Positions 1 to 64,000 of a stretch of 64,000 bases of DNA are shown here, piece after piece. A program made the translations under genes and the position numbers. The notes beneath the pieces are model-generated. The model did not search any database. It worked only from the letters and a program-made list of their open reading frames with translations, and was not told the origin of the DNA. The DNA comes from Ferrimonas kyonanensis DSM 18153 (GTDB lineage Bacteria > Pseudomonadota > Gammaproteobacteria > Enterobacterales > Shewanellaceae): the NCBI RefSeq assembly GCF_000425405.1, contig NZ_AUDJ01000001.1, positions 124,001 to 188,000 of the forward strand, given 5' to 3'. Each line of letters opens with the position of its first letter. Position 1 is the stretch's first letter.

Positions 1-1311
1 GCGCACCAGCCCCAGGGCATTGGCTTTCTTGGCCACCAGGCCGGCTGCCACCACGTTTCTGGGGTTGGAGGTGTTGGTGCAGCTGGTGATGGCGGCGATG
101 ATCACCGCGCCATCGGGCATCAGTCCTTCGGCTTCCTGGGCGTGTGCCTGGGCCAGATCGGTGGCGATGCCTCGTTGGCTCAGGTCACTGGTGGGCAGGC
201 GTCGATGCGGGTTGGACGGCCCGGCCATGTTGCGGCCGACACTGGACAGGTCAAAGGTCAGCACCCGCTCATAGCGGGCCTGAGCCATGGCGTCGGCCCA
301 CAGACCGGTGGTCTTGGCGTACTGCTCCACCAGGGCCACCTGCTCCGGTTCGCGACCGGTCAGTGTCAGGTAGTCGATGGTTTGCTCGTCGATGTAGAAC
401 ATGCCAGCGGAGGCGCCGTACTCCGGGGTCATGTTGGCGATGGTGGCGCGGTCGCCAATGGTCAGGCTGCGGGCGCCGTCGCCATAGAATTCCAGATAGG
501 CCGAGACCACCCGTTGGTTGCGCAGGAACTCGGTCAGTGCCAGGACGATGTCGGTGGCGGTGATGCCGGGTTGGCGCTGGCCGGTCAGTTCCACGCCGAC
601 GATGTCGGGCAAACGCATCATCGAGGGGCGTCCCAGCATCACGGTTTCCGCTTCCAGGCCGCCGACGCCGAGGGCGATCACCCCCAGGGCGTCGACGTGG
701 GGAGTGTGCGAATCGGTGCCGACACAGGTGTCGGGGAAAGCCACACCATCACGGGCCTGTATCACCGGTGACATCTTTTCCAGGTTGATCTGGTGCATGA
801 TGCCGTTGCCGGCGGGAATCACATCGACGTTTTTAAAGGCGGTTTTGCACCAGTCAATGAAATGAAACCGATCGGCGTTACGGCGCTCTTCGATGGCGCG
901 GTTCTTCTCAAAGGCATCGGCGTCGAAGCCGGGATGCTCTACTGCCAGCGAATGGTCGACGATCAGCTGGGTGGGGACCACAGGATTAACCCGGGCCGGG
1001 TCGCCCCCTTGCTCGGCGATGGCGTCCCGCAGGCCGGCCAGGTCCACCAGAGCGGTTTGTCCCAGAATGTCGTGGCAGACCACCCGGGCCGGGAACCAGG
1101 GGAAGTCCCGCTCCCGTTTGCGCTCGATGATCTGGCTCAGGCTGGCGGTCAGGGTGTCCGGATCGCAGCGACGGACCAGGTTTTCGGCCAACACCTTGGC
1201 GGTGTAGGGCAGGGCATCGTAGGCGCCGGGTTGGATCGCCTCGACGGCGGCACGGGTGTCGAAATAGTCCAGCCCGGTGCCGGTTAGGGTGGTGCGATAG
1301 GCAGTGTTCAT
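1..1311 (-). CDS. acnD: AcnD, Fe/S-dependent 2-methylisocitrate (2-methylcitrate) dehydratase, N-terminal 437 aa, cut by window edge
   Basis: This aconitase-family enzyme dehydrates 2-methylcitrate in the methylcitrate cycle that oxidises propionate, acting with PrpF (not in the window). The reading frame starts with an ATG at 1311 and runs off the left edge, so about half of the usual ~860-residue protein is visible. The visible part contains the aconitase motif DSHTPHVDALG and, close to the window edge, TSCTNTSNP, whose Cys (about residue 411) is the first [4Fe-4S] ligand. It is the last visible gene of the leftward prp operon, 61 bp after prpC. A strong hairpin lies in that gap. Position after prpC and the overall sequence favour AcnD over a TCA-cycle AcnA; the family call is firm, the subtype fairly so. 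Confidence 0.9.
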   Translation of the reverse strand, partial: MNTAYRTTLTGTGLDYFDTRAAVEAIQPGAYDALPYTAKVLAENLVRRCDPDTLTASLSQIIERKRERDFPWFPARVVCHDILGQTALVDLAGLRDAIAEQGGDPARVNPVVPTQLIVDHSLAVEHPGFDADAFEKNRAIEERRNADRFHFIDWCKTAFKNVDVIPAGNGIMHQINLEKMSPVIQARDGVAFPDTCVGTDSHTPHVDALGVIALGVGGLEAETVMLGRPSMMRLPDIVGVELTGQRQPGITATDIVLALTEFLRNQRVVSAYLEFYGDGARSLTIGDRATIANMTPEYGASAGMFYIDEQTIDYLTLTGREPEQVALVEQYAKTTGLWADAMAQARYERVLTFDLSSVGRNMAGPSNPHRRLPTSDLSQRGIATDLAQAHAQEAEGLMPDGAVIIAAITSCTNTSNPRNVVAAGLVAKKANALGLVR

Positions 1312-1340
1312 AACATCAGAAACCCAAAAAGTGATCGTCG

Positions 1341-1366
1341 ACCGGGTGGGCCGAAACCCACCCGGT
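1341..1366 (-). other. Strong intercistronic hairpin between prpC and acnD
   Basis: A perfect 10-bp stem (ACCGGGTGGG with CCCACCCGGT) closes a 6-nt loop just after the prpC stop codon. On the transcribed strand the T-run comes only about 10 nt later, so this is not a canonical terminator. It may reduce read-through into acnD or protect the prpBC mRNA 3' end. Confidence 0.5.
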
Positions 1367-1372
1367 ATCCGG

Positions 1373-2500
1373 TTAGCGGCGCTGATTCAGAGCCGGAACG
1401 TCCCGGGGCTCGGGGCCGGTGTAGTCGGCGCTGGGGCGGATAATGCGGTTGTTGGCCCGTTGCTCCATGATATGGGCGGCCCAGCCGCTGAGGCGGGAGC
1501 AGACGAAGATCGGTGTAAACAACTTCGTGGGGATGCCCATGAAGTGGTAGGCGGAAGCGTGGAAGAAGTCGGCATTGCAGAACAGCTTCTTTTCCTCCCA
1601 CATGGTTTGCTCACAGGCCACGGACACCCGGTACAGGCGGTCGTCACCGAACTCCTCGGCCAGCTTGGCGGCCCAGCCTTTGATGATGGCGTTGCGGGGA
1701 TCCGATTCCCGGTAGATGGCGTGGCCGAAACCCATGATCTTCTCTTTGTCGGCCAGTTTCTGCTTCAGGGTGGCGATGGCATCCTGCTCATCCTGCATTG
1801 CTTCGATCAGCTCCATGGCGGCTTCATTGGCGCCGCCGTGCAGTGGCCCCCTCAGCGAGCCGATGGCACCGGTGACGCAGGAGTGCATGTCCGACAGGGT
1901 GGAGGCGCAGACGCGGGCGGTGAAGGTGGAGGCGTTGAACTCATGTTCGGCGTAGAGAATCAGCGAGACATCCATCACCTTGGCATGCAGTTCACTGGGC
2001 GTTTTGCCGTGCAGCAGCCTCAGGAAGTGGGCGCCAATCTGTTCATCCTCGGTCTCGGTGACGATACGAACGCCATCGTGGCTGTAGCGATACCAGTAAC
2101 AGATGATAGAGGGAAAGGCCGCCAGCAGACGGTCGGCAATGTCGGCTTGATCCTCAAAACCGGCCTCGGTTTCCAGGTTGCCCAGCATCGAGCAGCCGGT
2201 GCGCATCACGTCCATGGGGTGGGCATCGGCGGGGATCTGCTCCAGCACGGTTTTCAGCGGTTGCGGCAGGCCGCGCAGGTTTTTCAGTTTGCTGCGGTAG
2301 GCGCTCAGCTGCTCGGTGTTGGGCAGTTCGCCCTTGAGCAGCAGATAAGCCACCTCTTCAAAACTGACCTTGTCGGCCAATTCGGCGATGTCGTAGCCGC
2401 GATAGGTGAGCCCGGTGCCGGACTTGCCCACTGTGCACAATGCGGTTTCACCGGCACTCTGACCGCGAAGGCCTGCGCCTCCCAATGCTTTATCTACCAT
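1373..2500 (-). CDS. prpC: 2-methylcitrate synthase
   Basis: PrpC condenses propionyl-CoA with oxaloacetate to give 2-methylcitrate, the first step of the methylcitrate cycle, in the cytoplasm. The 375-aa protein is a short, type I-like citrate synthase. The catalytic triad is visible: His221 in GPLHGGANE, His260 in GFGHAIYRESDPR, and Asp311 in NADFFHASAYHF. Its length and its place between prpB and acnD point to PrpC rather than GltA, which is about 430 aa in this group. The start codon follows a GGAATGG ribosome-binding site. It is co-oriented with prpB 52 bp upstream. Confidence 0.95.
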   Translation of the reverse strand: MVDKALGGAGLRGQSAGETALCTVGKSGTGLTYRGYDIAELADKVSFEEVAYLLLKGELPNTEQLSAYRSKLKNLRGLPQPLKTVLEQIPADAHPMDVMRTGCSMLGNLETEAGFEDQADIADRLLAAFPSIICYWYRYSHDGVRIVTETEDEQIGAHFLRLLHGKTPSELHAKVMDVSLILYAEHEFNASTFTARVCASTLSDMHSCVTGAIGSLRGPLHGGANEAAMELIEAMQDEQDAIATLKQKLADKEKIMGFGHAIYRESDPRNAIIKGWAAKLAEEFGDDRLYRVSVACEQTMWEEKKLFCNADFFHASAYHFMGIPTKLFTPIFVCSRLSGWAAHIMEQRANNRIIRPSADYTGPEPRDVPALNQRR

Positions 2501-2552
2501 GATCCATTCCTTCTGTCCGTAAATGTCTTGGCCGCCGCAGCGGCCGCGTCCG

Positions 2553-3437
2553 TTAGCTGCTGCTGTCTTTAAACAGCTGATCCAATTTGTTTTCGTAGTC
2601 GTGATAGCCGAGGAACTTGTACAGATCCATGCGGGTTTGCATCTGATCCACCTGGCTGCGCTGATGGCCGTCCTGTTTCAAGGCCTGATACACATTGAGG
2701 GCGGCAGCGTTGGCGGCGCGGAACGCCGACAGCGGGTACAGCACCATGTCGGCACCGGCCTCGAACAGCGCCTGCTTGTCAAACAACTCGGTCTTGCCGA
2801 ATTCGGTCATGTTGGCCAGGATTGGCGCCTTAACCTGGGCCTTAAACTGGCGATAGTGATCCAATTCGGTCAGGGCCTCGGCGAAGATCATGTCGGCGCC
2901 AGCTTCAAGATAGGCCTGGGCACGCTCGATGCCGCTCTCCAGCCCCTCGACGGCGACCGCATCGGTACGGGCCATGATGACAAAGCTGTCATCGCGGCGG
3001 GCATCGACCGCGGCCTTGATGCGATCGCACATCTCGTCGATGCTGACGACGGCCTTGTTGGGGCGGTGACCACAACGTTTCTGAGCCACCTGATCTTCCA
3101 TATGCACTGCCGCGACGCCGGCCCGTTCAAACTCTCGAATGGTGCGGGCGATGTTGAAGGCGCCGCCCCAGCCGGTGTCGATGTCCACCAGCAATGGCAG
3201 GTCGGTGGCGGCGGTGATGCGGCTGGCATCGGTCACCACGTCATTCATGGAGGTCATGCCCAGATCCGGCAAGCCAAAGGAGGCGTTGGCCACCCCGGCA
3301 CCGGACAGGTACAGGGCCTGATGACCGCTCTGCTCGGCCATCAGGGCCATGTATGCGTTGATGGTGCCGACAATTTGCAGCGGCTTGGCGGTGGCAACGG
3401 CGTCGCGAAAGCGCTGGCCTGGGGTGGGTGTAGTCAT
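2553..3437 (-). CDS. prpB: 2-methylisocitrate lyase
   Basis: PrpB splits 2-methylisocitrate into pyruvate and succinate, the last step of the methylcitrate cycle. The 294-aa protein belongs to the isocitrate lyase/PEP mutase superfamily. It shows VDIDTGWGG (metal-binding Asp85 and Asp87) and KRCGH at residues 120-124, with the active-site Cys122. A longer open frame extends upstream to 3827, but the ATG at 3437 is the better start: it overlaps the stop of the GntR gene as ATGA, the usual sign of translational coupling, and it gives the normal family length. Confidence 0.95.
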
Positions 3438-4108
3438 CCTAAACGTTCCTCCATTTGGGTGCGCAGCACCTGCTCGGTATTGGCGCGGCCGGATTCGATG
3501 TGGCGGCGCATCAGCAGGGCGGCGAGTTCGCCATCTCCGTCGGAGAGGGCGTCTAAAATACGTCGGTGTTGCTTCAGGGCTTCGGTGGGACGCCGACCGG
3601 CGCTGCACTGGTTGCGGTACATCTGCAGCAGGTGGTACAGGTCGTCGGTCAGGGTGTGGATCAGCGTCTGGTTGCCGCTGGCGTGAATGATGCCCAGATG
3701 AAAATCGATGTCGTCGTGAACCGCATAATCCCCTGGTTGATTGTTGAACACCTGCTGCTGACGCTCCAAAAGCTGATGCAGCTGCGCCAGTTGGTGGCCG
3801 CTGATGCGGGTCGCAGCAAGACGACACGCCATGGCCTCCAGTTCGGCCCGAACCTGATACAGGTCGTTGAGTTCCTCGGCCGTCAGGCGGGCGATGCGGG
3901 CACCGATGTGTGGCGCCCGCACCACCAGGCGTCGGCGCTCCAGTTTTTGCAGGGCTTCCCTCAGTGGGCCCCGGCTGACGCCGTAGTGGGCGGCCAGATC
4001 CTGTTCGCTGATCTTGCTGCCGGCGCGCAGCTCTCCCTGAACGATGGCGATTTGCAGCTTGTCTGCCAGTTGGTCGGCCAGAGTGGGTTGGCGTTGGGTG
4101 TCGGTCAT
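3434..4108 (-). CDS. GntR-family (FCD) transcriptional regulator of the prp operon
   Basis: This 224-aa regulator has an N-terminal winged helix (residues about 10-70, with [24 protein letters not shown] as the recognition region) and an all-helical FCD effector domain with metal-site-type histidines ([15 protein letters not shown]). It is the first gene of the prp operon and overlaps prpB by 4 bp. By position it is probably the local repressor, sensing a methylcitrate-cycle intermediate; this is inference. It is not the sigma-54 PrpR type found in enterics. An alternative GTG start at 4141 would add 11 residues. Neither start has a strong Shine-Dalgarno sequence; I prefer the ATG because the alignment with relatives usually begins there. 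Confidence 0.8.
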
Positions 4109-4162
4109 GATCAAAAAACAGCCAAGTGAGACATGGGTCACAGTGTGTGATCTTGCCGGTCG

Positions 4163-4174
4163 ATTGTCAACAAT
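4163..4174. promoter_or_regulatory. Candidate GntR operator, copy 1
   Basis: The sequence ATTGTCAACAAT lies about 55 bp upstream of the GntR start. It is a near-palindrome with the TTGT...ACAA arms typical of FCD-type GntR operators. The exact reverse complement occurs at 4331-4342. Assignment to this regulator is inference from position. Confidence 0.5.
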
Positions 4175-4330
4175 ATGTTAACTTAGACGTTAGTGTTAGT
4201 CGTGGTGGCGGCTCTCATGGCACAACGAAATTAAAATATTGATTTATATATTTATTTTAAAAGTGTCTATCGATATCCATGGTGGTTTTATGGCCGTATT
4301 ACCCGAGTAATTCAGTGGGTAATTCTCCAG

Positions 4331-4342
4331 ATTGTTGACAAT
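4331..4342. promoter_or_regulatory. Candidate GntR operator, copy 2
   Basis: ATTGTTGACAAT is the exact reverse complement of the element at 4163-4174. The two sit 168 bp apart in the prp promoter region, which would allow looping or cooperative binding. Confidence 0.45.
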
Positions 4343-4371
4343 CCAGGGTTTGATGCGCGTGGTGCGGGCAC

Positions 4372-4399
4372 AAAAAAAGCGGCCTATGGCCGCCTTTTT
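4372..4399 (-). terminator. Rho-independent terminator, probably bidirectional
   Basis: GCGGCC and GGCCGC form a stem around TAT, with an A-run on the left and a T-run on the right. It lies 13 bp past the stop of the leftward acyltransferase and insulates the prp promoter region. Confidence 0.8.
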
Positions 4400-4411
4400 G
4401 AATCGCTGATG

Positions 4412-5350
4412 CTACTTGGAAGCCAGTGCTTCGTAGAAGCCGGGCTTATGCCGGTGCTGCTTCAGCAGGGCGTCGATGGTGGTGTCTTTGTGTTCCCACA
4501 CCTGGTTCAGCCAGCGCTGAAACACCACTCGGTGCGCCTTGTCCTGATCGTAGTTGCCCTGAGGGACTTCGGTCATGGGGATAACCCGCACGTCGACGGC
4601 AATGGTGTCCAGGCGGCCGCTGAGCAGGGCGGCCATGATGCTTTCCGGGGCGCCGGGATAGACGATGGTCAGATCCAGAACATGTTCAAACTGATCGCCA
4701 AGGGTGGCCATGGCGAAGGCGATGCCACCGGCCTTGGGTTTCAGCAGGTAGCGATAGGGGCTGCGCTGGCGGCGATGTTTGGACGGCGTCAGCCGTGACC
4801 CCTCGATGAAGTTGATCACCGTGGTGGGGATCTCCTTGAACTTGCTGCAGGAGCGTCGGGTGGTTTCGATGTCCTTGCCCTTGAGCTTGGGGTTTTTGGT
4901 CAGCTCCGACTTGGAGTAACGGCGCATGAACGGCATGTCCAGTGCCCAGCAGGCAACGCCCATGATCGGAATGTAGATCAGCTGATGCTTGAGGAAGAAC
5001 TTCAGCATCGGCACTTTGTCCCTCAGTACGATGGAGACTACGAAGATGTCGGCCCAGCTCATGTGATTGGAGATCACCAGGTACCAGCCCTGGGTGGACA
5101 GCTTGTCCGACAGGCCGGTGATGTTCCATTGGGTTTTGGTGGTGAGCCGGAAGACTGCGGCATTGGTGATGACCCACCCTCGCATCATATGGTTCAGCAA
5201 CCACGACAGCTTCAGTCTGATCCCCTTAACGGGAATCACCATCTTGACTATGGCCACCACCAGGATGACCGAACTCCAGAACAGAATGCTCAAGGCGGCC
5301 AACGAGGCATTGAGAACAAACAGCACCGGGCCAGGTAAAAAATTCAACAT
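4412..5350 (-). CDS. YihG-like PlsC-family acyltransferase, copy A
   Basis: This is a 312-aa membrane-associated acyltransferase of the lysophosphatidate acyltransferase (PlsC) superfamily, closest in layout to E. coli YihG. A hydrophobic N-terminal segment (about residues 7-40) anchors it. The catalytic HX4D motif is NHMSWAD (His96, Asp101), and the later FIEGSR block is the glycerol-phosphate-binding motif. It probably moves acyl groups onto a lysophospholipid; the real substrate is not known. It starts 6 bp after a paralogue with the same architecture, so the two form a tandem, co-transcribed pair. Confidence 0.8.
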   Translation of the reverse strand: MLNFLPGPVLFVLNASLAALSILFWSSVILVVAIVKMVIPVKGIRLKLSWLLNHMMRGWVITNAAVFRLTTKTQWNITGLSDKLSTQGWYLVISNHMSWADIFVVSIVLRDKVPMLKFFLKHQLIYIPIMGVACWALDMPFMRRYSKSELTKNPKLKGKDIETTRRSCSKFKEIPTTVINFIEGSRLTPSKHRRQRSPYRYLLKPKAGGIAFAMATLGDQFEHVLDLTIVYPGAPESIMAALLSGRLDTIAVDVRVIPMTEVPQGNYDQDKAHRVVFQRWLNQVWEHKDTTIDALLKQHRHKPGFYEALASK

Positions 5351-5356
5351 AGTTTT

Positions 5357-6253
5357 CTATTGCTTATCTTCGTAACTGCGCTGAGCAAGGAGTTGCTCTT
5401 TCTCCTGCCACAAGGTGTTGAGCCAATCCTGAAAGGCGGCTCTGTTTTCCGGGGTATCGTACCCCAGTCGATGCAACGCCTCCATGGAGCGGGCTTCAAC
5501 GGAGATTTCGACCTGGCGGACCCTGCCGCACATAAAATCCCAGAATGAGGGCGCGCCGTCCGGGTAGTAGATGGTGACATCCAACATGGTATCCAGGCGG
5601 TTTCCCATGGCGTCTAGGGTAAAGGCTAAGCCGCCGGCCTTTGGTCTGAGCAGTTGGTCAAACGGCGATTTTTGCCGCTGATGCTTGGCCGCAGTATAGC
5701 GAGTGCCCTCGACAAAGTTCATGATGGTGACCGGCGAGTGTTTGTACTTTTCGCAGGCTTTGCGGGTGGTTTCTACGTCTTTCCCCTTCATATGTGGATG
5801 TTTTTCCAAGTACTGGCGGCTGAATCGGCGCATAAAGGGGAAGTCCAGTGCCCACCAGCACAGGCCGATAAAGGGCACGAAAATCAGCTCTGCCTTCAGG
5901 AAAAATTTAATGAAGGGAATTTTGCCAATGAACAGCCGTTGCAGCATCAGGATGTCGACCCAGGACTGGTGATTGGCGATCACCATGTACCACTCTTTAA
6001 CGGACAGTTCCGGCAGCGGATGCACCACGACCCGGGTACCGCTGAGCAGGCGTTGATTCAGGTTGTTGATGGTGATCCAGGCGCTGGCGCAGCGATCGGC
6101 TCCCCAGCTGCACAGGCGCTTCAGCGGCGCAATGGGCAACAATTTCAGCAGCCCCAGGCCAAACACCAGAGGGAACCAGAACAGGGTATTGATGATGTAG
6201 CCCAGAAAGGCCAGCATGCCGCGTAAAGTGGTCAACAGATCTATCCATAACAA
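5357..6253 (-). CDS. YihG-like PlsC-family acyltransferase, copy B
   Basis: This is the upstream member of the tandem acyltransferase pair (298 aa). It has an N-terminal hydrophobic segment (about residues 8-40), the HX4D motif NHQSWVD (His95, Asp100), and FVEGTRYT as the substrate-binding block. The two copies share the PFMRRxS and KGKDxETTR segments but differ clearly elsewhere, so the duplication is not recent. The same phospholipid-acylation role is inferred. Its ATG at 6253 is the first gene start of the unit. Confidence 0.8.
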   Translation of the reverse strand: MLWIDLLTTLRGMLAFLGYIINTLFWFPLVFGLGLLKLLPIAPLKRLCSWGADRCASAWITINNLNQRLLSGTRVVVHPLPELSVKEWYMVIANHQSWVDILMLQRLFIGKIPFIKFFLKAELIFVPFIGLCWWALDFPFMRRFSRQYLEKHPHMKGKDVETTRKACEKYKHSPVTIMNFVEGTRYTAAKHQRQKSPFDQLLRPKAGGLAFTLDAMGNRLDTMLDVTIYYPDGAPSFWDFMCGRVRQVEISVEARSMEALHRLGYDTPENRAAFQDWLNTLWQEKEQLLAQRSYEDKQ

Positions 6254-6319
6254 GAACTTAATATGCTGATATGTTAAACAGCTCCGACCAGAGCCTCAAG
6301 TAAAAACCCGGCCCATGAC

Positions 6320-7837
6320 TCAGCCATTCAGCTGAGTCAGCAGCTTGTCCATGGCCCGATAGCCAAATGCCTGAGCCACATGGCGCCGTTCGACCCGGTC
6401 ACAGTCATCCAGATCGGCGATGCTGCGGCTGACCCTCAGCAGACGATGAAAGGCGCGGATGGAGAGCTTGAGGCGAGTCACGCCACGTTCGGTAAAGTCT
6501 GCTATTTCGCTGCTAATGCCGACAGATTGGTTTAATTTCGACGATGATAGCTCGGCATTGAGGCAGCCTTGACGGGTCAGTGCCCGCTGGCGTGCCAGTA
6601 ACACTTGCTGGCGGGCTTCGGTGCTGGTGAGGGCACCGCGCTGAGCCGCGTCGGTGAGCTGGCCCGGCGGCAGGCGGCTGACCTCGACGGTCAGATCGAA
6701 GCGATCCAGAAATGGCCCGGACAGGCGGGCCAGATAGCGGCGAATCTGCTCCGGGGTCGAGCGGGACTGAGCGCCGGTCTCGCCGCAGGGACTGGGGTTC
6801 ATGGCGGCAATTAACTGAAAGCGGGCGGGAAAGGTCAGTTTGGCGGCGGCGCGGGAGATCACCACCTCGCCGGACTCCAGCGGCTCCCGCAGACTGTCGA
6901 GCACCGTGCGGGGGAACTCGGGCAGCTCATCCAGAAACAGCACGCCGTGGTGAGACAGGGAGATTTCGCCCGGTCGGGGAATGCCGCCGCCGCCCACCAG
7001 CGAGGCGGCAGAGCTGGAGTGGTGCGGCGCCCGAAACGGTCGCTGCAGCAGTTGCGCCGGCTGGCGGGGACGGCCGGCAACTGAGTGGATGGCCGCCACC
7101 GACAGGGCGGCTTCGATGGTCAGGGGCGGCAACAGATCGCAGAACCGGCTTGCCAGCATGGTTTTACCTGTGCCCGGTGGCCCCAGAAACAACAGATTGT
7201 GGCCACCGCTGGCGGCAATCATCAGGGCCTGCTTGCCCTGTTGCTGGCCGATGATGTCGGTCAGACATCCGTGGGCCAGCGGTGGGAAGGTGGCGGGGTT
7301 CAAAGGGGTCAGGCCGGGCAGTTGCTGCTGCCCCATCAGCGCTGCCACCAGCGGGCGCAGTTGGCAGGCCAGCATCGCTCGAATGCCGGGGATCAGCTGC
7401 AATTCGTCGCTGTCTCTGGCCGGCACCACCATCACCCGCTGTTTTTTCTGAGCCGCCAGGCCCGCAGGCAGCAGGCCGGTACAAGATTTAACCGCGCCGG
7501 ACAGCGACAGCTCGCCGTAGAACTCGTAATTGTTAACCGCTTCTTCCGGCAATTGACCGGTTGCCACCAGAATACCCAGGGCGATGGCGAGATCGAATCG
7601 TCCGCCCTGTTTGGGCAGATCGGCCGGGGCCAAATTGACGGTAATGCGGCGGGCGGGAAAGTCGAATCCTTCGTTCTGCAGGGCGGCCCGAACCCGTTCT
7701 CTGGCCTCGCGTACCGAGGCTTCCGGCAATCCCACCAGGGTGAACGAGGGCAGGCCACCGGTGATGTGTACCTCCACCTGAATCTGGGGGGCTTCAATCC
7801 CCACCTGGGCTCGGGTAAGAACCTGTGCTAGCGCCAT
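6320..7837 (-). CDS. comM: YifB/ComM family Mg-chelatase-like AAA+ ATPase
   Basis: The 505-aa protein has the N-terminal ChlI-type domain, an AAA+ core with Walker A GPPGTGKT at residues 219-226 and Walker B LFLDELPEF near residue 300, and the C-terminal Mg-chelatase domain. In naturally competent gammaproteobacteria, ComM is a hexameric helicase that promotes branch migration during transformation. The open frame extends to 7870, but the ATG at 7837 follows a good GGGAGG site and gives the family's usual start, MALAQVLTRA. It is a single gene, divergent from the ilv operon. Confidence 0.92.
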   Translation of the reverse strand: MALAQVLTRAQVGIEAPQIQVEVHITGGLPSFTLVGLPEASVREARERVRAALQNEGFDFPARRITVNLAPADLPKQGGRFDLAIALGILVATGQLPEEAVNNYEFYGELSLSGAVKSCTGLLPAGLAAQKKQRVMVVPARDSDELQLIPGIRAMLACQLRPLVAALMGQQQLPGLTPLNPATFPPLAHGCLTDIIGQQQGKQALMIAASGGHNLLFLGPPGTGKTMLASRFCDLLPPLTIEAALSVAAIHSVAGRPRQPAQLLQRPFRAPHHSSSAASLVGGGGIPRPGEISLSHHGVLFLDELPEFPRTVLDSLREPLESGEVVISRAAAKLTFPARFQLIAAMNPSPCGETGAQSRSTPEQIRRYLARLSGPFLDRFDLTVEVSRLPPGQLTDAAQRGALTSTEARQQVLLARQRALTRQGCLNAELSSSKLNQSVGISSEIADFTERGVTRLKLSIRAFHRLLRVSRSIADLDDCDRVERRHVAQAFGYRAMDKLLTQLNG

Positions 7838-8002
7838 ATTTGCCTCCCTGCAATGGCGACGGTGCTTCAAGTTTAGATGTTTTTACTTTGGGTTGGCTCG
7901 ATTAATAAATTGTTACAATTCTGTTTTTCTGACAAATGGAAAATAATCTTTGCATAGTGAAATTGCCTATGCTAAATCTAAATAAGCTTAATTTTCGAAC
8001 GT

Positions 8003-8021
8003 CCGCAGAATGTGTCTGCGG
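8003..8021 (+). promoter_or_regulatory. Leader hairpin upstream of ilvL
   Basis: CCGCAGA and TCTGCGG form a 7-bp stem in the untranslated leader, ahead of the IlvL start. It may be part of the attenuator fold. The promoter must lie in the AT-rich stretch 7880-7990; TTGCAT at about 7952 with an AT-rich -10 is possible but not strong. Confidence 0.4.
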
Positions 8022-8046
8022 GCTGAACCAAAGGAAAAATTTTCAC

Positions 8047-8148
8047 ATGTTGCCTGTTTCTTTCAACCTACTGCTAGTCGTGGTCCTAACCGTGGTGATT
8101 ATTATCACCGGCGGGGGAGCGCGTTTGGGAGAGGCACAGGCAGCCTAG
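8047..8148 (+). CDS. ilvL: IlvL, leader peptide of the ilv attenuator
   Basis: This 33-codon frame begins at an ATG preceded by AAAGGA. Residues 8-20 read LLLVVVLTVVIII: leucine, valine and isoleucine codons in an unbroken run, the regulatory amino acids of the operon. The C-terminal end (GGGARLGEAQAA) resembles the end of the E. coli IlvL peptide. Ribosome stalling at these codons when branched-chain aminoacyl-tRNAs are scarce would free an antiterminator. The frame is too short for routine gene finding. Confidence 0.92.
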   Translation: MLPVSFNLLLVVVLTVVIIITGGGARLGEAQAA

Positions 8149-8167
8149 AAAATACACCAGACAGCAA

Positions 8168-8201
8168 CCCCCCGCACCGAAAGGTCCGGGGGGTTTTTTT
8201 T
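8168..8201 (+). terminator. ilv attenuator terminator
   Basis: A C-rich arm (8168-8178) pairs with a G-rich arm (8183-8193) over 10 of 11 positions around a GAAA loop, followed by eight T residues. It starts 19 bp after the IlvL stop codon and 33 bp before ilvC, the expected position for amino-acid-controlled attenuation. Confidence 0.93.
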
Positions 8202-8233
8202 AGCCCTAAGGAAAGTCCACGGAGAGAAGCACC

Positions 8234-9232
8234 ATGACCCAGATGTATCACCAAGCAGACGCTAACCCGAGTTTGTTGCAAGGTAAGACCGTCGCCGTAC
8301 TTGGTTACGGAAGCCAAGGCCGAGGCCAGTCACTGAACCTGCGGGACAGTGGTGTCAACGTCGTCATCGGCCTGCGCCCCGGCGGTGCCAGCTGGAAGCA
8401 GGCGGAAGAGGAGGGCTGGCAACCGGTTCCTTTCGCCGATGCGGTGCGTGATGCCGACATTGTGATGGTGCTGATTCCGGACATGGCTCAGGCCGATAAC
8501 TACAAAGAGTTCATCGAGCCCAACATCAAAGACGGCGCCATGCTGATGTTTAGCCACGGCCTCAACGTGCATTACGGCATGATTGAGCCGGCCAGCAACA
8601 TCGATGTGGCCATGGTGGCCCCCAAGGGTCCGGGCTATCTGGTTCGGACCGAGTATGAAAAAGGCGCCGGCGTTCCTTGTCTGATGGCAGTTCATCAGGA
8701 TACCAGTGGCTATGCCCATGCCCGTGCACTGGCTTATGCCGATGCCATTGGCGGTACTCGAGGCGGCGTGCTGACCACCAACTTCAAAGAGGAAACCGAA
8801 ACTGACCTGTTCGGTGAGCAGGCGGTGTTGTGCGGCGGCGCGGTCGCCATGGTGCGCAAGGGCTGGGAAACCTTGGTGGAAGCCGGTTATCAGCCAGAGC
8901 TGGCCTACTTCGAGTGTCTGCACGAACTGAAGCTGATCGTCGACCTGTTGTATGAGGGTGGTATCTCCAAGATGCATGAATTCGTATCCGATACTGCGGC
9001 ATACGGTGCCTTGACTCGAGGGGATCGCATCGTCGATGACCGAGCCAAGGAGACCATGAAGCAGGTACTGGCAGAGATTCAGAGCGGCGAGTTCACCCGC
9101 CAGTGGGTTGAGGAGTACAAGGCGGGCAGCCACAACTATCGGGCGGCTCAGGAAGCGGAGTGCAATCACCCCATCGAGAAAGTGGGTGCCGATTTGCGCA
9201 GTCGCATGAGCTGGTTGAACCGGGGAGAGTAA
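8234..9232 (+). CDS. ilvC: Ketol-acid reductoisomerase, short class I
   Basis: IlvC isomerises and reduces acetolactate or acetohydroxybutyrate with NAD(P)H in isoleucine/valine synthesis. At 332 aa this is the short class I form, not the ~490-aa class II form of E. coli. The Rossmann motif is GYGSQGRGQ (many class I enzymes have GYGSQGHA), the coenzyme loop is GLRPGGASW, and the metal ligands lie in DLFGEQ and the HEL...YEGG segment. It is the first structural gene behind the attenuator and ends 4 bp before ilvG. Enterics keep ilvC apart under IlvY, so this arrangement differs. Confidence 0.95.
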
Positions 9233-9236
9233 GCCA

Positions 9237-10886
9237 ATGATCAGCGGAGCGGAAGCAGTCGTTCGAACCATAGAGGGATTTGGGGTAGAGACGGTCTTTG
9301 GGTATCCCGGCGGCGCCATCATGCCGGTTTACGATGCCATGCTCGACTCGCCCGTGAATCACATGTTGTGTCGTCATGAGCAGGGCGCCGCGTTTGCGGC
9401 CATCGGTTTCGCCCGGGCCTCGGGCAAGGTGGGAGTGTGCATCGCCACCTCCGGCCCCGGAGCCACCAACCTGCTGACCTCGTTGGCGGACGCCTACATG
9501 GATTCCATTCCGCTGGTTGCCATTACCGGCCAGGTGCCTACCGCCGCCATCGGTACCGATGCCTTTCAGGAGATCGACGTACTGGGGTTGTCGCTGGCCT
9601 GCACCAAGCACAGTTTTTTGGTGCAGCGCCCGGAGGACCTGTGCGACACCCTGCAACAGGCGTTCGCCCTGGCCAAAGAGGGACGTCCCGGCCCGGTGTT
9701 GGTGGACATCCCCAAAGATGTGCAGCAGGCGATGGTGGAGTTTCATCCGCCGCTGACCGCCCACAGCAACGGCGATGGCATCGGTGATTTCCCGTTGGCG
9801 GAGGCACATCAGATGTTGCGTGACGCTAAACGGCCGGTGCTCTATGTCGGCGGTGGCGTCGGCATGGCCGGGGCGGTGCCTCAGCTGCGTCAGTTTATCG
9901 AGACCACCGGCATGCCGTCGGTGGCCACCCTCAAGGGGCTGGGGGCGGTAGCGCCAGGCACCTCGGGCTTTATGGGCATGCTTGGCATGCACGGCACCAA
10001 GGCGGCCAACCTGGCAGTCCAGGAGTCGGATCTGTTGATTGCCGTGGGCGCCCGCTTCGACGACCGGGTGACTGGCAAACTGGACGAGTTTGCGCCCAGT
10101 GCCAAGGTGATTCATCTGGACATTGACCCGGCGGAGCTGTCGAAGCGGCGGGCGGCTCACTTGAGCCACAGCGCCGATCTGAAGCTGGTATTGCCGGCGA
10201 TGGCCATGGCCTTGGAGTTAGATGACTGGCGCCAGCTGTGCGACCGACGTGCCCAGGAGTGGGCCTTCGATTACCGCTGTCCCGGTGCCGGCGTGTTTGC
10301 CCCGGCGCTGTTGAACAGCCTGTCGCAGCGCCTGCCAAAAGGCACGGCCGTGGCCTGTGATGTGGGCCAGCACCAGATGTGGGTAGCCCAGCACATGAGC
10401 TTTGACGGACCCGAAAATCACATCTCCAGCTCCGGCCTCGGCACCATGGGCTTTGGCATTCCCGCCGGCATCGGTGCCCAGTTTGCCCGGCCGGATGAAA
10501 CCGTACTGGTGGTGTCCGGAGACGGCTCATTCATGATGAATGTGCAGGAGCTGGCCACCGTCAAACGGGCCAAGTTACCGCTGAAGCTGTTGTTGCTGGA
10601 CAACCAGCGTCTGGGGATGGTGAAGCAGTGGCAGGAGTTGTTCTTCGAGGAGCGGTACAGCGAAACCGACCTATCCGATAACCCCGATTTTGTGTCACTG
10701 GCGGCGGCCTTTGACATTCCCGGCAGCCACATCTGGCGCCAAGACCAGGTTGAGGAAGGCCTCAACCAGTTACTGAACAGCGATGGACCGTTTTTGTTAC
10801 ACGTGTCCATCTCCGAAAAAGAGAACGTCTGGCCTTTGGTTCCACCCGGGGCGTCCAATAGCGATATGATGGAGAAGCAGTCATGA
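9237..10886 (+). CDS. ilvG: Acetolactate synthase II large subunit
   Basis: IlvG is the ThDP- and FAD-dependent catalytic subunit that condenses pyruvate with pyruvate or 2-oxobutyrate. The 549-aa length matches the intact enteric enzyme. The catalytic Glu lies in RHEQGAA (about residue 46), and the ThDP/Mg motif begins GDGSFMMN and ends in LLDNQ. The frame is continuous, unlike the frameshifted gene of E. coli K-12. It overlaps ilvM by ATGA, so the two subunits are translationally coupled. Confidence 0.96.
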
Positions 10887-11134
10887 GTCAGCATACCTTG
10901 TATATCGAAATGAACCCGGCGCCTGAAGTGTTGGAGCGGGTCTTGAGAGTTACTCGCCACCGTGGCTTTACCGTGTGTCATATGCACATGAGCAGCATGG
11001 ATCGTAAAGCCAACATCGCGGTGACCGTGGACAGTGAGCGTCCGATTGAGCATCTGACCAAGCAGTTGGACAAGTTGTTCGATGTACAGAATTGCCGCCT
11101 GGAGATCTCCCAGGCACGTATCGCGAACGGTTAG
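10883..11134 (+). CDS. ilvM: Acetolactate synthase II small (regulatory) subunit
   Basis: This 83-aa protein is a single ACT-like domain of the IlvM type, which stabilises and activates IlvG and typically gives a valine-insensitive enzyme. Its start overlaps the ilvG stop by 4 bp. IlvE follows after 14 bp. Length and position leave little doubt, although valine sensitivity cannot be read from the sequence. Confidence 0.92.
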
Positions 11135-11148
11135 ACAAGGAGTAGATT

Positions 11149-12123
11149 GTGAGCCAAGCGGACTTTATCTGGTTTAACGGCAAAATGATGCCCTGGCAAG
11201 ACGCCCAGGTGCACGTATTAAGCCATGCCCTGCATTACGGATCCTCGGTGTTTGAGGGGATTCGAGCCTACCACACCCCGAAAGGGCCGGCGGTGTTCCG
11301 CTTGAAGGAGCACATTCAACGTCTGTATGACTCCGCCAAGATCTACCGCATGCCGATCCCCTTCGCCCCGGCGGAGTTGGAGCAGGCCTGCCGTGACACC
11401 ATCAACGACAATGGCCTCGACAGCGCCTACATTCGGCCGTTGGCCTTCTATGGCAACGTTGGCCTCGGTGTCAACGTGCCGGCGGGATCTCAGGCCGAGG
11501 TGATCGTCGCTTCGTTCCCTTGGGGGGCCTACCTTGGGGAAGAAGCCAGCCAGGAAGGGGTGGATGTGTGCGTGTCCTCTTGGAATCGAATGGCGCCGAA
11601 CACCATGCCAACGGCGGCGAAAGCGGGGGGAAATTACCTGTCTTCCCAGCTGATTTCCGGTGAGGCCAAGCGCCACGGTTACGCCGAGGGCATCGCCCTG
11701 GACGTTAATGGTCAGATCTCCGAAGGCGCCGGTGAGAACCTGTTCGTGGTGAAAAACGGTGTGCTGATCACCCCGCCGGTGACCGCCGCCATTCTGCCGG
11801 GGATCACTCGGGACACCATCATGACCCTGGCTCGGGATGCCGGCTATCAGGTGAAGGAGGAAGCGCTGGCACGGGAAGCCCTGTATCTGGCCGATGAGGT
11901 GTTTATGACCGGCACCGCCGCCGAAATTGTGCCGGTGCGATCCGTCGACGGCATTCAGGTGGGCGAAGGCCTGCGCGGACCGGTGACCGCCGATCTGCAG
12001 GCCGCGTTCTTCGGCCTGTTCTCCGGAATTACTGAAGACAAATGGGGCTGGCTGGATTACGTCAGCGAAGAAGCGGAAAACAAGCAGGAATTTGCCGCCT
12101 GCACCACGGCCAAAGTGCTGTAA
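11149..12123 (+). CDS. ilvE: Branched-chain amino acid aminotransferase
   Basis: IlvE is the PLP fold-type IV enzyme that makes the final transamination to valine, leucine and isoleucine. The 324-aa protein contains HALHYGSSVFEGIRAY at the N terminus and SEGAGENLF near residue 195. It uses a GTG start after AAGGAG. It is about 15 residues longer than E. coli IlvE, the extra being at the C terminus. It lies in the middle of the ilv operon. Confidence 0.95.
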   Translation: MSQADFIWFNGKMMPWQDAQVHVLSHALHYGSSVFEGIRAYHTPKGPAVFRLKEHIQRLYDSAKIYRMPIPFAPAELEQACRDTINDNGLDSAYIRPLAFYGNVGLGVNVPAGSQAEVIVASFPWGAYLGEEASQEGVDVCVSSWNRMAPNTMPTAAKAGGNYLSSQLISGEAKRHGYAEGIALDVNGQISEGAGENLFVVKNGVLITPPVTAAILPGITRDTIMTLARDAGYQVKEEALAREALYLADEVFMTGTAAEIVPVRSVDGIQVGEGLRGPVTADLQAAFFGLFSGITEDKWGWLDYVSEEAENKQEFAACTTAKVL

Positions 12124-12148
12124 TACCAAATTGTTGTAAGGGTTAGAG

Positions 12149-13984
12149 ATGCCAAAATTGCGATCGGCGACCTCCACTGCGGGGCGGAATATGGCGGGCG
12201 CACGCGCCCTGTGGCGGGCCACCGGAATGACGGATCAGGATTTTGGCAAGCCGATTATTGCGGTCGCCAACTCCTTTACCCAGTTCGTTCCCGGCCATGT
12301 GCACCTGAAAGACATGGGCCAACTGGTGGCCGGTGCCATTGAAGCCGCCGGTGGCGTGGCCAAAGAGTTTAATACCATCGCCGTGGACGATGGCATCGCC
12401 ATGGGCCACGGCGGCATGCTGTACTCGTTGCCGAGCCGAGAGTTGATCGCCGACAGCGTCGAATACATGGTCAATGCCCACTGTGCCGATGCGCTGGTGT
12501 GCATCTCCAACTGCGACAAGATCACCCCCGGTATGCTGATGGCGTCGTTGCGCCTCAACATTCCGGTTATCTTTGTCTCCGGCGGGCCCATGGAAGCGGG
12601 TAAGACCAAGCTGTCGGATCAGATCATCAAGCTGGATCTGGTGGACGCCATGGTGCAGGCCGCCGATCCCAATGTGTCTGACCAGCAGGCGGAACAGGTG
12701 GAGCGCAGTGCCTGCCCGACCTGCGGTTCCTGCTCTGGCATGTTTACCGCCAACTCGATGAATTGTCTGGTGGAAGCGCTGGGGCTGGCGTTGCCTGGCA
12801 ATGGCTCGATGCTGGCTACCCATGCCGATCGCAAACAGCTGTTTCTCGATGCCGGCAATCGCATCGTCGAGCTGGCCAACCGCTGGTACCAGCAGGACGA
12901 TGCCACGGCCCTGCCCCGGGGCATCGCCACCAAGACCGCTTTTGCCAATGCCATGGCGCTGGACATCGCCATGGGCGGCTCCACCAACACCGTTCTTCAT
13001 CTGCTGGCGGCAGCGCAAGAAGCGCAGGTCGATTTCACCATGGCCGACATGGATGCCCTGTCCAGACGGGTTCCGCAGCTGTGCAAGGTCGCGCCCTCCA
13101 CGCCCAAATACCACATGGAAGACGTGCACCGTGCCGGTGGGGTCATGGGGCTGCTGGCCGAGTTGGCTCGCGGCGATCTGATCGACACCCAGGTGCCTCA
13201 TGTGGCCGGTGACAGCCTGGCGGAGGTGTTGCAGCGATTCGATATCGCCTCGGCGCCGTCGGCCCAGGTGACCGAGTTTTACCGTGCCGGCCCGGCGGGC
13301 ATACGGACCACTCAGGCGTTTTCCCAGCAGTGCCGCTGGCCGACGCTGGATGCCGACCGGGAGGGCGGTTGCATCCGTGACGTTGACCATGCCTATTCCG
13401 AAGAGGGTGGGCTGGCGGTGCTCAGCGGTAACATGGCGCCCAAGGGCTGCATTGTGAAGACCGCCGGTGTGCCGGACAGCTGCCTGACCTTCCGCGGTCC
13501 GGCCCGTGTGTTTGAAAGCCAGGATGCGGCAGTGGCCGGCATTCTCGACGGTGAGGTTCAGGCCGGCGAGGTGGTGGTGATTCGCTATGAGGGCCCCAAA
13601 GGGGGGCCGGGCATGCAGGAGATGCTGTACCCCACCAGTTACCTGAAATCCATGGGCCTCGGACAGCAGTGCGCCCTGATCACCGACGGCCGTTTCTCCG
13701 GTGGCACCTCCGGGTTGTCCATCGGCCACGTGTCGCCGGAAGCCGCCAGCGGCGGCGTCATCGCCCTGGTCGAAAATGGGGACATCATCGACATCGACAT
13801 TCCTAACCGCCGCATCGAGCTGGTGGTGGAGTCCGCCTTGCTGGCTACCCGCGCCGAAGGGTGCGCGTATCAGCCCGTGGGGCGCACTCGCTTGGTGAGC
13901 CCGGCCCTGAAAGCCTACGCCATGCTGGCCACCAGCGCCGATCAGGGTGCGGTCCGGGATCTGGCCAAACTGGAGTCGCTGTAA
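12149..13984 (+). CDS. ilvD: Dihydroxy-acid dehydratase
   Basis: IlvD dehydrates dihydroxy acids to 2-oxo acids and carries an iron-sulfur cluster. The 611-aa protein has the expected cysteine-bearing motifs [12 protein letters not shown] and [17 protein letters not shown], and the C-terminal [19 protein letters not shown] block. It is full length. Its TAA stop overlaps the ilvA start (TAATG), which fits coupled translation. Being an Fe-S enzyme, its mRNA is a conceivable RyhB target; no pairing was tested. Confidence 0.96.
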
Positions 13985-15534
13985 TGGTGGCCCTGGTCAA
14001 GCCACAGTCTCAGGATCTGGCCCAGGCCTATCTGCGCCAAATCCTGATGGCGCCGGTGTACGACGTCGCCCGGGTCACCAGCCTGGATCCCATGGCCAAG
14101 CTGTCTCAGCGTCTGGGAGCCGAGGTGTGGCTGAAGCGGGAGGATCAGCAACCGGTGCACTCGTTTAAGCTGCGGGGCGCCTACAACTGCATCAGTCAGC
14201 TGTCGGCATCCCAGCGCCAGGCCGGGGTAGTGGCCGCCTCGGCGGGCAACCACGCCCAGGGGGTGGCCCTGTCGGCCAGCCAGCTCGACATTCGGGCGGT
14301 GATCGTGATGCCGGCCACCACTCCGGACATCAAGGTAGAGGCGGTGCGTCGTCATGGTGGCGAAGTGGTGCTTCATGGTGACAATTTTGACAGTGCCTAT
14401 CAGCATGCCCGTGAGCTGTCAGAACAGCAGGGATTGACGTTGATTCCGCCGTTTGACGATGAGGCGGTGATCGCGGGGCAGGGCACCATAGGTCAGGAGT
14501 TGCTGCAGCAGCAGCGGCATCTGGATGCCATCTTTGTGCCGGTCGGTGGCGGTGGCCTGATTGCCGGCGTGGCCGCCTACATCAAGGCACTGGCGCCGCA
14601 GATCAAGGTGATTGGCGTCGAGCCGGAAGACGCCGCCTGCCTGAAGGCGGCCTTGGCGGCGGACCGGCCGGTGACCCTGGATCGGGTCGGGCTGTTTGCC
14701 GACGGGGTGGCGGTGAAGCGCATCGGCGAGGCGCCGTTTGCGGTGGCCCGTCAGTGTGTCGATGAGGTGATCACCGTATCCTCCGATGAGATCTGCGCCG
14801 CGGTGAAGGACATCTTCGAGGATACTCGCGCCATTGCCGAACCTGCCGGTGCCCTGGCGCTGGCAGGACTGAAACGCTACCGTGACGGTCGTCGCGACCC
14901 GCAGAAGCTGGCGGCGATCCTGTCCGGTGCCAATGTGAATTTTCACAGCCTGCGCTACGTGTCGGAGCGGTGTGAACTGGGTGAAGGCAAGGAGGCGGTA
15001 CTGGCGGTCACCATTGCCGAGCAGAAGGGCAGTTTCCTGCGCTTCTGCCAGCTGCTGGGACAGCGTTCCATTACCGAATTCAACTACCGGCTCGCCAGCC
15101 GGGATAGTGCCAACATCTTTGTCGGGTTGCGGCTGAAGCAGCAGAGTGAGCTGGACACCATCAGCGCGCTGCTGACCGAGAATGGCTACCCCCATGAGGA
15201 CCTGTCGGCGGACGAAACCGCCAAATTGCATGTGCGTTACATGGTGGGGGGGCAGCCGATTCCGCCGGTGAAAGAGCGGCTGTTTCATGTCACCTTCCCC
15301 GAGCATCCCGGTGCGCTGCTGCAGTTTTTGATTCGCCTGGGCCAGCGTTGGAACATCTCGTTGTTTCATTACCGCAACCACGGCGCCGCCTACGGCCGGG
15401 TACTGATGGGGCTGGAGTGTCCCGACGGCGCCGAAACCGAAATGCAGCAGTTCGTCGCTCAGTTGCCGCTGGAATGCCGCGATGTGACCGACAGCCCCTC
15501 CTACCGCTATTTTCTCAGCAGTCGCCACGACTGA
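13984..15534 (+). CDS. ilvA: Threonine ammonia-lyase, biosynthetic, feedback-regulated
   Basis: IlvA deaminates threonine to 2-oxobutyrate, committing it to isoleucine. The PLP lysine is Lys62 in SFKLRGAYN, and the phosphate-binding loop is VGGGGLIAG. Two ACT-like domains in the last ~190 residues are the allosteric isoleucine/valine sites, so this is the biosynthetic type, not catabolic TdcB. The frame stays open upstream to 13861, but the ATG at 13984 overlaps the ilvD stop and yields 516 aa, close to the 514 of E. coli. It ends the operon. Confidence 0.95.
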   Translation: MVALVKPQSQDLAQAYLRQILMAPVYDVARVTSLDPMAKLSQRLGAEVWLKREDQQPVHSFKLRGAYNCISQLSASQRQAGVVAASAGNHAQGVALSASQLDIRAVIVMPATTPDIKVEAVRRHGGEVVLHGDNFDSAYQHARELSEQQGLTLIPPFDDEAVIAGQGTIGQELLQQQRHLDAIFVPVGGGGLIAGVAAYIKALAPQIKVIGVEPEDAACLKAALAADRPVTLDRVGLFADGVAVKRIGEAPFAVARQCVDEVITVSSDEICAAVKDIFEDTRAIAEPAGALALAGLKRYRDGRRDPQKLAAILSGANVNFHSLRYVSERCELGEGKEAVLAVTIAEQKGSFLRFCQLLGQRSITEFNYRLASRDSANIFVGLRLKQQSELDTISALLTENGYPHEDLSADETAKLHVRYMVGGQPIPPVKERLFHVTFPEHPGALLQFLIRLGQRWNISLFHYRNHGAAYGRVLMGLECPDGAETEMQQFVAQLPLECRDVTDSPSYRYFLSSRHD

Positions 15535-15894
15535 CTGGTTAGTGCCCCAGCCGTGACGGCGTGCTCGCGCTGCTGGGGCCGTTGCCGGCCGATGATTCAT
15601 CTTCGCTGCAAGTGACGGTTATTGGCTGCCAATCGAACCGAAATTCCACCTCTTTTCCACTCACATTGCTCTACCTTTAGTGGAGCACCCCATGACTAAT
15701 TGACTTCAAAACAGAGGTTTCTTTACAAGAAACACTAAAAGTTACATTTTGAAAACTAGACATACATGCACGTATGTCTGTAAACTTCCGGCAATAAAAT
15801 TGGGGTCTCTTTAATCGAGACGGGTTAAGTCACCCTCTAAGAATCAAGCTTCTGCAGCGCCTTTTCCCAAGGCCTGCAGATGGGGAGAGCGGGA
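15535..15894. other. Intergenic region between ilvA and the RND efflux pair
   Basis: No gene is seen in these ~360 bp. GCCCCAG at 15544 and CTGGGGC at 15573 could form a long-looped hairpin after ilvA, but no T-run follows, so it is a weak terminator at best. The right half is AT-rich and contains the inverted repeat at 15758-15779, so it is the promoter region of the efflux genes. Confidence 0.6.
15758..15779. promoter_or_regulatory. AcrR-like inverted repeat upstream of the RND efflux genes
   Basis: Perfect 8-bp arms AGACATAC and GTATGTCT flank 6 bp. The pattern (ACATAC...GTATGT) resembles the E. coli AcrR operator of acrAB. It lies about 116 bp before the efflux start codon. No TetR-family gene is next to it, so a repressor would act from elsewhere. 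Specific assignment is inference. Confidence 0.55.
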
Positions 15895-16977
15895 ATGTTC
15901 AAACGTTTTGCAGTGGTACTCGGAGGCCTGCTGGTGATACTGGCGGTCATCGGTGGAATTAAGTTCAAACAGGTTCAGGAAGGCATGGCTCAGCTGGCCA
16001 ACTTCGCCCCGCCACCGGCGACGGTGTCGGTGGTGGAAGCCAAGGCGGTTCAGTGGCGACCTCAGGTGGCCAGTGTCGGTACCCTCAATGCCATTGAAGG
16101 CATCGAGCTGGCGGCCGAAGTGTCCGGACTCATCGATGGCATCTTCTTCAAGAGTGGCCAGCAGGTGAAAGCGGGACAGCTGTTGCTGACCCTCAACGAC
16201 GACGTGGAAGTGGCCAACCTGGCGGCCTATCAGGCGCAGGCGGAGCTGGCGCAGATTAAGTTTAAGCGTAACGAAGGGTTGTTCCGTAACAACAACATTT
16301 CCGAGACCGATTTCGATCAGTCCAGCGCCGACCTCAAGGTGGCGAACGCCAATGTTCAGCAGACTAAGGCCAGCATCGCCAAGAAAAACATCAAGGCGCC
16401 GTTCAGCGGTGTGCTGGGGATTCGCAAGTTCAGCATGGGCCAGTACATCAGTAATGGTGATGCCCTGGTGACGCTGCAGGATACCCGCTCCCTGTACGCG
16501 GACTTTTCCGTGCCGGAGCAGTACCTGCCTAAGCTGTACACCGGCCAGGATGTGATCTTCCATGCCAGTTCGGCGCCGGAGACAGAATTCCACGGCAAGG
16601 TGATTGCCGTCGAAGCCAAGGTGGATGAAAACACCCGTAACATCGCCATTCGTGCCGAGGTGCCCAACGACAGCGGCGAGCTGCACCCGGGCATGTACGC
16701 CGACATCCGTCTGCTGATGAAAGAGACCATCAGTCCCATCGTACTGCCCAGTACTGCCATCTCCTACAGCCCCTTTGGCGATGCGGTCTTCGTGGTGGAG
16801 AAAGATGACCAGGGCAATGACGTTGCCCGTCGTATCTATGTGCAGGTGGGTGAGCAGCGTGGCGACGGTGTCGCCATCCTCAGCGGCCTGGAAGAGGGCA
16901 TGATGGTGGTGAATGCCGGCATCACCAAACTGGAAAACGGCACTCAGGTGATCATCTCTGACGCCGTCCAGCTGTAA
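15895..16977 (+). CDS. RND efflux periplasmic adaptor (membrane fusion protein)
   Basis: This 360-aa protein bridges an inner-membrane RND pump and an outer-membrane channel. It has one N-terminal membrane anchor (about residues 4-22), a lipoyl/barrel-sandwich half around residue 60-80 (ELAAEVSGLID), a helical hairpin at about 95-145, the second lipoyl half (IKAPFSGVLGIRKFSMGQYI), and a beta-barrel with HPGMYADIRL. An ATG at 15880 would add five residues. The ATG at 15895 has GGAG 7 nt upstream, so I prefer it. It is followed after 9 bp by the pump gene. No outer-membrane channel gene is present. Confidence 0.88.
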   Translation: MFKRFAVVLGGLLVILAVIGGIKFKQVQEGMAQLANFAPPPATVSVVEAKAVQWRPQVASVGTLNAIEGIELAAEVSGLIDGIFFKSGQQVKAGQLLLTLNDDVEVANLAAYQAQAELAQIKFKRNEGLFRNNNISETDFDQSSADLKVANANVQQTKASIAKKNIKAPFSGVLGIRKFSMGQYISNGDALVTLQDTRSLYADFSVPEQYLPKLYTGQDVIFHASSAPETEFHGKVIAVEAKVDENTRNIAIRAEVPNDSGELHPGMYADIRLLMKETISPIVLPSTAISYSPFGDAVFVVEKDDQGNDVARRIYVQVGEQRGDGVAILSGLEEGMMVVNAGITKLENGTQVIISDAVQL

Positions 16978-16986
16978 GGGTTTTCA

Positions 16987-19900
16987 ATGAAATTTACTGA
17001 CGTATTTATTCGGCGTCCGGTACTGGCCATTGTCCTCAACTTGCTGTTGTTGGTCTTTGGTGCCCGGGCGTACATGGATCTCCAGGTTCGGCAATACCCG
17101 GACATGGAGATTGGCCAGGTCGATGTCACCACGGTTTACCCTGGTGCCAACGCCGAGCTGGTGCAGGGGTTTGTGACCCAGCCGATTCAAGAGGCGATCT
17201 CCTCGGCCGAGGGCATCGACTATGTTACTGCCAGCTCCAGTGCCGGTGTGTCTACCATCTCGGTCTTCCTCAACCTCGGTTATGACGCCAACACCGCCAT
17301 GGCGGAGATGCTGACCAAGCTGAATGAGGTGTCCGGTCGCCTGCCTGAGAGCATCGACGATCCGGTGCTGGCCAAGAGTACCGCCGGCGGCGGTGCCATC
17401 ATGTATCTGGCCTATTTCAGTGACAGCATGTCTGGCGTCGAGATCACCGACTACCTGAAGCGGGTGGTACAGCCCAAGCTGACCGAAGTGGAAGGGGTGG
17501 CAGAAGCCCAGTTGTATGGGGAGAAAGAGTTCTCCATGCGCATCTGGTTGGATCCGGTGCGGATGCAGGCCAATGGTGTGACCAGCAACGACATCAACAG
17601 TGCACTGAGCCAGAACAACTTTCAGTCCGCTGCCGGTGAGGTTCGTGACAGCTACACCGTGACCTCGGTGCGGGCGTCAACGTCACTGCAGGATGAGGTG
17701 TCCTTCGGCAACATCACCGTCAAAAGCGACGGCAATGCGGTGGTGCGGCTGCGAGACGTGGCCCGGGTGGAACTGGCGCCAAAGTCAGACAAGGTGTACG
17801 GCATGTACAAAGGTACGCCGGCCATCTTTGTGGGTATCACCACCACCCCGGACGCCAACTCCCTGGATGTGGCCAAGGGGGTGCATGCGGTATTGCCGGA
17901 GATCGAGCGTAACCTGCCCGATGGCCTGAGTCAGGTGATGAACCACGACTCCACCGAGTTTATTCAGGAGTCCATCGACGAGGTATTGATGACCCTGGTG
18001 GAAGCCGTGGTGATCGTGGTGCTGGTGGTGTTCCTGTTCCTGGGTTCCCTGCGCAGCGTGATGATTCCGATCATTACCGTACCGCTGTCATTGATCGGCG
18101 TCGGCCTGTTTATGATGGGGCTGGGTTTCTCCATCAACCTGCTGACATTGCTGGCGCTGGTGATGGCCATCTCCCTGGTGGTGGACGATGCCATTGTGGT
18201 GGTGGAGAACGTTCACCGTCACATCGAGGAGGGACTGTCTCCCGTGCGTGCGGCGGTGGTTGGTGCCCGTGAAATCGCCATGCCGGTGATCGCCATGACC
18301 ATTACCCTGGCGGCGGTGTATGCCCCCATCGGCTTTATGGGTGGACTGACCGGCTCGCTGTTTACCGAGTTTGCCTTTACCCTGGCCGGGGCGGTACTGA
18401 TCTCCGGTTTCATCGCGTTGACTCTGTCACCGATGATGAGCAGCAAGTTGCTCAACAAAGAGGATTTGCACAAGCCGTTTCCCCAGTATCTGGATCGCCT
18501 GTTCGCCAAGGTGAAAGACAAGTATCAGGCGATCCTGGTGCAGGTGGTGGGCCACTACAAGGCCGCCATCGCCACCGGCGCGGTGCTGCTGTTTGCCGCC
18601 ATTGGCGTGATGTTCATGATGACCCAGTCGGAACTGGCGCCGGATGAGGATCAGGGCTACATCTTCAACATCGCCAACGGCCCGGACAATGGCAACGTGC
18701 ACTACAGTGCCGCCTATGGCCGTCAGTTTACCGACATGGTGTCGCAGTACCCTGAGTACCGAATGGCGCTGGTGTTTGCCGGTTACCCCAGTGAAAGCGG
18801 CTTTATGTCGGTGGTGGCATTGAAGCCCTGGAGCCAGCGAATTCGCAGCCAGATGGAGATTCAGCCACAGATGCAGCAGGATGCCAAGAGCATTGCCGGT
18901 TTGGAGGTGTTCAGCATCAACCCGCCGGCCCTGCCCGGAGTGGCCTCCGGACTGCCGGTGAACTTTGTGGTGACCACCACCGCGGATCACGCCACCCTGT
19001 ATGAGGTGATGAACAAGCTCAAGCAGGAGGCGGAAGCCAGTGGCCTGTTTATGGTGGTCAACAACACGCTGAAGATCAGTAAGCCTCAGGTGCACATTCA
19101 GATCGACCGCGAAAAAGCCGGTCAGCTGGGGATCTCGATGCAGACCATCGGCAGCGTATTGTCCACTCAACTGGGTGACTTCCGTACCAACTACTTCGAC
19201 ATTCAGGGCCGCAGCTACGAGGTGATCCCTCAGGCGGACGCACCGTTCCGTTCCACGGCGGATCGCATCTCCGATCTGTACGTATCCAGCAGCACCGGTG
19301 AGTCGATTCCGCTGTCTACCGTGGTCAAGGTTAGCAATGAGGTGATCCCCAATGCTCTGACCCAGTTTCAGCAGCTGAACTCCGCCACTTTGGAAGCGAT
19401 GCCGATGCCGGGTGCGGCCACCATTGCCGATGCCCATGTGTTCCTCAAGGCCAAGTTGCAGGAGATCGCGCCCAAGGGGTACGCCTATGACTTTGGTGGC
19501 CAGAGCCGTCAGTTTGAGACCGAAGGCAGCGCCCTGTACGTAACCTTTGCTCTGGCACTGCTGGTGATCTTCCTGGTGCTGGCGGCGCAATTTGAAAGCT
19601 GGCGCGATCCTGTGGTGGTGCTGGTGACCGTGCCGTTGTCGATCTTCGGTGCCATGATTCCGCTGTTCCTCGGGGCCGCCACCCTGAACATCTACACCCA
19701 GGTGGGTCTGATCACCCTGGTGGGGCTGATCTCCAAGCACGGCATCTTGATCGTGGAGTTTGCGAACCAGCTGCAGCGGGAAGGGCGAGACAAGGCCCAG
19801 GCGGTGATCGAGTCTGCGGCCCTGCGTCTGCGTCCCATTCTGATGACCACCGCCGCCATGGTACTGGGGGTGATGCCGCTGGTGCTGGCGACCGGAGCCG

Positions 19901-20058
19901 GTGCGGTATCCCGGTTTAACATTGGTCTGGTGATCACCGTTGGTTTGTCGGTGGGCACCCTGTTTACCCTGTTTGTGGTACCGGTGATGTACGCGTTACT
20001 GGCCAAACGCATTGATGTCAGCGAAGAGGCGGCCCTGGTGCAGGAGACCCGCGCCTGA
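16987..20058 (+). CDS. RND (HAE1-type) multidrug efflux transporter
   Basis: This 1023-aa proton-driven pump has the standard RND plan: TM1 at residues 10-28, a large periplasmic loop, TM2-6 at about 330-500, a second large loop, and TM8-12 at the end. The TM4 proton-relay aspartates are in VVDDAIVVVEN. It shares its operon with the adaptor gene. It is an HAE1 drug-type pump rather than a heavy-metal HME pump, because TM4 has the DD pair. Substrates cannot be predicted. An isolated terminator follows. Confidence 0.93.
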   Translation: MKFTDVFIRRPVLAIVLNLLLLVFGARAYMDLQVRQYPDMEIGQVDVTTVYPGANAELVQGFVTQPIQEAISSAEGIDYVTASSSAGVSTISVFLNLGYDANTAMAEMLTKLNEVSGRLPESIDDPVLAKSTAGGGAIMYLAYFSDSMSGVEITDYLKRVVQPKLTEVEGVAEAQLYGEKEFSMRIWLDPVRMQANGVTSNDINSALSQNNFQSAAGEVRDSYTVTSVRASTSLQDEVSFGNITVKSDGNAVVRLRDVARVELAPKSDKVYGMYKGTPAIFVGITTTPDANSLDVAKGVHAVLPEIERNLPDGLSQVMNHDSTEFIQESIDEVLMTLVEAVVIVVLVVFLFLGSLRSVMIPIITVPLSLIGVGLFMMGLGFSINLLTLLALVMAISLVVDDAIVVVENVHRHIEEGLSPVRAAVVGAREIAMPVIAMTITLAAVYAPIGFMGGLTGSLFTEFAFTLAGAVLISGFIALTLSPMMSSKLLNKEDLHKPFPQYLDRLFAKVKDKYQAILVQVVGHYKAAIATGAVLLFAAIGVMFMMTQSELAPDEDQGYIFNIANGPDNGNVHYSAAYGRQFTDMVSQYPEYRMALVFAGYPSESGFMSVVALKPWSQRIRSQMEIQPQMQQDAKSIAGLEVFSINPPALPGVASGLPVNFVVTTTADHATLYEVMNKLKQEAEASGLFMVVNNTLKISKPQVHIQIDREKAGQLGISMQTIGSVLSTQLGDFRTNYFDIQGRSYEVIPQADAPFRSTADRISDLYVSSSTGESIPLSTVVKVSNEVIPNALTQFQQLNSATLEAMPMPGAATIADAHVFLKAKLQEIAPKGYAYDFGGQSRQFETEGSALYVTFALALLVIFLVLAAQFESWRDPVVVLVTVPLSIFGAMIPLFLGAATLNIYTQVGLITLVGLISKHGILIVEFANQLQREGRDKAQAVIESAALRLRPILMTTAAMVLGVMPLVLATGAGAVSRFNIGLVITVGLSVGTLFTLFVVPVMYALLAKRIDVSEEAALVQETRA

Positions 20059-20094
20059 CCTGACTGACAACGAACCTGACTTTGACGAGTCCAA

Positions 20095-20118
20095 GCCACC
20101 CTTCGGGGTGGCTTTTTT
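20095..20118 (+). terminator. Rho-independent terminator after the RND operon
   Basis: GCCACCC and GGGTGGC pair around TTCG and are followed by six T residues, 37 bp after the pump's stop codon. Confidence 0.9.
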
Positions 20119-20164
20119 GTGTACAAGTGTAAATATCTGAATTTACCCCTTGATCAAATCTAAA

Positions 20165-20179
20165 TAGTAATTATTATCA
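20165..20179. promoter_or_regulatory. Fur box upstream of TonB-dependent receptor 1
   Basis: TAGTAATTATTATCA matches the 7-1-7 Fur consensus TGATAATNATTATCA at 12 of 14 positions and lies about 46 bp before the start codon. The matching site of the paralogous receptor (23840-23854) is perfect, which supports this call. Confidence 0.75.
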
Positions 20180-20225
20180 TCCGCATTCAAATATATAAAT
20201 ATGTCACTCTTTAGGGGATTGGGAA

Positions 20226-22418
20226 ATGTTGTTTACTCCGACTCGTTTGGCCGTAGCCGTGGTGGCGGTGATCAGTGCTGGTGGTGCCGTTGCCGAAGAA
20301 ACCAAGGCGACGCTGTTTGATGACGTGGTGGTTTCCGCCAGCCGCACCGGTGCCCAGAAAGCCGAAAAGGTGCCGGCCGCCATGGCGGTGGTGGATGCCG
20401 AACAGATTGAAAACCAACAGATGACCACCATCTCCGACCTGGTGCGTTATGAACCGGGTGTCGATGTCTCCGGCAGCGGCCGCTTTGGCCTGCAGGATTT
20501 CACCATCCGCGGCATCGGTGGCAACCGGGTCAAGATCATGGTGGATGGGGTGGATCAGAGCAATGGCTACGATTCGGGCACCGAGTTCATGCGCGCCGGC
20601 CGCAACTTTGTCGATATGGATACCCTCAAGCAGGTGGAGATCACCAAGAGCCCGGCATCGACCCTGTACGGCAGTGACGCCATCGGCGGAGTGGTGGCCT
20701 TTACCACCAAGGATCCGGCCGACTACCTGGAGGCCGGTGATGACACCGCCCTGTCGCTGAAAGCCGGGTATACCGGTCGTGACCAGAGCTTTGCCGAAAC
20801 CGTGACCCTGGCCAACCGCAGCGGCGCCTGGGAATCCTTGCTGTTGTATACCCGCCGCGACGGTAAAGAGACCGAGACCCAGGGCAGTGTCGGTGGCATC
20901 GGCGACGATCGTACCGAGGCCGATCCCATGGACATCACCTCCAACAACGTGCTGGCGAAACTGATTTATGCCGGCAGTGAGGCCCACCGACTGGGCATGG
21001 TGGCAGAACATTACGACTCCAGTACCGAAGGGGAGCTGTTGTCCTTGAATGACGGCGAACCCGGAGCGCCAGGTGTCACCTACGCCAATCAGATGGCAGA
21101 CGACAGCACCACCCGTACCCGGATTGGCGTGTTCCACGACTGGGACGCCAACCTGGCCGCGTTTGACACCCTGAAATGGACCCTGGACTATCAGGACAGT
21201 GAATCGGATCAGGTAACCAGTAACTGGTATTCCTACTATCAGACCGACCGTCGCATGTCCCGGCAGTACCAGGAAACCAGCTGGCAGTTTTCGCTGGATC
21301 TGGCCAAGGATCTGAGCCTGGGCAGCAGCAATCACGTCATCAGTTACGGCCTGGACGTCAACCGTGAAGACCTGGAAAACCTCAACGTCACCAGCTATGC
21401 CAGTGACAAGCCGACCGACGTCAGTCGCTATGCGCCAAAGGCGGAGGCTACCACCTATGGCCTGTATTTGCAGGATGAGATCACCCTGGGTGCACTGACG
21501 CTGATTCCGGGCCTGCGTTACGACAACACCGAAATGAAACCCAACATCGATGAGTACTATCACGGTGGGGATGAATTCAAAGACCACAACAGCGATAAGC
21601 TGACCTGGCGACTGGGTACCCTGTACCAGTTGACCGACAACCTGACCGGGTTCTTTAACTACGCTCAGGGCTTCCGTTCCCCGGACCTGAAAGAGATGTA
21701 CTACGCCGAGGACAGTGGCCGCGGTTACGCCTTGCTGGCGAATCCGGACCTGGAAGCGGAAGAGAGTGACGCCTTTGAACTGGGCCTGCGCGGCACCTCG
21801 GATTACGGCTCGGCCGAGTTGGTGCTGTTCTACAACCAGTACGACAATTTCATTCAACAGACTGCGGACTACAGCAACCCGGCTTACCCTTATGGCCAAC
21901 TGCAGTACAACAACGTCGATGAAGCCACCATCAAAGGGGCGGAGTTTAAGTCTCAACTGTGGCTGGACAGCCTGCTGGGGGCACCGGAGGGGCTAAGCCT
22001 GAATCTGTCGGTGGCGTACGCCGAAGGTACCAACGACACCCAGGATCAACCGCTGAACGAGGTGGCGCCGCTGAATGGGGTGATTGGTCTCTCCTTCGAT
22101 CAGGCCGATGGCATCTGGGGCGGGACCCTGAACTGGACTCTGGTCCAGGGTAAGGATGAGTCTGACATCGCCGAGGCCACCGACGGATTTGGCCAGCCGA
22201 CCGAGTCTTACGCCACGGCCGGCTACGGTGTGGTAGACGTGACTGGTTACTACAATGTCAGCGAAGCCTTCGTGATTCGTGGTGGGGTATTTAACCTGTT
22301 GGACAAGAAGTACATTCAGTGGAGTGATGTGGGTGGCATGGAGGCGGGTCGAACCTATATGGATCGTTTCTCCCAGCCTGGCCTCAATGTCGGCATCAGC
22401 GCCACGTACACGTTCTGA
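20226..22418 (+). CDS. TonB-dependent outer-membrane receptor 1 (haem/haemoglobin-transferrin family)
   Basis: This 730-aa receptor would import an iron-containing ligand across the outer membrane with TonB energy. A signal peptide ends near Ala23 (GGAVA). The TonB box DDVVVSA starts at residue 32, followed by a plug with LVRYEPGVDVSGSGRFG and TLYGSDAIGG, then a 22-strand barrel ending in TYTF. The FRSPDLKEMYY and NPDL blocks match the FRAP/NPNL signature of haem receptors, but the His usually found between them is absent. A Fur box lies upstream. A close paralogue of identical length starts 1.5 kb downstream. Ligand assignment is tentative. Confidence 0.85.
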   Translation: MLFTPTRLAVAVVAVISAGGAVAEETKATLFDDVVVSASRTGAQKAEKVPAAMAVVDAEQIENQQMTTISDLVRYEPGVDVSGSGRFGLQDFTIRGIGGNRVKIMVDGVDQSNGYDSGTEFMRAGRNFVDMDTLKQVEITKSPASTLYGSDAIGGVVAFTTKDPADYLEAGDDTALSLKAGYTGRDQSFAETVTLANRSGAWESLLLYTRRDGKETETQGSVGGIGDDRTEADPMDITSNNVLAKLIYAGSEAHRLGMVAEHYDSSTEGELLSLNDGEPGAPGVTYANQMADDSTTRTRIGVFHDWDANLAAFDTLKWTLDYQDSESDQVTSNWYSYYQTDRRMSRQYQETSWQFSLDLAKDLSLGSSNHVISYGLDVNREDLENLNVTSYASDKPTDVSRYAPKAEATTYGLYLQDEITLGALTLIPGLRYDNTEMKPNIDEYYHGGDEFKDHNSDKLTWRLGTLYQLTDNLTGFFNYAQGFRSPDLKEMYYAEDSGRGYALLANPDLEAEESDAFELGLRGTSDYGSAELVLFYNQYDNFIQQTADYSNPAYPYGQLQYNNVDEATIKGAEFKSQLWLDSLLGAPEGLSLNLSVAYAEGTNDTQDQPLNEVAPLNGVIGLSFDQADGIWGGTLNWTLVQGKDESDIAEATDGFGQPTESYATAGYGVVDVTGYYNVSEAFVIRGGVFNLLDKKYIQWSDVGGMEAGRTYMDRFSQPGLNVGISATYTF

Positions 22419-22449
22419 TCCGGTTTGCATCATCGCTGATCAGATCCAA

Positions 22450-22474
22450 GGCTGCCTTCGGGCAGCCTTTTTTT
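22450..22474 (+). terminator. Rho-independent terminator after receptor 1
   Basis: GGCTGCC/GGCAGCC stem around TTCG with seven T residues. It separates receptor 1 from the aminotransferase gene, so the two need not share a transcript. Confidence 0.9.
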
Positions 22475-22577
22475 GCGTTTAAAACGCTCAATTGCCGTGG
22501 CTGTATACCTTGGAAAAATAAAGCGTGCTAACGTGGGACTTTCGAATTCTTTAAGGGCAACAAGCAGGAAGGTCGCC

Positions 22578-23696
22578 ATGTCGTTTAAGCCGTTTAACCC
22601 GCCGTCACGTACTTTGATGGGCCCGGGCCCGTCCGATGTTCATCCTCAGGTGCTGCAGGCCCTGGCCAAACCCACTGTGGGTCACCTGGATCCGACCTTC
22701 ATCGCGATGATGGACGAGGTCAAGGCCCTGCTGCAGTACGCGTTCCAGACCGACAACCCCTTTACCATCGCCGTGTCTGCCCCGGGCAGCGCCGGCATGG
22801 AGACCTGCTTCGTCAACCTGATGGAGCCCGGTGAGAAAGTGATCGTATGTCGCAACGGCGTGTTTGGCGAACGGATGCGTCAGAATGTGGAGCGACTGGG
22901 CGGGGAAGCGATCGTGGTCGACGATGCCTGGGGCACGCCGGTCAGCGTCGATAAGGTGGCGGCGGCTCTGCAGCAACATCCGGATGCCAAGTTCCTGGCG
23001 TTCGTGCATGCGGAAACCTCAACTGGGGCTCTGTCGGATGCCAAAGCCTTGTGTGCCCTGGCGCAGCAGCATGAGTGTTTGTCCATCGTCGATGCGGTGA
23101 CCTCGCTGGGGGGCGTCGAACTCAGGGTCGACGACTGGGGCATCGATGCCATCTATTCCGGTAGCCAGAAATGCCTGTCCTGTGTGCCGGGGATCTCGCC
23201 GGTGTCGTTTTCTCCCAAGGCGGTGGCCAAACTGGAAGCCCGGCAGACGCCGGTGCCCAGTTGGTTCCTGGATCAGACATTGGTAATGGGCTACTGGAGT
23301 GGCACCGGCAAGCGCAGTTACCACCACACCGCCCCGGTCAACAGCCTGTACGCCCTGCACGAATCCCTGCGCCTGCTCCATGAAGAGGGGTTGGAAAATG
23401 CCTGGGCCCGTCATGATCGCATGCATCAGAAACTGAAAGCTGGCCTGGAGAAACTGGGATTGCGCTTTGTGGTGGAGCAAGCCCATCGTCTGCCTCAACT
23501 GAATGCGGTCTACCTGCCGCAAGGGGTCGATGATGCCGAGGTTCGCGGCCAGTTGTTGAACCGCTTCAACCTGGAGATCGGTGCCGGCCTGGGGGATCTG
23601 GCTGGTAAGGCCTGGCGCATCGGCCTGATGGGCTATGCCGCCAGAGAGGAAAACGTCACCCTGTGCCTGGGGGCCCTGGAAGAGGTGCTGAGCTAA
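22578..23696 (+). CDS. Class V aminotransferase, alanine/serine-glyoxylate type
   Basis: This is a 372-aa PLP-dependent enzyme of the alanine-glyoxylate/serine-glyoxylate aminotransferase family. The family's N-terminal signature MGPGPSDVHP is present, as are AETSTG for PLP contact and the PLP lysine Lys198 in YSGSQKCLSCVPG. The frame is open to 22473, but the ATG at 22578 follows CAGGAAGG and gives the family length. It has its own upstream and downstream terminators and no visible Fur box, although it lies between two receptor genes. The exact amino donor cannot be told. Confidence 0.85.
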   Translation: MSFKPFNPPSRTLMGPGPSDVHPQVLQALAKPTVGHLDPTFIAMMDEVKALLQYAFQTDNPFTIAVSAPGSAGMETCFVNLMEPGEKVIVCRNGVFGERMRQNVERLGGEAIVVDDAWGTPVSVDKVAAALQQHPDAKFLAFVHAETSTGALSDAKALCALAQQHECLSIVDAVTSLGGVELRVDDWGIDAIYSGSQKCLSCVPGISPVSFSPKAVAKLEARQTPVPSWFLDQTLVMGYWSGTGKRSYHHTAPVNSLYALHESLRLLHEEGLENAWARHDRMHQKLKAGLEKLGLRFVVEQAHRLPQLNAVYLPQGVDDAEVRGQLLNRFNLEIGAGLGDLAGKAWRIGLMGYAAREENVTLCLGALEEVLS

Positions 23697-23719
23697 GCCT
23701 CCCTGCAGTGGCTGCCATC

Positions 23720-23746
23720 AGGGACCCGTATTGGGTCCCTTTTTTA
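23720..23746 (+). terminator. Rho-independent terminator after the aminotransferase
   Basis: AGGGACCC and GGGTCCCT pair around GTATT and are followed by a T-run. Confidence 0.92.
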
Positions 23747-23839
23747 TTGGCGGAGCGTCGAGCTCAAGTCAGCCAGTGTTTTTTGTCATAGGCGTATGCA
23801 GATCTCACTTTGCAATCTCCCCGCTTGATTAACATGAAA

Positions 23840-23854
23840 TGATAATTATTATCA
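23840..23854. promoter_or_regulatory. Perfect Fur box upstream of receptor 2
   Basis: TGATAATTATTATCA is an exact 7-1-7 Fur palindrome, 43 bp before the receptor start codon. A second weaker match (ATTCTCATCATGA) continues to the right, as in multi-dimer Fur sites. Confidence 0.92.
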
Positions 23855-23897
23855 TTCTCATCATGACGATGTGTTCATCACTTTTTGGGGTTCTGAT

Positions 23898-26090
23898 ATG
23901 ACTTTCGCGCCGACACGCACCGCCGTGGCCATTGTGGCCGCACTCTGTTCAACACAGGCTCTGGCCGAGGATGCCAAAGCAACCCTGTTTGATGATGTGG
24001 TGGTCTCCGCCAGTCGCACCTCGGCGCAAAAGGCGGCGGACGTGCCAGCGGCGATGGCAGTCGTGGATGCGGAGCAGATTGAAAATCAACAGGTTACGGA
24101 TATTTCGCAGTTGGTTCGCTATGAGCCAGGTGTGGATGTTTCCGGCAGTGGTCGCTTTGGGTTGCAGGATTTTACCATCCGCGGTATTGGCGGCAATCGA
24201 GTCAAAATCATGGTCGATGGGGTGGATCAGATTAACGGCTACGATTCGGGTACCGAGTTTATGCGTTCCAGCCGTAACTTTGTCGACATGGACACCCTCA
24301 AACAGGTGGAGATCACCAAGAGCCCGGCATCGACCCTGTACGGCAGTGACGCCATTGGTGGAGTGGTGGCCTTTACCACCAAGGATCCGGCCGATTACCT
24401 TGAGGCCGGTGATGACACGGCCTTAGCGTTAAAAGCGGGCTACAGTGGCCAGGATCAAACGTTTTCTGAGAGCCTGACTCTGGCCAACCGCACCGGAAAC
24501 TGGGAATCGATGCTGCTGTACACCCGCCGGGACGGCGAAGAGACCGAAACTCAGGGCAGTGTCGGTGGCATCGGCGACGATCGCACCAAGGCTGATCCCA
24601 TGGACGTAGCGGTCAACAACATTCTGGCAAAGCTGATTTTCGACGGTCAGGGCGCTCATCGTGTGGGTACCACCCTGGAGTGGCATGATGCCAGCACAGA
24701 GGGCGAGTTGCTGTCACACAACGATGGCATGCCTGGTGCGCCTGGGGTGACCTATGCCAATCAGACCGCTGACGACAGTACCAAGCGGGTTCGAATCGGC
24801 GCGTTTCATCACTGGCAGGCCAACTTGTCGTTGTTCGATACGCTGAAGTGGTCTGTGGATTATCAGGACAGTGAGTCGGATCAGATCACCAGTAACTGGT
24901 ATTCCGGCGTGAGTACCGACCGCCGCATGTCTCGTCAGTATCAGGAAACCAGCTGGCAGTTGTCTCTGGACATGGCCAAGCGAGTGACTCTGGGCAGCAG
25001 TGACCACAGCATCAGCTACGGCGCCGATTTCAATCGGGAGGACTTGGAGAATCTCAATATCACCAGTTATGCCGACGGACGGGATACCGACATCAGCCGC
25101 TTTGCCCCCAAGGCGCAGGCCACCAGTTACGGGCTGTATCTGCAGGATGAGATCCGTCTCGGCGCGCTGACGGTGATTCCCGGCCTGCGTTACGACAATA
25201 CTGAGATGAAGCCAGAGATCGACCAGTACTATCCTGGTGGTGAAGATTTTGATGACCACAACAGCGATAAGCTGACCTGGCGCCTGGGAACTCTGTATCA
25301 GATCAGTGAGGGTTTGAGTGGTTTCTTCAATTACGCTCAGGGCTTCCGTTCTCCGGATCTGAAAGAGATGTATTACGCCTACTCTCGACAGGGGATTTAC
25401 GCCATCCTGGCCAATCCGGATCTGGAACCAGAAGAGAGTGATGCCTTTGAGTTGGGGCTGCGGGGTGCCAGTGACTATGGCTCGGCGGAGTTGGTGCTGT
25501 TTTACAACCAGTACGATAATTTTATCGACTCCACGACCGACTACTCCAATCCAGATTTTCCTTACGGGCAGTCCCAGTACAACAACGTAACCGAAGCCAC
25601 CATCAAGGGCGTTGAATTCAAGTCGCAATGGTGGCTGGACAGCCTACTGGGAGCGCCAGAAGGACTGAGCCTGAATTTGGCTGTGGCGTACGCCGAGGGT
25701 TCCGATGACAGCAAAGATCAGCCACTTAACTCCGTTGCACCGCTGAACGGTGTGCTGGGTCTGTCGTTTGACGATGCCGATGGAGTTTGGGGGGGCGTGT
25801 TGAACTGGACTCTGGTGCAAGGCAAAGACGAGTCAGACATTGCCGTTGCCACAGACTTCATGGGTCGGCCCATCGATTCGTATGCGACCGCTGGCTATGG
25901 GGTCGTGGACGTAACCGGTTACTACAACGTCAGTGATCAACTGGTGGTGCGCGGAGGCATCTTTAATCTGCTGGATAAGCAGTTTATTCGCTGGAACGAT
26001 GTGGCTGGCATGGAAGCGGGCCGCACCAATATGGATCGCTACACTCAGCCTGGCATCAACCTGGGCATCAGTGCGACCTATACGTTCTGA
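23898..26090 (+). CDS. TonB-dependent outer-membrane receptor 2 (haem/haemoglobin-transferrin family), paralogue of receptor 1
   Basis: Exactly like receptor 1 this protein has 730 aa, a signal peptide (ending QALA), TonB box DDVVVSA, plug, and barrel ending TYTF. The FRSPDLKEMYY and NPDL blocks are present, again with no His between them. Most differences lie in surface-loop segments, for example around YPGGEDFDD and YSRQGIYAIL. The frame is open from 23871, but the ATG at 23898 aligns with the start of receptor 1 and follows TTTTGGGG. Fur control is strongly indicated by the perfect box. The pair may take up related but distinct ligands. Confidence 0.87.
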   Translation: MTFAPTRTAVAIVAALCSTQALAEDAKATLFDDVVVSASRTSAQKAADVPAAMAVVDAEQIENQQVTDISQLVRYEPGVDVSGSGRFGLQDFTIRGIGGNRVKIMVDGVDQINGYDSGTEFMRSSRNFVDMDTLKQVEITKSPASTLYGSDAIGGVVAFTTKDPADYLEAGDDTALALKAGYSGQDQTFSESLTLANRTGNWESMLLYTRRDGEETETQGSVGGIGDDRTKADPMDVAVNNILAKLIFDGQGAHRVGTTLEWHDASTEGELLSHNDGMPGAPGVTYANQTADDSTKRVRIGAFHHWQANLSLFDTLKWSVDYQDSESDQITSNWYSGVSTDRRMSRQYQETSWQLSLDMAKRVTLGSSDHSISYGADFNREDLENLNITSYADGRDTDISRFAPKAQATSYGLYLQDEIRLGALTVIPGLRYDNTEMKPEIDQYYPGGEDFDDHNSDKLTWRLGTLYQISEGLSGFFNYAQGFRSPDLKEMYYAYSRQGIYAILANPDLEPEESDAFELGLRGASDYGSAELVLFYNQYDNFIDSTTDYSNPDFPYGQSQYNNVTEATIKGVEFKSQWWLDSLLGAPEGLSLNLAVAYAEGSDDSKDQPLNSVAPLNGVLGLSFDDADGVWGGVLNWTLVQGKDESDIAVATDFMGRPIDSYATAGYGVVDVTGYYNVSDQLVVRGGIFNLLDKQFIRWNDVAGMEAGRTNMDRYTQPGINLGISATYTF

Positions 26091-26138
26091 GGCGGGAGGC
26101 CAGTGAAACTGGTGCCGGGCGAATTGCCCGGCGACAAC

Positions 26139-26163
26139 AAAGGACTCTTCGGAGTCCTTTTTA
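26139..26163 (+). terminator. Rho-independent terminator after receptor 2
   Basis: AAAGGACTC and GAGTCCTTT pair around TTCG, ending in Ts. A GCCGGGC/GCCCGGC hairpin at 26113-26132 precedes it. It ends just before the convergent PldB-like gene and probably serves both directions. Confidence 0.85.
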
Positions 26164-26166
26164 GTG

Positions 26167-27132
26167 TTAGTGGCGGCCCAACCATTGGGTGATGGCGTCT
26201 ACGACCTGGTCGCGGATGGCAGGAATCTCCACCAGCAGTTCGTGGCGGGCGCCGGCCAGAGGCATCAGCGTCATCGATTGGCCGCGAGCCACCACCCGCT
26301 CCATGACGTCGTTGTCGACGATGGCATCCTCCCGAGCCTGCATCACCAGGGTGGGGGTGGTCAGCCGGTGTGCCTGCTCCTGAATCTGGTCCATGGCGGT
26401 AAAGGACTCCACCATCCACTGGTTGGAGGGCGAGCCCAGTTGCAGTTGTGGCACCTGCTGGTACAGAGACTGAAATGCCTGGTAGCGCTCGGCATCCTGG
26501 GTCAGATCGTTGTCCTCGAACGGCACTGGCTGGTAGTCGGTGCCACCGGGGATGTAGGCTGGCTGCCCCTGCCAGCGGTTCCAGCGAGCCAGCATCGATA
26601 ACACCGGCTCCAAGGCCCAGCGAGGGGCGGGCAGGCGGATGCCGTACATTGGGGCGGAGAACACCGCCGCATCGAACACCTCGGGATGACGAAGTAGATA
26701 CAGGGTACCGATGGCACCGCCCATGGAGTGGCCCACCAGGTACAGCTTGTCTGGTTTGGTTGGCTGCACCACTTCGGTGAGGAAGGTGTGCATATCCTCG
26801 ACGTAGTCGTTGAAGCGTTGCACATGCCCCAGGAATCGGTTGTCGCTGAGGCGATCCGACAACCCCTGGCCGCGATGGTCCCAGATAAACACCTCAAAGC
26901 CGGCTTGGTGAAGTTCCTCAGCCAGTCCGTCGTACTTGAGATAGCCTTCAGAGCGTCCACTGGCAACCACGATGGCGCCGCGCGCGGCTTTCCTTGGCAG
27001 GTGGGCATAGCGCAGAGTCAGGCCGTCGATGCCGGTGAACTCTCCATGATCTGCCTGTTGCCACAGAGAGGGCATGGCGATGGCCGCGTGAGTCATAACA
27101 AGTCCAATAACAAACAAAAACGGGCGTAGCAT
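26167..27132 (-). CDS. Alpha/beta hydrolase, PldB-like lysophospholipase, with predicted signal peptide
   Basis: This is a 321-aa serine hydrolase of the lysophospholipase/monoglyceride lipase type. The nucleophile is Ser136 in GHSMGG; Asp in AREDAIVDN (about 266) and His in GARHELLVE (about 297) complete the triad. WDHRGQGLSDR is the typical PldB-family strand-turn. The first 19 residues are hydrophobic and end in AIA, which looks like a signal peptide, so the enzyme may act in the periplasm on lysophospholipids. E. coli PldB lacks such a peptide, so orthology is uncertain. It is followed upstream by the DUF1244 gene, 14 bp away. Confidence 0.75.
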   Translation of the reverse strand: MLRPFLFVIGLVMTHAAIAMPSLWQQADHGEFTGIDGLTLRYAHLPRKAARGAIVVASGRSEGYLKYDGLAEELHQAGFEVFIWDHRGQGLSDRLSDNRFLGHVQRFNDYVEDMHTFLTEVVQPTKPDKLYLVGHSMGGAIGTLYLLRHPEVFDAAVFSAPMYGIRLPAPRWALEPVLSMLARWNRWQGQPAYIPGGTDYQPVPFEDNDLTQDAERYQAFQSLYQQVPQLQLGSPSNQWMVESFTAMDQIQEQAHRLTTPTLVMQAREDAIVDNDVMERVVARGQSMTLMPLAGARHELLVEIPAIRDQVVDAITQWLGRH

Positions 27133-27146
27133 AGTGGAGGCACGGG

Positions 27147-27452
27147 CTACTGGGAAGCTTTGGCTTGCTGGCGGGCTTCAAACGCGGCCAGCTGCTCCGG
27201 AGTGGCTTTTTGCTGGTATTTGGTTTTCCAGCTGTCATAGGATTCGCCATAGACAATTTCTCTGGCCTGATCGTAGTCCACCTCTTCGCCACGGGTGGCG
27301 GCCTCGGCCATGTACCACTTGGCCAGGCAGTTGCGACAGAAGTCCGCCAGAATCATCAGGTCGATGTTCTGCACCTCTTTGTGGTTGTCCAGGTGGCTGA
27401 GCAGGCGACGGAAGGTGGCGGCTTCGATCTCGGTTTGGGTGTGTTTGTCCAT
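27147..27452 (-). CDS. DUF1244-family small protein
   Basis: This 101-aa soluble protein has the conserved core RLLSHLDNHKEVQNIDLMILADFCRNCLAKWY, split here only for description, and is typical of the DUF1244 family found across proteobacteria. Its function is unknown. The frame is open to 27524, but the ATG at 27452 has an AGGAG site 9 nt upstream and matches the family start. It lies 14 bp upstream of the PldB-like gene and probably shares its transcript. Confidence 0.8.
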   Translation of the reverse strand: MDKHTQTEIEAATFRRLLSHLDNHKEVQNIDLMILADFCRNCLAKWYMAEAATRGEEVDYDQAREIVYGESYDSWKTKYQQKATPEQLAAFEARQQAKASQ

Positions 27453-27642
27453 GGGAGCATCTCCTTGTGATGGTGCTGGTGTGGGCCAGTGTTGCGGTTT
27501 CTGCCCCTGTCCGTCAAGGTTCAAGCGTCAGTTCAGACCTGTGCTGGTGCCGGGGTGGAGTCGCAGTAGTATCCAAGCTAAGTTGTTGTTAGTCTGAATC
27601 AAACGAGTGTTTAAACCAAGAGTTAATACGGGAGATTGAAGG

Positions 27643-28449
27643 GTGCAGTTTGAACAGTTTGGCCAGGGGCCGACCCGACTGGTGTTTTGTCATGCCAACG
27701 GGTTTCCGCCGGCCACCTATCGGCGCCTGTTTGCCGCCCTCGGTGGCGGCGTCGAGGCGGCGCTGTTGGCGCCGCTGACCATGCCGGTGACCGAGGCCAA
27801 GCAGCGCGCCTGGTGGCTGATGGCCGAGGACCTGGCCGGGTGGCTGTCCCGTCAGCCCGAACCCGTGGTCCTGGCCGGTCACTCCATGGGGGCGGTGGTG
27901 GCCTGCCTGGCATCGATGCAGTGCCCGAATAAGGTGGCGGGGCTGGTGATGCTGGACCCGGTATTCCTGCCGACCCGCTGGGTGGCGCCGATGCGACTGA
28001 TGCCGAAGCGGTTCAAACTCAAGCAGCCGATGGTGGCACGCACCTTGAAGCGGCCCTATCGATTTGAGGATCATGCCGGCGCGTTCGAGTTTCATCGTGG
28101 CAAGCGGGCGTTCGCCGGCATGGATGATCAGGCGTTGGAAGACTACATTCACGCCGCTTTCGTTGCCGATGAGCAGGGCGTGTGTCTGCGTTACTCGCGA
28201 GAGTGGGAAGCGCACATCTACCAGACGGCGCCGTGGATCTGGCCGCGTCTGAGTCGACTCAAAGTGCCCACTCTGGCGATTCGGGGCGGCCACAGCGATA
28301 CCGTTACCCCAGCCAGCTGGGCCAGGATGCGGCGGTTGATGCCAGACGCGACCTTAGTGCAATTGCCGGATTGTGGTCATCTGCTGCCGATGGAGCGTCC
28401 CGATGAAGTGGCCGCTACCATCAATGCCTGGCTCGAGCGCCGGCACTGA
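27643..28449 (+). CDS. Alpha/beta fold hydrolase
   Basis: This 268-aa hydrolase starts at GTG after GGGAG. The oxyanion/HG motif is FCHANGFP, the nucleophile is Ser81 in AGHSMGAV, the acid is Asp in GGHSDTVTP (about 217), and the base is His in CGHLLPMERP. The substrate cannot be inferred. It is convergent with the DUF885 gene, with only 44 bp between them. Confidence 0.8.
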   Translation: MQFEQFGQGPTRLVFCHANGFPPATYRRLFAALGGGVEAALLAPLTMPVTEAKQRAWWLMAEDLAGWLSRQPEPVVLAGHSMGAVVACLASMQCPNKVAGLVMLDPVFLPTRWVAPMRLMPKRFKLKQPMVARTLKRPYRFEDHAGAFEFHRGKRAFAGMDDQALEDYIHAAFVADEQGVCLRYSREWEAHIYQTAPWIWPRLSRLKVPTLAIRGGHSDTVTPASWARMRRLMPDATLVQLPDCGHLLPMERPDEVAATINAWLERRH

Positions 28450-28493
28450 GGTATCGGCCTGTGGCTTATGCCGCCCTCGGGCACCAGCCGGGC

Positions 28494-30245
28494 TTAAAGT
28501 GATTTCTGCTCGTCAATCCAGCGGCTGATCTGAATTTCCAATTGAGCCAGTGGCACCGAGCCGTTGGCCAACACCGCATTGTGGAACGCCCGCAGATCGA
28601 AGCGGTTGCCGAGGCTGCGTTCGGCCTGATGACGCAGCCGTAAAATGGTCAGCTCGCCCATCTTGTAGGACAGTGCCTGCCCCGGCCAGGAGATGTAGCG
28701 GTCTATCTCGGTGGTGACGTTGTGCAGAGACAGGGCGGTGTTTGCGGCCATGTAATCGATGGCCTGTTGCCGACTCCAGCCCTTGGCGTGAATGCCGGTA
28801 TCCACCACCAGTCGGCAGGCACGCCACATCTCGTAGCTGAGCCGGCCAAAATCCGCATAGTCGTCCTCATAGAAGCCACCCTCGACTCCCAGCTTTTCCG
28901 AGTACAAACCCCAACCTTCACCAAAGGCACTGATGTAGTGGTAGCGCCGCAGTGGATGCACCTCACCCAATTCCTGATTGAGGGCGATCTGCAGGTGATG
29001 GCCCGGCACGGCCTCGTGCAGAGTCAGGGCAGGGAGGGCATACAGAGGGCGTTTGTCCAGGGCATAGGTGTTGACCCAGTAGTACCCGGGCTGATGCTCG
29101 CCACTGGGGCCGGAGTAGCGGCCGGTGGTGTATTTGGGGGCGATTTCTGCCGGTACCGCTTGGACGCCGTATGGGGTGCGCGGCAGAGTGTTGAAAAACT
29201 GCGGTAGCATGGCATCGGCTCGCTTGGCCAACCAGGCGGCTTCTCGCAGCAGCTGCTCCGGGGTGTCGGCGTAGAAGCGGCGATCGGTTCGCAGGAAGTG
29301 CAGGAAGTCGGCGAAGCTGCCATCAAATTCAAGCCGGGCGATGATGGCGTCCATCTCGGCGCGGATGCGCCGTACTTCGCTCAGCCCCAGTTGATGCACC
29401 TGTTCCGGGGTCATGTCCAGGGTGACAAAGTGGCGAACCCGGTTGGCGTAGTACGCCCGGCCATCGGGCAGGTCACTGGCACCGATGCTGGTGCGAGCGC
29501 CGGGGCGGTACTCATTGATAAAGAACGCCAGGTAGGCGCGGTAGGCCGGCAACACCTGGTTGGTGACCGCATCCAGCCCCTGCTGTTGCAACGAGGCCCG
29601 CTGAGCCGGGGTAAAGTCAGCCTCGCTGAGCTGAGCAAAAGGGGCGTAGTAGAGGCTGTCGGTGGCGGCATCGGGCAGGTAGGCCTCGATGGACTCTTCA
29701 AAGCCCTGCAGCACGACTTTGGGCTGGGTATAGCCCTGAGCCAGGCCTCGGCGCATCCACTGCATCTGCTGCTCAAACAGACGCGGCAACTCTTGCAACC
29801 GGCTTAGGTAGTGTTCCGCTTCGGAGATTGTGGTCAGCGTGGTGCCCTGGGCGATGCTGGCGATGTAGTTGTGAAAGCCGCCTTCGGCATTCAATGGCAT
29901 GGTGTGTTCGTTGAAACGGTAGCTGTCGGTGCGGTTGTGCAGAATCTCCAGGGCGATGGCCAGGTTGATGCGATTGTCGTTGGAGAGTTGTTCGGGATCG
30001 AGGGCGTTGGCCCGCTGCAGCAGGGTCAGGTTGGCCTGATAGTCCGCTTCCAGGGCGGCGGCGGATCGATCCTCCAGGTGGGCGGCGGCACTGGCATCGC
30101 CGAAGCGGGCCGCTTGCTGGGGATCGCGGCTGAGTTGCTGCTGCCAGATGTCATCCATCAACGGTGCGATGCGTTGATTGGCGTCCATGGGGGAAGTGGC
30201 GCAGCCGCTCAGCATCAGGGCGGCGCTAAAAAGCCAAATTTTCAT
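28494..30245 (-). CDS. DUF885-family lipoprotein, putative zinc metallopeptidase
   Basis: This 583-aa protein begins with a lipoprotein signal: MLSGC places the lipidated Cys at position 15, so it should be anchored facing the periplasm. The rest is a DUF885 domain, a helical family related to M3/M32 peptidases. The likely zinc motif is HEAVPGHH, with a distal Glu in FGEGWGLYSEKLG. Peptidase activity is inferred from the family and not shown. It is divergent from add with a 139-bp shared promoter region. Confidence 0.8.
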   Translation of the reverse strand: MKIWLFSAALMLSGCATSPMDANQRIAPLMDDIWQQQLSRDPQQAARFGDASAAAHLEDRSAAALEADYQANLTLLQRANALDPEQLSNDNRINLAIALEILHNRTDSYRFNEHTMPLNAEGGFHNYIASIAQGTTLTTISEAEHYLSRLQELPRLFEQQMQWMRRGLAQGYTQPKVVLQGFEESIEAYLPDAATDSLYYAPFAQLSEADFTPAQRASLQQQGLDAVTNQVLPAYRAYLAFFINEYRPGARTSIGASDLPDGRAYYANRVRHFVTLDMTPEQVHQLGLSEVRRIRAEMDAIIARLEFDGSFADFLHFLRTDRRFYADTPEQLLREAAWLAKRADAMLPQFFNTLPRTPYGVQAVPAEIAPKYTTGRYSGPSGEHQPGYYWVNTYALDKRPLYALPALTLHEAVPGHHLQIALNQELGEVHPLRRYHYISAFGEGWGLYSEKLGVEGGFYEDDYADFGRLSYEMWRACRLVVDTGIHAKGWSRQQAIDYMAANTALSLHNVTTEIDRYISWPGQALSYKMGELTILRLRHQAERSLGNRFDLRAFHNAVLANGSVPLAQLEIQISRWIDEQKSL

Positions 30246-30384
30246 CCGAGAATCCCTATTTTCATCTTGGTTTTTTAATTATTCTAAATCCGTCAGGGAC
30301 GGCGACTTCATACTAAAACCAATTTCGGCGTTTGTTAATTGGTCGGTTTGGCCGGTTAACATCCCTTTACTAAAAAGCAGACTG

Positions 30385-31389
30385 ATGACTGACCAAAGCC
30401 TTATTCTCACCGACCTGCATCGCCACCTCGATGGCTCCATGCGACCCGACACCGTGCTTGAGCTGGCACAGAAATTCAATGTGCCTCTGCCCGCCTACGA
30501 CATGGAGACCTTGCGCCCCTACTTGCAGGTGATCGGCCGTTGTCCGTCGGTGGAGGCGTTGCTGGCCAAGCTGGATTACCAGGTGGCGGTGCTGGGGGAT
30601 CTCGATGCGGTGCACCGTCTCGCGTATGAGAATGCCCTGGACCTGGCGGACAACGGGGTCGACTATGGCGAACTGCGCTTTTCGCCGGCCTACATGGCCG
30701 GTCCCCACGGATTGCCGATGCAGGGGGTGGTGGAAGCGGTGATCGACGGCGTTCAGGCCGGCGCCCGCGATGGCAACATCATGATCAATCTGATTGGAAT
30801 TCTGTGTCGCGGTGATGGCCCGCAGGCGTGCCAGCGTGAGCTGGAGGCGATTTTGGCTCACAAGGAGCACTTTGTGGCCTGTGACCTGGCCGGTGACGAA
30901 GAGGGCTTCCCCGGGGATCTGTTTGTGGATCACTTTAAGCGGGTTCGGGATGCCTATCTGAATGTCACCATCCATGCGGGCGAGCCGGGGCCACCGTCCT
31001 CCATCTGGCAGGCGATTCGAGATCTTGGTGCCACCCGTTTAGGCCATGCCACCACCGCGCCCCAGGATCCGGCGCTGTTGGATTACCTTCGTGATCAGGG
31101 TATCGGCATCGAGTCATGTCCCACTTCGAATATCCACGCCAATTCGGTGGCCGATTACGAGGTTCACCCCATCCGCACCTTTGTTGAGCATGGGATCTGC
31201 GTCTGCCTCAACACCGATGATCCTGGAGTATCGGCCAACTCCATCCCCTTCGAGTATCGGATGGCCAAGGAGCGCATCGGCCTCAGCGACGCTCAGTTGC
31301 GGCAGATTCAGATCAACGGCGCCAAGTTGGCGTTTCTGTCCGACAGTGACCGTAAGACATTGCTGACCAACAAAGCCGCCCGGCAGTAG
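30385..31389 (+). CDS. add: Adenosine deaminase
   Basis: Add deaminates adenosine and deoxyadenosine to inosine forms in purine salvage. The 334-aa protein has the zinc ligands HRHLDG (His12, His14), the conserved HAGE block, and the C-terminal zinc/catalytic TDDPGVS. The SCPTSN segment is typical of true adenosine deaminases. The frame is open to 30178; the ATG at 30385 gives the family start MTDQSLILTDLHRHLDG. A strong terminator follows, shared with the convergent hemN gene. Confidence 0.92.
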   Translation: MTDQSLILTDLHRHLDGSMRPDTVLELAQKFNVPLPAYDMETLRPYLQVIGRCPSVEALLAKLDYQVAVLGDLDAVHRLAYENALDLADNGVDYGELRFSPAYMAGPHGLPMQGVVEAVIDGVQAGARDGNIMINLIGILCRGDGPQACQRELEAILAHKEHFVACDLAGDEEGFPGDLFVDHFKRVRDAYLNVTIHAGEPGPPSSIWQAIRDLGATRLGHATTAPQDPALLDYLRDQGIGIESCPTSNIHANSVADYEVHPIRTFVEHGICVCLNTDDPGVSANSIPFEYRMAKERIGLSDAQLRQIQINGAKLAFLSDSDRKTLLTNKAARQ

Positions 31390-31402
31390 CGACCGGGGAT
31401 CA

Positions 31403-31433
31403 AAAAAGGGGTTGCCACTGGCAACCCCTTTTT
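31403..31433. terminator. Bidirectional terminator between add and hemN
   Basis: AAAAAGGGGTTGCC and its complement pair around ACT, giving U-runs on either transcript. It lies 13 bp after add and 16 bp after hemN. Confidence 0.93.
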
Positions 31434-31449
31434 GCTGTCTGGCGTCGAA

Positions 31450-32820
31450 TCAGATGACGCGAGAGAACTGCTGCTGGCGAGCTTTGTCGCGCAGGTAGCG
31501 ATCGAAACACATGCAGATGTTGCGGATCAGCAACCGGCCCTGGCCGGTGACTTCGATGCTGGTGTCGGTCAGGCGCACCAGGTCGTCTTCGATGAACGGC
31601 TTCAGCAGTTTTTCATCTTCGGCGAAGTACTCGTTGAAGTTGATGTCCCACTGGGCTTCGATGGCCGACTTGTCCAGTTTGAAGTGACAGATCAGCTGCT
31701 TGATCACTTCGCGGCGGATGAAATCGTCGGTCTCCAGGCCACAGCCTTTGATCATGGCGTGCTCATGGGCATCCATGGATTCATAGTAGGCTTTCAGGTC
31801 CACGGCGTTCTGGGCGTAGGCCTTACCGATGTTGGAGATGGCCGAGGCGCCCAGACCCAGCAGGTCGGCATCCGGTTGGGTGGTGTAGCCCTGGAAATTA
31901 CGGTGCAGTTGACCTTCGTTCTGCAGGCGAGACAGCTCATCGTCAGGCTTGGCAAAGTGGTCCATGCCGATGAACTGGTAACCATAGCCCATCAGGGTGT
32001 TGATGCTGTTTTCCAGAATCTTCAGTTTCTGAGGTGCGGTTGGCAGATCCTCATCCTTAATCTTACGCTGGGCGGCAAAACGATGCGGCAGGTGGGCGTA
32101 GTTGAAGACACTGAGTCGGTCCGGATCCAGATCCTTCACGCGCTCCAGCGTCTTGGCAAAGCTCTCCGGAGTCTGGAATGGTAGGCCGTAGATCAGATCG
32201 ATGTTGGTGGACTCAAAGCCCAGTTCACGGGCGTGGCTGATCAGATCAAAGATGAACTGCTCGTCCTGTTCACGGTTGACCGCTTGCTGCACCTGCTTGT
32301 TGAAGTCCTGTACCCCAACAGAGATGCGGTTAAAGCCCACCTCTTTGAGTACGTCCAGAGTTTCCAGTTCGATCTCGCGAGGGTCCACTTCGATGGCGAA
32401 TTCACCCTCGTCGGCGAAATTGAATTTGGACTTCAGCAGCGCGGTCAGGCGACGGATCTGTTCGTGAGTCAGGTAGGTCGGGGTGCCGCCGCCCCAGTGC
32501 ATCTGGGTAACGGTGTAGCCTTTGAACAACTCGGCCCGGGCGTTGATTTCACGCTCCAGGTACTCGAGGTACTGCTCCGCCTTGTGGGCGTGGCGAGTGA
32601 TGATCTTGTTGCAGCCGCAGTAGTAGCACAGTTTGTGGCAAAACGGCACATGGATGTAGAGCGACAGGTTGCTCTTGTCCGACGTGGCGATGGCTTCTCG
32701 CAGGTTCTGGTCGGTGTACCCTTCGTGGAACTCAATGGCGGTCGGGTAAGACGTGTATCGCGGGCCACTGTAGTTATATTTTTCGATTAGGGCCTGGTTC
32801 CAGCTGATTTTGTCCTGCAC
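31450..32820 (-). CDS. hemN: Oxygen-independent coproporphyrinogen III oxidase
   Basis: HemN is a radical SAM enzyme that decarboxylates coproporphyrinogen III in anaerobic haem synthesis. The cluster motif HVPFCHKLCYYCGC and the GGGTPTYL segment are present. The frame is open to 32877 (GTG). I choose the GTG at 32820, because it has AGGAG 9 nt upstream, aligns with the E. coli start, and gives 456 aa against 457 in E. coli. The yihI-hemN neighbourhood is conserved with E. coli. It is distinct from the HemN-like protein at 57630-58964. Confidence 0.93.
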   Translation of the reverse strand: MQDKISWNQALIEKYNYSGPRYTSYPTAIEFHEGYTDQNLREAIATSDKSNLSLYIHVPFCHKLCYYCGCNKIITRHAHKAEQYLEYLEREINARAELFKGYTVTQMHWGGGTPTYLTHEQIRRLTALLKSKFNFADEGEFAIEVDPREIELETLDVLKEVGFNRISVGVQDFNKQVQQAVNREQDEQFIFDLISHARELGFESTNIDLIYGLPFQTPESFAKTLERVKDLDPDRLSVFNYAHLPHRFAAQRKIKDEDLPTAPQKLKILENSINTLMGYGYQFIGMDHFAKPDDELSRLQNEGQLHRNFQGYTTQPDADLLGLGASAISNIGKAYAQNAVDLKAYYESMDAHEHAMIKGCGLETDDFIRREVIKQLICHFKLDKSAIEAQWDINFNEYFAEDEKLLKPFIEDDLVRLTDTSIEVTGQGRLLIRNICMCFDRYLRDKARQQQFSRVI

Positions 32821-33339
32821 TGCAATCTTCTCCTGCGGTGGTAGAGTTAGGGCCTTTGCTGCGTGAACCGTCGTCACTGGCCGGTCTGTTTGCGTTCCAT
32901 CGGCGGTGACGGCGGGCTAGGTTTCACACCCAAGGTATGTGCATTATGCACACTTTGTAGCAGCTTGCCTTTGATCCGTGACCCAAATTCAAGGATGTTG
33001 GGAAACGAAAGCTACCCATCTTTATGGTGTTGTGATGGGCGGATCAGCAAAGGTAAGCACATAATGAAAACAACAATGGCCCGGATTGGTTCCCTGCCTC
33101 TGGCCGGGAACGTGACCGCTGCCACACAGTTTTATGCCACAGTCCTGATTTAGCAAACTCTGATAAGCCTAAGTCAAAGCTGACCAAAGTGGTAGAGACG
33201 CCGCTCATTCTCGCTCTCCTTCCGTGGCGACCACTCTGGCCTGTTGGGGCGCAGGAGGCAATCAAGAGAGCGTTGGCCCCGAGCGAGGCCGAGAAAGGCT
33301 GGCTCCCCCCTAATCCTGGGGGAGCCATGGGGACGGCGA
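32821..33339. other. Intergenic region between hemN and yihI
   Basis: No convincing gene lies in these ~520 bp. It holds the hemN promoter region, a perfect 7-1-7 palindrome at 32938-32952, and a GC-rich hairpin (GGCTCCCCC/GGGGGAGCC, 33301-33327) beyond the yihI stop that lacks a T-run. Two weak open frames occur: a 29-codon one at 33064-33153 on the plus strand and a 54-codon one at 33044-33208 on the minus strand that follows AAGGAG. Neither resembles a known protein. Confidence 0.5.
32938..32952. promoter_or_regulatory. Perfect palindrome overlapping a -10-like hexamer upstream of hemN
   Basis: The minus strand reads TGTGCATAATGCACA, a perfect 7-1-7 inverted repeat containing CATAAT, 118 bp upstream of the hemN start. 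A repressor bound here could block hemN transcription. The binding protein is not identified. Confidence 0.45.
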
Positions 33340-33870
33340 TCAGTCTTTGTACTGGTCCAGCAGGTCGCTGCCAGCTTCAAATTGATCCATCAGGGCCTCT
33401 TCGCTGTTCGGTCCCTGGTCGACTTCAATGCCCAACTGTTTCATCAACGCTTCGATGCGATCCAGTTTGCCGTCCAGCCATTGCTGATCGTCCTGGCTCA
33501 GGGTCTCGCCCTGTTCCATGCGATCCAGCAGCGCCAGCAGACGTGGGTTACTCTCCAGCTGCTCCAGTTGATGCTCCGGAGACGGTTTGGGCCGCAGCGA
33601 ATCCGGTTGTTGTGGTTTCGCCGCCTTGGTCACTGGCTTCGGCTCAGGGGCGACCAGAGAGATGGGGGTCTTGCTGCCCAGGCGCGGGTCTTTGGTTACC
33701 TTAGGCTTATTGGCCTGCGGCTTCTGCTTGCTGGCTTCATTCTGACGAGAGCCGGCAGATTTGCCCTTACTGGACTTGCGCTTGCCCTCGACGCCCGAAC
33801 CTTTCTCGGTGCGTGGTTGCAGTCGTGGACCATTTACATTGGATTTTCGGGATTTCTTTTGTCGCGTCAT
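33340..33870 (-). CDS. yihI: YihI, Der GTPase-activating protein
   Basis: YihI stimulates the GTPase Der and so modulates late 50S ribosome assembly. The 176-aa protein has the expected design: a lysine-rich, disordered N-terminal half (MTRQKKSRKSN onward) and an acidic helical C-terminal part with LLALLDRMEQGETLSQDDQ and WLDGKLDRIEALM. Length is close to E. coli YihI (169). It is part of the conserved polA-hemN region and lies between hemN and the csrC-type RNA, as in E. coli, with one methyltransferase gene added. Confidence 0.92.
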   Translation of the reverse strand: MTRQKKSRKSNVNGPRLQPRTEKGSGVEGKRKSSKGKSAGSRQNEASKQKPQANKPKVTKDPRLGSKTPISLVAPEPKPVTKAAKPQQPDSLRPKPSPEHQLEQLESNPRLLALLDRMEQGETLSQDDQQWLDGKLDRIEALMKQLGIEVDQGPNSEEALMDQFEAGSDLLDQYKD

Positions 33871-33908
33871 GGGTGGTGCCTCCAGATAGGGCGGCAGGTT
33901 ATATCAAA

Positions 33909-34544
33909 TTATGCCGGTTTTTGCAGCAAGATAACGTCATTGCCGATAAATTCTATCTGCAGGTTGTCCTGTTCTGCCAGATAACGGAAGGTCAGGCGGC
34001 TGAAAAAGCTGACGTGAGTGGGGTCGTTCTTGTAGTGCCAACTGGCAAAGGCATCCGCATCTCGAACCAGTTTGGTCATGATGCCCAGAGTGCCTCCGGG
34101 TTTCACCAGGCTCAGCAGCAGTTGCCACTCTCGGCCGGGACGGTAGAAGTGTTCGATGGCTTCGGTGCAGGTGACAAAATCGTACTGCCGTCGCAGCGGA
34201 GCGCGATCGGGAAAAAAGTACGGGTCGTACACCGCCATCGGGTGGCCTGCTTCTTCGAACATCAACGACAGCGTCGGCCCGGGGCCACAACCAAAATCCA
34301 GCCCGTGGCTGGCAGGCGTCATCCGCTGTGCTACCGGCGCCGCCAGGCGGTTGAGGAAACGGCGGTAACCCGGGTCCTGCGGCGTATTCTGGTGTTGATC
34401 GTATTGGTGCTTTTCGGCATTGGGAGGCAGTAGCGAGGCAGGATCGGCAAACACCAGATGACAGCGTTGACACTGAAAGTAATGGCGTTTCTTGTCTTGG
34501 TGGTAATGCTGGGTGTCACTGAAGTGGCAAAGCGGACAAGGCAT
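33909..34544 (-). CDS. Class I SAM-dependent methyltransferase with N-terminal zinc ribbon
   Basis: This 211-aa protein begins with a CPLC...CQRC zinc-ribbon (residues 3-29), followed by a Rossmann methyltransferase domain with LDFGCGPG at about residue 82-89 and acidic CTEAIEHFYRP. The pairing of zinc ribbon and methyltransferase is found in several bacterial families, with unknown substrates. It sits 38 bp upstream of yihI and could be co-transcribed with it. A TATACT -10-like hexamer lies at 34573-34578 on the minus strand. Confidence 0.78.
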   Translation of the reverse strand: MPCPLCHFSDTQHYHQDKKRHYFQCQRCHLVFADPASLLPPNAEKHQYDQHQNTPQDPGYRRFLNRLAAPVAQRMTPASHGLDFGCGPGPTLSLMFEEAGHPMAVYDPYFFPDRAPLRRQYDFVTCTEAIEHFYRPGREWQLLLSLVKPGGTLGIMTKLVRDADAFASWHYKNDPTHVSFFSRLTFRYLAEQDNLQIEFIGNDVILLQKPA

Positions 34545-34621
34545 ATCGGATCCTGCGGACTGGTCTTGGCCCTAGTATATGTGCAATTGCCGTTTTAATG
34601 CATCTGCGATAGACGCGAGAC

Positions 34622-34657
34622 AAATAAAAAAGGCAACAGAGTCCTCTCTGTTGCCTT
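34622..34657 (-). terminator. Terminator of the CsrB/CsrC-type RNA, with AGGA loop
   Basis: In RNA sense, AAGGCAACAGAG and CUCUGUUGCCUU form a perfect 12-bp stem whose 4-nt loop is exactly AGGA, followed by a U-run. E. coli CsrC ends with a very similar hairpin (GGCGACAGA...UCUGUCGCC). Confidence 0.93.
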
Positions 34658-35028
34658 GAAGCAGGGTGTCTGTTGACACTCTCTCATTCGGGTATTCAGG
34701 TGTTCCTTACCTGCGATGTGACTATCCCGGTCTAGGTCCGTCTTCTTTTTACTGCTTCCGTGCGGCTTTTTTAGTTGTTGGTCATTCCTGACGCTTTATT
34801 GGTCTTCCTGAGGTCATCCTTAACAATTATAAATGCCGCCTTCCTGACGACAAACATCTTCCTGATGCGAGGTAACCATCCTTGTAAACCCTAAAGGCTT
34901 ATCCGTTTACTCAGGTTCTCCGACCTGTCTCGTCCCAGAGAGTTTCCGTTCTTTCACCCTGTCCGTCGGGTGCTTTCCCATTTTTTTACAACCAACGTCC
35001 TGTTGGTTGAGGTCCTCTCCTTTGGATG
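34625..35028 (-). ncRNA. csrC: CsrB/CsrC-type CsrA-sequestering RNA, at the csrC locus
   Basis: The minus strand carries about 20 GGA motifs in ~400 nt, at least 11 as AGGA, often as UCAGGAAG, AAGGAUG or ACAGGACG. Many sit in hairpin loops: 34989-35009 is an 8-bp stem with loop AGGAC, 34857-34868 has loop AGGAA, and the terminator loop is AGGA. This is the hallmark of RNAs that titrate CsrA. The start (~35028) is inferred from a -10-like TAAAGT at 35035-35040 and a -35-like TTGCGA at 35057-35062, spaced 16 bp. No protein frame is present. In E. coli, csrC lies between engB (yihA) and yihI; the same flanks occur here, with cytochrome c4 and a methyltransferase gene inserted. Confidence 0.88.
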
Positions 35029-35034
35029 CCCCAT

Positions 35035-35062
35035 ACTTTACGGAGTTTGAGCTGGATCGCAA
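35035..35062 (-). promoter_or_regulatory. Predicted promoter of the CsrB/C-type RNA
   Basis: -35 TTGCGA (35057-35062), 16-bp spacer, -10 TAAAGT (35035-35040), reading leftward. A TGTAAG half-site at 35190-35195, about 160 bp upstream, resembles half of the GacA/UvrY box TGTAAGN6CTTACA; the second half is poor. BarA-UvrY control would be expected for such an RNA. Confidence 0.5.
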
Positions 35063-35256
35063 CTTTTTTTTGCCGAAGTGTTATGACCGCTCGTGATTGT
35101 TAACAAAGCAAAACACTGTTTTTTCTTAAGAGGGCCACGATCTTGCAGGTAATTATTCGACATTTTAGGGGGTGCGCAATGGCGAATGTCTTACAAGCAG
35201 TGGGGCAAAAAGCGCGATGTTCTGACTGTGACCTGGGTCCGAAATGGTCAGATGTT

Positions 35257-35283
35257 AAAAAGGCGAGCCTCGGCTCGCCTTGA
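35257..35283 (-). terminator. Terminator after the cytochrome c4 gene
   Basis: AAGGCGAGC and GCTCGCCTT pair around CTCG, followed on the minus strand by a T-run, 45 bp after the stop codon. It separates the cytochrome from the small-RNA promoter. Confidence 0.9.
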
Positions 35284-35325
35284 TTGTTGTCGCGGTTACC
35301 GGCACGAAAAGCGCCGGATTGAAGG

Positions 35326-35955
35326 TTACTTAAGGCTGGAAACGTACTGCGACAGCAGCGCGATGTCCTCATCCTTCAGGTTTTTAGCGACACCGGACAT
35401 CATGCCATTGAGATCATTATGGCGAACGCCGCTGCGGAATTTTTCCAGCTGGGCCTTGATGTAATCCGGGTGTTGGCCTGCCAGGCTCGGGTAACCGGCC
35501 AGGTTCATGCCTTCGCCGTTGGGGCCATGGCAGGCGGCACAGGCGGTGATCTGACGACTGGCATCGCCGGCCATGTACAGCTTTTTGCCCGCTGAGGCGG
35601 TTTGAGCATCGATGCTGACACCGGCAGTGCTGGTCTGCGAGGCATAAAATGCCGCTACGTCCGCCATCTGCTCTTCGGTCAGTGTCATGGCCATGCCGCT
35701 CATGATCGGATCATGACGCCCCTCTTTGCCCCCGGTCATGGCAGCTTGCTTCAGTTCTTGCAACTGCTTGACCAGATAGCCTTGGTGCTGACCGGCCACC
35801 TTGGGGTAGAGGCTGATCAGACTGTTGCCATCCATGCCGTGGCAGGCGATACAAGTGGTTGAGGCGACTTGCTGGCCTTTGGTGGCGTCTCCCTGGGCCT
35901 GAACAGTACCGCTGAAGACGGCGAGCACAGAAAGTGTTAGTGCTAATTTTTTCAT
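35326..35955 (-). CDS. Dihaem cytochrome c4
   Basis: This 209-aa periplasmic electron carrier passes electrons to terminal oxidases. A signal peptide (MKKLALTLSVLAVFSGTVQA) precedes two cytochrome c domains with haem motifs CIACH and CAACH. Conserved Met ligands are in the IMSGMAM and MMSGVA segments. The frame is open to 36009, but the ATG at 35955 starts the signal peptide. Two homologous halves and the length fit the c4 family well. It is divergent from engB. Confidence 0.92.
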   Translation of the reverse strand: MKKLALTLSVLAVFSGTVQAQGDATKGQQVASTTCIACHGMDGNSLISLYPKVAGQHQGYLVKQLQELKQAAMTGGKEGRHDPIMSGMAMTLTEEQMADVAAFYASQTSTAGVSIDAQTASAGKKLYMAGDASRQITACAACHGPNGEGMNLAGYPSLAGQHPDYIKAQLEKFRSGVRHNDLNGMMSGVAKNLKDEDIALLSQYVSSLK

Positions 35956-36126
35956 TGTGTTCCAACTTATATTTGCGTGGCTCGTTCTTTCCCTGTCCAG
36001 CCTCGCCACGTGATAGAATGATGGAGAGGCTCGCGGTTTGTATTTTACACTAATTTGTCGATAGATCTAAAAAATCGGCACTTTGTGACCGCGAGCAAGT
36101 TTTTAACCCGCTTGTGGAGAGTGTAC

Positions 36127-36744
36127 GTGACCGACACCGCCATCGATTTTCGTCGCGCTAAGTATATGCTCAGCGCCCCCGATATTAGTTTTTTGCCGCC
36201 GGATACCGGTGTCGAGGTGGCATTTGCCGGCCGCTCCAATGCGGGCAAGTCCAGTGCCCTGAATACCATGACCGACCAACGGGGATTGGCGAAGACCTCC
36301 AAAACCCCGGGTCGTACCCAGATGATCAACCTGTTTGAACTGGCAGAAGATCGCCGCTTGGTGGATCTGCCGGGTTACGGTTTTGCCCAGGTGCCGCTGG
36401 AGATGAAGAAGAAGTGGCAACATGCGCTGGCCGAGTATCTTGAGAAGCGAAACTGTCTGAAAGGGCTGGTGGTGCTGATGGATTGTCGGCATCCCCTCAA
36501 GGATCTGGATGTCAATATGATCCGCTGGGGCGTGGCGGCGGAGTTGCCGGTGCTGGTGTTACTGACCAAGGCCGATAAGTTGAAGCAGGCGGTCAAGCAG
36601 AAGACCTTGCGGGATGTGAAAGCCAGTCTGGAGGCGATGGACCTGGATGGTGACATCAAGGTGCAGTTGTTCTCTTCCCTGAAGGGAACCGGGCGCACCG
36701 AGGCCATTAAAACGGTCACCGCCTGGTTGGAACAGCCGCTGTAA
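36127..36744 (+). CDS. engB: Ribosome biogenesis GTPase EngB (YihA/YsxC)
   Basis: EngB is an essential GTPase for 50S subunit assembly. G1 is GRSNAGKSS, the G2/switch I region is [10 protein letters not shown]3 is DLPGYG, and G4 is TKAD. The frame is open to 36055, but the GTG at 36127 has GGAGAG upstream and gives 205 aa, close to the 210 of E. coli. It faces Spot 42 and polA as in E. coli. Confidence 0.93.
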
Positions 36745-36764
36745 CGGCAGAGCCGATAATGAAG

Positions 36765-36790
36765 AGGTGACCTGGGGTCGCCTTTTTTTT
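36765..36790 (+). terminator. Terminator after engB
   Basis: AGGTGACC and GGTCGCCT form an 8-bp stem (one G-T pair) around TGG, followed by eight Ts, 20 bp after the stop. Confidence 0.88.
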
Positions 36791-36884
36791 CGCCCTGAAA
36801 AAGAAAAAGCCGATGATGAAATCCACCACCGGCGTGTAAAAAGCTCAATTTTGGGGAGAAGCTTTTTCAACGATAACAAGACGA

Positions 36885-36917
36885 GAATCAAACTGGATTG
36901 GGGTCCAATCCGATTCT
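36885..36917. other. Unassigned hairpin between engB and spf
   Basis: GGATTGG/CCAATCC around GGT (36895-36911) is flanked by GAATC and GATTC, extending the stem. It is not a terminator, because no T-run follows on either strand. The gap 36791-37030 otherwise shows no gene. Confidence 0.35.
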
Positions 36918-37030
36918 TCATAGCCATAATACTCCGGTCTGGACCAAACTTAAAGCATTTGCTCTATTTCAATTGTGCAACGAATTGGTAACTGAAGTTC
37001 GAACCGGATGAAAATTTCAGAAGCCGAAAA

Positions 37031-37140
37031 GAAAAAACCCCGGTGACCGAAGTCACCGGGGCGCCATAAAAATTTGGCTGATCACGCGAAGTGATCGAAT
37101 AAGGTTTGTTAAGATAGAACATCTTACCTCTGTACCCTAC
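37031..37140 (-). ncRNA. spf: Spot 42 small RNA
   Basis: The minus strand from 37140 begins GTAGGGTACAGAGGTAAGAT and continues GTTCTATCTT, nearly identical to the 5' end of E. coli Spot 42. It ends in a terminator (CCCCGGTGAC/GTCACCGGGG around TTCG, then T6) after TGGCG, giving about 110 nt against 109 in E. coli. It lies between polA and engB in the same orientation as polA, the same synteny as E. coli. Spot 42 works with Hfq to repress carbon-uptake and redox genes and is itself repressed by CRP-cAMP. Confidence 0.95.
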
Positions 37141-37147
37141 GAGCGAA

Positions 37148-37223
37148 AGCATAGCCAACCAGTTTCGCCAGTAAAAGATAAATTGGATTCTGGAGCAATG
37201 TTTTGTGATCTCGATCGATAAAA
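37148..37223 (-). promoter_or_regulatory. spf promoter and candidate CRP site
   Basis: -10 TATGCT (37148-37153) lies 7 bp before the RNA start; -35-like TTTTAC is at about 37171-37176. A CRP-like element with a strong TTTTGTGATC half and a weak second half (GATCGATAAAA) spans 37201-37223, centred about 72 bp upstream. Confidence 0.6.
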
Positions 37224-37366
37224 CCCACCACTTTTTGCTGTTTTTGATCCAATAACTACATAAACAGTCATTATCTTTTTGTTCACCTTGATGACATTCT
37301 GTCGTCATTTTCAGGGTGTTTTGTGATCCTGGTCGCCGCCGACGGCCGGAACCGTGTTTGGATCTC

Positions 37367-37402
37367 AAAAAAATGGCCCGTCACAGTGCCGTGACGGGCC
37401 AA
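37367..37402 (-). terminator. polA terminator
   Basis: TGGCCCGTCAC and GTGACGGGCCA form an 11-bp stem around AGTGCC, with seven Ts following in the direction of polA transcription. Confidence 0.93.
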
Positions 37403-37420
37403 GGTTTCGTCAGCCAAGGA

Positions 37421-40165
37421 TCAGTGGGCTTGATCCCAGTTGTCGCCCAGTCCCGCTTCGGCGATCAACGGCACATCCAGTTCGGCGGCATTGGCCATCA
37501 GATCGCACAGGGCGTCTCGATGGCGGTCGGCAACCGAGGCCTTGACCTCGAACACCAGTTCATCGTGAACCTGCATCAGCATTCGAATCTCATCGCTGCA
37601 CTGGGTGTCCAGGTAGCCGGCGACGTCGATCATCGCCCGTTTAATGATATCGGCGGCGGTGCCCTGCATCGGTGCGTTGATGGCGGTGCGCTCGGCGGCC
37701 TGCTGTCGCATTTTATTGCGGGCGTTGATGTCAGGCAGGTGCAGGCGACGGCCAAACAGGGTCTCAACGTACTGTTGTTCGTGGGCCTGTTGGCGGGTTT
37801 TCTCCATGTACGCCTTCACTCCGGGGTAACGATCGAAGTAGACGTCGATGTAGCGCTGGGCTTCGCCACGGGCAATGCCCAGTTGTTTGGCCAAGCCAAA
37901 GGCGGACATGCCGTAGATCAGGCCAAAGTTGACGGCCTTGGCCCGGCGGCGCTGTTCATTGCTGACCTCATCGAAGGCCACGCCGAACACCTCGGCGGCG
38001 GTCGCGCGGTGCACGTCTTTGCCGTGGGCAAAGGCATCCAACAGGCCGCGGTCCTGAGACAGGTGTGCCATGATTCTCAGTTCAATCTGCGAGTAATCGA
38101 TGGCCAGCAGTTGATAGCCCTCTGGGGCGATGAAGGCCTGGCGAATGCGCCGACCCTGTTCGCTGCGAATCGGAATGTTCTGCAGGTTGGGATCGGAGCT
38201 GGACAGGCGGCCGGTAGCGGTAACGGCCTGGTGATAGGAGGTGTGTACCCGGCCACTGCTTTGCACCATCAGCGGCAGCTTGTCGGTATAGGTGCTTTTC
38301 AGCTTGGCCAGGCTACGGTGCTCCAGAATCAGCTTGGGCAGTTGGTAGTCCTGGGCCAGATCCTGCAGCACCTCTTCGGCGGTAGAAGGGGCTCCTTTGG
38401 GGGTCTTCTTCAGCACCGGGTAGCCCAGTTTTTCAAACAGGATCTGCTGCAGTTGCTTGGTGGAGGAGAGGTTGAAGCTCTCGCCGGCCAGCTCATGGGC
38501 CTGCTGCTCCAGCGAATCCAGCAGGTTGGCAATTTCGCTGCTTTGCTGGTGCAGAAGATCGCTGTCCAGCATCACCCCCTGGCGCTCGATGGCGGACAGA
38601 ATCGGTACCAGAGGCATCTCGATGTCGCGAAATACTCGATGGCAGCCGGGCTGTTGCTGCAGTCGCGGTAGCAGGTGCTGATGCAGTTGCAGGGTAATGA
38701 CGGCGTCTTCGGCGGCGTAGGGGGCAGCCTGCTCCAGTTCAATCTGGTTGAAGGTTTTTTGCTTGGCACCTTTGCCGGCAATCTCTTCGAAATGAACGGT
38801 TTTATGGCTCAGGTATTTGAGTGCCAGATCGTCCATGTTGTGCTTGCTGGCGGTGCTGTTGAAGCAGTAGGACTCCAGCATGGTATCGAACTCGATGCCC
38901 TTCAGTTCGATGCCATAGCGGGCCAGGACCGACATGTCGTATTTCAGGTTCTGACCCACCTTGAGCTTGTCTGGGTTTTCCAGCAGCGGCTTGAGGCGGC
39001 TCAGTACTTGCTCCCGATCCAATTGCTGCGGGGCCCCTTCGTAGTCGTGGGCCAGTGGCAGGTAGGCGCCCCGATCGACGCCGACGGCGAAGCTGATCCC
39101 CACCAGTTCCGCTTCCATGTAGTTGAGGCTGGTGGTTTCGGTGTCCAGGGCGAACAGTTGGGCCTGATCGAGTCTATCGAACCACTGATCCCACTGTGCC
39201 TGAGTCAGGATGGTGTCGTGCTCAAAGGCGCTGGCCTTGCTGGTGTCTGATTCACCGTTGTCGGTGGCGGTGGCATGGCGACCGTCGTCCAGCAGTTCCG
39301 CCAGCCAGCGTTTGAATTCCATCTCGCCAAACAACTTGATCAGGGCGTCTTTGTCGGCGGAGATCACCTTCAGATCATCGATGGATTCGGTCAGTGATAC
39401 ATCCAATTTGATGGTAGCCAGCAGATAGGAGAGTCGGGCGGCCTCTTCATTTTCCCGTAATTTTTTCGGCATGGTTTTGGCGCCGCGAAAGCCCAGTTCC
39501 ACCACCGCATCCGGGTCGCCATAGATGGCGTCCAGGCCGCCGATGCCCTGCAGCATGGCCAGGGCAGTCTTCTCTCCGACCCCGGGCAGGCCAGGAATGT
39601 TATCCACTTTATCGCCCATCATCGCCAGCAGGTCGATGATCAGCTCCGGACCAACCCCAAATTTGTCCACCACGCCCTGGGGATCCATCACGGTGTCGGT
39701 CATGGTGTTGATCAAGGTGATGTTGTCGGTCACCAATTGCGCCATGTCTTTGTCGCCGGTGCTGATCACTACCTTGTGGCCTTCGAGTTCTGCCTGTCTG
39801 GCCAGGGTGCCGATAACGTCGTCTGCTTCCACGCCTTCGATCATGATCAGCGGCAATCCCATGGCCCGGATGATGTCGTGAACCGGCTGTATCTGACTGC
39901 GCAGATCGTCAGGCATAGAGGGGCGTTGCGCCTTATATTCCGGGTAGATGTCGTCCCGGAATGTCTTGCCTTTAGCATCGAATACCACCGCCAGGTGGCT
40001 GGGATTAAATTGGCGAATCAGGCTGCGCAACATGTTGATCACTCCGTACACGGCACCGGTAGGTTCGCCATTGGAGTTGGTCAGGTGTGGTGGCGCATGA
40101 AAGGCGCGATACAGGTAGGAGGAACCGTCGACGAGGACTAATGGATTTTCAGGTAACTGAGCCAT
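37421..40165 (-). CDS. polA: DNA polymerase I
   Basis: PolA fills gaps and removes RNA primers during replication and repair. The 914-aa protein has all three domains: 5'-3' exonuclease (residues 1-~300, with [10 protein letters not shown]), 3'-5' proofreading exonuclease ([10 protein letters not shown]), and the polymerase with motif A DYSQIELR, the finger helix around [20 protein letters not shown] and motif [10 protein letters not shown]. The proofreading motif is intact. The upstream region holds DnaA boxes and dense GATC sites. Confidence 0.97.
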
Positions 40166-40235
40166 GGGGATACTGAGTAATGGAAGAGATGGCTAAGGAT
40201 GCCATGAGCGTGCCAATTTCGCCAGTCGTCGCGCA

Positions 40236-40434
40236 TTTTCCACAGAGTTATCAACAGCTGCCAGCAAATGCCCAACCTGTGGATAAATCTGTGTGTTACT
40301 GGCAAAGCAGGGGGATCGAACGAAAACGCGATCGAGATCAACGAATTCACTGTTCTTATTATTTTTCAATTATTTATGAAATTGATCTGTGGCGATCTCA
40401 CACACCGATCCGCTCCATCCGGTTTTGTGGATAT
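40236..40434. promoter_or_regulatory. DnaA-box and GATC cluster upstream of polA
   Basis: DnaA-box matches: TGTGGATAA at 40278-40286 (exact complement of TTATCCACA), TTTTCCACA at 40236-40244, TTATCAACA at 40248-40256 and TGTGGATAT at 40426-40434 (one mismatch each), and TGTGGCGAT at 40388-40396 (two mismatches). Six GATC sites fall in 97 bp (40314-40410). An AT-rich stretch lies at 40350-40383. E. coli polA is, as I recall, reported to respond to DnaA, so this may be a DnaA- and Dam-sensitive promoter. An origin of replication is less likely here, because mnmG, mioC and dnaA are not next to it. Confidence 0.6.
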
Positions 40435-40623
40435 TGCTATTTTCGTCTAAGTTGGCAGAGGATACTCTGGAAGGCCTGAAAACTGCTGGAATGCCATCCG
40501 ACATCTGGCGAAATAAGTTAGCATAAAAAATCGCCATGTATAGAGATCGGCGTTAACAAATTAGCAATATTTGGCTATATAGCTATTACTTTTTAGTCTC
40601 TAATGGAATAAGAGGAGAACCGA
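40435..40623. other. Promoter region of elbB
   Basis: This is AT-rich, with no open frame of note. TATATAGCTATT-type hexamers at about 40574-40586 could hold the -10. AGAGGAG lies 6 bp before the elbB start. Confidence 0.4.
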
Positions 40624-41280
40624 ATGAAGCGGATTGCTGTGATACTCAGTGGTTGCGGGGTGTTTGATGGCTCGGAGATCCACGAGTCGGTATTGGCCAT
40701 GCTGGCCATAGAACGTAATGGCGCGGCATATCAGTGCTTTGCTCCAGATACCGAGCAACTGCATGTGGTCAATCATCTCAGCGGTGAAGTGGTCGAGGGT
40801 GAGGCGCGTAATTGCCTGGTGGAGGCCGCCCGCATTGCCCGGGGGCAGGTTCGGCCATTGTCGGAACTGCATGCGGCCGAGTTTGATGCGCTGGTGGTTC
40901 CCGGCGGCTTCGGGGCGGCCAAAAACCTGTGTGATTTTGCCCTGGCGGGAACCGAGTGTCAGCTGACCGAGGCGATGATGGCGGCGGCTGGGGGATTTGC
41001 ACAGGCGGGAAAGCCGGCCGGATACCTGTGCATCAGCCCGATGATGTTGCCCCGAATCTATGGTGACGGCATCGAGGGCACCATAGGCACGGACCATGAG
41101 ACGGCGGCGGCATTCAATGCCATGGGGGGACAACATCATCCCTGTTCGGTGGAGGCGATCCATGTGGATCGGCGGCATAAGGTGGTGACAACGCCGGCGT
41201 ACATGCTGGCCGATGGCCTGTCTCAGGCGGCGAAGGGGATCGATGCCCTGGTGGTTCAGGTGTTGGCCCTGTGTGAGTGA
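40624..41280 (+). CDS. elbB: ElbB, isoprenoid-biosynthesis-associated DJ-1/PfpI-family glyoxalase
   Basis: ElbB is a 218-aa class I glutamine-amidotransferase-like protein of the DJ-1 superfamily; the E. coli protein shows glyoxalase III activity in vitro. The N-terminal ILSGCGVFDGSEIHE and the VPGGFGAAKNLCDFA nucleotide-elbow region are the ElbB signature. The Cys in YLCISP (about residue 137) is the nucleophile position of the family. It is followed by the two RyhB-like RNAs on the opposite strand, whose transcription converges on it. Confidence 0.9.
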   Translation: MKRIAVILSGCGVFDGSEIHESVLAMLAIERNGAAYQCFAPDTEQLHVVNHLSGEVVEGEARNCLVEAARIARGQVRPLSELHAAEFDALVVPGGFGAAKNLCDFALAGTECQLTEAMMAAAGGFAQAGKPAGYLCISPMMLPRIYGDGIEGTIGTDHETAAAFNAMGGQHHPCSVEAIHVDRRHKVVTTPAYMLADGLSQAAKGIDALVVQVLALCE

Positions 41281-41285
41281 CCGAC

Positions 41286-41384
41286 AAAAAAAATGGCCAG
41301 CAATCGATGCTGGCCAAACCGTGTGAGCAATGCTGTGAGCTAAAACGCCACCGACGTCTTTCTGGTGACTAAATGTTGGAACGC
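41286..41384 (-). ncRNA. ryhB1: RyhB-like Fur-regulated small RNA, copy 1
   Basis: This is a ~99-nt transcript from a predicted start at 41384 to a terminator with stem TGGCCAGCA/TGCTGGCCA (41294-41316) and eight Us. The centre (complement of 41322-41332) is CATTGCTCACA, identical to the conserved E. coli RyhB core, and the terminator resembles RyhB's AGCCAGC...GCUGGCUUUU. The promoter has -35 TTGCAT (41413-41418), 16-bp spacing, -10 TATTAT (41391-41396) and a Fur-like box over the -10. RyhB, with Hfq, represses iron-using proteins when iron is scarce. A second copy lies 179 bp upstream. The symbol is provisional. Confidence 0.85.
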
Positions 41385-41391
41385 ATGTAAA

Positions 41392-41406
41392 TAATAACCA
41401 TTCTCA
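41392..41406. promoter_or_regulatory. Fur box of RyhB-like copy 1
   Basis: TAATAACCATTCTCA matches TGATAATNATTATCA at 11 of 14 positions and overlaps the -10 hexamer of copy 1. Confidence 0.7.
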
Positions 41407-41464
41407 TCTGTGATGCAACCCTTTTTGTGTTTTTTTTGATTCAGCTTGAAGGCGATGGCTGCGC

Positions 41465-41562
41465 AAAAAAAATGGCCAGCAATTGATGCTGGCCAAACCG
41501 TGTGAGCAATGCTGTGAGCTAAAGACCACCAAAATCGTTCTGGTGGTTAAGTGTTGGAACGC
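41465..41562 (-). ncRNA. ryhB2: RyhB-like Fur-regulated small RNA, copy 2
   Basis: This ~98-nt RNA is the tandem paralogue of copy 1. It has the same start (GCGUUCCAACA), a hairpin with CCACCAGAACG...GGUGG, the identical core CATTGCTCACA (complement of 41501-41511), and the same terminator (41473-41495, A-run 41465-41472). The two copies are identical over 33 bp (41312-41344 versus 41491-41523) and differ mainly in the 5' hairpin and spacer. The promoter is TTGCAA (41591-41596), 16 bp, TATCAT (41569-41574), under a Fur box. Tandem Fur-controlled RNAs recall PrrF1/PrrF2 of Pseudomonas. The symbol is provisional. Confidence 0.85.
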
Positions 41563-41569
41563 ACTTAAA

Positions 41570-41584
41570 TGATAACCTTTCTCA
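41570..41584. promoter_or_regulatory. Fur box of RyhB-like copy 2
   Basis: TGATAACCTTTCTCA matches the 7-1-7 Fur consensus at 11 of 14 positions and overlaps the -10 hexamer, the usual geometry for repression. Confidence 0.72.
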
Positions 41585-41613
41585 TTCGCATTGCAACCAC
41601 TATCGGCTTTTTT

Positions 41614-42045
41614 TTACAAACTCTTTTCCAGCAGGATGCGGTAATCCAATGGCGTATCGCTGGCCCGCTCCATGTCCACCAGGTGGTAGCCCTTGCCCAG
41701 CAACATCCGCAGCATGGCCGGGTAGCGATTGCGGCTCTTTACTTTGATCAGGCGGTAGCCCTGCTCGGCCACCCATTGTTCCTGGCCCTGCAGCAGCGCC
41801 TTGGCGATTCCCAGGCCCCGAAAGTCCGGCAATACCGCACCAAGCCAGGAGTAAAAGTCGGTGTCATTGAGGGCGTAGCCTACTTTGAATGCGGCGGCTT
41901 CGCTTTCGACTTCGGCAATCTGAATCAGGTGTGGGACTTCATTCAACCGTTGTTGATAGGTCTCCAGCGGGTAGGGGCGATCCAACTCCGGCACCTGCTC
42001 CACCAGAGCCATTACTTCTTCAATACTGCCTTTACGCCAGTTCAT
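41614..42045 (-). CDS. GNAT-family N-acetyltransferase
   Basis: This 143-aa protein has the acetyl-CoA pyrophosphate-binding motif A, PDFRGLGIAKALL (Q/RxxGxG/A type), and the KVKSRNRYPAMLRMLLGKGY stretch that in GNAT enzymes holds motif B. The substrate is unknown. An ATG at 42054 lies directly against the TAGGAG site, whereas the ATG at 42045 is 9 nt downstream of it, so I prefer the latter. It is the last gene of a tight unit with the HD-domain protein and yhhQ. Confidence 0.78.
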   Translation of the reverse strand: MNWRKGSIEEVMALVEQVPELDRPYPLETYQQRLNEVPHLIQIAEVESEAAAFKVGYALNDTDFYSWLGAVLPDFRGLGIAKALLQGQEQWVAEQGYRLIKVKSRNRYPAMLRMLLGKGYHLVDMERASDTPLDYRILLEKSL

Positions 42046-42057
42046 GTGGTACATCTC

Positions 42058-42702
42058 CTACTCCGGAAGTTCAGATTTTAGTTGCTCAATAAAGCTTTCC
42101 ATCCAGCGCCAACGACGTTCGCCTTCCTGGCGACCGGCAACGGTTTTCAGTTGTCCCGGCAGGTGTTGCAGCTTAACGAAAAAATGGTCCAGGCTGTAGC
42201 GGTTATCGTCATACTCCCGCTGCTGGGCAAAGGGATCCTGGCCGTGATACAGCTCGCTCTGCCATTGTCCACCCAGCATCAGGCAGCGGGCGGTGCCGAT
42301 GGCGCCTAGGGCATCAAGACGATCGGCGTCTTGCAGTACTCGGGCTTCCAGAGTGGTAGTCTCCAGGCCGGCAGACCAACTGTGACTGGCGATGGCATGG
42401 TGAATGGGGGCCAGCAGAGGTTGCGGATAGCCCTGTTGGCTTAACCACTCAATGGCGGCGTCGGCGCTAAGAGTCGATGCCTGGCTGCGGCGGGGATCGC
42501 GTTTGTCGATGGAGACGCAATCGTGAAGGTAGGCCGCCGGCAACAACACATCCAGTTGGGCACCCTCGGCCCGACCCAGCTTGTCGGCGGTGGCCACGAC
42601 CCTCAGGACATGGTCCAGGTCGTGAGCGGCATCGCTGTGGTTCTCGGACAGCCAGGCGAGGCTGGCTGTGATCAGTGACTCATTGAAATGCCTCAGGCTC
42701 AT
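42058..42702 (-). CDS. HD-domain phosphohydrolase, YedJ-like
   Basis: This 214-aa protein has the metal-binding HD-domain layout: His in DLDHVLRV, the HD dyad in AAYLHDC, and the distal Asp in DADRLDALG. It resembles E. coli YedJ, of unknown substrate; nucleotide or nucleoside phosphates are usual for the fold. Its start overlaps the stop of yhhQ as TAATG, and the acetyltransferase gene follows after 12 bp, so all three are probably co-translated. Confidence 0.82.
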   Translation of the reverse strand: MSLRHFNESLITASLAWLSENHSDAAHDLDHVLRVVATADKLGRAEGAQLDVLLPAAYLHDCVSIDKRDPRRSQASTLSADAAIEWLSQQGYPQPLLAPIHHAIASHSWSAGLETTTLEARVLQDADRLDALGAIGTARCLMLGGQWQSELYHGQDPFAQQREYDDNRYSLDHFFVKLQHLPGQLKTVAGRQEGERRWRWMESFIEQLKSELPE

Positions 42703-43367
42703 TAGGCGAGGGTCCTTGGTATTGAGTTGTCAGACAGCAAGATGCGATCCGACAGGAATTTCAGTAAAACGCCATAAGCTGGCAGAAACAGCCCGAGACT
42801 GATCAGTAACTTAAAGCCATAATCGACGCTGGCGATCTCCGGCCAGTGGCTGGCCATAAAGGGATCCGAGCTGGCATAGAATGCCACCGAAAAGAACACC
42901 AGGGTATCGATCAGGTTCCCAAAAATGGTGGATGCTGCCGGTGCAACCCACCATTGCTGAGTCTGACGCAGGCGGGCAAACACCTTGATGTCCATCAACT
43001 GACCGAACAGGTAGGCGGCGAAGCTGGCAAAGGCGATGCGAGCGACGAAGGTATTGAAGCTCAATAGCCCCTCGCCACCCTGAAACTGGCCTTCAAAGAA
43101 CAGCACTGAAATGACGTAGCTGGCCAGCAGCGCCGGCATCATGGCACCAAAGATGATTTTGCGTGCCGATGGGGCACCAAAAATCCGCACCGTCAGGTCC
43201 GTGGCCAGATAGACAAAGGGAAAACTGAAGGCGCCCCAGGTGGTGTGCAGACCAAAGATCTGGAACGGGAGCTGCACCAGGTAGTTGCTGGCGGTAATAA
43301 CGATAATGTGAAAGCTGACCAGGATGATCAGGGCGCGTTTCACCTGCGCCGCGGTAAGTTGCAACAT
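42702..43367 (-). CDS. yhhQ: YhhQ, queuosine-precursor (preQ0/preQ1) transporter
   Basis: This 221-aa integral membrane protein of the QueT/YhhQ family imports 7-cyano- or 7-aminomethyl-7-deazaguanine for queuosine modification of tRNA. About six hydrophobic segments are visible, and the family block NYLVQLPFQIFGLHTTWGAF and the ATDLTVRIFG motif are present. A TATAAT hexamer at about 43443-43448 on the minus strand gives its promoter. I looked for a preQ1 riboswitch in the leader and did not see a match. Confidence 0.9.
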   Translation of the reverse strand: MLQLTAAQVKRALIILVSFHIIVITASNYLVQLPFQIFGLHTTWGAFSFPFVYLATDLTVRIFGAPSARKIIFGAMMPALLASYVISVLFFEGQFQGGEGLLSFNTFVARIAFASFAAYLFGQLMDIKVFARLRQTQQWWVAPAASTIFGNLIDTLVFFSVAFYASSDPFMASHWPEIASVDYGFKLLISLGLFLPAYGVLLKFLSDRILLSDNSIPRTLA

Positions 43368-43551
43368 AATGTCACCTTTTTGGTAAGCGGGGTGAGGGAA
43401 CCCGAAAGACTGAATGCCTGACCGTTGTCAGGGGGGCGCAAATTATAGCCAGTCAAATCCAAAAAACAAGGGGGGAAGGGGGTGTCGATCAATAGGCTTC
43501 TCTGCGGTGCAGTGGCATAATGACCGCCATTATGGTTCGAGAGGCGAAGAG

Positions 43552-44799
43552 ATGGCACAGCAGGATTGTTGCAGCCAGCCGGGACTGATGCTCCCGGCGG
43601 CGGCGTTGGAAAAAATGTACGGCGCCTGTGAACCCCTTATTCAGGTTGAAGAGGTGGCCCTGGAGGAAGCAGTCGGCCGGGTATTGGCTGAGGACGTGTG
43701 TTCTGCCATCGACCTGCCTGGGTTTGATAACTCCTCCATGGACGGGTATGCCGTCCGGGCGGCCGAGGTGGTGAAAGGGCAACCATTGGCCATCGCCGGT
43801 AAGGCGTTTGCCGGGATTCCCTTCGACGGCGACGTGCCGGCCGGTGCCTGCGTCCGCATCATGACCGGTGCGCCACTGCCACCGCAGATGGACGCCATCA
43901 TCATGCAGGAAGAGGCCGACGTCGACGGCGATCAGGTTCGCTTTCGAGTTGAGGTTGAGCCGGGCTTCTTCGTTCGCCACCGTGGCAGCGAACTCAAGCA
44001 GGGGCAGCAGGTGCTGGCCCGCGGTACCCGCATCGGTGCCGCCGAGATTGGGGTACTGGCCACGGTGGGGCATGGCCGGGTCCAGGTGCTTAAGCCGTTG
44101 ACGGTGGTCCTGTTCTCCACCGGTGATGAACTGGTACCGCCGGGGCAACCGCTGCAGGCCGGTCAGATTTACGATTCCAATCGCCACGCCCTGAGAACCA
44201 TGCTGCAGGCCATGGGGGCCAAGGTGATCGACCTCGGAGTGATCGCCGACGATCTCGAGTTGGTCCGCGATGCCTTCCGCCGTGCCGATGAGCTGGCCGA
44301 TGTGGTGGTCACCTCTGGTGGGGTGTCTGTCGGCGAAGCCGATTACATCAAGGTGGTGCTGGATGAGATGGGCAAGATTAATTTCTGGAAACTGGCCATC
44401 AAGCCCGGCAAGCCGTTTGCCTTTGGCAAGCTGCCTAACTCCTGGTTCTGTGGTCTGCCGGGTAACCCGGTGTCCTCGATGGTCACCTGCTACCAACTGG
44501 TGCAGCCGTTCCTGCAGCATCTGGGGGGCGAGCGACGTCAGCAGGCGCTGACCCTGTCTGCCACCCTGACCGACCGCATTCGTAAGAAGCCGGGGCGGCA
44601 GGAGTACCAGCGCGGGGTGTTGTCCCGTGCTGACGACGGCCAGCTGCGGGTAGAAACCACCGGCGCTCAGGGCTCGGACATGACCACCTCCATGAGCCGG
44701 GCCAACTGCTTTATCGTGTTGGCCCGGGATGAAGGCAGCCTGGAGCCTGGCGCCCAGGTGTCGGTGGAGCCCTTCAATCAGGTTCTGGGGGGCTTGTGA
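43552..44799 (+). CDS. moeA: Molybdopterin molybdenumtransferase MoeA
   Basis: MoeA inserts molybdate into adenylylated molybdopterin, the last step of Moco synthesis. The 415-aa protein shows PGFDNSSMDGYAVR, IMTGAPLP, FSTGDEL, YDSNRHAL, and VVTSGGVSVGEADY, all typical. The frame is open to 43414; the ATG at 43552 follows GAGG at 6-7 nt and fits family length. It overlaps moeB by TGATG. It supports the formate dehydrogenase at the right end of the window, together with the moa/mod operon. Confidence 0.95.
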   Translation: MAQQDCCSQPGLMLPAAALEKMYGACEPLIQVEEVALEEAVGRVLAEDVCSAIDLPGFDNSSMDGYAVRAAEVVKGQPLAIAGKAFAGIPFDGDVPAGACVRIMTGAPLPPQMDAIIMQEEADVDGDQVRFRVEVEPGFFVRHRGSELKQGQQVLARGTRIGAAEIGVLATVGHGRVQVLKPLTVVLFSTGDELVPPGQPLQAGQIYDSNRHALRTMLQAMGAKVIDLGVIADDLELVRDAFRRADELADVVVTSGGVSVGEADYIKVVLDEMGKINFWKLAIKPGKPFAFGKLPNSWFCGLPGNPVSSMVTCYQLVQPFLQHLGGERRQQALTLSATLTDRIRKKPGRQEYQRGVLSRADDGQLRVETTGAQGSDMTTSMSRANCFIVLARDEGSLEPGAQVSVEPFNQVLGGL

Positions 44800-45551
44800 T
44801 GGAGATTTTGTCCGATCAGGAGATGATGCGCTACAACCGTCAAATCGTGATTCCCGCGTTTGACCTCGATGGCCAGGAGGCCCTCAAGCAAGCCCGAATC
44901 CTGGTGATTGGTGTCGGTGGTCTGGGCTGTGGCGCGGCTCAGTATCTGGCTGCGGCCGGGGCGGGTCGTCTGACCCTGGTGGATTTTGACCAGGTGGAAA
45001 CCCACAACCTGCAGCGACAGATTCTGCATACCGATGCCCGGGTGGGCATGAACAAGGCCCAGTCTGCCTGTACGGCCATTGCCGAGCTCAATCCCCACGT
45101 CGAGGTGGCGGTGATCGAGCATAAGCTGGATGCTGAGCAGTTGGCGCAGCAGGTGGCCCAGCACAGCATCGTGCTGGATTGCACCGACAACCTGGATACC
45201 CGCAATCAGCTCAACCAGGCGTGTTTCGATGCCAGGGTGCCGCTGGTGTCCGGGGCGGCGATTCGTATGGAGGGGTTGGTCACTGTCCTCAATTACGCCG
45301 ACGACCAGCCGTGCTACCACTGTTTTTCTGCCATGTTCGGCAACCAGCAGTTGTCCTGTGTCGAAAGTGGCATCCTGGCGCCGGTGGTGGGACTGGTGGC
45401 CTGCATTCAGGCTACCGAAGCAATCAAGCAGTTGTCTGGCATGGGTAAGCCGCTGCATGGTCGTATGCTGATGATCGATGCCATGACCATGCAGTTTCGA
45501 GAGATGAAGGTGCCGAAGGCGCCGGGCTGTCCGGTCTGTGGGCAGGGGTAA
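44799..45551 (+). CDS. moeB: Molybdopterin-synthase adenylyltransferase MoeB
   Basis: MoeB activates the C-terminal glycine of MoaD by adenylation, so that sulfur can be loaded. The 250-aa E1-like protein has the ATP loop GVGGLGCGAAQ, the catalytic-Asp region DCTDNLDTR, and two zinc pairs CYHC and CPVC. A GTG at 44796 would add one residue; the ATG at 44799 overlaps the moeA stop. A ThiF role is less likely because it is paired with moeA. Confidence 0.93.
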   Translation: MEILSDQEMMRYNRQIVIPAFDLDGQEALKQARILVIGVGGLGCGAAQYLAAAGAGRLTLVDFDQVETHNLQRQILHTDARVGMNKAQSACTAIAELNPHVEVAVIEHKLDAEQLAQQVAQHSIVLDCTDNLDTRNQLNQACFDARVPLVSGAAIRMEGLVTVLNYADDQPCYHCFSAMFGNQQLSCVESGILAPVVGLVACIQATEAIKQLSGMGKPLHGRMLMIDAMTMQFREMKVPKAPGCPVCGQG

Positions 45552-45566
45552 TCGAACACCGAAATT

Positions 45567-45592
45567 AAAAAGGCGCCGATGGCGCCTTTTTT
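45567..45592. terminator. Bidirectional terminator after moeB
   Basis: AAAAAGGCGCC and GGCGCCTTTTTT flank GAT. It serves moeB and the convergent YqaE gene. Confidence 0.92.
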
Positions 45593-45601
45593 GTATCTGA
45601 A

Positions 45602-45775
45602 TCAGGGGTGTTTGCGGTGAACCACCCACAGCGCATGCAGGATGCCAGGAACAAAAAACAGCAGGCAAGCCAGCAGGTTTATCAGCAAATCCCGTCCCAG
45701 CCCTCGATGCAGAAATACCGCAACGGGAGGGAGTAAGATGGCAATCAGCGTCAATAGCAGGGAATCGGTGTTCAT
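45602..45775 (-). CDS. yqaE: YqaE/Pmp3-family small membrane protein (57 aa)
   Basis: This frame encodes 57 aa with two hydrophobic helices: LLLTLIAILLPPVAVFL at residues 6-22, the family's LLPPVAVFL motif included, and LLINLLACLLFFVPGILHALWV near the C terminus, split by GLGRD. This is the UPF0057 (Pmp3/YqaE) plan. Such proteins affect membrane potential and stress tolerance in yeast and plants; the bacterial role is unclear. It is easily missed because of its size. A TATACT -10-like hexamer lies about 20 bp upstream. Confidence 0.9.
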   Translation of the reverse strand: MNTDSLLLTLIAILLPPVAVFLHRGLGRDLLINLLACLLFFVPGILHALWVVHRKHP

Positions 45776-45820
45776 CAGGTATGCCTCCGGTTCCTCTAAG
45801 TATAGCGCTGAAAAGCCGAG

Positions 45821-46489
45821 TTATTTGGGCCAGAGAGGGGGCGTCTGCTGCCACTGCTGCAATTGCGTCAGTAGCGCCGGCGTTGCAAACTCCGGCCCCT
45901 GTTGTGGCAACGCGTAGAAGTGGTGGCTGTGTCCGTTAAGTTCAAAGGCCAGGCTGAGGGCGTGCAGGTAGGTGCGATCGGTCTCGCTGCCGCCATACAG
46001 GGCGTCGCCGAGGATGGGGGCGCCCAGACTCTTGAGGGTGACGCGGATCTGGTGGGTTTTACCGGATAGCGGTCGCAGCAGGTAGGCGCGCAGCCCTTGC
46101 CCCAGCCCGTGGCTGACGAACTGGGTGTGAGCCGGATTGCCATCGCCGTCTCTGGCCAGCTTCCAGGCACCGCGGCGGGCCTTGACGATGTGGCCTTTAA
46201 TGCTGCCCTGTTTCTTCTTGGGCTTGCGATTCGACAGCGCCAGGTAACGTTTTTCCATCTGGTGAGTGCTGAAGGCCTCGGTGAGCGCGGCTGCGGTGGC
46301 CGGATTGGTGGCCAGCACCAGTACGCCGGAGGTGACGGTGTCGAGTCGATGCACCGGGTAGAGTTTCAGCGACAACTGCCGCTCCAGCTGCACCACCAGG
46401 CCAGGTTGGCCATCCTGGCTGTGGAAATGGATGCCGGCGGGCTTGTTGATCACCACAAAATCGCGGTGCTGGTGCAGAATCGGAATCAT
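45821..46489 (-). CDS. RluA-family RNA pseudouridine synthase
   Basis: This 222-aa enzyme would isomerise uridine to pseudouridine in an RNA. The catalytic Asp lies in HRLDTVTSGVLV (about residue 49), and the conserved KRYLAL and KTHQIRVTL blocks are present. It lacks an S4 domain and is short, like the TIGR01621-type Rlu proteins, so the RNA target cannot be assigned. The frame is open to 46591, but the ATG at 46489 starts directly at the conserved MIPILHQHRDFVVINKPAG region. Confidence 0.85.
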   Translation of the reverse strand: MIPILHQHRDFVVINKPAGIHFHSQDGQPGLVVQLERQLSLKLYPVHRLDTVTSGVLVLATNPATAAALTEAFSTHQMEKRYLALSNRKPKKKQGSIKGHIVKARRGAWKLARDGDGNPAHTQFVSHGLGQGLRAYLLRPLSGKTHQIRVTLKSLGAPILGDALYGGSETDRTYLHALSLAFELNGHSHHFYALPQQGPEFATPALLTQLQQWQQTPPLWPK

Positions 46490-46657
46490 CTTGGACTCAA
46501 AGAAAACGACGGAAGTGCCAGGCTGAAGGCACCGAAAGGCGCCAGTGTAACAGATGCGGTGGCCAGGTTGATAAGGCGCGCTTGCCAGCAAGGTTTGCCT
46601 TGTTCGCTACCGCTTTGATAGCGTGGACCCAGAATTGTCGATACAAGGATACGGCCC

Positions 46658-47059
46658 ATGAGTTCCACCCCCTCCATCGCTCGCTGCAGTTGCGGTCAGC
46701 TTCAGGCCGAGGTGATCGGTGCGCCGCTGCGAGTGTCGGTGTGCCATTGCCGAGCCTGCCAGCGCCGCAGCGGCAATGTGTTTGCCACTCAGGCCCGTTT
46801 TGCCGAACCGCAGGTCAAGGTGAGCGGCACGTCGAGTCGATACCTGCGGCAGGCGGACAGTGGCAATGAGGTGGCGTTTCACTTCTGCCCTCGGTGTGGC
46901 GCCACGGTGTACTTTCGGCTGTTGGCTCTGCCCGGTGCTATCGTCATTCCGGTGGGGGCCTTTGCCGACAACGATTTTCCCGCCCCCGAGCTGTCTATCT
47001 ACGAGGCGCGTCAACACCCCTGGGTACGGATGCCGGACGACATCGACCACCACCCCTGA
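46658..47059 (+). CDS. GFA-family protein (glutathione-dependent formaldehyde-activating-like)
   Basis: This 133-aa protein has the GFA/CENP-V zinc fold: CSCG near residue 10, CHCRACQRRSG at about 29-39, and FCPRCGATVYFR at about 76-87. The original enzyme binds glutathione and formaldehyde, but most family members, including this one, have no known substrate. It is a single gene with its own promoter region divergent from the pseudouridine synthase. Confidence 0.85.
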   Translation: MSSTPSIARCSCGQLQAEVIGAPLRVSVCHCRACQRRSGNVFATQARFAEPQVKVSGTSSRYLRQADSGNEVAFHFCPRCGATVYFRLLALPGAIVIPVGAFADNDFPAPELSIYEARQHPWVRMPDDIDHHP

Positions 47060-47063
47060 CAGC

Positions 47064-47088
47064 AAAAAAGCCAGGCCTAGGCCTGGCT
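47064..47088 (-). terminator. Terminator after the porin gene
   Basis: AGCCAGGCC and GGCCTGGCT pair around TA, with six Ts following on the minus strand. It lies between the convergent GFA and porin genes. Confidence 0.88.
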
Positions 47089-47107
47089 TGATCGGAGTGT
47101 GGTGGCG

Positions 47108-48313
47108 TCAGAAACTGGCGCCGACCCACAGCCACAGTTTGTCGGTATCCACCTTGCCACTGGCGGCGTCGCCGGCGGCGTACATGGCGTACTTGATGCC
47201 GCCATTGTAGTGTTTGGCAAACTTGGTGGTGTACTGCAGGTTCCATTCATCGCCAAGGTCGCTGACCCCGGGGGTGGATTGTTCGGCCTCGAAATCGTGG
47301 TAGGCCAGCGTCCAGGCACCCACCGGCAATTGCCCGGTCACAGTCAGGTACAGATCTTCCAACCCCTGACCGGGGGTGGTCAGGAACTGATCGGCCCAAC
47401 CGTTGAACTTGTGCAGGGTGGCCAGCGGGGTGGCAAAGCCGTAGTTGCCACTGTCCGAGCCGAGCACTTCGTAGCCCAGGGTGGCTTTCAGGCCGAACAG
47501 GCCGACGCCGCCCTCCAACAACCAGTAATCGGCGTCGAAGCTGGCGCTGGCGCTGTCCGATTCCTGAGTCGCCCATTCGGCGGCGTAGGAGATCGTGGTG
47601 CCGTCCAGATCGGTGTTACCGGCAAAGCGTACGCCCCAGGTATCGAGGCCGTTGTCGGTGTTGTCGTCGACCTCCAGCAGGTAGCCATACCCCACCAGGG
47701 TACCGAAGGCGGTTTTGTAGCTGGCGTTCAACAGGTGGTCGTCGGCATTGACGTCCCGCTCTTCGGCGAAGATGCGGTTTCGCTGGCTGAGGTAGCCATA
47801 GTTAAGGCTCAGATTCTTCATCGGCGTATAGCTGATGGTGGCGCCGTCGAAGGTCTGTCGGTCTTGACGCCAGCCCACGTGACCGACGAAGCGCTGGTTG
47901 TCCCAGGCGATGACCTGTCGACCCAGTTTGACGGTCATCATGCGGCTTTTGTATTGCAGCAGCGCCTGATCCAGTTCGGTGGTTTCCGGATCGGCGATCA
48001 CCGAATACGCCGGTCGAGAGCCCAGCCCGTCGTTGTAGTCATCGACATTGAATACCTGACGGGAGTCTTCAAACTCCACCAGCGCCGAAAAGCCATAGGC
48101 GGCGCCGGTCTGGTAGGTGAGGCGGGTTCTCAGGGTCAGGGCGTCGGCGTCCTTAAGGGCGTTGTCCTGTTGCACATTCTCGTAGCGCATGCGCATGTCC
48201 AGGGTGGCTTTGCCGCTGGTGATGGCGTTGGCCACCGGGTCGGCGGCGGCGAACAGCCAGCCGGGGGATAGGGCCAGCGTCAGTGACGCGGCCAGAGTCA
48301 TCAGTTTCATCAT
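47108..48313 (-). CDS. Outer-membrane beta-barrel porin, alginate-export-like
   Basis: This 401-aa protein has a signal peptide (cleavage after WLFAA) and then alternating beta-strands with aromatic girdles ending in WLWVGASF, an outer-membrane signature. The regions RYENVQQDNALKDADALTLRTRL and QALLQYKSRMMTVKLGRQ are typical of the alginate-export (AlgE-like) porin family. The transported solute is not known. MM at the start makes 48310 an equally good start, as AAGGA is then 7 nt away. Confidence 0.78.
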   Translation of the reverse strand: MMKLMTLAASLTLALSPGWLFAAADPVANAITSGKATLDMRMRYENVQQDNALKDADALTLRTRLTYQTGAAYGFSALVEFEDSRQVFNVDDYNDGLGSRPAYSVIADPETTELDQALLQYKSRMMTVKLGRQVIAWDNQRFVGHVGWRQDRQTFDGATISYTPMKNLSLNYGYLSQRNRIFAEERDVNADDHLLNASYKTAFGTLVGYGYLLEVDDNTDNGLDTWGVRFAGNTDLDGTTISYAAEWATQESDSASASFDADYWLLEGGVGLFGLKATLGYEVLGSDSGNYGFATPLATLHKFNGWADQFLTTPGQGLEDLYLTVTGQLPVGAWTLAYHDFEAEQSTPGVSDLGDEWNLQYTTKFAKHYNGGIKYAMYAAGDAASGKVDTDKLWLWVGASF

Positions 48314-48350
48314 CCATTCCTTAGTTATTGTGAATTACTCTGTTGCGGGC

Positions 48351-48521
48351 GTGTCGTTCCTCGGCCCGGTGGTGTTACCGATTCCTCCCGTTGGTTTCCT
48401 AAGTGATAACTCTAATTTAGCCGTTTACGTCGCTTTTGCAGTAATAATCTTCATTTTCTGTGTCACCGCAGCGATACAGTTCCGGAAGATGCGCCGTTCA
48501 GGGGCAGGGAATGGCGACTAA
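48351..48521 (+). CDS. Possible 56-aa single-pass membrane protein (low confidence)
   Basis: An open frame with GTG starts at 48351, 48369 or 48372 encodes a short protein with one clear membrane helix (LAVYVAFAVIIFIFCVTAAI) followed by the positive FRKMRR, as in small inner-membrane proteins. No good ribosome-binding site is seen, and I do not recognise a family. It occupies most of the 287-bp gap between the porin and modC, divergent from the porin. Confidence 0.35.
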   Translation: MSFLGPVVLPIPPVGFLSDNSNLAVYVAFAVIIFIFCVTAAIQFRKMRRSGAGNGD

Positions 48522-48563
48522 GAGGAGGCTGGAAATGAGCTTAAGTAGCTGATTGGAAATAGA

Positions 48564-48590
48564 AAAATAAAAAGGGAGGCTCGGCCTCCC
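48564..48590 (-). terminator. Terminator of the moa-mod operon
   Basis: GGGAGGC and GCCTCCC pair around TCG, followed on the minus strand by a T-rich run, 10 bp after modC. Confidence 0.88.
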
Positions 48591-48600
48591 TCGAAAAGAT

Positions 48601-49419
48601 TCAGGACGGTGTTTTGCTTTTCAGCCAGCGAGGTTCGGATACCAGGCCCACCACCTGACCGGGACGCAGTTCCGGGCCGTGTTCCGCCAGCTTCAGGGTC
48701 AGTTCCCCGGTGGCGGCATTATAATGGCTGACCTCGGCGTGGCCCCGGCGCTTGGGCAGGTGATCGCCGACGTCGCTGGTGGGGCCGATGGCGTCGATCT
48801 TGCCGTGTCCCATCAGAATCAGCGGATCGCACAGGTTGAGGGTTTCCGAGACCGAATGGCTGATGTACACCATGGGAAATGGGGTGGCGGTGTCGTTGAG
48901 GAAGCCCATCAGGTGCTGACGGCTGGCAAAATCCAGCGCCGCCAGCGGCTCGTCCAGCAGCAGGATTTTCGGGGCTGCCATCAGTGCCCGGGCGATGGCC
49001 ACCCGTTGTCGTTGTCCGGCAGACAGCGATGGGGCCGGTTTTTCCATTAGCGGGCGAATGTCGCAGCCGTCGATCACTTTCTGCAGAGGAATGAACTTGT
49101 CTTTCGCCTGGCGTCGGGCCAGATCCAGGTTACCGCGCACCGTCAGGTGCGGAAACAGGCGGCTGTCCTGAAACACCATGCCGATGCGGCGCTGCTCAGG
49201 GGGCACAAACACGCCCTTGGCGCTGTCCTGAAGCACTTCGCCATCCAACTCGATGGTGCCTTCCAGCTCCCGGTTGAGTCCGGCGATGGCCCTCAGCAGT
49301 GAGGTTTTACCTGCGCCGGACGGGCCAAACAGACCGGTGATGCCGCGCATCTCCAGGTCACACTTGGCCTCCAGGTTAAACTGCCCCAGGTGCCCCTTCA
49401 GATCGAATTTCAGTTGCAT
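48601..49419 (-). CDS. modC: Molybdate ABC transporter ATP-binding protein, short form
   Basis: ModC powers molybdate import with ModB and ModA. The 272-aa protein has Walker A GPSGAGKT, signature LSAGQRQRVAIARAL (LSAGQ, not LSGGQ), and Walker B ILLLDEPLAALD. It is about 80 residues shorter than E. coli ModC (352); the C-terminal Mop molybdate-binding domain appears to be missing or reduced to a ~50-residue tail. It is the last gene of the operon, 2 bp after modB. Confidence 0.92.
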   Translation of the reverse strand: MQLKFDLKGHLGQFNLEAKCDLEMRGITGLFGPSGAGKTSLLRAIAGLNRELEGTIELDGEVLQDSAKGVFVPPEQRRIGMVFQDSRLFPHLTVRGNLDLARRQAKDKFIPLQKVIDGCDIRPLMEKPAPSLSAGQRQRVAIARALMAAPKILLLDEPLAALDFASRQHLMGFLNDTATPFPMVYISHSVSETLNLCDPLILMGHGKIDAIGPTSDVGDHLPKRRGHAEVSHYNAATGELTLKLAEHGPELRPGQVVGLVSEPRWLKSKTPS

Positions 49420-49421
49420 GG

Positions 49422-50108
49422 TTACCAGTATCCCCAGCGGCGTTCGTTTTGTTGCAGGAAGCCGTAGATGAACACCAGCAGCGACATGGACAACACCAGC
49501 AGGCCGCCAGCCAGGGTGTGGGCCTGGTCATAGGCCAGGGCCTCCACGTGTTCAAACAGGGCGATGGAGATGACCTGAGTTTCTCCGGGAATGTTGCCGC
49601 CGATCATCAGTACCACCCCAAACTCTCCCAGGGTGTGGGCGAAGCCCAGCATCGAGGCCAGCAGAAAGCTGCGCTTGGTCATGGGGAACACCACGTAGTG
49701 GAAGCGCTGCCATCGCCCCATGCCCAGGGTGGCGGCAGCCTCCAGCTCGCCGGTGCCCATGGTGACAAAGCCGGATTGCAGCGGCTGCACCACGAAGGGC
49801 AACGAATAGATCATCGAGCCGATCACCAGTCCGGTGAAGGAGAACGCCAGTGATTGACCAAACAGCTCCTGAAACGTCGATCCCATGGCGTACTGGGGGG
49901 AAAACGCCAGCAGCAGGTAGAAGCCCAGCACCGTCGGTGGCAACACCAGTGGCAGGGCCACCACGGCCTCCACCATGGGGCGTAACCGGGAGCGGCTGTG
50001 GGCCAGCCACCAGGCCAGTGGCGGGCAGACCAGGATCAGGGCGATGGTGGTGATGGTGGCCAGCTTGAAGGTGACCCACAGGGCCTCGATGTCAGCGGAC
50101 AGCAACAT
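49422..50108 (-). CDS. modB: Molybdate ABC transporter permease
   Basis: ModB is the inner-membrane channel subunit. The 228-aa protein has about five hydrophobic helices and the EAA-loop GTGELEAAATLGMGRWQRF that docks with ModC. The frame is open to 50132; the ATG at 50108 overlaps the end of modA by 17 bp, fits the family start (LLSADIEALWVTFKLA) and suggests coupled translation. Confidence 0.93.
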   Translation of the reverse strand: MLLSADIEALWVTFKLATITTIALILVCPPLAWWLAHSRSRLRPMVEAVVALPLVLPPTVLGFYLLLAFSPQYAMGSTFQELFGQSLAFSFTGLVIGSMIYSLPFVVQPLQSGFVTMGTGELEAAATLGMGRWQRFHYVVFPMTKRSFLLASMLGFAHTLGEFGVVLMIGGNIPGETQVISIALFEHVEALAYDQAHTLAGGLLVLSMSLLVFIYGFLQQNERRWGYW

Positions 50109-50835
50109 AGCTGCTGACCTGGTATCCGGCATCGGAAATCAATTGGTGTTGTTCGGCCATAAAGGTCAGCAGTTGCTGGGCCAGTTCGGGGTATTGGCTG
50201 CGGGTCAGGACCACCGCCTGCTGCTCCAGCGGATGGTAGTAGCTGTCGGGAATGATCCAGTAGCGATCCGGGCTGACATTGGCCGAGCGCAGCTGAGACA
50301 GCGCCACCAGGCCAGCCTGGACATTACCGCTATCCACATACTGGTAGGCTTGCAGGATATTGGCCCCGGTGACGATGCGGCCATGGAGTCGCTCCTTGGC
50401 CTTGAGTCGAGTCAGTACCTGGTTGGCGGCCGCCCCGTAGGGGGCCAGTCTGGGGTTGGCAATGGACAGCTTATCCTGCCATTGGCTCAGGCTGGCTTCA
50501 CTGGGTTGCCCCTGGCGCTGCCAGTAGGCCAGTTGGCCGATGGCGTAGGTGGTGCGACTGCCGGAAACCGCTTTACCATCGGCTTCCAGCAAGGCGGGAC
50601 GTTCTTTATCGGCAGCCAGGAACAGATCGAAGGGGGCACCGTGTTGGATCTGGGTGTACAAGCCCCCGGTGGATCCGGAAGAGATTCGAATCTTGTGGCC
50701 GGTTTCGGCCTCGAAACGCTGGGCGATGTCGGTGAAGGTGTGGGCAAAATTGGCTGCCACGGCCACCTTCAGTTCCTGTGCGTGTGCGCTACAGCCGACG
50801 ATCACCAGCAGGCTGGCAATAAAGAGACGCATCAT
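50092..50835 (-). CDS. modA: Molybdate-binding periplasmic protein
   Basis: ModA captures molybdate or tungstate in the periplasm. The 247-aa protein has a signal peptide ending at AHA and the oxyanion-binding segments KVAVAANF and SSGSTGGLYTQI, with FDLFLAADKERP. The frame is open to 50898; the double ATG at 50835/50832 follows GAGGA. It lies 5 bp after moaE, so molybdate uptake and cofactor synthesis are transcribed together. Confidence 0.94.
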   Translation of the reverse strand: MMRLFIASLLVIVGCSAHAQELKVAVAANFAHTFTDIAQRFEAETGHKIRISSGSTGGLYTQIQHGAPFDLFLAADKERPALLEADGKAVSGSRTTYAIGQLAYWQRQGQPSEASLSQWQDKLSIANPRLAPYGAAANQVLTRLKAKERLHGRIVTGANILQAYQYVDSGNVQAGLVALSQLRSANVSPDRYWIIPDSYYHPLEQQAVVLTRSQYPELAQQLLTFMAEQHQLISDAGYQVSSYVAVR

Positions 50836-50840
50836 AACGG

Positions 50841-51290
50841 TTATTCCTCGTGCCACATCTCGGCGGCTTGTTGGTCTGAGTCCTTGGCTTCCACCCAATG
50901 GGCTTCGGCGTCGGTTTGCTCTTTTTTCCAGAACGGCGCCCGGGTCTTGAGGAAGTCGATCAGGTATTCGCTGGCGGCAAAAGCCGCCTTACGGTGGGCG
51001 CTGGAAACGCCGATAAACACAATCTGATCGCTCAGGGTCAGCGGGCCGACCCGGTGGATGATGGTCACCTCGTCCAGAGGCCAGCGTTGGCGGGCCTCCT
51101 GCTCGATCTGGGTCAGGACCGCTTCGGTCATGCCGGGGTAGTGTTCCAGCACCATGTTGGTGACGCCCTGGTTGTCACCAAAGTCGCGGACCTTGCCGAC
51201 AAAGGTCACCACGGCACCGCAGGCTGGGTTGTCTGCCAGCCTGGCGTACTCATCGGCGACGCAGAAATCTTGGGTTTGTACCCGGTTCAT
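50841..51290 (-). CDS. moaE: Molybdopterin synthase catalytic subunit
   Basis: MoaE, with MoaD, converts cyclic pyranopterin monophosphate into molybdopterin by adding two sulfurs. The 149-aa protein shows GAVVTFVGKVRD, LEHYPGMTE, HRVGPL and the conserved APFWKKEQ near the C terminus, where the active-site Lys lies. It directly follows moaD (2-bp gap). Confidence 0.95.
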   Translation of the reverse strand: MNRVQTQDFCVADEYARLADNPACGAVVTFVGKVRDFGDNQGVTNMVLEHYPGMTEAVLTQIEQEARQRWPLDEVTIIHRVGPLTLSDQIVFIGVSSAHRKAAFAASEYLIDFLKTRAPFWKKEQTDAEAHWVEAKDSDQQAAEMWHEE

Positions 51291-51292
51291 CT

Positions 51293-51541
51293 TTAGCCTC
51301 CGGTTACTGGTGGGAAGAAGGCGACCTCGTCACCGTCTTCCAGTTCGACCTGCCATTGGCTCAGCGTCTGGTTCACGGCCACTAACAGGTTGTCGGTTCC
51401 CAGGGCCTGTTCCCATTTGTCTCCCTGGGCAGCCAGGAAGGTGCGCAAGCTGTTGGTGGTCATGCAGTGCTGGTATTCCAGCTCAATCTGGTCAACACCA
51501 ATCACTTCCCGCACCTGAGCGAAAAACAGAACCTTAATCAT
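51293..51541 (-). CDS. moaD: Molybdopterin synthase sulfur-carrier subunit
   Basis: MoaD is an 82-aa ubiquitin-like protein whose C-terminal Gly-Gly becomes a thiocarboxylate. It ends in PPVTGG, with the GG intact, and begins IKVLFFAQVREVIG, typical of the family. The frame is open to 51604; the ATG at 51541 lies 1 bp past the moaC stop and gives the normal length. Confidence 0.94.
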   Translation of the reverse strand: MIKVLFFAQVREVIGVDQIELEYQHCMTTNSLRTFLAAQGDKWEQALGTDNLLVAVNQTLSQWQVELEDGDEVAFFPPVTGG

Positions 51542-51542
51542 T

Positions 51543-52025
51543 TTATGCCTCGTCAATCTTAAAGTGGCCGGATTTGCCGCCACGCTTCTCGAGAAGCTTA
51601 ACACCGTCGATGACCATATCCTTTTGCACCGCTTTACACATGTCGTAAATGGTGAGCGCTGCCACAGATGCGGCGGTCAGGGCTTCCATTTCGACGCCGG
51701 TTTGCCCCGACAGTTTGCACAGGCTGCGGATGCGAACCTGGTTGAGCTCGGGCTCCGGAATCAGATCCAACTCCACCTTGGTCAGCATCAGCGGGTGGCA
51801 CAGCGGAATCAGGTTCGAGGTCTGCTTGGCCGCCATGATGCCGGCAACGCGGGCGGTGGCAAACACATCCCCTTTGTGGTGACGACCTTCGACAATCATC
51901 GCCAGTGTGTCGGGGGCCATCTTGACGATCGCTTCGGCGCGGGCTTCCCGCTCGGTGGCCTGTTTCTCGGTGACATCCACCATGTGGGCTTCGCCCTTGG
52001 GATTGATGTGGGTAAATCCGCTCAT
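51543..52025 (-). CDS. moaC: Cyclic pyranopterin monophosphate synthase
   Basis: MoaC rearranges the MoaA product into cyclic pyranopterin monophosphate. The 160-aa protein carries [26 protein letters not shown] and the C-terminal [11 protein letters not shown], all diagnostic. It lies between moaB and moaD with minimal gaps. Confidence 0.95.
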
Positions 52026-52027
52026 GA

Positions 52028-52552
52028 TCAGGCCTCAACCGGTTTCAGGTGGGTAACGAAGTTGCACGGCGTGTGGGTGCTGTTCAACTGTTCCACCAGA
52101 ATTTTGTTCCAGCCGGTGCGGCAGGCGCCGGTGGAGCCAGGCAGGCAGAAGATGGCGGTGCGGTTGGCCATGCCACCGATGGCGCGACTCTGCACGGTGC
52201 TGGTACCCAGTTCGGTAAAGGTGATGTGACGGAACAGCTCGCCAAAGCCCTCGATCTGCTTGTCGAACAGCACGGCCACCGACTCCGGCGTGGAATCGCG
52301 CTCGGTGAAACCGGTGCCGCCGGTGGTGATCACTACCTGAACGTTATCGGAGGCGATCCACTCGGACAGGACGGCGCGAATCTGGTACTTGTCGTCCTTG
52401 ATGATGCGGCGATCCGCCAGCTTGTGGCCGGCCGCCAGCAGTGAGTCTTCCAGAAACTGGCCGGATTTGTCGGTGTCGAAATCACGGGTATCAGACAGGG
52501 TCAGAACGGCGATGTTCAGAGGTACAAAATTAGCTTGTGACAGGTGTCCCAT
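52028..52552 (-). CDS. moaB: Molybdenum cofactor biosynthesis protein B
   Basis: MoaB is related to MogA and MoeA; its exact role in bacteria that also have MogA is not settled, though it can adenylylate molybdopterin in some organisms. The 174-aa protein has [11 protein letters not shown] and [14 protein letters not shown], the family's molybdopterin-binding blocks. It follows moaA after a 71-bp gap that includes a TATACT hexamer on the minus strand (about 52587-52592), which may be an internal promoter. Confidence 0.92.
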
Positions 52553-52623
52553 AATGGTGTCTCTTTGTTGGTTTAGCGCCCTAGTATATGGACGACTGAA
52601 TTCGGTTATTTGCGCTGGATCAG

Positions 52624-53604
52624 TTAGCCGCCTATCGACGCCAGATGCTGGGTGACGCCGGTCAGGCCCTGATGCAACTGGTGAGTCTCGGTTTTCTGTT
52701 TCAGCTGTTGGTGCAGGCGAGCGACCAGCGCCGCCTGATGATCATCGTGCCCCAGCAGATCCCGCAGTTCCACGCCACATTCGGTGAACAGACACAGGTG
52801 CAGCTTGCCGATGGCCGAAACCCGCAAGCGGTTGCAGGTGGCACAGAAATCTTTGGCGTAAGGCATGATCAGGCCGATGCGACCCTGGTAATCTGGGTGG
52901 CTGAAGTTCTGCGCCGGGCCGTCAACCGGCCCCCGAGGATCTTCAGTCCAGCCCTGGGCCAGCAGTTGCTGCTTGATCACCATGCCGGAGACGTGGTGAC
53001 GCTGGAAATACTCCTGACCCAGTCCGGTCTCCATCAACTCGATAAAGCGGATATCCACCGGGCGGTGGCGGATGTACTCCAGAAAGTTTGGCAGCTGATG
53101 AGCGTTGAGTTCGTTCAGCAGCACCACGTTGATCTTGACCTTGTGGTAGTCGGCGTCCAGCGCCGCCTCGATGCCGTCGAGCACTTTTTGCTGGCGGCCG
53201 TCGCCGGTGATCTGGCGAAACAGCTTTTCATCCAGGCTGTCGAGGGAGACGTTAATCTGGCTCAGTCCCAGTTGACGCCAGCGATGGGCGTTTTCCGGCA
53301 GGCGATAGCCGTTGGTGGTGGTGGCCACGGTGTCGATGCCTGGGGTATTGGCTGCGAGCTCAATGACTTGATCGAAGTCCTTGCGCAGGGTGGGTTCCCC
53401 GCCGGTGATTCGAATCTTGCGGGTGCCGACAGTGGCGAACGCCCGGATAACCCGGCCGACTTCGTCCACAGACAAAAAACGGGATTTGCCACTGCGCTGA
53501 TAGCCATCGGGCAGGCAGTATTGGCACTTGAAGTTACAGGCGTCGGTAATGGAGAGACGCAGGTAATGAAATTCGCGACCATAGCGGTCTTGGAGTTCTG
53601 TCAT
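52624..53604 (-). CDS. moaA: GTP 3',8-cyclase
   Basis: MoaA is the radical SAM enzyme that starts Moco synthesis from GTP. The 326-aa protein has the N-terminal cluster motif CNFKCQYC, the GGEPTLR segment, a C-terminal cluster motif with CATCNRLRVS and a later Cys, and ends in SIGG, where the C-terminal Gly-Gly is needed for activity. It is the first gene of the operon. Its ribosome-binding site (AAAGGTG) lies inside the 3' end of the Moco riboswitch. Confidence 0.96.
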   Translation of the reverse strand: MTELQDRYGREFHYLRLSITDACNFKCQYCLPDGYQRSGKSRFLSVDEVGRVIRAFATVGTRKIRITGGEPTLRKDFDQVIELAANTPGIDTVATTTNGYRLPENAHRWRQLGLSQINVSLDSLDEKLFRQITGDGRQQKVLDGIEAALDADYHKVKINVVLLNELNAHQLPNFLEYIRHRPVDIRFIELMETGLGQEYFQRHHVSGMVIKQQLLAQGWTEDPRGPVDGPAQNFSHPDYQGRIGLIMPYAKDFCATCNRLRVSAIGKLHLCLFTECGVELRDLLGHDDHQAALVARLHQQLKQKTETHQLHQGLTGVTQHLASIGG

Positions 53605-53605
53605 G

Positions 53606-53712
53606 TGTCACCTTTCCAAACACGGGAGGTAGCGAGATTTCTCTGCGTTACCCTGGTGGCGGTATGCCACGGCTTGAAGACCATATATTCACTTAGGTCG
53701 GCCAAGCTCGGT
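53606..53712 (-). promoter_or_regulatory. Moco riboswitch upstream of moaA
   Basis: The minus strand leader contains, in order, GGCATACCGCC, AGGGTAACGC, and CTACCTCCCGTGTTTGG running into AAAGGTG, the conserved blocks of the Moco RNA motif. It ends about 2 bp before the moaA ATG, so it overlaps the ribosome-binding site and probably controls translation: high molybdenum cofactor would repress the operon. Confidence 0.9.
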
Positions 53713-53935
53713 TCACAACTTCCGCTAAGTTTAATCCATTCTGTTCAAGAACAACAACGTGGCTGGATCACAGAATTGACGCTGTTGTGAATTCTGTTTT
53801 GTCATAACGGCGAAAAAGCCGACAACTGGTAGGAACAGCTAACGGTGGCTTTTTAACCAAACGCGCGTTTAATTTTTGTCGTTATGCAGTAAGCTAGGGG
53901 CGTTAGGGAGATAAGAACGACAAAGGAATAACAAG
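53713..53935. other. Divergent promoter region between moaA and the ETF-QO gene
   Basis: No gene is seen here. It holds the start of the moaA leader transcript on the left and the ETF-QO promoter on the right, with the palindrome at 53859-53870. Confidence 0.5.
53859..53870. promoter_or_regulatory. PsrA-like palindrome upstream of ETF-QO
   Basis: AAACGCGCGTTT is a perfect 12-bp palindrome, preceded by C, giving CAAAC-N4-GTTT. This is close to the PsrA fatty-acid-regulator consensus (C/GAAAC-N2-4-GTTTG/C), and PsrA is known to control ETF genes in related bacteria. It lies 66 bp before the start. Confidence 0.5.
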
Positions 53936-55567
53936 ATGGAACGCGAATCAATGGAATTTGACGTGGTCGTTGTTGGTGCCGGCCCTGCCGGGCTTGCCAG
54001 TGCGATCCGTCTGAAGCAACTCAATGCCGACCTGAACCTCTGTGTGGTCGAGAAAGGGGCCGAGGTTGGGGCCCACATCCTGTCCGGTGCGGTGTTTGAA
54101 CCCAGGGCCCTGGATGAACTGCTGCCCGATTGGCAGGCTCAGGGAGCACCGCTGAATACGCCGGTGACCGGCGATGACATCTATCTGCTTAAAGCCGACT
54201 CCGCCAACCACTTTCCCAATGCCCTGGTGCCCAAAACCATGCACAACCACGGCAATTACATCACCAGTATCGGTAACCTGTGTCGCTGGTTGGCGGAGCA
54301 GGCCGAAGCCCTGGGGGTGGAGATTTATCCGGGCTTTGCCGCTTCCAAGTTGATCATCGAGGAAGGGGTGGTCAGAGGGATCCTCACCGGTGACATGGGC
54401 GTCGGCACCGATGGTGAGCACAAAGACAGTTACATGCCGGGGATGGAACTGCGAGGCAAATATACCCTATTGTCGGAAGGCTGCCGAGGCCACCTGGGTA
54501 AGCAGGCGATCAACCAGTACCAACTGAGTCAGGAGGCCGACCCTCAGCATTATGGCATCGGCTTTAAGGAGATTTGGAAGGTGCCAGCCGATCAGCATCG
54601 TCCTGGTCAGGTGGTGCATACCGCCGGCTGGCCTCTGGATGGCGAAGGCAGCGGCGGTGGTTATCTGTACCACGCCGACAACCACGAGGTGTGGGTCGGA
54701 CTGATTGTGGACCTGAACTACACCAACCCCAACCTGTCGCCCTTTGAAGAGTTTCAACGCTACAAGACCCATGGTGTGATTGCCCAGCATCTCCAGGGCG
54801 GAGAGCGGGTGGCCTATGGTGCTCGGGCCATTACCAAGGGGGGGCTGAACGCCCTGCCGAAACAGCATTTCCCAGGTGGACTGTTGTTGGGGTGTGACGC
54901 CGGTACCCTGAACTTCGCCAAGATCAAGGGCACTCATACTGCCATGAAGTCTGGCATGGTGGCCGCCGAGGTGCTGGCCGGGGTGCTGACCGACTCCCAT
55001 GCCGGTGGTGAGGACCTGGTTCAGTATGCCGAGGCCGTTCAGCAATCCTGGCTTTATGATGAGTTGTATCGGGCCCGCAACTTTGGACCGGCCATGCATA
55101 AGTTTGGCTCGCTGCTGGGGGGAGCATTTAACTACCTGGATCAGAATTGGTTCGGCGGTAAGTTGCCGTTTACTCTGCACGACACCGGTGCGGATTATGA
55201 CGGCATGCAGCCGTTGTCACAGGCCAGGGTGATTGAGTACCCCAAGCCGGACGGAAAGCTCAGTTTTGACCGGCTCAGTTCGGTGTATCTGTCCAACATC
55301 TTCCATGAAGAGGATCAACCCTGCCATTTGAAGCTGGCGGATGCCAGCATTCCCATTAAGGTGAATCTGGCCCAGTACGGAGAGCCGGCGCAGCGTTATT
55401 GCCCCGCCGGCGTGTACGAGGTGGTATCGGAAGGTGGCGAAGATACGTTTGTCATCAACGGTCAGAACTGCATCCACTGCAAGACCTGCGACATCAAGGA
55501 TCCCAGTCAGAACATCACCTGGGTGGTGCCTGAGGGCGGTTCCGGCCCCAATTACCCAAACATGTGA
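53936..55567 (+). CDS. Electron transfer flavoprotein-ubiquinone oxidoreductase
   Basis: This membrane-associated enzyme passes electrons from ETF (from acyl-CoA dehydrogenases) to ubiquinone. The 543-aa protein begins with the FAD Rossmann motif VVVVGAGPAGLASAIRL, contains the ubiquinone-binding/membrane region around GGLNALPKQHFPGG, and ends with the cluster motif CIHCKTCDIKDP, preceded by the Cys in RYCPAGVYE. Full length. The ATG at 53936 has AAAGGA at about 8 nt. It is a single gene; ETF subunits are not nearby. Confidence 0.93.
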   Translation: MERESMEFDVVVVGAGPAGLASAIRLKQLNADLNLCVVEKGAEVGAHILSGAVFEPRALDELLPDWQAQGAPLNTPVTGDDIYLLKADSANHFPNALVPKTMHNHGNYITSIGNLCRWLAEQAEALGVEIYPGFAASKLIIEEGVVRGILTGDMGVGTDGEHKDSYMPGMELRGKYTLLSEGCRGHLGKQAINQYQLSQEADPQHYGIGFKEIWKVPADQHRPGQVVHTAGWPLDGEGSGGGYLYHADNHEVWVGLIVDLNYTNPNLSPFEEFQRYKTHGVIAQHLQGGERVAYGARAITKGGLNALPKQHFPGGLLLGCDAGTLNFAKIKGTHTAMKSGMVAAEVLAGVLTDSHAGGEDLVQYAEAVQQSWLYDELYRARNFGPAMHKFGSLLGGAFNYLDQNWFGGKLPFTLHDTGADYDGMQPLSQARVIEYPKPDGKLSFDRLSSVYLSNIFHEEDQPCHLKLADASIPIKVNLAQYGEPAQRYCPAGVYEVVSEGGEDTFVINGQNCIHCKTCDIKDPSQNITWVVPEGGSGPNYPNM

Positions 55568-55585
55568 GTGCCCAGATCTGATGGA

Positions 55586-55612
55586 AAGCCCGCTTCGGCG
55601 GGCTTGTTGTTT
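55586..55612. terminator. Terminator between ETF-QO and the diguanylate cyclase
   Basis: AAGCCCGC and GCGGGCTT pair around TTCG, with a broken T-run (GTTGTTT) on the plus strand. Confidence 0.75.
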
Positions 55613-56652
55613 CAGGCAATCACATAGCGGTTTCGACCCTCTAGCTTGGCCTGATTCAGGGCCTTTCCGGCTTGCTCGACCAAGGCATCGGCACCTTGCC
55701 CCGGGGTCCACTGGGCCACGCCGGCACTGAGGGTGATGGTGTCGCTGATGGGGGAGTGGCTGTGGGTCACGGCGGCTTCCGCGACTTCGGTGCGCAGTTG
55801 TCTGAGCAGCCGTTCGGCGCCGCCTTTATCGGTGGCGGGCAGCAAAATCGCGAACTCCTCACCGCCGTAGCGGGCAATGACGTCGGTCTGGCGACGGCTG
55901 CAGTGCACCATCAGCTTGGCCAAGCCTTTGAGGCACAGATCGCCGGCTTTATGGCCGTAATGATCGTTGTAGCTGCGGAAGTAATCCACATCCAGCATCA
56001 CCAGAGTCAGCGGGTTGCGGGTGCGGCGATTTTCCGCCACCAGTTGCTTGAGGCGCTGGTCAAAGCGACTGCGGTTAGTGATGCCGGTGAGGCCATCCTG
56101 ATCCGATTTCTGACTCATCAATTGCTGCAGTTTGCGATACCGGTCTTGCTGGCGGCGGCTGAGCCGGCTCCAGCGGCTCAGGGTGTGTTGCATCTGCTGT
56201 GCCACCACCAGGCTGATGGCCAGCAGCGTCAGGGCATACCAGGGAAACGGCGAGGTGGTGGTTAGGGCGGTTGTCAACGGCAGCAGCAGTGGCACCAGCA
56301 GTGCCACAATGGCCACCGGCCGGGTGTATAGGGTAATGGCGCTGGTCAGGACGATGACGGCATCGGTGAGGATCAGGGTGGTGAGATTAGTGGTGCCCAA
56401 GCTCAGTTGATGCAGGGCGACGAAGGCGCCGGCCACCAAGGTTTGCACTGGCAGTTGCCAGTCCGGCCCTCTCAGCGCCGACAGGGGCTTGGCCAATAGC
56501 ACCGATAAGCCCAGTAGAATCAGCATTGGCACCCAGCTCATCAGCCCACTGGAAGGGGACTGCAGCAGCGCATTAACGGCAACCAGCAACAGCAGCAGAC
56601 CGATCAGCCGCTGGTAGCCGTGACGGGCGATCCTCCGAAGGTGAAATGCCAT
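55612..56652 (-). CDS. Diguanylate cyclase, membrane-anchored
   Basis: This 346-aa protein would make c-di-GMP. About six hydrophobic segments in residues 15-160 form an unrecognised membrane sensor; a short helical linker leads to a GGDEF domain with TGITNRSRFD, DVDYFRSYND, and the active-site GGEEF. The catalytic signature is intact (GGEEF). I see no RxxD inhibitory site before GGEEF (sequence there is HCSRRQTDVIARYGGEEF; the I-site Asp is present but the Arg spacing is unclear). The PfkB gene lies 4 bp upstream. Confidence 0.87.
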   Translation of the reverse strand: MAFHLRRIARHGYQRLIGLLLLLVAVNALLQSPSSGLMSWVPMLILLGLSVLLAKPLSALRGPDWQLPVQTLVAGAFVALHQLSLGTTNLTTLILTDAVIVLTSAITLYTRPVAIVALLVPLLLPLTTALTTTSPFPWYALTLLAISLVVAQQMQHTLSRWSRLSRRQQDRYRKLQQLMSQKSDQDGLTGITNRSRFDQRLKQLVAENRRTRNPLTLVMLDVDYFRSYNDHYGHKAGDLCLKGLAKLMVHCSRRQTDVIARYGGEEFAILLPATDKGGAERLLRQLRTEVAEAAVTHSHSPISDTITLSAGVAQWTPGQGADALVEQAGKALNQAKLEGRNRYVIA

Positions 56653-56656
56653 AAGC

Positions 56657-57505
56657 TCATCCTTGAGTGTGTTTAAGAAAACTCCTTAGCTTTTCGGAAG
56701 GGATGGAGCTGGCACTCTGCAAGGCAAACGAGGCCCAGCGGGCGCCTTGTTCCATGGCGTGCTGCAGATCCTGCTGTTGCAGTAACCCGTCGATCAGTCC
56801 TGCCGCATAGGCATCGCCGGCGCCGGTGGTGTCGATCACCTCCGTTGCTACCGCTGCCACCGAAAAGCTGCGATCTTGAGTATAGGCGATGGCGCCGCTT
56901 TCGCCCTGAGTGACAATAAAGGCCTGCAGACTGCTGCCGGCGATCTGCTGGCCAAACAGCCAAGGATCGTCGATGTGATGCTGGCCAAGGTCGTCTACCG
57001 AGGTGATCAGGTAGTGACAGGGGCGGCGGCTGAGGTCTTTGGGCAACTGGGCGATAACCGTGGCCTGGGGCAACACCGACTGCATCAGTTGTGGCAGCCC
57101 TTCGGCGGTCAGGTTGACGTACAGGGCGTCCATGGGCTGATGGCTGAGGCTGGCGGGCAGCAACAGCCGCGGACGGTTGGGACGCAATATGGTGCGTTCA
57201 CCGTCTGGTTCCATCAACAATTGCAGTGCCTGGGTTGGCCCCGGGTGACGGTGTACCTGCTGGCAATCCAGCCCCAGCTTCTCGGCTTGTTGCAGCAGCC
57301 AGTCTCCGAGATCGTCGGAGCCGACCTGGCTCAGCAGGGCGACCTGGTGGCCAGCCCAGGCCAGCGCGGTGCCGGTGTTGGCTGCGCCGCCACCAATCCG
57401 CTTGCCCAGATCTTCGTAATGGATGCGGGCGCCGGTGGTCAGGGGGCGGCTCAGCCGCAGAATGTGATCGCAGTTGAGGTTGGCGATGGTCAGTATTCGG
57501 GCCAT
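56657..57505 (-). CDS. PfkB-family carbohydrate/nucleoside kinase
   Basis: This 282-aa ribokinase-superfamily enzyme phosphorylates a sugar or nucleoside. The PfkB signatures are GKRIGGGAANTGTALAWAG near the N terminus and the catalytic DTTGAGDAYAAGLIDG with the Asp base. It lacks features that fix the substrate. The frame is open to 57547; the ATG at 57505 starts MARILTIANLN, typical of the family. The stop is 4 bp before the diguanylate cyclase, so they are probably co-transcribed, though a functional link is not obvious. Confidence 0.82.
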   Translation of the reverse strand: MARILTIANLNCDHILRLSRPLTTGARIHYEDLGKRIGGGAANTGTALAWAGHQVALLSQVGSDDLGDWLLQQAEKLGLDCQQVHRHPGPTQALQLLMEPDGERTILRPNRPRLLLPASLSHQPMDALYVNLTAEGLPQLMQSVLPQATVIAQLPKDLSRRPCHYLITSVDDLGQHHIDDPWLFGQQIAGSSLQAFIVTQGESGAIAYTQDRSFSVAAVATEVIDTTGAGDAYAAGLIDGLLQQQDLQHAMEQGARWASFALQSASSIPSEKLRSFLKHTQG

Positions 57506-57580
57506 GAGTGAGTTACTGTCGGCGAATGTTAACCCCGAGTATATCAATGACCCGGACAGGTTGCGCTAGTGCCAGGATCA

Positions 57581-57608
57581 ACAAAGGGCGATGAAAATCG
57601 CCCTTTGT
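57581..57608 (-). terminator. Perfect hairpin after the HemN-like gene
   Basis: ACAAAGGGCGAT and ATCGCCCTTTGT form a 12-bp stem around GAAA, 22 bp after the stop codon of the HemN-like gene. The T-run is weak. Confidence 0.7.
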
Positions 57609-57629
57609 CTGCTGCGACCATGGCCGGGT

Positions 57630-58964
57630 TTACATGTCACCGGCCTTCAGTGGCCGTCGCAGTTCGGCGCGGACGTTGTCCATGCCGGCATAGAAGTTTT
57701 TCATCATCAGTACGCCCATCATCAGGCCGTTCGGTGTCGCCTGCAGCTTATCCGGATCGCTGGGATCCTGAACCAGGCCACCGGTGGCCTTCATAAAGGC
57801 CATCTCTTTGGTCAGCCCGCCCCACAGGCTCTTGCCAAAGTTGTCCTTGAAATAGGACTTGGACAGGCGGCCGCCAAACAGATTCAACAGGAAGCGGTAC
57901 TGCATCACGGCTTTCTCGTTGTAGTATTTGGACGATTCCACCCCCATCTTGCCGGCGGCGATCTTTTCCTGATACTTGCGCAGCGAGAAGCTGTTTACGT
58001 ACAGGGTATCGTGCAGGAAGCTGAAGCTGCCTGAGCCGACACCCAGGTAGTCGTCGTAGTTGACCACGTATTCGTCGAAGCTCTGATCCGCTTTCTTGCC
58101 AAAGGACCAGGCGGTCATCTGATCGTAGTGACCATTGAGGGTGTTGAGGATCAGCTCGTAGTCGCGGGCGATGTCCTGCTCGTTGTTGGCCAGGCTGCCC
58201 TTGGCACTTTTACGGGTCTGGTGGGTGACCATCAGCGGATAGGTGGTGATCTGGGTCGGCGCCAGGCGCACCAGCGTCTCCATGTCCTTGCGAATCACGT
58301 CCTGAGTCTGGCCGGCAAAGCCAAAGATCATGTCGACGCTGAGGATGGGGAAGTTCTCTTTGGCACGGGCCAGTTTCTCGTAGATCACTTCCGGCTCGCC
58401 AAACTTCTCCAACCGATCGGTTCTTGCCAGAATATCCCGGTCGAAGCTTTGTACGCCCACAGACAGACGGTCCACCAAACCGTGCAGCTGAGTGAACTCC
58501 ATCGAGGTCAGGTGCAAAGGATCCGATTCACAGGATACCTGCTTGATGGAGGGGAACAGCTTGCGGGCGTGCTCAATGGTCTTGGCCAGTTCATCCACCA
58601 GTACCGTGGTGGTGCCACCGCCGATGTACAGCTCCTCGAAGTCGTAGCCCAGCGCCTTGGCCATGTCCATCTCGGCGCGCAGGGAGTGGAAGTAGGCCCG
58701 GGCCTTGTCTTCCTTAAACAGGAAGCGGTGGAAGGTACAGAAGCTGCACAGGGTGTGGCAGAACGGTACGTGGGCGTACAGCATGTATTTGCGTCCCGGC
58801 ATCGGTGCCGGCATGGTGTCGCACGCCTGAGTGTCGAGACACAGGTGCCGCTCGGTGTAGTACTCCATCACCCGCTCCAGACTGTTCAGCATCCAGGTTG
58901 GGGTGGTGATTTTGGCCGTTTCTCGAATAGCGGCGTTGTTTAGGGCACGTTCTGCGAGCGACAT
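57630..58964 (-). CDS. HemN/HemW-like radical SAM protein
   Basis: This 444-aa protein has the radical SAM cluster motif HVPFCHTLCSFC, GGGTTTVL, and the HemN family C-terminal region. It differs from the true HemN at 31450-32820 and may act as a haem chaperone, haem-degrading enzyme (HutW/ChuW type) or another porphyrin-related enzyme. The HemW-type extra Cys after the cluster motif is replaced by Thr (CSFCTF), so I do not call it HemW. Its own promoter lies upstream in a non-coding gap. Confidence 0.7.
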   Translation of the reverse strand: MSLAERALNNAAIRETAKITTPTWMLNSLERVMEYYTERHLCLDTQACDTMPAPMPGRKYMLYAHVPFCHTLCSFCTFHRFLFKEDKARAYFHSLRAEMDMAKALGYDFEELYIGGGTTTVLVDELAKTIEHARKLFPSIKQVSCESDPLHLTSMEFTQLHGLVDRLSVGVQSFDRDILARTDRLEKFGEPEVIYEKLARAKENFPILSVDMIFGFAGQTQDVIRKDMETLVRLAPTQITTYPLMVTHQTRKSAKGSLANNEQDIARDYELILNTLNGHYDQMTAWSFGKKADQSFDEYVVNYDDYLGVGSGSFSFLHDTLYVNSFSLRKYQEKIAAGKMGVESSKYYNEKAVMQYRFLLNLFGGRLSKSYFKDNFGKSLWGGLTKEMAFMKATGGLVQDPSDPDKLQATPNGLMMGVLMMKNFYAGMDNVRAELRRPLKAGDM

Positions 58965-59272
58965 GGTGGACTCTCTGGCTTCAAGGAATTAACCGCAGTC
59001 TAGTGTACCCGGGCAATGGCAATCTGTGAGCGGTTTCCGAAACTTTGTACTGTTAAGAGAAAATTGGTCAGATCTGTGATCCATTTGGCTTCACTTTGTG
59101 GTCTGCGCTGTGATGGTGCGCAGGGTTTTGCTGTGTTAAACCACACAAAAAAGGGGGGTAATGATCCCTGAGCGGCCGCTAATGTCGAATTGCTTACAGG
59201 ATTTTCATCCCGAGCGGGCACGGCGCTGTCTAAGCTTGAGGAAGCAGATCAGTGGTTGCGGGAGGTCCAAGG
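58965..59272. other. Intergenic region between the HemN-like gene and the winged-helix regulator
   Basis: About 308 bp without a recognised gene. It contains the divergent promoters. A G-run (AAAAAAGGGGGG at about 59148-59157) and several direct half-sites are visible, but nothing I can name. GGGAGG before 59273 is the regulator's ribosome-binding site. Confidence 0.45.
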
Positions 59273-59911
59273 ATGGACGAACGAGTGTTGGTGATCGGTG
59301 ATTACGCCTTTTGGGTACGCCAGGCCTGTGTGGTGGGGCCGAACCAGCGGCGTTATCGGCTCTGCCCCAAGGCGGCGCTGCTGCTGGAGTACTTCCTGAC
59401 TCACCCCAATCAGGCCATTTCCCATCAATCTTTGCTGCACCATGGTTGGCCTGGCCGGGTGGTCAGTGATTCCGCATTGCGACGGGTGGTGGCGGATATC
59501 CGCCGTGCCTTCGATGACGATTATCGGGCGCCTTTGTACCTGAAGACCTGCCAGACACAGGGCTACCAATGGTTGCAGTTGCCCCACGAGGAGTACCATG
59601 CCCCTTTGAGCCGCGTGCGGGAGCGATGGCGTCTGGCGCTGGGGGCGGCGATGGTGGCGGTGGCGTCGGCGGCGACGCTGTGGAGCCTGGAACTGGAAGA
59701 GTCGGGTCAGTCCGTTGGCCCTGGTGGTCGTGGGGCTCGGGCTGGTCTGGTGCCCAAGGGAGTGGACAATGGTCACTGGCCATTGCTGCAGTGGCGCCAG
59801 CAACAGCTTGAGGCCGACTACAGCTATCGAATCGAGACGTCATTGGCGGGCGGCGAGTGCATCGACGGCCGCCCTCAGCCCAATTCGGTGGTGATTCCGC
59901 TGCGCCACTGA
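59273..59911 (+). CDS. Membrane-anchored winged-helix transcriptional regulator (ToxR/CadC-like), orphan
   Basis: This 212-aa protein has an OmpR/PhoB-type winged helix in residues about 5-100, with the ToxR-like block NQAISHQSLLHHGWPGRVVSDSALRRVVADIRRAF, then a transmembrane segment (LALGAAMVAVASAATLWSL) and a short ~80-residue periplasmic tail. It would sense from the membrane and bind DNA directly. The tail is unlike any domain I know. The ATG at 59273 follows GGGAGG; a GTG at 59252 would add seven residues. It converges on the formate dehydrogenase tail array. Confidence 0.75.
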   Translation: MDERVLVIGDYAFWVRQACVVGPNQRRYRLCPKAALLLEYFLTHPNQAISHQSLLHHGWPGRVVSDSALRRVVADIRRAFDDDYRAPLYLKTCQTQGYQWLQLPHEEYHAPLSRVRERWRLALGAAMVAVASAATLWSLELEESGQSVGPGGRGARAGLVPKGVDNGHWPLLQWRQQQLEADYSYRIETSLAGGECIDGRPQPNSVVIPLRH

Positions 59912-59934
59912 GGTGGCCCGGAACCGTTGTCATA

Positions 59935-60420
59935 AAAAAAGCCCCGACCGGAGTCGAGGCTCTATTCCCTAGAGTGACAATAAAGACGGTTTAGTCTTGT
60001 TTGTACTTCAGGGTGCCGTTGGCGTTTATCTCATCGAACCGGAAGGCGTTGCGGGTGCTGCTCAGCACCACGAATCCGGCGTTATAAAAAAGCCCCGACC
60101 GGAGTCGGGGCTTATTCGAGTTCAGAGTTCTGAGGAGAAGGGGTTAGTCTTGTTTGTACTTCAGGGTGCCGTTGGCCTTGATCGCATCGAACCGGAAGGC
60201 GTTGCGGGTGCTGCTCAGCACCACGAATCCGGTGTCATAAAAAAAGCCCCGACCGGAGTCGGGGCTTATCAGGTGTTCAGGCTACTGAAGACAGGGGATC
60301 AGTCTTGTTTGTACTTCAGGGTGCCGTTGGCGTTTATCTCATCGAACCGGAAGGCGTTGCGGGTGTTGCTCAGCACCACGAATCCGGCGTTATAAAAAAG
60401 CCCCGACTTGAGTCGGGGCT
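59935..60420 (-). repeat. Tandem array of about 154-bp units: formate-dehydrogenase gene tail plus terminator
   Basis: Three units follow the fdhC gene. Each contains, on the minus strand, an open segment ending in ANGTLKYKQD and a stop, almost the same as the last codons of fdhC (ANGTLKYKED), and then a terminator (GCCCCGAC/GTCGGGGC and T-run). Terminators start at 59940, 60091, 60245 and 60399, and the tail motif at 60001, 60154, 60309 and (fdhC itself) 60463, a period of 151-155 bp. Upstream of the shared tail the units read GFVVLSSTRNAFRFD, unlike fdhC. Nothing suggests translation starts inside the units. Confidence 0.85.
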
Positions 60421-60422
60421 TA
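60395..60422 (-). terminator. Terminator after fdhC
   Basis: AGCCCCGACT and AGTCGGGGCT pair around TG, with Ts following on the minus strand, 30 bp after the fdhC stop. It is the first of four such hairpins in a row. Confidence 0.9.
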
Positions 60423-60452
60423 TCAGGTGTTCAGTCTACTGAAGACAAGAGG

Positions 60453-61436
60453 TTAGTCTTCTTTGTACTTCAGGGTGCCGTTGGCCTTGATCTCATCGAA
60501 CCACAGGTTGTGGTGCTGCTTGGCCCAGTTCTCATCACAGTAACCGGAGACCATGCAATCCATACCACCCTCTGACATAACGGTTGCCATGAAGATGTGA
60601 ACGATGGAGAAGGCGCAGATGATGATCGCCGACAGGCCGTGGGCGATGATCGCCAGCAGGCTCAGGGTGCGGCTTGGCTCAACATACTGAGGGAACATCA
60701 GTACCACACCGGAGATGGAGATCACCAGGCCGAACAGGGCGAAGGCCCAGAACCACAGTTTCTCACCGGCGTTGGCGAAGCCCGCATCCGGGTGTTTACC
60801 CTTGAACGGACCGAAGTTGATGTAACCGCCCACCACCATGAACCAGGCGATGTCGTACTTGGCCGGAATCTGGTTCTTGGCCCACAGTACGGTCATCAGC
60901 AACCAACCCGCCATGAACGGAAACGCCATGTAGTCGTGAACCGGCTTGGCAATGGCCATCATGGAAGCGAAGGCCGCCTGACCCAGCACGGGTTCAACGA
61001 AGAACTTGCCGGCAATCAGCATCAGGCCGGTGAGGATCAGCAAAATGCAGGGAATGGCACCCAACCAGTGGATGGCCACATCGCTCTTGGACCAGCGGTG
61101 TACCATTTTGCCGGAAAAGCCGCCGTGCAGTTTAGAGATGCCATTGACCATGATGAACAGTACGAAGATGGCGATCATGCCAAACAGCGCCGCCATCAGG
61201 CCCGGGGCCATCAGCACGTTGCGCAGGGGAATGATGCGTTCGTCGTAGACGTTGATCGGCTGGTTATGGAACTCACTCTGAGACGTGGTGTAACCGGTCG
61301 CGCCCTCTTTCATGGCTTGCCACAGGACTTCCGACTGACTGGCGGTGGCGGCGGCGCTGTCCGCCGCTTCAGCCATTGCCAGCCCGGGAAGCATGACGGC
61401 AACCATCAGCAACAGGGCTTTGATCATTTGTTTCAT
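60453..61436 (-). CDS. fdhC: Formate dehydrogenase cytochrome b subunit (gamma)
   Basis: This 327-aa membrane subunit passes electrons from the Fe-S subunit to quinone. It has a signal peptide (ending AMA), a ~70-residue periplasmic stretch, then four to five membrane helices with haem-ligand histidines in the helices (VHRWSKSDVAIHWLG, HDYMAFPFMAGW, AHGLSAIIICAFSIVHIF). Compared with E. coli FdnI (217 aa) it is long because of the N-terminal extension, a form found in Shewanella-type dehydrogenases. The ATG at 61436 follows GGAG. Its last codons are copied in the downstream repeat array. Confidence 0.9.
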   Translation of the reverse strand: MKQMIKALLLMVAVMLPGLAMAEAADSAAATASQSEVLWQAMKEGATGYTTSQSEFHNQPINVYDERIIPLRNVLMAPGLMAALFGMIAIFVLFIMVNGISKLHGGFSGKMVHRWSKSDVAIHWLGAIPCILLILTGLMLIAGKFFVEPVLGQAAFASMMAIAKPVHDYMAFPFMAGWLLMTVLWAKNQIPAKYDIAWFMVVGGYINFGPFKGKHPDAGFANAGEKLWFWAFALFGLVISISGVVLMFPQYVEPSRTLSLLAIIAHGLSAIIICAFSIVHIFMATVMSEGGMDCMVSGYCDENWAKQHHNLWFDEIKANGTLKYKED

Positions 61437-61483
61437 TTCAGTGCTCCGAAAAGCGCGGGAAGCCTGGGCTTCCCGCCATTTCA

Positions 61484-62059
61484 TTACTTGTTCCAGGTGC
61501 CGCGCTTCATGCCACGCTCGGCAACACGCTGACGGTAGATGTCGGACACAACGGCCGCATCACCGGCCAGCAGGGCCTTGGTGGAGCACATTTCGGCGCA
61601 CATGGGCAGTTTGCCTTCGGACAGACGGTTGGCACCGTACAGTTCCTGCTCTTTGGCAGAGCCTGCTTCGGTGTTTGGACCACCGGCGCAGAAGGTGCAC
61701 TTGTCCATTTTGCCCTTGGAGCCAAATACGGCTTTTTTCGGGAACTGAGGTGCACCGAATGGGCAGGCGTACAGGCAGTAACCACAACCGATGCAACGCT
61801 CTTTGTCGTGCAGTACGATGCCGTCTTCGGTCTTGGTGAAGACGTTCACCGGGCAGACCGCCATGCACGGTGCGTCGGCACAGTGCATGCAGGCTACCGA
61901 CAGTGACGCTTCGTCGCGTTGACCGTCATTGATGGTTACTACGCGACGACGGGTGATGCCCCATTCCAGCGCGTTGTCGTTTTCGTTCTTACAAGCGGTG
62001 ACACAGCCGTTACACTCGATGCAGCGCTTGGTGTCACACATAAACTTCATAGTTGCCAT
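61484..62059 (-). CDS. fdhB: Formate dehydrogenase iron-sulfur subunit (beta)
   Basis: This 191-aa subunit carries four [4Fe-4S] clusters between the catalytic and cytochrome subunits. Four cysteine groups are visible: CIECNGCVTAC, CMHCADAPCMAVCP, CIGCGYCLYACP and CTFC...C. It is shorter than E. coli FdnH (294) and lacks the C-terminal membrane helix, as in other short beta subunits. It lies between fdhA and fdhC with 24- and 47-bp gaps. Confidence 0.92.
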   Translation of the reverse strand: MATMKFMCDTKRCIECNGCVTACKNENDNALEWGITRRRVVTINDGQRDEASLSVACMHCADAPCMAVCPVNVFTKTEDGIVLHDKERCIGCGYCLYACPFGAPQFPKKAVFGSKGKMDKCTFCAGGPNTEAGSAKEQELYGANRLSEGKLPMCAEMCSTKALLAGDAAVVSDIYRQRVAERGMKRGTWNK

Positions 62060-62083
62060 AGTGGCTATCTCCTACCCTAAACC

Positions 62084-64000
62084 TTACGCTTTCTCGATCT
62101 GACACAGGGAAGACTTGGTTTCCTGCATCTGAGTGATCGGGTCATAACCATAGGTCAGCGCGGTGTTTGCGGACTCACCTACTACGTATGGCTTGGTGCC
62201 ATCTGGGTACACCAGGTCAACGTCGTGCATGACACCGGCAAAGTGATAAGGCATCCAGGTAACGCCCAGCTTCACGCGAGGGGTAACCAGGGCCTTGACC
62301 TTGATGCGCGCGCCTTCGGCGCCCTCGACCCAGACATCATCCCAGTTACGGATACCACGATCGGCGGCGTCGGCAGGGTTGATCTCAATGAACATCTCCT
62401 GCTGCAGCTCGGCCAGCCATGGGTTGGAACGGGACTCTTCACCACCACCTTCGAACTCCACCAGGCGACCGGAGGTCATGGCCAGTGGGTACTTCTTATC
62501 CAGGTTCTCGGTGATCACCTTGTCCTGAATGGTCTTGTACAGGGTCGGCAGACGGTGAACCTGCATGTCGTTGTAAGTCGGGTACTTGGCAATCAGGTCG
62601 CGACGCGGAGTGTACAGCGGCTCACGGTGAACCGGCATTGGATCCGGGAAGGTCCACACCTTACAGCGGGCCTTGGCGTTACCAAAGGGCACACAACCGT
62701 GCTTCATGGCGACGCGATGGATACCACCAGACAGGTCGGTCTTCCAGTTGCGGCCTTCCGCTTCGGCTTTCTCTTCTGCGGTCAGCTCATCCCACCAGCC
62801 CAACTGCTTCAGCATGTCGGCGGTGAATTCCGGATGGCCGTCACCCAGCTCGTTACCCTTAGGCGCGGAGCCTTCGGCCAGCAGGTTTTCGCCGTCGTGT
62901 TCGACGCCGAAACGGGCACGGAAGTTACCGCCGCCCTGCAGGACGTGCTTGGAGGTATCGTACAGAATGTGGGTGCCCGGGTGCTTCTGCTCCGGGGTGC
63001 CCCAACATGGCCAAGGCAGACCGTAGGTTTCGCCTTTGGCCGGGCCGCCCACGGCTTGCAGGTTCTCGTGAGAGAAAGTGCCCCAGTTCTCGGTGTGCAT
63101 CTTGATGCGCTCCGGAGACTGGCCGGACATACCGATGGTCAGCATGCCGCGGTTGATCTCGCGGGTCACGTCTTCGATAACCGGCATGTTGTTCTTAACC
63201 TGCATGCGCTTGGTGAACTGCTGAGCAAAGCCCAGTTTGGTCGCCAGGCGGTACATGATTTCCAGGTCAGGCTTGGATTCAAACAGAGGCTCAACCACCT
63301 GCTGACGCCACTGAACGGAACGACCGGAGTTGGACAAAGAACCTTCGGATTCGAATTGGGAACAGGCTGGCAACAGGTAGACGCCATCCTTACGGCGGTG
63401 CATCACACCGGCCATGGTTGGGTAAGGGTCGACCACCACGATGGTGTCCATCTTATCCAGTGCGTTACGCACTTCCATCTGACGGGTTTCGGTGTTGACC
63501 GACTGACCCCAGAAGAACGCCATGCGGACGTTGTCTTTCTGGCCCAGCTTGGTTTTGTCTTCTAGAACACCATCGTGCCAGCGTGAACATGGCATGCCAG
63601 GAGTGGTCATCGGCTTCTTACCCAGGTATTCACCTTGGTCGAAACGGCCTTGAACCCAGTCAAAGTCCAGATCCCATACGTGGCTCCAGTGCTTCCAGGC
63701 ACCGGTAGACAGACCGTAGTAGCCTGGCAGGGTGTCAAACAGCAGACCCAGATCGGTCGCGCCTTGCACGTTATCGTGGCCACGGAAGATGTTGGTACCG
63801 CCACCGGATTGACCCATGTTGCCCAGCGCCAGCTGCAGCAGACAGTAGGCACGAGTGTTGGCGTTACCGACGGTGTGTTGGGTACCACCCATACACCAAA
63901 CGACGGAACCAGGACGGTTTTCTGCCATCAGCTTAGCGGCCTGGTACACCTGGTCTTCTTCGATGCCACAGACTTCTGCAACTTCGCTCAGAGGCCATTT
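62084..64000 (-). CDS. fdhA: Formate dehydrogenase catalytic subunit (alpha), C-terminal 638 aa, cut by window edge
   Basis: This is the molybdopterin catalytic subunit that oxidises formate, here periplasmic by family analogy. The visible part starts at KWPLSEVAEVCGIEEDQVYQAA and includes WCMGGTQHTVGNANTR, GHDNVQGATDLG, WGQSVNTETR, and the C-terminal cofactor-binding region ending in EKA. The N terminus, with the Tat signal, first Fe-S cluster and the active-site Cys or selenocysteine, lies beyond 64000, so the type of active-site residue cannot be seen. It is the first gene of the operon fdhA-fdhB-fdhC. Confidence 0.93.
   Translation of the reverse strand, partial: KWPLSEVAEVCGIEEDQVYQAAKLMAENRPGSVVWCMGGTQHTVGNANTRAYCLLQLALGNMGQSGGGTNIFRGHDNVQGATDLGLLFDTLPGYYGLSTGAWKHWSHVWDLDFDWVQGRFDQGEYLGKKPMTTPGMPCSRWHDGVLEDKTKLGQKDNVRMAFFWGQSVNTETRQMEVRNALDKMDTIVVVDPYPTMAGVMHRRKDGVYLLPACSQFESEGSLSNSGRSVQWRQQVVEPLFESKPDLEIMYRLATKLGFAQQFTKRMQVKNNMPVIEDVTREINRGMLTIGMSGQSPERIKMHTENWGTFSHENLQAVGGPAKGETYGLPWPCWGTPEQKHPGTHILYDTSKHVLQGGGNFRARFGVEHDGENLLAEGSAPKGNELGDGHPEFTADMLKQLGWWDELTAEEKAEAEGRNWKTDLSGGIHRVAMKHGCVPFGNAKARCKVWTFPDPMPVHREPLYTPRRDLIAKYPTYNDMQVHRLPTLYKTIQDKVITENLDKKYPLAMTSGRLVEFEGGGEESRSNPWLAELQQEMFIEINPADAADRGIRNWDDVWVEGAEGARIKVKALVTPRVKLGVTWMPYHFAGVMHDVDLVYPDGTKPYVVGESANTALTYGYDPITQMQETKSSLCQIEKA

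Follow-up and report, generated by a model that had tools for sequence, protein, structure and literature searches.

The intergenic RNA of Ferrimonas kyonanensis DSM 18153 described here is, with a probability of about 0.9, the Ferrimonas csrC, that is, an independently transcribed non-coding sponge of some 400 nt for the regulator CsrA. The CsrB/CsrC class as such is known, and what is new is very likely a Ferrimonas member of it, by function a UvrY-activated CsrA sponge and by position the ortholog of csrC. The window, i.e. the whole stretch of 64,000 nt that was analysed, contains an array of GGA motifs, hairpins with GGA in their loops, a promoter-like element, a UvrY-type site, a terminator and the csrC gene order, and the genome holds the genes for CsrA, UvrY, BarA and CsrB. 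From these elements we infer transcription, dependence on UvrY, binding and sequestration of CsrA, and a descent shared with E. coli csrC. The first-pass annotation had taken the stretch for a CsrB/CsrC-type RNA at the csrC locus, and the GGA density, the hairpins, the gene order, the UvrY-type site and the terminator all argue for that reading.

The RNA, its signals and its neighbours

The predicted RNA of about 404 nt lies on the minus strand at 34626–35029, with the start set from the -10 box and the end from the terminator. It had been given as 34625–35062, a span which covers the inferred transcript (35029 down to 34626) but at 35062 takes in the promoter as well. Exactly 20 GGA motifs, 11 of them AGGA, were counted on the minus strand of 34625–35035, as the first-pass annotation had claimed. 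Both numbers are the maximum among all 411-nt segments on both strands of the 64 kb; the next best segments outside the region have 16 GGA and 6 AGGA, and the means are 5.6 and 1.1. The strand is rich in A and G (142 A and 113 G of 411), and 20 GGA were reached by 7 of 10,000 mononucleotide shuffles. No open reading frame of at least 60 aa with an ATG, GTG or TTG start overlaps the RNA in the list made for the window, in agreement with the claimed non-coding stretch of about 400 nt. Judged by its sequence, the RNA thus appears to be a separate non-coding unit with an intrinsic terminator, like other RNAs of the CsrB/CsrC class.

The gene order in E. coli is polA-spf-yihA(engB)-csrC-yihI-hemN, and in the window it is polA, a diverged Spot 42 RNA, engB, a cytochrome c gene, the RNA, a methyltransferase gene, yihI and hemN. 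The RNA is therefore found between engB/yihA and yihI, where a csrC ortholog should be. The flanking genes engB/yihA (36055–36744, plus strand, start codon as listed mechanically; TIGR03598, 234.9 bits), yihI (33340–33870, minus strand; NF003560, 144.3 bits) and hemN (31450–32877, minus strand; TIGR00538, 661.7 bits) were identified by family models, while polA was named from its sequence. The flanks had been described as those of csrC with two extra genes, and this is what we see. The extra genes encode a diheme cytochrome c (35326–35958, minus strand; PF00034 and PF13442), 97% identical to its Ferrimonas sediminum counterpart, and a methyltransferase (33909–34544, minus strand; PF13489). Spot 42 (spf), which lies between polA and engB at 37029–37150 on the minus strand, scores 62.0 bits and is below the Rfam gathering threshold of 80; the match is present in all 14 Ferrimonas genomes and exceeds the threshold in two of them. 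Elsewhere in the window, a molybdenum cofactor riboswitch (RF01055, 74.7 bits) was observed at 53593–53725 on the minus strand.

We propose a promoter at 35035–35062 on the minus strand, TTGCGA and TAAAGT with 16 nt in between, since it lines up with few changes among the 14 Ferrimonas genomes; it is absent from the output of a consensus sigma-70 scan. Further upstream, about 160 nt before the inferred RNA start, there is a putative UvrY site of the csrC type, TGTAAGACATTCGCCATT (35178–35195, minus strand), as would be expected for a csrC ortholog. The TGTAAG half-site noticed in the first reading was located at 35195–35190, within this candidate site. According to the excerpted text of an earlier study, the UvrY sites of E. 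coli csrC, TGTGAGACATTGCCGATA, and Salmonella csrC, TGTGAGACATTGACCATT, are both less symmetric than that of csrB, TGTGAGAGATCTCTTACA (PMC4682653). The Ferrimonas sites are of the csrC kind, for instance TGTAAGACATTGACCATT in the genomes G001 and G002, and the site at the CsrB of the present genome is of the csrB kind, GCGAGATCTCTTACA, so that the two paralogs here differ in their promoters as csrB and csrC do in E. coli. The csrC-type site starts 164–166 nt before the inferred RNA start in every one of the 14 Ferrimonas, and since this start was set from the -10 box, the figure really describes a constant distance between site and promoter. E. coli csrC fits the pattern written from the Ferrimonas sites at 16 of 17 positions, and none of 200 shuffles was as good.

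The intrinsic terminator of the RNA (34630–34657, minus strand) was found by the terminator scan as a stem of 12 pairs followed by a T-run, and 3 of 10 pairs are changed on both sides among the Ferrimonas sequences. The upstream cytochrome c gene has a terminator of its own between gene and RNA promoter, at 35257–35281 on the minus strand (the scan reports this stem on the plus strand). With terminators on either side, the RNA is separated from its neighbour genes. The first-pass annotation had described a terminator with an AGGA loop; the terminator is real, at 34657–34630, but the AGGA loop is shared with the nearest relative only, and a GGA in or touching the loop occurs in 4 of the 14 species. 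The likeness to the CsrC terminator that had also been claimed holds best in two other Ferrimonas, the E. coli csrC terminator AGGCGACAGAGTAATCTGTCGCCTTTTTT being 1 base off those of G006 and G001, whereas the window's own diverges more.

Folding and conservation within Ferrimonas

The RNA is present in all 14 Ferrimonas genomes, 368–404 nt long and with 16–23 GGA in each. GGA is about twice as frequent as expected from composition in each of the 14 species, and no species' RNA had its GGA count reached by more than 17 of 3000 shuffles. A DNA similarity search gave a match in 13 of 40 genomes, the genome's own included. Ferrimonas G001 has no such match, yet it carries the RNA downstream of its cytochrome gene.

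The window RNA folds more stably than its shuffles do, with z = -2.81 and none of 100 shuffles matching its stability. Of its 20 GGA, 12 leave two or three bases unpaired in the minimum-energy fold, and only 7 of the 20 are in hairpin loops. The earlier statement that many GGA are in hairpin loops is therefore a fair one, although it does not apply to all of them. The share of mostly unpaired GGA ranges from 6 of 16 (G002) to 15 of 21 over the 14 species. In every species, Gs within a GGA are paired less often than the remaining Gs, with an unpaired fraction of 0.48–0.62 as compared to 0.22–0.32. The many GGA and AGGA motifs, with a good part of them in hairpin loops or single strands, are what characterises the CsrB/CsrC class.

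RNAalifold applied to the 14 Ferrimonas sequences gave 41 pairs, of which 37 were counted; a four-pair helix joining the 5' end to the T-run of the terminator was left out. In the 37-pair structure 99.0% of the cells are paired, as compared to 93.2% for shuffled and 27.8–47.4% for slid alignments. Changes on both sides are seen in 14 of the 37 pairs, against 6.5 in shuffled and 0–3 in slid alignments, and none of 500 shuffles was as high, while further pair types were not above the shuffles (184 of 500). Because the structure comes from these same related sequences, none of these covariation figures is to be read as a probability.

Six hairpins of the structure, H1 to H6, carry a GGA in their loops; all are on the minus strand, and compensatory stem changes are found in four of them. 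H1 (34912–34927) has 4 of 5 pairs changed on both sides and its GGA in 12 of the 14 genomes; H2 (34855–34867, loop AGGAA) has 2 of 4 pairs changed and GGA in 14; H3 (34781–34792, loop AGGAAT) has 1 of 3 changed and GGA in 13; and H6 (34697–34713, loop AAGGAAC) has 2 of 5 changed and GGA in 14. H4 (34754–34763, loop ACGGAA), with a stem of two pairs, and H5 (34720–34732, loop CGGGATA), with a stem of three, both have their GGA in all 14 genomes; their stems are short and invariant, so that these hairpins are conserved while covariation says nothing about them. Near the 3' end there is also a hairpin H7 (34666–34679, minus strand), with a GTGTC/GACAC stem, which is kept in all 14 Ferrimonas with compensatory changes (2 of 5 pairs changed on both sides), yet has no GGA in its loop in any of them.

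Relatives outside the genus and competing explanations

The Rfam scan did not confirm the assignment. At the RNA, the CsrB model (RF00018) gives 21.9 bits where 71 are needed and the CsrC model (RF00084) gives 11.1 bits, from the terminator only, where 61 are needed; the RNA is accordingly filed outside both families as they are curated. Weak scores of the Hovlinc, eeev_FSE, sR28, EF3314_EF3315 and CrcZ models in the window were dropped as chance-level. The CsrC model exceeds its cut-off in none of 40 genomes and gives no match in the present genome at E <= 0.1. Full-length matches below the threshold, 22.4–32.7 bits, are found at this locus in 5 of the 14 Ferrimonas genomes (G003, G007, G013, G006 and G004), and likewise, with 20.7 bits each, in a further two genomes of the family; a part of these scores (20.7–32.7 bits) comes from the terminator. 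With its gathering threshold applied, Rfam recognises CsrC of E. coli, whereas 16 other loci yield no Csr RNA; one of them, Vibrio L071, lacks a copy also by our own model R1. Since they are silent in the 16 loci while E. coli CsrC is found, the Rfam models seem to be narrow.

Model R1, a covariance model of the 3' 195 positions in the 14 Ferrimonas sequences, was searched against 81 sources, with E-values that are rough. It matched 15 of 17 loci named Shewanella (87–122 bits), 2 of 2 of Parashewanella (84–87 bits), 12 of 12 of Pseudoalteromonas (36–48 bits) and 3 of 3 of Glaciecola (41–43 bits). One of the two Shewanella misses, L062, ends 358 nt after the cytochrome gene, and the other, L087, has no match. 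None of three Vibrio cytochrome loci was matched, and none of 18 more distant loci (L097–L110 and L112–L115) at E <= 0.01, three of them lying at 0.01–0.11. Nine of 16 further loci (L130–L145) were matched, two of these at just 21.5 and 25.0 bits; L130 and L132, which come from separate genomes of a single genus within the family of the window, gave no match. When genomes from the order were searched, 32 of 148 gave a single match at E <= 0.001, and 116 had none under filters that lose weak matches. Thirty of these 32 loci were examined and all 30 have yihI downstream, although the search is blind to gene order.

E. coli csrC scored 36.8 bits with R1, and neither the CsrB of the present genome nor E. 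coli csrB was found. We rejected the csrC match as evidence for homology of the RNA body, as its alignment is mostly terminator and the match is lost without it. Terminators alone score 13–20 bits, and a second model, R2, was therefore built without the terminator. R2 matched 15 of 16 Shewanella loci, both Parashewanella loci, all 12 of Pseudoalteromonas (E 3e-6 to 4e-4) and, weakly, all three of Glaciecola (E 0.003–0.011). It found none of five E. coli-like loci, i.e. no similarity between the RNA body and E. coli CsrC is detected when the terminator is left out. Among genomes from the order, 45 of 295 had one match each at E <= 0.01. Thirty of these loci were examined and 29 have yihI downstream, while the remaining one has engB and the cytochrome gene upstream and the methyltransferase gene downstream. 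A common descent of the RNA among the Shewanella relatives and several other families is thus supported by these comparisons. The descent it would share with E. coli csrC is drawn mainly from the gene order, the UvrY site, the GTAAAGT element and the terminator, and hardly from the RNA body.

The csrC-type UvrY site was called where 16 or 17 of the 17 pattern positions agreed (L177 was too short and was left out). It was found at 8 of 29 whole-genome loci, two of the eight being Ferrimonas, and at 5 of 16 named loci, four of Pseudoalteromonas and that of E. coli. None of the named Shewanella and Parashewanella loci tested, which include Shewanella sp. ANA-3 (L096) but not strain MR-1, reached this level; three Shewanella loci have 14 of 17 positions, which was equalled by 5 to 12 of 200 shuffles. 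The lack of a good csrC-type site in the Shewanella copies suggests that they have another regulator. It was also observed that the Shewanella loci L096, L061 and L065 have a long AAT-rich stretch before the RNA, about 50–550 nt downstream of the cytochrome gene, and that this stretch lies behind a TTGACA/TTTAAT-like promoter, itself preceded by a GTTTACGTTAACGTAAAC-like palindrome.

It is conceivable, though we consider it rather unlikely, that the RNA is made up of two modules, a fast-changing 5' half that merely adds CsrA sites and a 3' module, H3 to H7, that has a second job. The 3' module, the GGA-free H7 included, would be the part that is clearly preserved in Shewanella and Parashewanella and to some extent in Pseudoalteromonas. 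In Shewanella, a different 5' half and promoter would have replaced the original ones, and the UvrY site would have become weak or disappeared. The second job could lie in RNase E/CsrD turnover, as an entry or a protection site, in the binding of another protein, or in base pairing. If this doubtful division were true, the sponge module of Shewanella would answer to a different regulator.

Apart from the csrC reading, a CsrA sponge could have originated here independently of E. coli csrC, or the RNA could be a CsrB copy that was displaced, and the shared position would then be a coincidence. The failure of R2 to find any E. coli-like locus would fit a separate origin, and so would the best Rfam score in the window being that of CsrB and not of CsrC. 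We nevertheless regard this as improbable, since the locus has the gene order, the GTAAAGT element and the UvrY subtype of E. coli csrC as well as a similar terminator, and relatives are found at the same place in other families. The full-length CsrC-model matches below the threshold in five Ferrimonas also speak somewhat against it, and a further point against it is that R1 finds neither the genome's own CsrB nor E. coli csrB.

A still smaller chance is left for a structured leader, a UTR remnant or another small RNA, for example a sponge of the Hfq/Crc type, in which the GGA motifs would come from purine richness. The A/G-rich strand and the weak CrcZ score (10.7 bits) could be taken in this way. 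Against it speak GGA at about twice the number expected from composition in all 14 species, loops that keep GGA while their stems change, and the terminators that set the RNA apart from its neighbours on both sides. That the stretch is a chance purine-rich intergenic sequence without any product can practically be dismissed, as promoter, site spacing, hairpins and terminator are kept in all 14 species and relatives occupy the same locus in several families.

Csr components and known systems

The host genome (4.93 Mb in 40 contigs) has a csrA gene and a UvrY that shares 70% identity with the E. coli protein. A TGA flagged in the UvrY match is the final stop of the protein and the frame is open throughout; it is followed by a uvrC-like frame, named from its sequence, as in E. 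coli. BarA is 46% identical to the E. coli protein over its length. In the csrC reading, BarA would phosphorylate UvrY, and phosphorylated UvrY would bind the site about 160 nt upstream and switch on the csrC gene. The some 20 GGA motifs, in hairpin loops or single strands, may then be offered to CsrA dimers, and the RNA would sequester CsrA from mRNA leaders alongside the separate CsrB.

This CsrB is found at C6:114472–114768 and scores 83.2 bits with RF00018, above the Rfam threshold, as compared to 21.9 for the RNA described here. CsrB RNAs have GGA-rich hairpins and a UvrY-type site upstream and act as CsrA sponges, and in all this the proposed csrC resembles them. It differs from the CsrB of its own genome by lying at another locus, by the type of UvrY site (csrB type at CsrB) and by R1 missing CsrB. 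With the proposed csrC, Ferrimonas would have a second Csr RNA beside CsrB. With E. coli CsrC (RF00084) it has in common the engB-yihI locus, many GGA, the csrC type of UvrY site upstream, an element directly before the RNA (GTAAAGTA in E. coli) and the terminator (AAGGCGACAGAGTAATCTGTCGCCTT in E. coli). It differs in length, about 404 nt as compared to 246 nt, in the two extra genes of its neighbourhood, and in the RNA body, which the terminator-free model does not connect.

An RNA with the shared 3' module at the engB-yihI locus of Shewanella, Parashewanella, Pseudoalteromonas, Glaciecola and further genomes suggests that csrC is not just an enteric RNA, and at these loci Rfam calls no Csr RNA at its own thresholds. 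The age and the re-wiring of paired Csr RNAs thereby become directly testable. We found no publication that combines Ferrimonas and CsrB, and none among those listed by title and start of abstract describes a csrC locus between engB and yihI outside the enterics; most subscription journals lie outside this search.

For Shewanella, the locus suggests a concrete csrC candidate. The available sections of a study on S. oneidensis describe CsrB1 and CsrB2, which belong to the Csr system and depend on UvrY, as the proposed csrC would, but lie at another locus, SO_1615-SO_1617 (PMC3171408). A csrC predicted between mutM and SO_4727 was transcribed, UvrY-independent and had four motifs, and in those sections the engB locus is not mentioned (PMC3171408). 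A text from 2024, as excerpted, credits S. oneidensis with at least two such RNAs, CsrB1 and CsrB2 (PMC11045786). In the portion at hand of a survey of S. piezotolerans, the name CsrC is given to an RNA that is attributed to a gene of fatty-acid synthesis (PMC5471319).

In Pseudoalteromonas fuliginea KMM 216, the locus (L079, 4916–5216) was seen to contain a Csr-type RNA with 9 GGA (boundaries set by eye), AAT-rich spacers and a putative csrC-type UvrY site. Pf3 of P. fuliginea likewise has 9 GGA, and its zebrafish matches are TAA/AAT-rich repeats; it bound CsrA in a gel shift and raised glycogen in E. coli, and its matches outside the genus were partial, mostly eukaryotic, and in Thalassotalea (all from the excerpts of PMC11882849). 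From the GGA count and the AAT-rich sequence, the copy at this locus is probably Pf3 itself. In that case a relative of the Ferrimonas RNA would already have been shown to bind CsrA, and a probable ancestry can be offered for Pf3, for which the excerpted account has no more than partial matches outside Pseudoalteromonas.

How many Csr RNAs a genome has seems to differ greatly across the order. Three of its genomes (G024, G031 and G034) were observed to have four to six matches each to the CsrB model at E <= 0.1, some of them overlapping and several clustered.
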